From positions 1-24,771 of the IMG/VR virus record IMGVR_UViG_3300033154_000190: a DNA stretch of 24,771 nt; one strand, written 5' to 3'. This stretch comes from a virus. The notes beneath the pieces were generated by a model. It was not told the origin of the DNA. It saw nothing but the letters and a program-made list of their open reading frames with translations, and did not search any database. Below, in pieces: positions 1 to 24,771 of the stretch; the first letter of the stretch is position 1, and each line of letters opens with the position of its first letter. The position numbers were made by a program, and so were the translations under genes.

Positions 1-318
1 CTCACCTGGGTTCTGCATCGCCAGGAGGAACGCCGCGAGCTCGGCCGTCGTCGCCTTGCTCCACCATTGCCGGGTGGTGACGCTGCCATCGGTCGCGTGC
101 GTGACCTCGACGGGGACAAAGCGATCCGTCCGGATCGAGCTCGGGACGGTGACGGTGATGCTCGTCGTGCTCTCGCCGGTGACGGTCGCCGCCAGGCCAT
201 CGACCTCGACGGTGTTGCCGGCCGCCGCGAAGCCGGTGCCGGCCAGGGTGATCGAGTCGCCGGCTCGAGCTCGAGGCGGGGCGATCGCGGTGACCAGGAC
301 GCCAACGGGTGCCGCCAT
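1..318 (-). CDS. IPT/TIG-domain tail protein, 3' end outside window
   Basis: Reading leftwards from the ATG at 318, the frame stays open for 106 codons to the window edge, so the C-terminus is missing. The protein has an immunoglobulin-like IPT/TIG signature (GDSITLAGTGFAAAGNTVEV) near residues 21-40, then alternating beta-strand residues. Around residues 87-90 it has WWSKA, which also occurs at the same relative place in the gene at 485-1720, so the two are paralogues. IPT/TIG folds in phage tail proteins usually act as surface or host-contact modules; that role is inferred. The start overlaps the upstream stop as TGATG, implying coupled translation. Codon use (GTC, ACC, GAG) matches the neighbours. 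Confidence is high for coding and moderate for function. Confidence 0.75.
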   Translation of the reverse strand, partial: MAAPVGVLVTAIAPPRARAGDSITLAGTGFAAAGNTVEVDGLAATVTGESTTSITVTVPSSIRTDRFVPVEVTHATDGSVTTRQWWSKATTAELAAFLLAMQNPGE

Positions 319-488
319 CAGGTTCTCTCAAGCCGGCGAGGAACGGTGTCGCCTGGGCGCCTGGGCCGCCCGTGCTGGCCGTTCGGCCTCGAGCTCGACG
401 CCCAGGGCGCGGAGCTCCTCGAGCCGCTCAGGGGCCTCCCTGGGCGCCGCCTCGAGCCGGTCGTTACTGTGTATGGGTTTACGGTCAT
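318..488 (-). CDS. Small unknown tail-region protein (56 aa), frame uncertain
   Basis: An ORF starts at an ATG overlapping the stop of the 411-aa gene as ATGA and ends in a TGA overlapping the next start as TGATG. Both junctions match the coupling style of this phage. The encoded peptide begins MTVNPYTVTTGSRRR and is rich in Ser, Arg and Pro. Between about 330 and 465 a different minus-strand frame has much more typical codons and would encode a helical segment (ERLEELRALGVELEAE) ending at a TGA at 328-330. So this is either a genuine 56-aa ORF or a gene with compensating indels. No family is recognised. Confidence 0.4.
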   Translation of the reverse strand: MTVNPYTVTTGSRRRPGRPLSGSRSSAPWASSSRPNGQHGRPRRPGDTVPRRLERT

Positions 489-1720
489 TGGGTGACCTCG
501 ACGACCAGGGCGCCGGGGCCGTCGTCGTGGATGTCGATCGCGTCGGCGAGCTCGCGAGCTCCGTCGGCGACGCGCTCGAGGTCGTCGGTCGCGCCGGCCG
601 CGTCGGCGAGCTCGAGGCCGTAGGTCATCTCGAGCTCGATCGTGTCGGCGTCGAGCTCGATCGTGTCGGACGCCTCGCCGCCGAGCTCGACCAGGACGGC
701 GAGCGAGTCGGTCACGGCGACGGTGTCGGCGATCAAGTCCTCTAGCGAGGTCGCCAGGACGGCCGGCCTCACTTCCTCCTCCATGGTGATCGTGGCGGTC
801 AGGTCCATCGCGCCGCTGGTGCCGCTCTTGTCCACAAGGACGCGGAGCTCGCGACCCACCACCCACTCGTCGAGGTCAACGATGTAGGCGTCATCCGCTC
901 CGATCGCGAGGCCGGTGCCGGAGTCGTGGAGCGTGACGAATCCATCGTTGTAGCCAACGCGCACGCGGTCGAGCGTGTCGCCGCTGACGGCCTCGACGTT
1001 GACGGTCAGGAAGCGAAGCCGGCCGCTCGTCGGCATGACGTGGTTGAGCGAGTTGCCGCCGGTCGTGCCGGAGTCGGCCGCCGCGTTGACGGCCATCGTC
1101 GAAGCCGTCGAGCCGCTCGGAATCCGCCGCCCCCATCGCATCGTCCAGGTGCGCTTCGGCTTGTTCCACTTCAAGCCGGTCGGCATCCCGGTGCCGGCCG
1201 GAACTCGGTTGAGCTCCATGCCGTCGGCGCCGACCAGAACCTCCGCGATGCCGTTCTCGTCTCGAGAGAACACCGAGCCCTTCGCGGTGAGAACCTCCTG
1301 GGTCAGAAACTCGACGAAGGTCGCGAGCCGGTTCCACGTCGCCGCCGTGAGGCAGTCGTTTGTGGGGTTGTCCAAGTCCTCGCCGGTGGGGATCTTTTCG
1401 GTGAGCCGCGAGTCCGTTTGGAGCGTTGCCAGGCTGGCCTTGCTCCACCATCGGAACGTCGCCCACTCGTTCGTGTCTTTGCGCTGGACCAGGATCATCA
1501 CCCACAGGTCAGTCGCGCAGAAGCCGAACGTCGTATAGCACGACGGGATGGCGAACACGATGTCCGTTTCGTCCTGGCTCGCGATCGAGAACGCGGTGGC
1601 TCCATCGACCTCGACGGTGTTGCCGAACGGCGAAGCCGGAGCGAAGCCGGCGCCGGCGATCGCGACGCCGGCCTGGCCGGCTCGGCCGCGTCCTGGCGTG
1701 ACGGAGAAGATTTCAGGCAC
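485..1720 (-). CDS. Distal tail protein with N-terminal IPT/TIG domain
   Basis: The GTG at 1720 is chosen because it lies just inside the end of the upstream gene (8-base overlap) and opens directly into an IPT/TIG fold: PEIFSVTPGRGRAGQ, then AGAGFAPASPFGNTVEVDG at about residues 22-40. The protein is 411 aa. After the TIG domain comes FRWWSKASLATLQTD (about residues 88-102), shared with the gene at 1-318. A large beta-rich middle follows, for example SGRLRFLTVNVEAVSGDT. The C-terminal 70 residues are acidic and Leu/Glu-rich (LADAAGATDDLERVADG), probably helical. Position downstream of the tape measure fits a distal tail or receptor-contact protein; this is inferred from synteny and the TIG fold. 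There is no visible enzyme motif. Confidence 0.8.
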   Translation of the reverse strand: MPEIFSVTPGRGRAGQAGVAIAGAGFAPASPFGNTVEVDGATAFSIASQDETDIVFAIPSCYTTFGFCATDLWVMILVQRKDTNEWATFRWWSKASLATLQTDSRLTEKIPTGEDLDNPTNDCLTAATWNRLATFVEFLTQEVLTAKGSVFSRDENGIAEVLVGADGMELNRVPAGTGMPTGLKWNKPKRTWTMRWGRRIPSGSTASTMAVNAAADSGTTGGNSLNHVMPTSGRLRFLTVNVEAVSGDTLDRVRVGYNDGFVTLHDSGTGLAIGADDAYIVDLDEWVVGRELRVLVDKSGTSGAMDLTATITMEEEVRPAVLATSLEDLIADTVAVTDSLAVLVELGGEASDTIELDADTIELEMTYGLELADAAGATDDLERVADGARELADAIDIHDDGPGALVVEVTQ

Positions 1721-2084
1721 GGGGCGCCCCCCGTCTACACGCCGCCTGGATCGCCTGGACGGCCGCGCCCACTTCCTCCTGGGTTCGTCCGATCCCGATG
1801 ACCTCGCCCGAGCTCCAGACAAACAGGCGACGGTCGTCGCCGAGGATGTCGCCGAACGACCAGACGCGTTGCTTGACGCCGACGCCCATCGAGAAGTCGG
1901 CCGCGCACTTGACGGCCGCCGGTCCCGAGAGGAACAAGCGCGGGAGTCCAGGGAAGCACCACATCGCCGCGATCGCCTCGGCCATGAGCCCGCACACGTT
2001 CCCGTTGGGGCCGTCGCCGGCGCCCATGACGACCTCGCCGGTCGGCATGAGCAGAGCCCATTGGGTCGGAGGCAGAGCCGTCAT
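1713..2084 (-). CDS. Conserved-looking small tail-region protein, unknown
   Basis: This 123-aa ORF has an ATG start preceded by an AAGG ribosome-binding site inside GAGCTAAGG. The N-terminus MTALPPTQWALLMPTGEV and the segment SFGDILGDDRRLFVWSSGE suggest a compact alpha/beta protein. Three cysteines (about residues 31, 43 and 60) and a fourth near the C-terminus are spread through it without a zinc-finger spacing. It ends 8 bases inside the next gene and starts 2 bases after the previous stop, so it belongs to the tail operon. No family is recognised. The place between tape measure and TIG-domain proteins suggests a minor tail or tail-tip component. Confidence 0.7.
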   Translation of the reverse strand: MTALPPTQWALLMPTGEVVMGAGDGPNGNVCGLMAEAIAAMWCFPGLPRLFLSGPAAVKCAADFSMGVGVKQRVWSFGDILGDDRRLFVWSSGEVIGIGRTQEEVGAAVQAIQAACRRGAPRA

Positions 2085-2086
2085 CC

Positions 2087-2611
2087 TTAGCTCTCATCGT
2101 ATCGGTAGGTGAGGGTCTTGCTTCCGCCGTCGCCACCGACGGCCGAGCTCGCCACTTCGAGTTGGAGCATCACATGATCTTGCAGGGCGCCGCCGGCGAA
2201 CGGCGCGATGTCGTTCGCGCCATCGACGAAGTTGCCGGCCTGGATGATCTTCGGGATGTTCGCGGTGAAGCTGTCCACGTCAACGGCCGAGATGGCGAGC
2301 TCGGCATCCGCCGCCGTCGCCTGGACGTAGCTCGTCGAGGTTCCGAACAGAACGCGCTGGCCGTCGCCGATCGCCGAGCCGTCGGAGAAGAATCGCAAGT
2401 TGCTCAGGAAGTTGTCGGGGAGCGAGCTCGCGACAAGGAGGAAGCTCTTTCGCCAGGAGTAGGTGACGCCGGCCGCCGGCCGGTCGATCGGCGCCGCCGC
2501 ATCCTGGGCGTCGTCGTCGGCGAGCTTGAAGCGGGCCGTCTGGCCGGTGATGTTCCCGCCGAGCGCGGGGCTCCCCCCGTGCAACACTCTTACCTCTACA
2601 GTCGCCGCCAT
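2087..2611 (-). CDS. Tail-region structural protein candidate, unknown
   Basis: This 174-aa ORF starts at an ATG with a good ribosome-binding site (AGGGAGG about 5 bases upstream). The sequence is beta-rich and acidic. It opens MAATVEVRVLHGGSP, has an aromatic core segment YSWRKSFLLVASSLPDNFLS around residues 51-70, and ends SKTLTYRYDES. Alternating hydrophobic strands with Gly and Asp turns resemble phage virion proteins rather than enzymes. No membrane segment or catalytic motif is present. It lies 12 bases downstream of the 162-aa tail gene and 2 bases before the 123-aa gene. Function is inferred from synteny only. Confidence 0.7.
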   Translation of the reverse strand: MAATVEVRVLHGGSPALGGNITGQTARFKLADDDAQDAAAPIDRPAAGVTYSWRKSFLLVASSLPDNFLSNLRFFSDGSAIGDGQRVLFGTSTSYVQATAADAELAISAVDVDSFTANIPKIIQAGNFVDGANDIAPFAGGALQDHVMLQLEVASSAVGGDGGSKTLTYRYDES

Positions 2612-2623
2612 CCTGGCCTCCCT

Positions 2624-3112
2624 CTATGCCGCTCGGTGGATTCTAAACCGGAGGTCCAGACTAAAGCGCTCATCCCGTTCCTGGTCGAACGCGAGCTCTG
2701 ACTGGTCGAGGAACACATCGCGCAGGTTCGCCGTGTCGGCGTTGACTGTTTGGCCGGCCTTGTAGCCGTCGCCGGCCTGGACGACGGCGCCATCGATGAC
2801 CATGCCGGCCTTGAGCGTTTGCGGGAAACTCGAGCCGGTGATGTCGATCGAGAACGGCCGCGCTTGCCGGAGCGTTCCATCGCGGCCGAAGAACGCCTCG
2901 AGGTCGGCGCGTTCGGTCGTCGTCAGGAATCCCCACGACGCATCCACGAACTGGTCGGAGCCGTCGAGGTCTTGCACGTAGACGATGCCGCCCTCGGTGA
3001 TGCCGCGCCCTTGGCGAAAGTTGCGCCGATCGACATCGTTGAACTCGGCATTCCGAATCGTCGCGGTGAGCGTGACGCCCTCGGGGTTCGTGACGGTGAA
3101 GGTCCACGACAT
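2624..3112 (-). CDS. Distal-tail-like protein downstream of tape measure
   Basis: This 162-aa ORF has its ATG overlapping the tape-measure stop as TAATG, so the two are probably translationally coupled. The protein begins MSWTFTVTNPEGVTLTATI, with beta-strand alternation, and has FGRDGTLRQARPFSIDITGS in the middle and a C-terminal RFSLDLRFRIHRA strand. Siphoviruses usually encode a distal tail protein or minor tail protein immediately after the tape measure, and size and beta content fit. No sequence motif proves that identity, so it is a synteny-based call. Confidence 0.7.
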   Translation of the reverse strand: MSWTFTVTNPEGVTLTATIRNAEFNDVDRRNFRQGRGITEGGIVYVQDLDGSDQFVDASWGFLTTTERADLEAFFGRDGTLRQARPFSIDITGSSFPQTLKAGMVIDGAVVQAGDGYKAGQTVNADTANLRDVFLDQSELAFDQERDERFSLDLRFRIHRAA

Positions 3113-6100
3113 TAGAACGGGCCGCCTTGCTTCACGCCGAGCTTCGTCTGGCGCCGGAGCTCGGGGAGCATGGCGCGAATCTGCGCCCGTGTTCCGATCG
3201 TGCTGCGATCGCTCGCGTTGATGGTGTTGTTCACGGTGACGCCTCGGTTGAGCTTGCGGAGCTCGGCCGCGCCCAGGGCGTTCGCCGCCTTCCTACGGAT
3301 GACGAACTCGCCACGGTGACCGATGAACGCGCCCGTCTTTGAGAGGAAGCCGCCGCGCTGCCTGCTCTCGATCTGCCCATCGTTCCCGATCGGCCGGCCG
3401 GTGATCGAGCGCCGGCCGCTCGAGCTCGAGCGGAACGAGCCGGCGCCGCTGGCCGCGCTGGTGACGCCCTGGGCCGACGCCTTGAGTCCGTCCATCGCCT
3501 TGGCCGCCGCGTCGAGCTCGCCAGCCAGGCCGGCCTTGCCTGCCTTGTCGGCCGCCGCTTGCATCGACTTCGCGAGCCTGTCGAGCTCGGCCTTCGCCGG
3601 GTCTTTCGCCGCGTCGGCGAGCTTCCGCATCTCGTCGGCGAGCCGCTGGAACTTCGCCTGGGCCTTCGGGCCAGTCGCGTCGCCCAGGGCGACGAACTTG
3701 CGTTGGAGCTTGCCGAAGCTGCCAGGCAGGTCGGCCTTCTTAATCGCCTCGCCCGTAGACTCGAAAAGCTGCTGGGTCTTGGTGACGGCCGCCGTGAATT
3801 GCTCGGGGGTCGTGAGGCCGGCGAGGCCGTCGGTGATCTCTTGCTTGAGCTTGAGGAACGCGGGGCCGAACGCGTCGGTGCCGATGCTCCTGGCGAGCTC
3901 TTTGATCTTGTCTTTGACGGCCGTGAACGAGGCCGACACTTTGGGATCGTCGGCCGCTTCCTTCGCGAGCTTGCGGAAGCGCTGGAACAGTTGCGCGAGC
4001 GCTTCCATCGCTCCCTGCTGGCCGCCGCCGCCGCCGCCGCCGCCTCGAGCTCCTGGGCCTTGGACCATGCCGCCGAACTGGCCGGAGCCGCCGCCCTGGC
4101 CGCCCGTCGCGCCGACGGTTCCAAACTGGCCGCCGCCGCCTCGGAGTCCTGGGAAGCCGGCGCCGCGTTGGCCGCGCACGATGCCCAGGGTGAGCCGGCC
4201 GCGTGAGCCGCCGCCGCTTCGCTGGTGCCGCCGCCGGCCACCTGGACGGCCGCCGCCTGGACGGCCGCGTTTCTTCGCCGCGCTCTCGAGCTCCTTCCGT
4301 TGCTGCCGCACCGAGGTCGTCATCCGGTTGGTCTTTTTGGCCGCCTCCTCCTGGGCGTCGCCGACGCCGTCGATCTTCTCCTTGAGCTTGTCGAAGCGCG
4401 TGCCGAGGTTGCCGAGGATCTCGACCTGCTCGGCGAGCTTGCGCGAGCTCACGGCCGCCGCGTCGCCCATCATCTTCTCGGCGTCGGCGATCCCCTTGGC
4501 CGCCTTGTCGAACTTCTTGGCCGCGTCCTCGCCGGCGACCAGGGCGACGGCCGCCGCGATCCCCTCGGCGACGAACTTGACGGCCTTGAGCGTGCCCTCC
4601 GCGATCGTGAAGATGGCGAGGCTCGCCGCGTTGCCGGCCGTGAGGATCGCCGCGCTCGCTCCCTCAAACGCAACGATGATGCCGGCCGCGATGCCGCCGA
4701 TCGAGGAGAACGCGGTGGCCGTCTCGCTGCCGGCGATCCCTGCCGCCTTCGCCATCTCTCCGATCGCCGCGATGATCTTCTTGATGAACAGGATCGACGA
4801 CTTCACGAAGCGCCCGATGCTCTTGCCCATCTCGGTCGCCGAGTTGATGAACGCCTTGCCGTTCTTCTCGACGAACACCAGGAACTCATCGAACGCGTTG
4901 CCAGCGCTCGAGAGGTCAACGCCGACGGCCGTGAGGAATCCGTTGATGGCCGCCTTCGCGACGTTCACGAAGATCGTGACGACGCGACCGATCTGCTCGC
5001 TTCGCTTCTGCATGAACTCGGCGAAGCTGCCGAACACCTTGCGGGCCTTCGTCACCATGTTGTTGAGCGCGGTGACGATCGGAACGAAGATCGGCGCGAG
5101 TCCCTCGCCGAGAGAACGGAACGCATCCTTCGCGCCCTGGACGACGCTCGAGAACTGGAATGCCAGAGTCCGTTCGACCTTCTTGAAAGCCGTCTCGGCC
5201 GCGCCGGTCGCGTTGCGCGTTTGCTTGAGCGTGTCGATGAACTTCTTGAAGCCGTCGCCGGCGAGGATGCTGACGCCGTTGAGCGCTCGCACGTTCGGGA
5301 AGAACTCAACCAGTCGCCGGTTGTTCTGTCGGACGGCCGTCCGAACTTTGGTGATGGCGTCCTCGAGCCCTAGCTGGCTATCGGCGAGCGTGTCGGCCGA
5401 GACGCCGATGCTCGCGAACGCCTTGGCCGCCGACTCGCTCGGCTTGAGGATGCCGACGATGGTCGCCTTGAGCGCGGTGCTCGTCTCGGCCGTGTTCAAT
5501 CCGCTCGCGGTGATCGACGCCATCGCGGCCGACATATCGGCGAAGCGCACGCCGGCCGACGCGGCGACGGGGGCGACCTGGCCGATCGACGCGGCGAGCT
5601 CGGACATCGTTGTCTTGCCGGCCTTGATCGTCGCGAACAGAACGTCGGACGCATTGTCCACGTCGATCGCCTGGCCGACAAACGCGTTCATCACGGTGGT
5701 CAACGCGTCCACGGCTTCGTCGGCCGTCGAGGCGCCGGCCGCCGCTGCCTTGAACGCGGCCTCTAGGAACGCCGGCGCCTGGGCGACGGTTCGCCCAGCC
5801 GAGATGGCTTGGTAAGCCGCCTCGGTCGCTTCGAGCACGTCAACGCCCATCGTCACCGAGAGTTGCCGGAGCTCCTTCGATAGCCTGGCGATCGCCTTGG
5901 GCTGGCCGTCGATGAGCGTCGTGACCTGAGCGAACTTCTTTTCAAACTTGGCGAACGATACGACGGCCGCGATGCCGACGCCGGTGAGCGCCGCGCCGGC
6001 GACGGCCGAGAGCTTCGCCATCGTTTTGAGGCCGCCGGCGATCCCCTTGAACGCCTTGCCGAGTTTCGCGCCGGTGCTCTCGCCTTGCTTGGTGAGGTCG

Positions 6101-6189
6101 CCCAGGCTGCGTTGCGCCTTCTTCGACGCACCGACGAAGCCGCGAGAGTCGCCGGAGATTCTTCCTTCGAGCTCTGGGCCTCTTGCCAT
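3112..6189 (-). CDS. Tail tape measure protein
   Basis: At 1025 aa this is the longest gene. It starts at the ATG at 6189 behind an AAAGG site, 3 bases after the GT chaperone frame ends. The N-terminus is a helical region with hydrophobic segments (about residues 50-90). A TP901-like tape-measure core follows, for example LSVTMGVDVLEATEAAYQAI and ASDVLFATIKAGKTTMSELA (roughly residues 108-260). Further hydrophobic helices lie around 480-560. A Gly/Arg-rich low-complexity stretch with an eight-Gly run sits at about 638-723. The C-terminus has FLSKTGAFIGHRGEFVIRR, a common ending of tape-measure proteins. These proteins set tail length and sit in the tail lumen with the tail chaperones. Length implies a tail of roughly 150 nm by the usual rule of about 0.15 nm per residue. 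Confidence 0.93.
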   Translation of the reverse strand: MARGPELEGRISGDSRGFVGASKKAQRSLGDLTKQGESTGAKLGKAFKGIAGGLKTMAKLSAVAGAALTGVGIAAVVSFAKFEKKFAQVTTLIDGQPKAIARLSKELRQLSVTMGVDVLEATEAAYQAISAGRTVAQAPAFLEAAFKAAAAGASTADEAVDALTTVMNAFVGQAIDVDNASDVLFATIKAGKTTMSELAASIGQVAPVAASAGVRFADMSAAMASITASGLNTAETSTALKATIVGILKPSESAAKAFASIGVSADTLADSQLGLEDAITKVRTAVRQNNRRLVEFFPNVRALNGVSILAGDGFKKFIDTLKQTRNATGAAETAFKKVERTLAFQFSSVVQGAKDAFRSLGEGLAPIFVPIVTALNNMVTKARKVFGSFAEFMQKRSEQIGRVVTIFVNVAKAAINGFLTAVGVDLSSAGNAFDEFLVFVEKNGKAFINSATEMGKSIGRFVKSSILFIKKIIAAIGEMAKAAGIAGSETATAFSSIGGIAAGIIVAFEGASAAILTAGNAASLAIFTIAEGTLKAVKFVAEGIAAAVALVAGEDAAKKFDKAAKGIADAEKMMGDAAAVSSRKLAEQVEILGNLGTRFDKLKEKIDGVGDAQEEAAKKTNRMTTSVRQQRKELESAAKKRGRPGGGRPGGRRRHQRSGGGSRGRLTLGIVRGQRGAGFPGLRGGGGQFGTVGATGGQGGGSGQFGGMVQGPGARGGGGGGGGQQGAMEALAQLFQRFRKLAKEAADDPKVSASFTAVKDKIKELARSIGTDAFGPAFLKLKQEITDGLAGLTTPEQFTAAVTKTQQLFESTGEAIKKADLPGSFGKLQRKFVALGDATGPKAQAKFQRLADEMRKLADAAKDPAKAELDRLAKSMQAAADKAGKAGLAGELDAAAKAMDGLKASAQGVTSAASGAGSFRSSSSGRRSITGRPIGNDGQIESRQRGGFLSKTGAFIGHRGEFVIRRKAANALGAAELRKLNRGVTVNNTINASDRSTIGTRAQIRAMLPELRRQTKLGVKQGGPF

Positions 6190-6192
6190 CCT

Positions 6193-6399
6193 TTACTCTG
6201 CTCCTCGCGAGCTCGCCGCTTCGTGTTCTTCGGAGTCTCTCAGTGCCGCGTAGGACAAGAGTAACACCTGCTCCTCGCGAGCGAGAGCACTGAACGAAGC
6301 GCCAGGAGGTAGGGGCCAGGGTGGAAGGTCTGGAAAGAGCTCCCACAAGCGGAGCTCCCAATAGACCTGCGTGCGTCGCTGGCCCTCCTCTAGTTTCCC
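6193..6399 (-). CDS. Tail chaperone GT extension made by -1 frameshift
   Basis: This frame has no convincing start of its own. It is entered from the G gene by slippage on GGGAAAC (minus strand), giving GKLEEGQRRTQVYWELRLW, and runs to a TAA 3 bases before the tape measure. The extension of about 68 aa is aromatic and Pro-rich in the middle (WELFPDLPPWPLPPGASF) and ends in an acidic helix (EEQVLLLSYAALRDSEEHEA). In lambda-like phages the T domain recruits tail-tube subunits to the tape measure while the G part coats it. The layout of G, slippery site, stop, short extension and tape measure is the same here. Frames and heptamer are seen directly; the role is from family knowledge. Confidence 0.85.
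   Translation of the reverse strand, partial: GKLEEGQRRTQVYWELRLWELFPDLPPWPLPPGASFSALAREEQVLLLSYAALRDSEEHEAASSRGAE
6313..6385 (-). promoter_or_regulatory. Nested RNA stem downstream of slippery site
   Basis: Three nested perfect inverted pairs lie in order: outer 6379-6385 with 6313-6319 (GGGCCAG/CTGGCCC), middle 6363-6368 with 6326-6331 (AGGTCT/AGACCT), and inner 6351-6357 with 6337-6343 (GAGCTCC/GGAGCTC, 7-base loop). Unpaired bases separate the levels. Because this is also coding for the GT extension, its symmetric nesting is unlikely to be accidental, and it probably stimulates the frameshift. Confidence 0.6.
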
Positions 6400-6953
6400 G
6401 AGGTCGCGCCCAGCGCTTCGCGTGCGCCGTCGAGCTCCTCGTCTGCCAGGCCGGCGAGACGCATCGCCGCGTTGGTGAGTCGGTTGATCGCGACCAGGTC
6501 GATCCCGAACGCCTCGAGCTCGAGCCACACGGCATCGTAGTAATCGACCAGGGCGCCGGCCGGCTTGCCCTCGCCGTAGTCCTCGAGCTTGGCCTCCGTT
6601 TCGATCTGGCCGCCGATGCACTCGAGGAGCATCCCGAGGGTCTTGGCTCGGTTGTGCCGCCCCTCGAGCTCGCCGTGTTTCTCGAGCGCCTTGAGGTAGG
6701 CCGGGTCGCGTTCGTTCCTGGTCGTGATCGGCCGGCCGCCGTCGTCCTTCTGCACTCGGCCGCGCTCGTCGCGGAGCACTTCGCCGGCCGGTGCCTGTGG
6801 CGCCGGCGGCGCCTCGAGCTCGGAGTCGAGCGAGGTGATCGCGTTGAGCCTCGGTGCCTTGAGCTCGATGACCAGGGCGGTCCCGTCCTCCAGGTCGCCG
6901 AGGTTGACGCTCTCGGTCCTCGCCTTGATGCCTACGTGTCCCAGAATCTTCAT
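6390..6953 (-). CDS. Tail assembly chaperone G
   Basis: This 187-aa ORF starts at the ATG at 6953 behind a GGGAGGAGCG ribosome-binding site and ends TCG GGA AAC TAG. The sequence begins MKILGHVGIKARTESVNL, has a Pro/Ala-rich linker (APPAPQAPAGE) near residue 48, and a long helical second half (LLECIGGQIETEAKLEDYGE). It lies between the tail-tube genes and the tape measure, the position of G-type chaperones in siphoviruses. The last sense codons form a canonical -1 slippery heptamer, so a fraction of ribosomes should make the GT fusion extending to 6193. The start overlaps a TGA of the upstream tube gene frame as ATGA. Confidence 0.88.
   Translation of the reverse strand: MKILGHVGIKARTESVNLGDLEDGTALVIELKAPRLNAITSLDSELEAPPAPQAPAGEVLRDERGRVQKDDGGRPITTRNERDPAYLKALEKHGELEGRHNRAKTLGMLLECIGGQIETEAKLEDYGEGKPAGALVDYYDAVWLELEAFGIDLVAINRLTNAAMRLAGLADEELDGAREALGATSGN
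6393..6399 (-). promoter_or_regulatory. Programmed -1 ribosomal frameshift slippery heptamer
   Basis: The minus-strand heptamer is G GGA AAC in the G frame, immediately followed by the TAG stop. It fits X XXY YYZ and resembles the lambda G-T site GGGAAAG. Slipping back one base reads GGG AAA CTA GAG and enters the frame that ends just before the tape measure. A nested stem begins 7 bases downstream (6313-6385), the usual spacer for a frameshift stimulator. Confidence 0.85.
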
Positions 6954-7821
6954 AGCCGCTTCGCTCCTCCCACCTGTTCGGGCCGGTGGGCCGCCGGTGT
7001 GTTATGCGGAGCTCGATGGTTTGCTCGCTCGGTGGGCTCACGATGTCGGACGGGCCGCCAGGGGAAACGCTCGGCTTGGTGACGTAGCCGATCCCCGAGA
7101 AGGTCAACGTGTCGAACTCGTCGCCCTCGGCTTGCTCGACGCTCTCGATCGTCGCGTGGTTGATCTCGTATTGCTCGGCGATGACGCCTTCCTTCGTGAG
7201 AGCCACATCGAACTTTTCGAGAATGATGAGGAACGTGCGGCGATCGCTTTCGCAACGCGGCGACGTGATGCCCTTCGGGTCGAGCGTGCTGGTGCCGATC
7301 GCGTCGAACACGACATCCATATCCGTGTCGGCCGCCGCCGGGTAGACGTTGACGGTGCCGGGGTCAATCTCGAGGAACTCGGCCTCCTGGCGAAGCAAGC
7401 CGACGGGCTCGGAGAACTCGTTATCCGCCGACGGCGCGACGCCGTGCGCGAGCTTCGTGGCGATCGCCTCGCCGGTCGCGGGCTGCATCGATCCCTGCCG
7501 GTATCGGTAGGGAACGGCCGCGAGGTTGTTGCTCGAGGGGGTGAGCGCTTTGATCTGGAAGGCCGTCGCTTCCCACACGTAATCCTCGGCCGTCTCTCGG
7601 AGCGTCTTGTCGATGAACTTGGCAGAGAACGACCAGGCGACGGCTTCCTCATCGCCTCGACGAAGGTGGCCCAGGGCGCCGCGATCTTTGACCTGGATGG
7701 TCGTCTTGGCTCGCGTGAACGAGAAGTCTCCCTCCGTGAACGCGGCCGTTTTCTCGAGCGCCAGAGGCACATCGCCAGAGAACAAACGGATGCGTCCGTG
7801 GCGCAGGTTCTTAGTCGGCAT
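6950..7821 (-). CDS. Tail tube protein, second paralogue (3' frame unresolved)
   Basis: It starts at the ATG at 7821, with an AGGAGG site about 8 bases upstream. The protein opens MPTKNLRHGRIRLFSGD and shares long stretches with the gene at 7881-8645: KTAAFTEGDFSFTR, then SFSAKF-DKTLR, then ESVEQAEGDEFDT, then a C-terminal FSG-x-YVTK strand. A simple all-beta protein before the G/GT chaperones is the usual tail-tube gene. The opened frame does not stop at the G start; it reads on in atypical codons to 6193. In another frame a TGA overlaps the G start (ATGA at 6950-6953), so an indel near 6960-7060, or a lost stop, is likely. The functional product is about 270-290 aa. Confidence 0.8.
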
Positions 7822-7847
7822 CGTTCTGACCTCCTGGGGGCGATCGC

Positions 7848-7874
7848 CGCCGAGCTCGGGGCGCGAGCTCGGCG
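7848..7874 (-). terminator. Hairpin between the two tail-tube genes
   Basis: Perfect 11-base inverted arms (CGCCGAGCTCG / CGAGCTCGGCG) at 7848-7858 and 7864-7874 flank a 5-base loop in the 59-base gap. No T-run follows on the minus strand. It may be a partial terminator or mRNA-stability element that sets different levels of the two tube proteins. GAGCTC cores are common throughout this genome, which weakens the case. Confidence 0.4.
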
Positions 7875-7880
7875 ACTCGG

Positions 7881-8645
7881 TTAGACGATGGTGGCCTTGG
7901 TGATGTAGGCGAAGCCGGAGAAGCTGACGGTGTCGAACTCGTCGCCCTCGGCCTGCTCGACCGACTCGACCACGCAATGGTTGAGTTGGTATGTCTCATC
8001 CACGATCCCCTGGGCGGCGAGAGCCACGTCGAGTTTCTCGAGGTCGATGCGGAACGTCTTGACATCCGACGTGCCGGGGTCAAGCGTCGAGCGCCCGATG
8101 GCGTTGTAGATGATGTCCACGTCGGTGTCGGCCGCCGGGGGCTGAACGGCGAACGTGCCGCCGACAACCACCACGGCCTCGGCGTCGCCGACCATCTCGA
8201 CGCCTTCGAGGTCGTCGCGGGTTTTCAAGTCCTCGCCATACTCGCCGTCCGAGCTCGGCGCGACGCCGTTCGCGACCTTCGTCTGGATCGCGTCGCCGGC
8301 CGCCGTCGCCAGGCTGTCCTGCTCGTAGGCGTAGGCGGTCGGCTCGGCCGGGTTGTTCACTTGCGCGGTGAGGCCGGTGATGTTCTCGGTCGTGCCGTCC
8401 CAAATGAACTCCTCGAGACAACGCCGGAGGGTCTTATCGACGAACTTGGCCGAGAAGGAATACGTGATGGCCTCCTCGTCTCCCTTGCGGAGATGGTCGA
8501 GCTTCCCCCGGTTCTTAACTTGGATGGTGTTCTTCGTTCGCGTGAACGAGAAGTCGCCCTCCGTGAACGCCGCCGTCTTGACCAGGGCAACGGCGTCGCC
8601 GCTCTGAATCTTGATGACGCCTTGCCGTAGGTTGTGAGTTGGCAT
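7881..8645 (-). CDS. Tail tube protein, first paralogue
   Basis: This 254-aa ORF has an ATG start and an AAAGGAGAAAC ribosome-binding region. It opens MPTHNLRQGVIKIQSGDAVA and is beta-rich and acidic, typical of siphoviral major tail proteins. Motifs shared with the next gene include AAFTEGDFSFTR near residue 25, YSFSAKFVDKTLR near residue 62, and ESVEQAEGDEFDTVSFSG near the C-terminus. It ends in a frame-consistent stop, unlike its paralogue. Tube monomers polymerise round the tape measure with the help of the GT chaperone encoded further on. Which paralogue is the main tube subunit cannot be told from sequence. Confidence 0.82.
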   Translation of the reverse strand: MPTHNLRQGVIKIQSGDAVALVKTAAFTEGDFSFTRTKNTIQVKNRGKLDHLRKGDEEAITYSFSAKFVDKTLRRCLEEFIWDGTTENITGLTAQVNNPAEPTAYAYEQDSLATAAGDAIQTKVANGVAPSSDGEYGEDLKTRDDLEGVEMVGDAEAVVVVGGTFAVQPPAADTDVDIIYNAIGRSTLDPGTSDVKTFRIDLEKLDVALAAQGIVDETYQLNHCVVESVEQAEGDEFDTVSFSGFAYITKATIV

Positions 8646-8656
8646 CTGTTTCTCCT

Positions 8657-9145
8657 TTAAGGGTCACCAGTGACCAGGACGGTCACCTGAATCGTAGCAA
8701 TGTCTAGCCCAACGATCGAGACGCCGCCGATGCTCACGGCCGCGCCGTAGAGTCTGGCCTGTCTCGAGGCGCCGAACTGTAGGCGCCCGATGTCTGTTTT
8801 GTCCTCTTGCAGAATGATGGCCGCGTTCACGTTCCGCTCGCCGCCGACGACCTCCAACACCTTGTCGCAAAGCGTCGAGAGCTCGAGGCGCCGCCGTCCC
8901 TTCTGCTCGGTCTTGATGAAGCATCGAACCTCGAGCTCGAGGCGACCGAACTCCTCGCCGGGTCGGCTCTCCTGCTCGAAGTCGATCGAGAGGATGCGGG
9001 GCTCGATCCATTCGCGAGCTCGCTCGGGGCTGAACACTTCGCCGGGGATGTGAATCCGTAGCCCTTCGGGGAGGAGCTTTTCAAGGTGCTCGAGCAGGTT
9101 GCGCTCGATGTCCTCGTTCGTGATGGGGGGGTCGCCGAACGCCAT
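8657..9145 (-). CDS. Tail terminator / tail completion protein candidate
   Basis: This 162-aa ORF starts at the ATG at 9145, overlapping the upstream stop as TGATG, inside a longer open frame whose upstream part has atypical codons. It begins MAFGDPPITNEDIERNLLEH, has a central charged segment and then alternating strands (VSIVGLDIATIQVTVLVTGD). Size, fold pattern and location between an HK97-gp10-like protein and the tail tube match tail terminator proteins, which cap the tube at the head end. No diagnostic motif is visible; the call rests on synteny and secondary structure. Confidence 0.7.
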   Translation of the reverse strand: MAFGDPPITNEDIERNLLEHLEKLLPEGLRIHIPGEVFSPERAREWIEPRILSIDFEQESRPGEEFGRLELEVRCFIKTEQKGRRRLELSTLCDKVLEVVGGERNVNAAIILQEDKTDIGRLQFGASRQARLYGAAVSIGGVSIVGLDIATIQVTVLVTGDP

Positions 9146-9681
9146 CAGGTCCAGGCCGGGAGCGTGTTGATCGCGTTGGTGAGGTCGGAGAGGAAGCGGG
9201 GTTGGATGTCCTCGAGCGTCGAGCGAACCATCCCGCGTGGCGCCTGCTTGCTCACGTTGTTCCGCATATCCGGCCGGCCGCCTGGGGCCTTCTGCGTCCT
9301 GGCCGATCCGGTGAACCGGCCGCCGGCGTCGCGAGCGCTCGGCGGGGGTCGGCCGCCCAGGACGGCGCGACCTCGCCGGAGGCCGGAGCGGCTCGTGTGA
9401 CTCGAGGGGGTGACGGGGTAGCCGCCGAACTCGAGCACGTTGATGTATGCGACGTTGTTGAAGATGCGGCCGTTCGCTCCTCGAGCCGACTGGCGCCAGC
9501 CGTTGCGAGCGTCGCCGCGATCGACGGGCGTCCGGTTCTTCGCCATCTTGAAAGCGCGATCCGTGGTGAGCGCGACGACCTCGGCAACGGCTCGCTCGGC
9601 TTCGCGTGGAAGGTTCTCGAGCGCCGGGATGAGCGTGTCGGTTCCCCACTCAAACGAAAGCAATGCGCGGCTCTTTGCCAT
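9145..9681 (-). CDS. HK97 gp10-like head-tail joining protein
   Basis: The protein is 178 aa from the ATG at 9681, chosen because GAGGGG sits 6 bases upstream. An in-frame ATG at 9687 overlaps the preceding stop as ATGA and is an alternative. Residues about 40-75 read KNRTPVDRGDARNGWRQSAR, then FNNVAYINVLEFGGYP. This T-P-V-D-x-G and NN-x-x-Y-x-x-x-x-E-x-G pattern is characteristic of the HK97 gp10 / minor tail joining family. It probably acts at the head-tail interface. The C-terminal half is basic and Gly/Arg-rich. Confidence 0.82.
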   Translation of the reverse strand: MAKSRALLSFEWGTDTLIPALENLPREAERAVAEVVALTTDRAFKMAKNRTPVDRGDARNGWRQSARGANGRIFNNVAYINVLEFGGYPVTPSSHTSRSGLRRGRAVLGGRPPPSARDAGGRFTGSARTQKAPGGRPDMRNNVSKQAPRGMVRSTLEDIQPRFLSDLTNAINTLPAWT

Positions 9682-9683
9682 CG

Positions 9684-10496
9684 TCATCCCCTCGTTAGGT
9701 AGCTGCTGCGCGTTTTGACCTGCCGCTCGGGAACGCTGTCGCCGTCGGAATCGACCAGGACGGGAACCATCGACCATGCCCGATCGGAGTCGGACAGGTA
9801 GCGATCGGCGCGGGCGACGAGCTCGTCATCTCCGCTCCGAGCTCGGCGGTCCCAAATCAGATGCAAGCTGTAGAGCGTCGCCCACGTTCGCCAGTCGCCA
9901 GGGTTCTCGAGTCCCTTGAGCTCCCAATCCCCTTCGCCGTTCAGGTGCCATAGGTGGATCGCGTGAACGTCGGGGAGTCCTCGCCGGCCGGCCGTCTGAA
10001 CCTGGCCGGAGCCAGGGAACCGAAGCGGGTCGGAGACGAACGCCGGCGGGGGGAAGTTGGCCTGGATGCGAACGTAGAACTCGCGGATGACGAAGTCCCA
10101 AACGGCAGAGAAGTCGCACTCCGCAGGATCTTCGCCGAGCAATCCCCGGATGCGATCGTCGCGCCGTTCGATGTCGAGGTCGGTCGCCAGGGCGACGAAC
10201 ACCACGATGTTGTCGGCGTTGACGTTCGTGATGAACACAGAGCCGGAGATGCCGGAGTCGTTCATTTCCGCGAGCGTTGCGCGGGCGTTCGTCGCCGCCT
10301 GGCCCTGGGCGACCAGGTTCGCCTTGTCGCGATCGCTGTAGAGACTCACCTGGAGCTCGCCGCCGACGACGGTGAAGGTCGCGTGGAGGCGCCCCCGATC
10401 TGTGTTCTCATCCGTGAAGCCGGCGAGGCGCCAGGCTTCCGTGGATGGGAAGCTGTCGCCGACGGTCACGAACGGGAAGTCGATCGGGAGGCTCAC
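9684..10496 (-). CDS. Head-tail connector-region protein
   Basis: This 270-aa ORF uses GTG at 10496, 7 bases after the stop of the preceding gene. It has a beta-rich N-terminal half (ATFTVVGGELQVSLYSD) and a helical C-terminal part, TWATLYSLHLIWDRRARSGD, followed by ARADRYLSDSDRAWSMVPV and an acidic DSDGDSVPE turn. That C-terminal arrangement resembles phage adaptor or neck proteins that pack helices beneath the portal. Position after the capsid gene and before the gp10-like gene agrees. The exact role is not proven by motif. Confidence 0.7.
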   Translation of the reverse strand: MSLPIDFPFVTVGDSFPSTEAWRLAGFTDENTDRGRLHATFTVVGGELQVSLYSDRDKANLVAQGQAATNARATLAEMNDSGISGSVFITNVNADNIVVFVALATDLDIERRDDRIRGLLGEDPAECDFSAVWDFVIREFYVRIQANFPPPAFVSDPLRFPGSGQVQTAGRRGLPDVHAIHLWHLNGEGDWELKGLENPGDWRTWATLYSLHLIWDRRARSGDDELVARADRYLSDSDRAWSMVPVLVDSDGDSVPERQVKTRSSYLTRG

Positions 10497-10503
10497 GCGC
10501 TAC

Positions 10504-11115
10504 CTACTCGGCCGACTCGGCCGGCGCCTTGATCTTGCCGGCGACGGCTTGCTGTGCGATCGGCAGGAGGATCGAACGGCCGCCGACCTTGGGGGGCTTG
10601 ATACCGAACGCCTCGAGCACGCCCAGGAGCTCGAGCTCGGACATCGCGTCGAGGTCGTCGGCCGAGATGCCTGGGCCGGCGTCCTCGGCGTCGGCTTCGT
10701 CCTCGCCGCCGCCGAACAGGTCGGAGTCGTCGCCGCCGAGCTCGGCGACCTTTTCGGCCGCCGCCGCTGCCTTCGTGTTCGCCCTGGCCTCGGCCGCCTT
10801 CGCTTCCTCGAGCTCGGCCTGGCGTGCGTCCTCGTCCTGGTCGGCCGCTGCGCGAATGTCGCGGGCGATCCGAGCGGGGTCGATCGCCGCCAGGTGTTTC
10901 TTGTAGTCCTCCATCTGGGACGGCGAGAGCTCTTGGATGCCCTTCGCGAGCGCGATCGCCTGGCCGAGCTCGACGTTGTCAGTCTCGAAGTAGGGGGGCG
11001 TGATTCGCGTGCTGAATCGGTAGGGGGTGAAGCCGTGCGCGACCAGGAAGCCGCGAAGCATCCGCTTCCGCTCCGGCGTTTTCTTCTTTCGACTCGGTGC
11101 CTTGCTTCGGGCCAT
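10504..11115 (-). CDS. Post-capsid protein with Ala/Glu coiled-coil, unknown
   Basis: This 203-aa ORF starts at the ATG at 11115 with an AAAGGAGCG ribosome-binding site. The N-terminus is very basic (ARSKAPSRKKKTPERKRML), the middle is a long Ala/Glu/Lys helix around residues 85-125 (likely coiled coil), then comes an acidic Gly/Asp stretch and a C-terminal SELELLGVLEAFGIKPPK segment resembling small helical recognition modules. It is separated from the capsid gene by a 122-base gap with a strong hairpin, so it may be expressed at a lower level. No family is recognised; head-completion roles are possible by position. Confidence 0.7.
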   Translation of the reverse strand: MARSKAPSRKKKTPERKRMLRGFLVAHGFTPYRFSTRITPPYFETDNVELGQAIALAKGIQELSPSQMEDYKKHLAAIDPARIARDIRAAADQDEDARQAELEEAKAAEARANTKAAAAAEKVAELGGDDSDLFGGGEDEADAEDAGPGISADDLDAMSELELLGVLEAFGIKPPKVGGRSILLPIAQQAVAGKIKAPAESAE

Positions 11116-11165
11116 TGGGTTCGCTCCTTTGGGTGGTTGTCCTTCGAGACGTTATCACAAGCCAA

Positions 11166-11198
11166 CGGCCGAGGTCGATGCTCGATCGACCTCGGCCG
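11166..11198 (-). terminator. Strong hairpin after major capsid gene
   Basis: A perfect 14-bp stem (CGGCCGAGGTCGAT at 11166-11179, complement at 11185-11198) with a 5-base loop lies in the 122-base gap between the capsid stop and the next ribosome-binding site. On the minus strand it is followed by TTGGCTTGTG, without a real T-tract. It probably acts as a partial terminator or 3' stabiliser for the highly needed capsid message. Confidence 0.6.
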
Positions 11199-11237
11199 CG
11201 CTTGTGTCTCGTCGTGAGGTCGATCGAGCCGCTTAGG

Positions 11238-12413
11238 CTATGCGGCCGAGAGGTTGTGGATCAGCGCGTGGCCGCCGTCGCTGGTGTTCTTCGCCTCGAG
11301 CGTGAGCTCGATCGACACCAGTCGGTTGTCAACGTGGCCGGTCTTGCTGAGCTCCGTCTCCTCGAAGGGGTTGCCGTCGGTGCCGAGCTTCGCGATCGCC
11401 AGGCGAGCGCGATCGACGATGAGAACGGCGTCCTTCGGGATGTATTTGTCGGGCTCCATGACATCGACGATGCCGAAGTCAGACACGAAGCGCTCGACGA
11501 CGACGCCCAGGACGTTGTCCTCGCCGGAGAACCGGACGCGACCTTCCATGAGCTTGGAGATGGCTCGCTTCTGCTTGGTGCTCGCGGCGAGGAGCGTCGG
11601 CCGGCCGCCTCGGTTCCAAGAATCCTCGAGCGCCTGATTCAGAAGATCCTCGGTGAGCGCTCCGGTCGCCGCATCGACGACCACGGAGTCCGATCCGCCG
11701 AGGAGCATCTGGATGATCCCGTCCATCGTGCGCTCGCCGCCGGCCGAACCGTCGCCCTCGGGGCTCGAGCTCTGCCGCTTACCGTTGACGACGGTGCGAG
11801 CGATCCGACGGATGAGGTCTTGCTGGACGCGCAACACCTGGTGGTCGAGTTGGTCGCCCACGTTGCCGATGTTCTTCGACTTCCGCATCGCGCCGGTGAC
11901 GCTCGCGGTGTCGTCAAAGAGCTCGGTGTAGTTGTCGCCTCGGGTCAACGTCGTCGGCCGCGCCGTCTTTGCGGTGCCGGCTTCGTTGTTCGGGTTGTTG
12001 ACGACCTCGAGCACGTCGCCGATGACCTGCGTCTCGCCAGTCGTGCCGCGCTCGGCGCGGGTGACGGTGAGCGCGTCGGTCGCGACGGACGTGACGCGAA
12101 TGAGCTCGCGGCTTCCGTCGAACTGGAGGATGTCTCCAGCGCGGAACCGAACGCCCTGGCCGGCGGTCACGTTGATCGTCGTCGCGACGGCCGAGAGCGT
12201 CGCATCGTCGAGCGTGCCGGCGTCGGGGTTCAGGGCGTCCTCGGCCCACTGGTGGTGGGTCGTCTCGGCCGTCGCCATGCTGCCGGGGAATCCGAGAGCC
12301 GTCAGGAAGGACGACTCGAAGCGGGTGATGAAAGCCACGGGATCTTCGAGCCCGGAGCTCTCGAGGAGCTCGGGAAGCGTCGAACCCGCCAGGAAGGTAG
12401 TCAGGTCGGTCAT
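11238..12413 (-). CDS. Major capsid protein, SU10/DUF5309-like
   Basis: This 391-aa ORF starts at the ATG at 12413 with a strong AGAGGAG site. The N-terminal part is followed by ATAETTHHQWAEDALNPDAG (about residues 47-66), then a beta-hairpin domain (VTSVATDALTVTRAERGTTG), then DNYTELFDDTASVTGAMRKS and VGDQLDHQVLRVQQDLIRRI near residues 160-210. The H-Q-W, GT-x-R and TQ/TE-x-F order, and the helix carrying the Q-x-x-L-I-R-R pattern, match the DUF5309 capsid family (HK97 fold). It lies after the protease/scaffold gene and before connector genes. Structural role in the head shell is near certain; the family call is from remembered motifs. Confidence 0.88.
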   Translation of the reverse strand: MTDLTTFLAGSTLPELLESSGLEDPVAFITRFESSFLTALGFPGSMATAETTHHQWAEDALNPDAGTLDDATLSAVATTINVTAGQGVRFRAGDILQFDGSRELIRVTSVATDALTVTRAERGTTGETQVIGDVLEVVNNPNNEAGTAKTARPTTLTRGDNYTELFDDTASVTGAMRKSKNIGNVGDQLDHQVLRVQQDLIRRIARTVVNGKRQSSSPEGDGSAGGERTMDGIIQMLLGGSDSVVVDAATGALTEDLLNQALEDSWNRGGRPTLLAASTKQKRAISKLMEGRVRFSGEDNVLGVVVERFVSDFGIVDVMEPDKYIPKDAVLIVDRARLAIAKLGTDGNPFEETELSKTGHVDNRLVSIELTLEAKNTSDGGHALIHNLSAA

Positions 12414-12486
12414 GGGTTTCTCCTCTAAGAATTGTGCGGGCCGCAGACGCTACACAACGCCGGCGCGTGTCGTCGGTTGGTCGGCG

Positions 12487-14219
12487 CTAGGCGCCGATGA
12501 GCTTGGAACGGATGCGGCTGTATTTGAGAGCCGCCGCGATGTCGCCCTGGCGGGCTCGCATCTGGAGGTCTTTGATCGTGCCGGCGAGCGCGTCGGGGAT
12601 CGCGCCGATGCCGCCGGCGCCGACCGACTCGCGGATGGTCGCGGCCGAAAGCGCTTGGAGCTCGGCCGCCTTCTGCGCCGACTCGTCGGCCTCGAGCTTC
12701 GCCGCTGCGAGCTCCTCGGCCGTCGGGGCCTTGCCGGCCTTGGCGAGCTCGGCGAGCTCCTCGGCCGTCTTGCCCTGGGCGTCGGCCGCGAGCGTGACGG
12801 CTTCGACCAGGTAGGGCTTGTCCTTGATGAGCGTCTCGAGACTCTCGCGGAGGCCGGCGACCTCCATCCCGTTGACGGTCACGCCGGTCACGTCGGCGAG
12901 CATGAGCGCGGCCGTCGCGTCGCGGAGCTTGAGCTCCGGCGTGAGCTTGTCGAGCTCTTGCCCTCGGCGGTCTGCTCGCTCGGGGTCGTCAGACCTTCGA
13001 GAACCTTGGCGAGCCGAGCGCGTCGGACCTTGCCGTCCTTTTCCTCGGTGACGGCCTTGAGCTCGGCGGTCAGAGCGGCGAACTCGTCGGCCGCCAGGCC
13101 GGCGCCTTCGTCCTCGACCATCGCGCCCATGCCGGAGAGGAGAGCCTGAACCTGTTGCAGAGCGCTCATCCGCTCCTCGCCCTCGAGTCCCTCGAGCCAG
13201 GCCGCGAGCTCGTCGATCGGGTTGGCGGCGCGGGCCTTGTCGGCCGCTGCCGTCGCCGCTGCCTCTTGCTCGGCATCCTCGGCGCGGGCCTTTGCGATGC
13301 CGGCCGTTACTTGCTCGGCTACGAGCTTCGTGATGGTCGCTGCGTCCATGATGCCCTCCTTCAAGGGGGTCGATTCGTCGATGGCCGCTCGGGCCGCGTT
13401 GAGTTGAGAACACACCATACCCTCGAGCTCGCCATCGCGAGTCGAGCCGGTGAGCTCGTCGGCGAGCGCAACCAGCGCCGCCTTCCGTTGATCCTTCGTC
13501 CTGGTCGTGTCGCCGGCGATCGCCGTCGCCCTGGTCGCGAGCTCGGCGCGAACGACCTCGAGCACGGCCGCATCGTCCAGCCCCGACTCGGCGCGGAGCG
13601 TCTCGAGCAAGGTGACGGGGGGAGCCTCGGCGACGATCGAGACGAACGCGCCGCCGGCCGCCGGCCTGGTAACCAGGTCGAGGCTGTTGCCCTTCACGAA
13701 CTTCGCCACGCGCATGTCGCTCTTGAGAACCTCGGCGTAGATCGAGAAGCCGAACACATCGACCTCGGCGCCCTTGCCGATCGCGCCACGCGTGAACGCG
13801 TTGCGAAGCCGGTCGCGGATCTTGCTGTCGTCGATCGCGGCGAGCGCCTCGATGGCTTGCTCCTCCTCGTTCCACCAGACCTCGTTCGTCACCTGGCCGA
13901 TGAGGTTGCCGGTCGGCTGTCCTCGCGGGTCGTTGCTCGCGCCTTCGGGCAGGTGGTGGAATCCGCTGTTGGGATCGTCGGCCGCGTCGTCGCCGAAGCG
14001 GAACGAGTAGATGGGCAGACCTCGGAAGATGTCGAGCGAGTCGCGTAGAACCTCGGCCGGATACTCGTCTCCTGTGAGAGCTCGGCCGGCCTTGATGATC
14101 GTGATGTGCCAGAGCTTGCCGACCTTGTCAGGTGCGTCGGCCGTCGCGTCCTTCGGACCCATCAGGGTGGCGAGGAGCGAGAGCTTCGCGAGGTCGGTGC
14201 TCGAGGCGGCGAGGGTCAT
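12487..14219 (-). CDS. Capsid maturation protease with scaffold-like C-terminus, frame break
   Basis: The start is the ATG at 14219, with GCGAGGG 8 bases upstream; an in-frame ATG at 14267 lacks a spaced ribosome-binding site. The N-terminal 190 residues resemble prohead/capsid-assembly proteases: LWHITIIKAGRALTGDEYPA, then LIGQVTNEVWW, then a late DLVTRPAAGGAF. The rest is Ala/Glu-rich helix, typical of scaffold. Frame one runs well to TPSEQTAEG, then loses its codon pattern. Frame two resumes with QELDKLTPELKLRDATAALM and runs to YSRIRSKLIGA at 12487. The switch is at a GGG (12961-12963); one extra G restores a single protein of about 578 aa. This may be a sequencing indel or a true break. 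Protease and scaffold fusions before the capsid gene are common. Confidence 0.8.
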
Positions 14220-14402
14220 CGGCTGGCCCTCGCTCGGTGTAGGTGGGCGCGGGTCACGAAGGAACATCCTTCGCCACCGTTGCCCGGAGCGAAGCCGGAT
14301 GAAGTGTTGGCAACACCAGGCATCATTTGAGTTTGTTCCCTGAGTCCCTTGCGCCCGTCCGTGTTGCCAACGTCCGCAGCGTATGCGCTGGTCGTGCCAA
14401 GA
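14220..14402. promoter_or_regulatory. Longest intergenic gap, with paired dyad sites
   Basis: No gene with typical codons spans this 183-base gap. It holds GTGTTGGCAACAC at 14304-14316 and CGTGTTGCCAACG at 14360-14372. Each is a dyad about GTTGNCAAC, and together they form an 11-bp perfect inverted pair 44 bases apart. They could be two operator half-sites for a repressor, or the arms of an RNA stem. I see no convincing -35/-10 pair at normal spacing on the minus strand, so promoter activity is unproven. Confidence 0.5.
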
Positions 14403-15980
14403 TCAAGGCCGCTTCCCTGGGCTCGCCGGATGGGTGAGCTCCCACGCCCAGACCTCGCCGCCGGCCTTGAGCTCCTCGACGGTCCAGAACTTGCCGAGGA
14501 ACGCCGTCCATTCCTCCTTCGACCATCCGCACTGGTAGCCGCGAGACGTGCGAAACGTCTCGGCCTCGGGCGATCGCTGCCAGACCGAAACGAGCGCATG
14601 GCCGTCGGCGCGAACGAGCGAGCGAAGCGAGAGCATCACGTTCGTTCGGAGTCCCTCGAGCGGTAGCACGTTCAAAACGTAGTTACAGGTGACGGTGTCC
14701 CATTGCTTGTTCAACGCCGCCGGGTCGGGGTGGTGCGCCGGGTCGTAGCGGGCGAAGTCGTGCGGGTCTTTCCCGCATCCGAAGTCGAGAACCTCGCCGA
14801 CCAGGAGGCCGGCTTCGCCGTAGAAGCGCATCGGCTTGCTCGCCGAGTCGCGGGCCTTCGCCGTGTTCGCGCCGGAGAGCAACATGAGCTCGCGCCGTTC
14901 GTCGTCGGTGATCGGCGCGGCTTCCTCGCGGGCCGACGCCTCGGCCGGGTCGCGGGGGTGCGTGTGTCCGTCCGTCTCGCTGGTGAGCTCGGCGCCTGGC
15001 TCGAGGTCGTGAGCGTGGCCGGCGGTCACGTTCGTCACGTCGGCGCCGGCTTCGTAGGTGTGCGTGTGGCCGGCCGCCTCGCCGGTCGTGAGCTCGGCCG
15101 CCGCGATCGCCTCGGCGCCCTCGACGCCGATCGGAACCCAGAACAGATGCCGCTGGTTCTCGAGCCGCTTGAGCTCGGCGGTCGGGAGGAGCTCGAGCAC
15201 GGCGACGGGGCAAGCCGTCAAGCCGGGGAACGGGCCGACGGGCTCGCCGGTTCGGATGACGACGCCCAGGCCGGCGACCTCCTCCGGCGTCGAGCTCGTC
15301 AGGAAGCCGGGGAGGCCGAGCCGAAGCGCCTCGACGAACTCGGCGCGGACGCCCTTCCGCGAGTTGATCGCCCTGGCCTGGGCGAGCGCGTCGCCCTCGG
15401 CTTCGTGGCCGCCGCCATCGACGGCCGTGCCGGCCGCGTTGCGCTCGAGCTCGCCGCTCTCTGCGTCAACGACGCGGAACACGTCGCCCTCTTGCTTCAC
15501 GGTGACGGGCATCGTCGTCGCTCCCTTCGCCTCGAGTCGTGCGGTGACGTGTTGCTCCCACCATGAGCGCTTGCCGATGCGCGATCGGTCAACGCCCTCG
15601 AGCTCCTCCCAGGCCGCCGACCGAGCTCGAGACTCGGCGACGTTGAAGCCGGCATAGTCCTCGCGGACCATCTGCCACTTGTGGTGGTAGATCCAGGGGT
15701 CGGCCGCGCCGGCCTGGGCGACGACCTCGCCGGCCTGGGTCACTCGGATCGCGTCGCCTACGGTCGGCTCGTCGGCCGTGTCGAAGTCGGGCGACGTGAC
15801 GAAGGTGACGGCGCCGCTCTGCTCGTTCACCTTGGCGACGTGCCAGGCGAAGCCGTCGGGGAGCTTCTTAGCGGCGAGCTCGACGGCCTCGGCTTGTTCG
15901 CTTCCCGCGATGGCGCTTCGGTGAAGGTAGACGCTTCCCCCGATTCGCTTGCCTGGTCGTCGTTCGGTTCCCGTTGCCAT
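14403..15980 (-). CDS. Three-part protein with C-terminal SAM methyltransferase domain
   Basis: The protein is 525 aa from the ATG at 15980. Part one (1-155), with KRIGGSVYLHRSAI and DPWIYHHKWQMVREDYAGF, recalls the N-terminal part of phosphorothioation-associated putative methyltransferases. Part two starts at an internal ATG (15512, residue 157) with its own AAGGGAG site: MPVTVKQEGDVFRVVDAESG, then FLTSSTPEEVAG and three GH-x-H repeats at about 303-345 (GHTHTY, GHAHDL, GHTHPR), a style seen in phage head-region proteins. Part three (about 370-525) is a class I methyltransferase: LLSGANTAKARDSASKPMRF, motif I VLDFGCGK at about 397, TVTCNYVLNVLP at about 430. The frame is continuous with even codon use. 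Substrate is unknown. Internal initiation could give a 369-aa form. Confidence 0.78.
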   Translation of the reverse strand: MATGTERRPGKRIGGSVYLHRSAIAGSEQAEAVELAAKKLPDGFAWHVAKVNEQSGAVTFVTSPDFDTADEPTVGDAIRVTQAGEVVAQAGAADPWIYHHKWQMVREDYAGFNVAESRARSAAWEELEGVDRSRIGKRSWWEQHVTARLEAKGATTMPVTVKQEGDVFRVVDAESGELERNAAGTAVDGGGHEAEGDALAQARAINSRKGVRAEFVEALRLGLPGFLTSSTPEEVAGLGVVIRTGEPVGPFPGLTACPVAVLELLPTAELKRLENQRHLFWVPIGVEGAEAIAAAELTTGEAAGHTHTYEAGADVTNVTAGHAHDLEPGAELTSETDGHTHPRDPAEASAREEAAPITDDERRELMLLSGANTAKARDSASKPMRFYGEAGLLVGEVLDFGCGKDPHDFARYDPAHHPDPAALNKQWDTVTCNYVLNVLPLEGLRTNVMLSLRSLVRADGHALVSVWQRSPEAETFRTSRGYQCGWSKEEWTAFLGKFWTVEELKAGGEVWAWELTHPASPGKRP

Positions 15981-16161
15981 CGCTCGCAGGGTAACCCAGG
16001 CTCGCCCCTGTTGGCGAGGCCGTTGCCGAGATGAGCCAGAGCGTCGAGCCATCCCACTCGAGCTCGCGGGTGTTCACGGCCGCGAACGCCTCGAGCTCGG
16101 CCGCGTCTCGAGCTCGGCCGCCGGCGTCGAGCTCGCCGGCGCGGATGAGCGGAACCCTCAC
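15868..16161 (-). CDS. Small unknown protein, C-terminal frame doubtful
   Basis: The GTG at 16161 overlaps the previous stop as GTGA, and the first 60 residues have typical codons: VRVPLIRAGELDAGGRARDA, then ELEWDGSTLWLISATASPTG. After about 15985 the frame overlaps the next gene by over 110 bases and becomes Arg/Lys-rich in atypical codons, so the genuine end is probably near 15980 and a stop may have been lost through an indel. As read it gives 97 aa. It has no cysteine motif, unlike its neighbours, and no family is recognised. Confidence 0.55.
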   Translation of the reverse strand: MRVPLIRAGELDAGGRARDAAELEAFAAVNTRELEWDGSTLWLISATASPTGASLGYPASDGNGNRTTTRQANRGKRLPSPKRHRGKRTSRGRRARR

Positions 16162-16406
16162 GGCCTCTCGAGGTCGTCGAGCTCCTGGTGTCGCCGGTCT
16201 ATCTCCTCGGCGATGAGCCTCGGGGTCGCCTCGGCCTTGACTCGGCATCTCGTTCTCTTGCACAGGTTCGCTCCGTAGACCTTCCCCCAAAACGACGCCA
16301 TCCACTCCCACGTCCTGGTCACGACCTGGATGGGATCGCCGCACGCCGCGCACCGATCGGGAACGCGAACAGTCGGCGCCGGCGCCTGGGGCTCGTTCTC
16401 TTTCAC
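16158..16406 (-). CDS. Small zinc-ribbon-like protein
   Basis: This 82-aa ORF starts at GTG 16406, overlapping the stop of the head gene as GTGA, and ends overlapping the next GTG in the same way. It carries C-x2-C near residue 20 (DRCAACGDPIQVV) and a second pair about 30 residues later (NLCKRTRCRVKAEA), a plausible four-Cys metal site around a WEWMASFWGKVYG segment. The C-terminal 25 residues are a charged helix (RLIAEEIDRRHQELDDLERP). The role is unknown; structural zinc proteins recur in this part of the window. Confidence 0.65.
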   Translation of the reverse strand: MKENEPQAPAPTVRVPDRCAACGDPIQVVTRTWEWMASFWGKVYGANLCKRTRCRVKAEATPRLIAEEIDRRHQELDDLERP

Positions 16407-17422
16407 TCGAGAGGGGAGCCGTCGAGCGCGGTGCCGCCTCGGAGGAAGTCTTGCCGCCGCTCGCGCATAATCTCGCGCACTTCGTCGAGGTTCTCCGGCG
16501 GGACGGGCACGTAAAACTCCTCGGTCCCTGGGCCTTCGCCGATCCCTCGGAAGCCGCCGCCGGCGCCCTGGGTCGCGGTGCCGAGCGTCGCCGCTCGAGC
16601 GGTGAGCGCTTCGATCGTCATCACGCGCCAAGCAATCTCGGCCGTGCGACCTCCTGGGTTGAGCACGACGGCCGACGGGCCGGCGGGGCAGACGGCCGGG
16701 ACAAGGAACGCCGTCTTGGGAATCTCGGCCGCCCTCCTCCTCGCGACGCGTGCCGCCATCCGTTCCGCGCTGCCGGCGAGAATCTGGCGCGAGACGCCTG
16801 GGGGGTGCGAGAGCAGGGAGAGGTTGAACAGGTTGCGGTTGAGGTCGTAGGTGTTGATCGAGTCGCCGAGCGCCTCGCGGGTGAGGCCGTTGCCCATGCC
16901 GCGCCGGAGCGTCTCATCGAGCTTCGTCCATGACTTCACTTCGAGCTTGAGCAGGTCGTTTCTCGCGTCGTCGATCTGCGCGATGGTTGCCTCGACCTCG
17001 GCACTCAGGCCGGGGTCGAGCTCCTGAATCTCGCGGAGGAAGCTGCGAGCGTTCCGCGCTAGTCGGTTGCTGTGTCGGTGGAACTCGGCGCGTTGCGCCG
17101 CGTCGAAGCCGGCCGAGATGCGTTGTTCCAGTTGGTCTTTGTTGAGCCACTGGAGCCGGAACCGGCTGAACCGTTCCTCCGATCGTTGCGACGTGATGCC
17201 AAGCCGTCGAAGGTTCGGCGAGGTCGGCCGGATGATCTGCCGGCCGCCGATCCGAACGCTTCCCATCTTGTCCAGGCCGTCGCCGCCGATCCGCCGCATA
17301 TCGCCGACGAGCTCGGAGCGGATGCCCTCGATTTCGCCGCGAGAGATGGCGAGGTCGCGACTCATCGCGCACAGCATTTTGTCCATAGAACCGACGAACG
17401 CGGCGCCGTTCGGTGCTGGCAT
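16403..17422 (-). CDS. Probable minor head protein
   Basis: This 339-aa ORF starts at the ATG at 17422, with AAGGGAG 6 bases upstream. The open frame extends further upstream but in atypical codons. It is highly helical: DLAISRGEIEGIRSELVGDM, QWLNKDQLEQRISAGFDAAQ, RLARNARSFLREIQELDPG, and an Arg/Ala helix AERMAARVARRRAAEIPKT near residue 220. It ends in an acidic/basic helix (NLDEVREIMRERRQDFL). Genes between portal and protease commonly encode minor capsid or head-morphogenesis proteins, and the long helices fit. I see no clear Mu F-type motif, so the name is by position. Confidence 0.72.
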   Translation of the reverse strand: MPAPNGAAFVGSMDKMLCAMSRDLAISRGEIEGIRSELVGDMRRIGGDGLDKMGSVRIGGRQIIRPTSPNLRRLGITSQRSEERFSRFRLQWLNKDQLEQRISAGFDAAQRAEFHRHSNRLARNARSFLREIQELDPGLSAEVEATIAQIDDARNDLLKLEVKSWTKLDETLRRGMGNGLTREALGDSINTYDLNRNLFNLSLLSHPPGVSRQILAGSAERMAARVARRRAAEIPKTAFLVPAVCPAGPSAVVLNPGGRTAEIAWRVMTIEALTARAATLGTATQGAGGGFRGIGEGPGTEEFYVPVPPENLDEVREIMRERRQDFLRGGTALDGSPLE

Positions 17423-17448
17423 CTTGTTCTCCCTTCGAGCTCTCGACT

Positions 17449-17736
17449 CTAACCGAACGACGGGCCGCGTCTCGCGCCCTCGAGCTCCTCGGCCGTCGCG
17501 TCGCCGCGAAGCCGTAGAGCCAGGAAGCGCAAGTCCTCTTGGATCGCGCCGGTCTGAGCTCGCGCCGATCGCGTGCCGGCCGCGACCTCGCGCCGGATGC
17601 TCTCGAGCCAGCGCGGGCCGGTGATCGTCACCCAGGGTTGGAGCTTGAACGGGACGGCCGGCGCCTCGACCTCGCCGAGCTCGAGGAGCTCGACCAGGGG
17701 GAGCACGTCGGCCGGTCCACGCGGGGCAGGGCGCAT
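17449..17736 (-). CDS. Unknown head-region protein (95 aa)
   Basis: The ATG at 17736 follows GAGGAGGAGG directly, giving little spacing, so a later in-frame GTG (residue 11) cannot be excluded. Codon use is typical from residue 9 onward: ADVLPLVELLELGEVEAPAV, then PWVTITGPRWLESIRREVAA. A helical C-terminus follows (IQEDLRFLALRLRGDATAEE). It may be an independent gene or the 3' part of the frame-broken gene upstream, since no stop separates them in a natural way. No family is recognised. Confidence 0.6.
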   Translation of the reverse strand: MRPAPRGPADVLPLVELLELGEVEAPAVPFKLQPWVTITGPRWLESIRREVAAGTRSARAQTGAIQEDLRFLALRLRGDATAEELEGARRGPSFG

Positions 17737-18019
17737 CCTCCTCCTCGACCTCGGCGATCGCCGCCGGCGAGCTCGAGGAGCTCGAGCGCTTCCGCCGGCG
17801 ATGCCCTGGCGGGGGCTCGGGGTTCCGCTCGCGCTTCGGCCTGGGCGAGCTCGAGGGGAGGAAGCGCACGCAGGTCGGATCGTGGTCGGGGCCTTGCCGG
17901 CTCGGGTGGCCGCAGGTGCAAGCGGGATGCCCTGGCCTGGTCGGTTCGTCCTCGGCCGCCTCGAGCTCGGCCGGCGCGTGTCGCGCCGCCGCCCTGGCGA
18001 TCCGCTCGAGGAAGGTCAA
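17737..18019 (-). CDS. Zinc-finger-like small gene with internal frame break
   Basis: The TTG at 18019 overlaps the previous TGA as TTGA. The opening MTFLERIARAAARHAPAELE is natural, and GHPACTCGHPSRQGPDHDPT follows with a later Cys, suggesting a C-x-C-x-H...H...C metal-binding knuckle. At a CCCC run (plus 17855-17858) the typical Glu-Leu codons move to another frame (LELAQAEARAEPRAP, then ALELLELAGG), while the original frame becomes a Ser/Arg stretch, the signature of reading GAGCTC out of frame. One indel there joins the two parts. The end is not defined. Function is unknown. Confidence 0.5.
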
Positions 18020-18381
18020 GCCGGCTCCCAGCCGTCGAGCTCGACGAACGCGAGCCAGCCGCATCCGGCCTCGGGGCATCCCACTTGGGGCTCGACGGCG
18101 CCGGTCGTCCCTCCGATGCTATGGCCGCCGGCGATCGCGAAGCGGTGGCCGAAGGGGCAGACGATCAGAGCCGTCGGGTGCCGCGTCTCGACCTTGCCGG
18201 CCGCCTTCACCTGGAAGCGAAGCCAGGCCGGAGGATCGACGCCGGCGAGCTCGTCGAGGGTCGCGACGCGGGGGATCGTCAGGCGAAGCCGAGGCCCAGG
18301 CGCCGGCCGGATCGTGCTTCGGGTGAGCCAGGCGAGGAAACGCCGGCCGAGGGTCGGGGGGGGTCTGCCAGGGTCTTGCAT
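18016..18381 (-). CDS. Cys-pair protein next to DUF6527 gene, unknown
   Basis: This 121-aa protein starts at the ATG at 18381, with CAGGAGCG about 8 bases upstream. An earlier in-frame ATG at 18414 lacks such a site. It opens MQDPGRPPPTLGRRFLAWL. The second half has ALIVCPFGHRFAIAGGHSIG and later VGCPEAGCGWLAFVELDG, which together offer Cys and His ligands for a zinc ribbon. It ends in TGA overlapping a TTG start. It sits between two other Cys-rich small genes. The family is not recognised. Confidence 0.65.
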   Translation of the reverse strand: MQDPGRPPPTLGRRFLAWLTRSTIRPAPGPRLRLTIPRVATLDELAGVDPPAWLRFQVKAAGKVETRHPTALIVCPFGHRFAIAGGHSIGGTTGAVEPQVGCPEAGCGWLAFVELDGWEPA

Positions 18382-18421
18382 CGGGGTTCGCTCCTGCCCC
18401 TCAACATACCTCATGGGCCTG

Positions 18422-18751
18422 TCACCAGTCGCAGTCGGGGAGCTCCACGGTCGCGCCGGCGAGGCCGTGATGGCAGTCGCTCAGGAATTGGATGCGGCCG
18501 GCCTTGACGAAGGAATGGCAACGCCTCGGCGGATCGTTCGGGCCGACGAGCATCGACGGCGAGAAGGTCGGCCGCTCGAGGTCGCCATCGAACGTCCAGA
18601 CGGGGCCGGCCTCACGCTTCGTCGCGTCGCCGGCGACCAGGCGAGTCCAGGCGACGGTGTTGAACAGGTGCCCTTGCTTGCAGCCGGGGCAGAAGATGAT
18701 GAACCCACGGAGCTCGCCGGCCTGGTCAACGGCGCGGTGGAGCTTAGACAC
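18422..18751 (-). CDS. DUF6527-like protein
   Basis: This 109-aa protein starts at the GTG at 18751, which overlaps the end of the portal gene by 8 bases. Diagnostic features are IIFCPGCKQGHLF near residue 18, then PVWTFDGDLERPTFSPSMLV (about residues 48-67), CHSFVKAGRIQFLSDCHHGL near residue 78, and a terminal VELPDCDW. This matches the small phage family DUF6527 as I recall it, with conserved CPGC, FSPS, CHSFV and DC-x-H. Cys/His spacing suggests a bound metal. The biochemical role is unknown. The longer open frame upstream of the GTG overlaps the portal and is a shadow. Confidence 0.8.
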   Translation of the reverse strand: MSKLHRAVDQAGELRGFIIFCPGCKQGHLFNTVAWTRLVAGDATKREAGPVWTFDGDLERPTFSPSMLVGPNDPPRRCHSFVKAGRIQFLSDCHHGLAGATVELPDCDW

Positions 18752-20486
18752 GACCAGAGAGCACGGCCGCGAGCGAGCCGAGGCCGTTGCCGTTGCCGTT
18801 CCTGTTGCCGGCGAGCACGTCGGTCCCCAGGTCGCCCTCGACCTCGGCCGCGAGCTCGGCGAGGAGCTCGCGAGGATCTTGGTCGCGAGCCTCGGGAACC
18901 AGGCCGCGAGCCTGGTCGTCGTCGGTGACGCCGTGCGAGGGGAAGCCTTCGCCCTTGAGCTCCTCGAGGTTCTTCTTCCACTGAGCCAGCGCCTCGGCCT
19001 CGGTCTTGAACTTGACGGGGTCGCGCCGGTGCATCTTCTGCGCGGGCGTCTCGATCCCCTGGGCGATGTCGAACTCGTCCTGGGCAATCTGGTCGCGGAT
19101 GTCGGTCGCGAACTCCATGGGCTGGTAGTGAACGGCGAAGCGCGGCGCCTCGACCTTCGGCGCGTAGTCGAAGCCGGCATCGTGCTTCGCCTTCACGCGG
19201 AGCACGTTGTCGGCCAAGTCCTCCTCTACCGGGTGGAACATGATGCCGCGCTCTTTGTTGTCCTCGACGATCGGCATCATCGCCTGGCGAATCGCGACGC
19301 CGGAGAGAGCTCGCCGACCAATCTCGGCGCCGAGCGCGGCGTCTGGGATGTTCTCCTGCCGGAGCAAGTTGCGGATGTCGTTGTCGATCCCTGCGCGGAG
19401 CTCGGCGAGGGGAGCATCGGGGCTCTCGAAACTCAGACCGAACGGCTCATCCTTCGTGTCGGGTTTGAACACCATGATGCGGCGCGGGCCGATGGTGATC
19501 TCATCTTCCTCGGGGTTCACGGCGACGGGAACCGAGAAGCCTTGGAACTGCTCGATCTCGTTGATGTCGGTGAGCTTCGCGTTGATGACGGCGTTTTGAT
19601 CGCACAAGCCTCGGCCGCGCCCTTCGACGAAGAACGACGTGAAGCATCTATCGTCGCGGAAGAACGTGATGGGAATCCGGCCGAGGCTATGCGGCATCCC
19701 GTGCGCCTTGCCGTCCTCTTTGATGAGGAGGAAGGTCTTGTCCGTCCAGATAACCACGCGGGTCTTGTTCGCGAACGGCTCGTGTCTCTCGATGACGGCC
19801 TTCGGTTTCCACGGCCGCGCCGGGTCGGGAATCACTCGAAGCTGGTGAGAGAGGAACGCCCACAAGCGGATGCCGCCTGGCGCGTCGGGGTCGTGGAACG
19901 GTCGCACGCCGACGGTTCCAAGCAGGCGCGTGTAGCGATCGATGGCGAGCAGGTCGAGGTTGTATTGGCTCGACCAGACATCGCGAAGCGCCTGGGCGAC
20001 GCCCTTCGTCGTCGTCTTACGGAGCTCGCGCTTCGGGGGCTTGCGGTAAAGCTGCGAGAGAACGCGAACGACCATCCGCGTCAGGTTGATCGAGCTCTTG
20101 CGTGCGCGATCGAGAAACGCCTCCGGCGTCTCGCCGGGGTGGCGATCGATGAAGCGCTGCTGGTAGCCCTGATACATGAGGTAACAGAACGCCGAATGTT
20201 CTTCCCTGAACTGGTCGCCGGGTCCACGGAACGCGAGAGCTCGGACGTTCTGTCGAGTCTGCACGACGCTCATCGCGTGAGCGTCGCGGAAGGTTCCGCC
20301 TCGGCCAGACAACACCGAGCGGTTGAACCTTGGAACCACCAAGGAGTCGATGTTCATTTTGTCGAGGTGCTGGCCTTGAAGCGCGAGCGCCATCGCCGAG
20401 CGCAACAGCATCGCCTCCTCCAAGTCGCCGCCGGCGAGTTGGAGAAGGGCCTGGTTCGTCTTGCTCTTTGCGTTGAAGTCGGCCAT
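18744..20486 (-). CDS. Portal protein
   Basis: This 580-aa ORF starts at the ATG at 20486 and ends in TAA. It has the mixed helical composition and size of SPP1 gp6-like portals: SINLTRMVVRVLSQLYRKPP near residue 132, DRYTRLLGTVGVRPFHDPDA near residue 180, FFRDDRCFTSFFVEGRGRGL near residue 270 with the following NAKLTDINEIEQFQGFSVPV, and the long helical NKERGIMFHPVEEDLADNVL near residue 420. The C-terminus ends in an Asn/Gly repeat (GNRNGNGNG). The dodecameric portal forms the DNA entry vertex and docks the terminase, whose gene lies two genes upstream. Codon pattern is uniform. Confidence 0.85.
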   Translation of the reverse strand: MADFNAKSKTNQALLQLAGGDLEEAMLLRSAMALALQGQHLDKMNIDSLVVPRFNRSVLSGRGGTFRDAHAMSVVQTRQNVRALAFRGPGDQFREEHSAFCYLMYQGYQQRFIDRHPGETPEAFLDRARKSSINLTRMVVRVLSQLYRKPPKRELRKTTTKGVAQALRDVWSSQYNLDLLAIDRYTRLLGTVGVRPFHDPDAPGGIRLWAFLSHQLRVIPDPARPWKPKAVIERHEPFANKTRVVIWTDKTFLLIKEDGKAHGMPHSLGRIPITFFRDDRCFTSFFVEGRGRGLCDQNAVINAKLTDINEIEQFQGFSVPVAVNPEEDEITIGPRRIMVFKPDTKDEPFGLSFESPDAPLAELRAGIDNDIRNLLRQENIPDAALGAEIGRRALSGVAIRQAMMPIVEDNKERGIMFHPVEEDLADNVLRVKAKHDAGFDYAPKVEAPRFAVHYQPMEFATDIRDQIAQDEFDIAQGIETPAQKMHRRDPVKFKTEAEALAQWKKNLEELKGEGFPSHGVTDDDQARGLVPEARDQDPRELLAELAAEVEGDLGTDVLAGNRNGNGNGLGSLAAVLSGRV

Positions 20487-20505
20487 CGATGCTCCTCGAG
20501 TCTAT

Positions 20506-20533
20506 GAGCTCGGCCGCGATCGCGACCGAGCTC
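20506..20533 (-). terminator. 28-bp palindrome upstream of portal gene
   Basis: GAGCTCGG at 20506-20513 pairs with CCGAGCTC at 20526-20533, around a nearly symmetric CGCGATCGCG core, with one G-T wobble position. It fills most of the 53-base gap between the small structural gene and the portal. No T-tract follows on the minus strand. It may be a weak terminator, an RNA processing site or a protein-binding site. Confidence 0.45.
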
Positions 20534-20539
20534 GAGGAA

Positions 20540-20851
20540 CTAAGCGCCGAGCCAGATGGTCGCCTCGACGACCTCGGCGGTCAGGTCAACGGCGTTCGCG
20601 ACCTCGGCGCCGGTGGCCTTCACGTAGGCCAGGATGAGGCCGGTGGCTCGATCCCAAAAGTAGGAATTGAGAACGCTGTCCTGAATCTCGACGTGTGTGA
20701 TTCGCTTGATGCGAGCCGCGCCGAGGTCGTCGCCGATGAGCGTGTCGCCGCTCGTCGCGTAGGTTCCCGAGAACACAAGCGGGCCGGCGAGCACTTGGCT
20801 CTTGCCCACGTCCTCGTTCACGACTGGCGCCGACATCGTTACTGCACCCAT
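20540..20851 (-). CDS. Small beta-rich virion-like protein
   Basis: This 103-aa ORF starts at the ATG at 20851, with AGGAGG 6 bases upstream. It contains GPLVFSGTYATSGDTLIGDD, then DSVLNSYFWDRATGLILAYV and a C-terminal VVEATIWLGA. This pattern (TYATSGD, a middle aromatic D-x-x-TG hairpin and a final V-x-A-x-x-LGA strand) is common in small phage structural or decoration proteins of unknown detailed function. Its place between terminase and portal is slightly unusual for a decoration protein. The terminase frame as read overlaps it by 266 bases, but only in atypical codons. Confidence 0.75.
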   Translation of the reverse strand: MGAVTMSAPVVNEDVGKSQVLAGPLVFSGTYATSGDTLIGDDLGAARIKRITHVEIQDSVLNSYFWDRATGLILAYVKATGAEVANAVDLTAEVVEATIWLGA

Positions 20852-20884
20852 GATGACCTCCTGGGGGTTTGGTTCTTCGGCAGT

Positions 20885-22415
20885 CTATGCCCTCGTTACC
20901 GGCCGCGTCAACGGGCGAGCCGACGCCGTAGGTTGCGGTGACCTGTCGCTTGGCCTTGGCGATCTTCTTCGCGACCTGAACCGCGTAGCTCATGCAATCG
21001 ACCTGGTCATCGTTCTTCGCCTTGGGGAAGCCGGCCACTTCGGTCTTGAACTCATCCCACCACGACGCGCCGGCCTGGGGGAACAGGATCATCCCGCCCT
21101 CCATCTTCGCCGTCGCCGGGAGAGCGCGTGTGATCTTGTCGCCCTTCGGCCGCACTTGCCGAACGGGGAGTCCTTTGCGCCGCGCTTCCTGAATCAGAGA
21201 GAGCTCGAAGTTGACCTGCTCGACCCATAGGCTCGACAAATCCCACTTGCGGTAGGCGTTCCACATCAACGGAACGATGTCGGGGCCTTCGGCTCGCTCG
21301 CGTGTCTGGTCGAGTAGGAACAGGCGACGGCCGCGCCCGATCGCCCAGACCTGGATGACGGTGTAGTCGGCCGAGGTCTTTGTCGAGCTCGCGAGGTCAA
21401 CGGTCGCGAAGGTCGTGAGGTCGTCGAGCTTCACGCGATGCACGATCGTCCCAACGCGGAACATGATGACGGCCGGCCGGTCGCCGTCTTGGATGGCTGT
21501 GTAGTATTGCGCCCAATCGTCGAAGCGGAACATGCCTCCGGTCAACGGCGTCGGCCGCCCCTGGTAGAGAGCGCTCCAGATGTAGGAGCCTCGAGCTCGC
21601 TTGACTCGCTCCATTCTTTCGGCGCCCCAAGCCTCGGGCCAGAGCGCTTCGCCAGGGCGTCGCCGGAGCGGGTCAACCACTCCGACCTCGGCGAGCGCGG
21701 GGAGGTTGAGAACCTCCCACCCTTCGCCGTCGCCCTGGGCGTCTTGCTCGAGGAGACGGCCGACCAGGTCATCGTGATGCCAGCGGGTCATACAGAGAAC
21801 GACGGCGCCGTCCGGTTGCAAGCGGGTCATCAGGACGGCGTTGAACCAGTGCCAAACATTCTCACGCGTGACGGCCGACGCGGCTTCCTTGTAGTCCTTC
21901 ACGGGGTCGTCAACCACGATGACCTCGGCGCCGTAGCCGGTGAGGCCGGCGCCGACGCCTACGGATTTCATGTAGCCGCCGGTGGGTTTCCAGCCGCGAG
22001 CATCTTCGTTCGTGAGCACTTCCCAGAAGCCGGCCGCCGCCTTCGGGTTGCAGGTCACTCCGAACATCTCGCCGTTCTCGTAGAACGTGTCGCGTGCCGC
22101 GCCGCCCCATTGTCTCGCGTAGCCGTCGGCGTAGCTCGCGAAGATGACGCGCTGCCTCGGGTGAAGCGAGAGATACCAAGCCACGAAGAATTGGGCGATG
22201 AGGGTGCTCTTGCCGTGGCGCGGTGGCATGTTCACGATGAGCCGCTGGATCTTTCCAGTCGCGACATCGTTGAGCTTCTCGGCGAGGAGCCGCAGATGCT
22301 TCGCCGGCATCCACTTGCGCTGACTCGCCATGAACGCGAACCATCCGACGTGGAAGCGGGCGAGCTCGCGCACGTCGAGCTCGAAGGTCTGCGCGTCCTC
22401 GACGGCCTGGGTCAA
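20885..22415 (-). CDS. terL: Terminase large subunit
   Basis: The only usable start is TTG at 22415, which overlaps the methyltransferase stop as TTGA; a stop lies 5 codons upstream. Walker A is VNMPPRHGKST (residues 61-71), Walker B AEVIVVDD (163-170), and the coupling-type CMTRWHHDDLVGRLL (208-222). The C-terminal nuclease has TFATVDLASSTKTSADYT (335-352) and KNDDQVDCMSYAV (467-479), giving the acidic metal-binding residues. The protein packages DNA through the portal. Typical codons end at about residue 500. The original frame then reads on to 20586 through the next gene, whereas a TAG at 20885 or a TAA/TGA nearby lies in other frames, so an indel near 20900-20930 is likely. The C-terminal 10-15 residues are therefore uncertain. 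Confidence 0.9.
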
Positions 22416-23072
22416 CGCGCACCCAGGTCAATCTCTCGCGGTGCGCCGAGCTCCTCGATCGCGTCGCCCAGGGGCAAGCCGTTCGCCTTCGCATACTGGC
22501 CCCAACGCCAGCGGATGATGTCAACGTAGCCGGGGCCGCTTGCCGGCCGCGATCATCGTCGAGCCGGAGCCGGCGAAGGGGTCGTAGATTCGGCCGCCCT
22601 TCTCGGGGTGCGCGACGTTGATGAGCGTCTCGAGGAGCTCGAGCGGCTTCTGGGTTGTGTGGAGCTCGTTCCCGGTTCGCTTCGCCTGGATGACGTTGCC
22701 CTTCGATCGCTTGAGGTCTTTGAGCGGGTCGGTGTGAGTCGCGCAGCACATCACCAATTCGTGTTGAGCTCGCCAGCCGCGACCCATGCCGGGGTTGCCC
22801 TTGTCCCAGACGATCATCGACCTCGCGGGGTAGCCGATCGCTTCCATCGCGTCGAACAGGTTGACCCACATCCGCCAGTCGGTGAACACGTAGGCGAGCC
22901 GCGCCGAGACGCAAGACATCACGCGCTGGATCAGGGCGATGTATCCCCTGGTGCTCAACGTGTCGCGGGCGACCTTGTGATGCTTCGTGTCGGTGCCGAC
23001 CGAGCCGCGCCGCTTGTCCGACTCTTGCCAGCCGCCGGAGCAGTAAGGGGGATCGGTGACGACCCGCCGCAC
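22412..23072 (-). CDS. Beta-class DNA methyltransferase, frame-broken
   Basis: The catalytic motif IV is VVTDPPYCSGGWQE near the start. SAM-binding motif I follows later as YDPFAGSGSTMIAAGK, the beta-class order used by N6-adenine and N4-cytosine methylases. Between them, RRGSVGTDTKHHKVARDTLS and THTDPLKDLKRSKGNVIQ are typical target-recognition segments. After AAGK the frame ends (22521), but another frame resumes at once with GYVDIIRWRWGQYAKANGLP, the expected C-terminal motif, and ends in the TGA at 22412. The few residues normally between (a G-R-R-C-x-x-I-E-I-D-P type strand) are missing, so a small deletion is likely. No independent start with a ribosome-binding site is seen; it was probably the C-terminal half of the ParB-like protein. 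Confidence 0.8.
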
Positions 23073-23686
23073 GCGACGCGGTGCGGGCCGAGGTTGTAGA
23101 AGCCGCCGAGCTTGCTGACGGGGTCGGCCGGAAGCGGAACCTGCTTGCGGTTCGATCGCTCCGGCTTCGGCGTGTCGTCGAGCTCGGCATAGAGCTCGGC
23201 GAGCTCGTCATCGTTCCAGCCGACGCCGGCGAGGTCGTCGCTCGCTTCGAGGTCGTTGAGGAGCTCGCCCAGGGTGGCCTGGTCCCACTCGGCGAGCTCG
23301 GCCGTCCGGTTGTCGGCGAGGCCGTAGCCGGTCGCCGTTTCGTGGTCGTCATCGACCAGGACCATCGCGATCATGTTCCATCGCTCGTCGCCGTTCGCGA
23401 TCATGGCGCGGGCCGCCTCGAGCGTTCCATTCCCGGCTTCGACGATCATGCCGCGCCGGTTCACCACGATCGGCTTGCGCTGCGTGAACGTGCCCAGGGC
23501 GTCGGCGATCGCCTCGAGGTTCCGCTCGCCGTGCTTGCGTGCGTTCTTCGGGTCGAACGCGAGGCCGTCGATCGGCCGCGCCAGGGCGCGAAGGTCGGGG
23601 GTGATGTGCGAGAGGTCGGGGCCGTCGGCCTCGAGCTCCTGGGCGTCGTCGGTGAACAGGTCGGTGTCGTCGGCGAGCTCGGGCAT
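22955..23686 (-). CDS. ParB-like domain protein, N-terminal half of methylase
   Basis: The ATG at 23686 follows GAGGGAGG about 8 bases upstream. Residues about 38-110 form a ParB/Srx-like domain: FDPKNARKHGERNLEAIADA, then FTQRKPIVVNRRGMIVEAGN and GLADNRTAELAEWDQ. The linker ends GGFYNLGPHRVACG, which in fused ParB-methylase phage proteins leads straight into a GDS and then DPPY segment. Here the frame changes at about 23070 and the last 35 residues as read are not natural. The intervening 10-20 residues seem lost. The ParB part may bind DNA or guide the methylase to sites; plasmid-type partition is not implied. Confidence 0.8.
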   Translation of the reverse strand: MPELADDTDLFTDDAQELEADGPDLSHITPDLRALARPIDGLAFDPKNARKHGERNLEAIADALGTFTQRKPIVVNRRGMIVEAGNGTLEAARAMIANGDERWNMIAMVLVDDDHETATGYGLADNRTAELAEWDQATLGELLNDLEASDDLAGVGWNDDELAELYAELDDTPKPERSNRKQVPLPADPVSKLGGFYNLGPHRVACGGSSPIPLTAPAAGKSRTSGAARSAPTRSITRSPATR

Positions 23687-23731
23687 CGGTGGGCCTCCCT
23701 CGAGAGGGTATCAGACCGAGCTCGGATGCTT

Positions 23732-24000
23732 CTACCTCAACCGGGTCATCCTCTGCTCGAGGAGCTCGAGGCCGCGCCGCTCGAGTTGGCCGATCCGCGA
23801 GCCGCTCAGTTTGAACACGCGGCCGACCTGGGCGAGCGTGTAGCGATCGCCGCCGTCGGCGTCGAGGAAGCGAAGCCGGAGGATGTGGCCGGTTCTCCCC
23901 ATCGCCTTGAGCTCGTCGCGGACGCGCCGCCGCTCGAGCTCGTCGCTCGGCAGGGCGAAGCCAGCGCGACGCGATCGCCCTGGCTTCGTCCTTCGTCATG
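23732..24000 (-). CDS. Sigma-70 region-4-like HTH protein, one frame break
   Basis: From the ATG at 23902 the frame gives 56 aa: HILRLRFLDADGGDRYTLAQ, then VGRVFKLSGSRIGQLERRGL, ending LLEQRMTRLR. This L-R-L-R-F, T-L-x-x-V-G, S-x-x-R-I-x-Q-L-E pattern is that of sigma factor region 4.2, a -35-element HTH. The frame is open upstream to the previous stop without a good start. Another frame starts at the ATG at 24000 (ATGA overlap, GAGG upstream) with MTKDEARAIAS, which would join to ALPSDELERRRVRDELK by a one-base change near 23955-23975. The whole would be about 89 aa. It could regulate transcription, or act as a small-terminase-like DNA binder given its location. Confidence 0.55.
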
Positions 24001-24562
24001 CCATCCTCGCGTTCACGCGCTCGACGAACTCGGCCGGGAGCTTCTCGATGCCTCGGCTGAGAATCCAGCCGATGAGCGGTCGCCTCGACCTCGGCACTTC
24101 GCTCGCTCGAGCTCCGTGCTCGAGCAAGACGCCGGCGACCTCTAGGAGCTCGCTGTCGCTCCTCGACGTGAGCCAAGCCTGTTGGGCTTGCTCGAGGTCG
24201 TGGCGTCGCTTCCGTTCCGCCGGCGTCGTCGTTCCGCAGCCGCCGAGCTCGTCGATCGCTCGGCAGACATCCATCCTCGCCGCGTTGAACTTGTCGGCCT
24301 GCTGGCCGACGGTGTCGCCGGCCGCGAAGCAAGCCGAGTCGATCCGGGGAACCGTGGCGCGAAGGTGATGCAGAGCTCGAGCGCGGCCGGCCTCGAGCTC
24401 GAGGAGCTCGAGCACGCGGGTCGCGGTGAACGTCTCGAGGAAGTCGCACCAGTCGCAGTCGCCACATCGCCCGGTGCCGCATCGGCCGCCTCGCGGGTAG
24501 CTGTCGTCCGTCGGGTAGTCTCGCCAGCGCTCGGCGATGTCTCGCTCGGTTCGCTTGCTCAC
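23996..24562 (-). CDS. Cys-rich protein of unknown function
   Basis: The GTG at 24562 overlaps the preceding TGA as GTGA; the frame upstream of it overlaps a better-supported gene. The 188-aa protein opens VSKRTERDIAERWRDY, and residues 26-38 contain C-x4-C-x2-C-x2-C (GRCGTGRCGDCDWCDF), a possible zinc or iron-sulfur site. A helical stretch follows (TRVLELLELEAGRARALHHL), then RIDSACFAAGDTVGQQADKF and a C-terminal GWILSRGIEKLPAEFVERVN. The stop overlaps the next ATG as ATGA. Position upstream of the packaging genes would allow a small terminase, but no HTH is evident and the Cys cluster is not typical of one. Confidence 0.7.
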   Translation of the reverse strand: MSKRTERDIAERWRDYPTDDSYPRGGRCGTGRCGDCDWCDFLETFTATRVLELLELEAGRARALHHLRATVPRIDSACFAAGDTVGQQADKFNAARMDVCRAIDELGGCGTTTPAERKRRHDLEQAQQAWLTSRSDSELLEVAGVLLEHGARASEVPRSRRPLIGWILSRGIEKLPAEFVERVNARMA

Positions 24563-24771
24563 TTCCCGTGGTCCCCTGGGCAGGTGCCCTTCGCGTGGTC
24601 GCCGGTCGGGCAGGTGTCGCTCCCATCCCAGGACCGACGAACGCGCCGAGCTCGCACGCGAGCGCACGCGTCGCCCTGGGCGAGCTCGTCGGCCGGCCTG
24701 GGCGTCTCGCCTTCGAGGAAGCCGCCGGGAGCATCGTAGCGAGCGCGGAGCTCGGCCCAGACCTCGGGCCA
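24559..24771 (-). CDS. C-terminal part of unknown gene cut by window edge
   Basis: The frame enters at the window edge reading WPEVWAELRARYDAPGGFLE and runs 70 codons to a TGA overlapping the next GTG as GTGA. Codon use is typical. The C-terminus holds a short near-repeat, DTCPTGDHAKGTCPGDHGK, with two C-P-x-G-D-H or C-P-G-D-H units that could bind metal. Nothing identifies the family. The N-terminus lies beyond the window. Confidence 0.6.
   Translation of the reverse strand, partial: WPEVWAELRARYDAPGGFLEGETPRPADELAQGDACARVRARRVRRSWDGSDTCPTGDHAKGTCPGDHGK

Follow-up and report, generated by a model that had tools for sequence, protein, structure and literature searches.

Do the overlapping reading frames that lie between putative major tail protein genes and the tape measure gene of this virus form a tail assembly chaperone module of the lambda G/GT type, and does the nested stem that follows the slippery heptamer belong to that module? 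In phage lambda, the G/GT -1 programmed frameshift uses the heptamer G_GGA_AAG, and counterparts of this arrangement are widespread in long-tailed phages. The stretch of DNA analysed here, referred to as the window, is 24,771 nt in length and corresponds to positions 1 to 24,771 of the IMG/VR virus record IMGVR_UViG_3300033154_000190. The explanation of the locus as a whole in which high confidence is placed is that of a G/GT module of a long-tailed phage, the triple-nested stem being most likely a by-product. The features concerned are listed in Table 1.

Table 1. Location of the G/T module, its sequence elements and the neighbouring tail genes in the window.
Feature	Position	Strand	Remarks
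G, tail assembly chaperone (predicted)	6390..6953	-	187 aa; zero frame; homologues in L003 and L016; predicted fold
Slippery heptamer G_GGA_AAC	6393..6399	-	adjoins zero-frame TAG; identical in three lineages
T, -1 frame extension	6193..6393	-	66 aa and stop; conserved protein; two predicted helices
Nested pairs, probably incidental	6313..6385	-	present; not above synonymous recodings or protein constraint
CAGGTGTTACTCTTGT within T	6255..6270	-	identical in three lineages; includes TTA
Tape measure protein	3112..6189	-	1025 aa; PHROG tail length tape measure families; Pfam PhageMin_Tail
Major-tail-protein-like gene 1	7881..8645	-	254 aa; assigned by position only; first of two tandem paralogues
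Second tandem major-tail-protein-like gene	7009..7821	-	extends to the point of the 59-bp loss; own stop gone

The 3' end of G reads TCG GGA AAC TAG, and the zero-frame codons GGA AAC are followed immediately by the stop codon (6392-6390). The heptamer GGGAAAC, which a preliminary description of the locus had placed directly before this stop, is found there in phase, at 6399-6393 on the minus strand, and occurs only once on that strand of the window. The -1 frame begins with CTA (6393-6391). It had been credited with about 68 residues ending just before the tape measure gene: the end is correct, the T stop codon at 6195-6193 and the tape measure ATG at 6189 being separated by 3 nt, but the length is 66 residues.

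Searches of viral contigs supplied a comparison set composed of two diverged relatives, L003 and L016, in addition to near-identical contigs (L002 and others). L016 was the one additional relative recovered with an exact search for the 16-base heptamer pattern; the other new contigs containing this pattern were rejected as chance matches, since their downstream frame is unrelated. Profile searches of viral contigs with G, T and the tail and tape measure proteins retrieved no further T-bearing relatives, and no relatives were found among genome contigs. Identity to the window protein is 57% (L003) and 63% (L016) for G and is higher in both for T, at 72% and 76%, respectively.

Heptamer conservation in these related phages is exact, TCGGGAAACTAGAGGAGG being letter-for-letter identical in the window, L003 and L016. 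Upstream of the heptamer, the T frame extends for no more than 39 nt in L016 and 45 nt in L003 before it is closed, and the shift must therefore occur within that stretch, in which GGGAAAC is the sole X_XXY_YYZ site in both relatives. When synonymous conservation was followed from G through T into the tape measure gene, it was found to peak over the last part of G, as far as the heptamer (z 3.5). The heptamer and the -1 frame are more than chance, and the sequence comparisons indicate that the -1 frameshift is very likely to be real.

The genetic context points in the same direction. The order of genes is two tail-protein-like genes, G, T and tape measure, and the overlapping G and T frames immediately precede the tape measure gene and follow the putative major tail protein genes, which are assigned by position. 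The tape measure protein is readily recognised (best PHROG E 3.7e-54; Pfam PhageMin_Tail E 2.6e-33). No Pfam or PHROGs match was obtained for the first of the tail-protein-like genes, and for this reason the name 'major tail protein' rests on position. Such a tandem paralogous pair (7009-8645, minus strand) precedes G in all lineages.

Sequence searches with the products of the module itself were negative: G has no match among the phage records searched, and scans against Pfam and PHROGs assigned neither G nor T to a family at E values up to 0.1 and, when relaxed to E values up to 10, gave at most one weak and unrelated match. Rfam and tRNA scans of the window returned nothing. A predicted model of G (mean pLDDT 75, built from three sequences) was aligned with 896 solved chains. 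The top two matches were Bacillus subtilis YqbN (3klu, Z 6.8), a prophage protein of the tail-chaperone type, and the HK97 tail assembly chaperone (2ob9, Z 6.4), whose identity is stated in the title of the entry; the next match had a Z-score of 3.9. Z-scores of 6-7 are moderate, sequence identity of G to the two proteins is 12-13% with an rmsd of 4.4-6.0, and G is longer than both (187 compared with 107-119 residues). The position of two phage tail proteins, apart from all others at the top of the list, is a specific result for a predicted model, and it suggests that G adopts a fold known from tail assembly chaperones. This evidence is given moderate weight because of the pLDDT value and the three sequences from which the model derives. 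The best viral fold match, to an uncharacterised protein of Bacillus phage Staley (E 1.8e-4), was not counted as evidence.

A G/GT -1 frameshift is thus strongly supported by heptamer identity, conservation of the T frame, gene order and the predicted fold of G, all of which, like the overlapping frames themselves, were shown in the analysis. The likeness to lambda G/GT initially suggested by heptamer and gene order has been reinforced by T-frame conservation, by the predicted fold of G and by the relatives. As in lambda, a short G and a -1 frame T are located between tail protein and tape measure genes, a tandem-slip heptamer is found near the end of G, and G is predicted to have a tail-assembly-chaperone-like fold. 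However, the last base of the heptamer is C instead of the G of lambda, and G and T differ from lambda-type modules in having no detectable sequence relation to described families. GGGAAAC itself has been described for the G-T frameshifts of Caulobacter phage Colossus (PMC3556154) and of the haloarchaeal virus HCTV-1 (PMC5009743). The heptamer is identical and the genes are of the same kind, although the phage records searched contained no sequence match to the G studied here. In the SEA-PHAGES training set the distance from heptamer to stop has a mean of 26 nt (PMC10885494), whereas here the heptamer abuts the stop (0 nt), at the short end. The module is a conserved but ordinary one of the lambda type in a sequence-novel phage group. 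It adds a sequence-novel and well-conserved tail-chaperone frameshift to an otherwise unannotated group of phages, in which G, GT and the tape measure gene can now be annotated.

In the mechanism proposed, the majority of ribosomes would translate G as far as the TAG and release G. In a minority, the P- and A-site tRNAs on GGA AAC would slip back by one base, re-pair with GGG AAA and go on at CTA GAG GAG, producing the GT fusion. The junction expected from the heptamer is ...ATSGN-LEEGQ... (ATSGN followed by LEEGQRRTQVYWELR; expected junction peptide EALGATSGNLEEGQR). That slippage occurs, how frequently it does so and what G and GT do in tail assembly are points that we infer, the last of them from lambda, where the gpG to gpGT ratio is about 30:1 and where the tape measure protein is the binding partner of G and the major tail protein that of T (PMC5009743). 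By analogy, coating of the tape measure protein would fall to G, and recruitment of the major tail protein to the T part of the fusion. Slippage would be assisted at most by a simple stem after the 7-nt spacer, or by the abutting stop codon; it might be favoured by slow reading of the stop codon in the A site.

Several readings dispense with slippage altogether. T might be no more than the tail of a long frame which passes from the second tail-protein gene across G, and in the window this frame does continue without interruption over the 1596 nt that precede the heptamer. The fused frame is due to the loss of 59 bp, which are present in the near-twin IMGVR_UViG_3300033147_000114 and absent from the window at 7008-7009 (minus strand), just after GAGCTC. 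By this loss, the second tail-protein gene is deprived of its own stop and its frame then continues through G, in an alternative frame, into T (ORF 6193-7977). In the near-twin, L003 and L016, the tail-protein gene stops in another frame before G, and closure of the T frame 39-45 nt upstream of the heptamer in L003 and L016 refutes the long-frame reading, to which practically no credence can be attached. The 59-bp difference is either a true deletion or an assembly error. Its existence in the upstream gene could be invoked for the idea that G and T are a single gene split by a sequencing or assembly error, but three separate contigs of differing divergence all change frame in this way at this heptamer. 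This refutes the idea, and its probability is negligible.

T could also be made separately, by termination at the TAG followed by re-initiation with the aid of the Shine-Dalgarno-like AGAGGAGG just after the stop. This sequence does directly follow the stop in the three lineages, but it can be accounted for simply as a conserved Glu-Glu. Moreover, the T frame includes no ATG, GTG or TTG before codon 15 in the window and L016, or before codon 18 in L003. Since no early start codon exists while codons 1-14 of T are strongly conserved as protein, re-initiation is disfavoured; it would also leave the conservation of the heptamer unexplained, and is highly improbable. A -1 frameshift at GGGAAAC remains the preferred reading.

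The three nested perfect pairs of 7, 6 and 7 bp noted in the preliminary description are present, separated from the heptamer by a 7-nt spacer (TAGAGGA). They comprise an outer pair GGGCCAG/CTGGCCC (6385-6379 with 6319-6313), a middle pair AGGTCT/AGACCT (6368-6363 with 6331-6326) and an inner pair GAGCTCC/GGAGCTC (6357-6351 with 6343-6337). The view that they represent an unusually elaborate part of the module could not be upheld: the folding energy is unremarkable, the relatives lack the triple nesting, and they pair to the degree expected from the protein. The folding energy of 6300-6410 corresponds to z = -1.0 with respect to dinucleotide shuffles. When the region +5 to +100 was compared with recodings of T using phage codon usage, P was 0.63 for the window, 0.14 for L016 and 0.06 for L003 (three sequences), and 35% of random 95-nt segments of the minus strand are equally stable. 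Three nested helices of at least 6 bp appear in 3.6% of recodings of the window T (P = 0.036, post hoc), and L003 and L016 have two nested helices only. Covariation in the related phages was not observed: 0 of 20 pairs changed on both sides, and 88% of cells pair, in a comparison whose three lineages give such RNA-stem tests little power.

As the decisive control, the number of pairs that protein conservation should retain was estimated with a protein-only null, in which L016 and L003 were recoded with their proteins kept and the 20 pairs of the window were counted. L016 keeps 18 of the 20 (16.2 +/- 1.5 expected; P 0.20, or 0.56 when adjusted for relatedness) and L003 keeps 15 (15.0 +/- 1.4 expected; P 0.63, adjusted 0.93). 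Because retention equals this null, the T protein, EGQ...QVYWELRxWELF.DLPPWP, explains why the pairs are conserved. Within it, the WELRxWEL motif, written with GAGCTC, gives the inner hairpin. This self-complementary hexamer occurs 145 times in the 24.8-kb window, compared with about 8 occurrences expected from base composition; the excess probably consists largely of GAG CTC (Glu-Leu) codons, and it places palindromic hairpins everywhere in the window. The T protein motif and codon bias most likely gave rise to the triple-nested stem as a by-product. The stem is not supported as a selected element and should not be described as distinctive. A more general caution is that G+C-rich phage genes full of GAGCTC give striking nested stems from protein motifs and codon bias alone, and nested stems therefore need a synonymous-recoding test before they receive a functional label.

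A simpler proposal is that the downstream stem is a selected stimulator, in which the G-rich 5' arm, 7 nt after the heptamer, pairs with a partner about 50-70 nt downstream and pauses the ribosome. Stem-loop stimulated -1 frameshifts are known in E. coli dnaX and in IS911. The stem described here resembles these in beginning 7 nt after the heptamer, but differs in showing no sign of selection and in that no upstream Shine-Dalgarno stimulator was seen in the 30 nt before the heptamer. The partner would have been swapped between lineages, GGGCCAG/CTGGCCC in the window and L016 being replaced by GGGGCAGG/CCTGCCCC in L003, each preceded by a 7-nt spacer. An outer stem is kept in the individual folds of all three lineages, and a stem of 7-8 Watson-Crick bp starting 5-9 nt after the heptamer gave P = 0.26, 0.09 and 0.036 in the three lineages relative to synonymous recodings, values that are not independent and not combinable because the stem of the window and L016 is shared by descent. 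Few recodings give a stem as long as that of L003 (P 0.036 for Watson-Crick pairs, below 0.001 with G-U). Against this, no pair of the stem has changed on both sides, the pairs retained are those of the protein-only expectation and the folding energy of the window is ordinary, so that a selected stimulator appears rather unlikely.

Another conserved element is located within T. The sequence CAGGTGTTACTCTTGT (CAG GTG TTA CTC TTG T, 6270-6255, minus strand) is identical in the three diverged lineages, and TTA is absent from ten other genes of the window in one count and from twelve in another. An AGA a few codons beyond is likewise kept. Between the window and L003, rare codons are retained at 5 of 9 positions in T and at 9 of 66 in other genes (P 0.009, a post hoc comparison with T from the codon table); between the window and L016 the corresponding figures are 3 of 10 and 18 of 94 (P 0.33). 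A hairpin considered for the conserved GTGTTACTC block was rejected, as it did not exceed recodings (P 0.40-0.78, over a short stretch), and no consistent long-range pairing partner was found for the rare-codon block. The conservation of GTG TTA CTC TTG is accounted for by neither a stable hairpin nor a consistent partner. It is conceivable, but quite improbable, that the invariant CAGGTGTTACTCTTGT with its TTA, about 130 nt downstream, acts with the stop-abutting heptamer and the swappable stem to tune frameshifting or the relative amounts of G, GT and tape measure protein.

In L016, the first tail-protein gene (6634-7395, minus strand) changes frame with a repeated RGKLDHLRRGDEEAV stretch, which is probably an assembly artefact. 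In L003, the tape measure protein (3806 onward) can be aligned with that of the window (3112-6189) only over approximately the first 50 residues, whereas G and T are conserved; to judge from these alignments, a module swap has taken place just after T.
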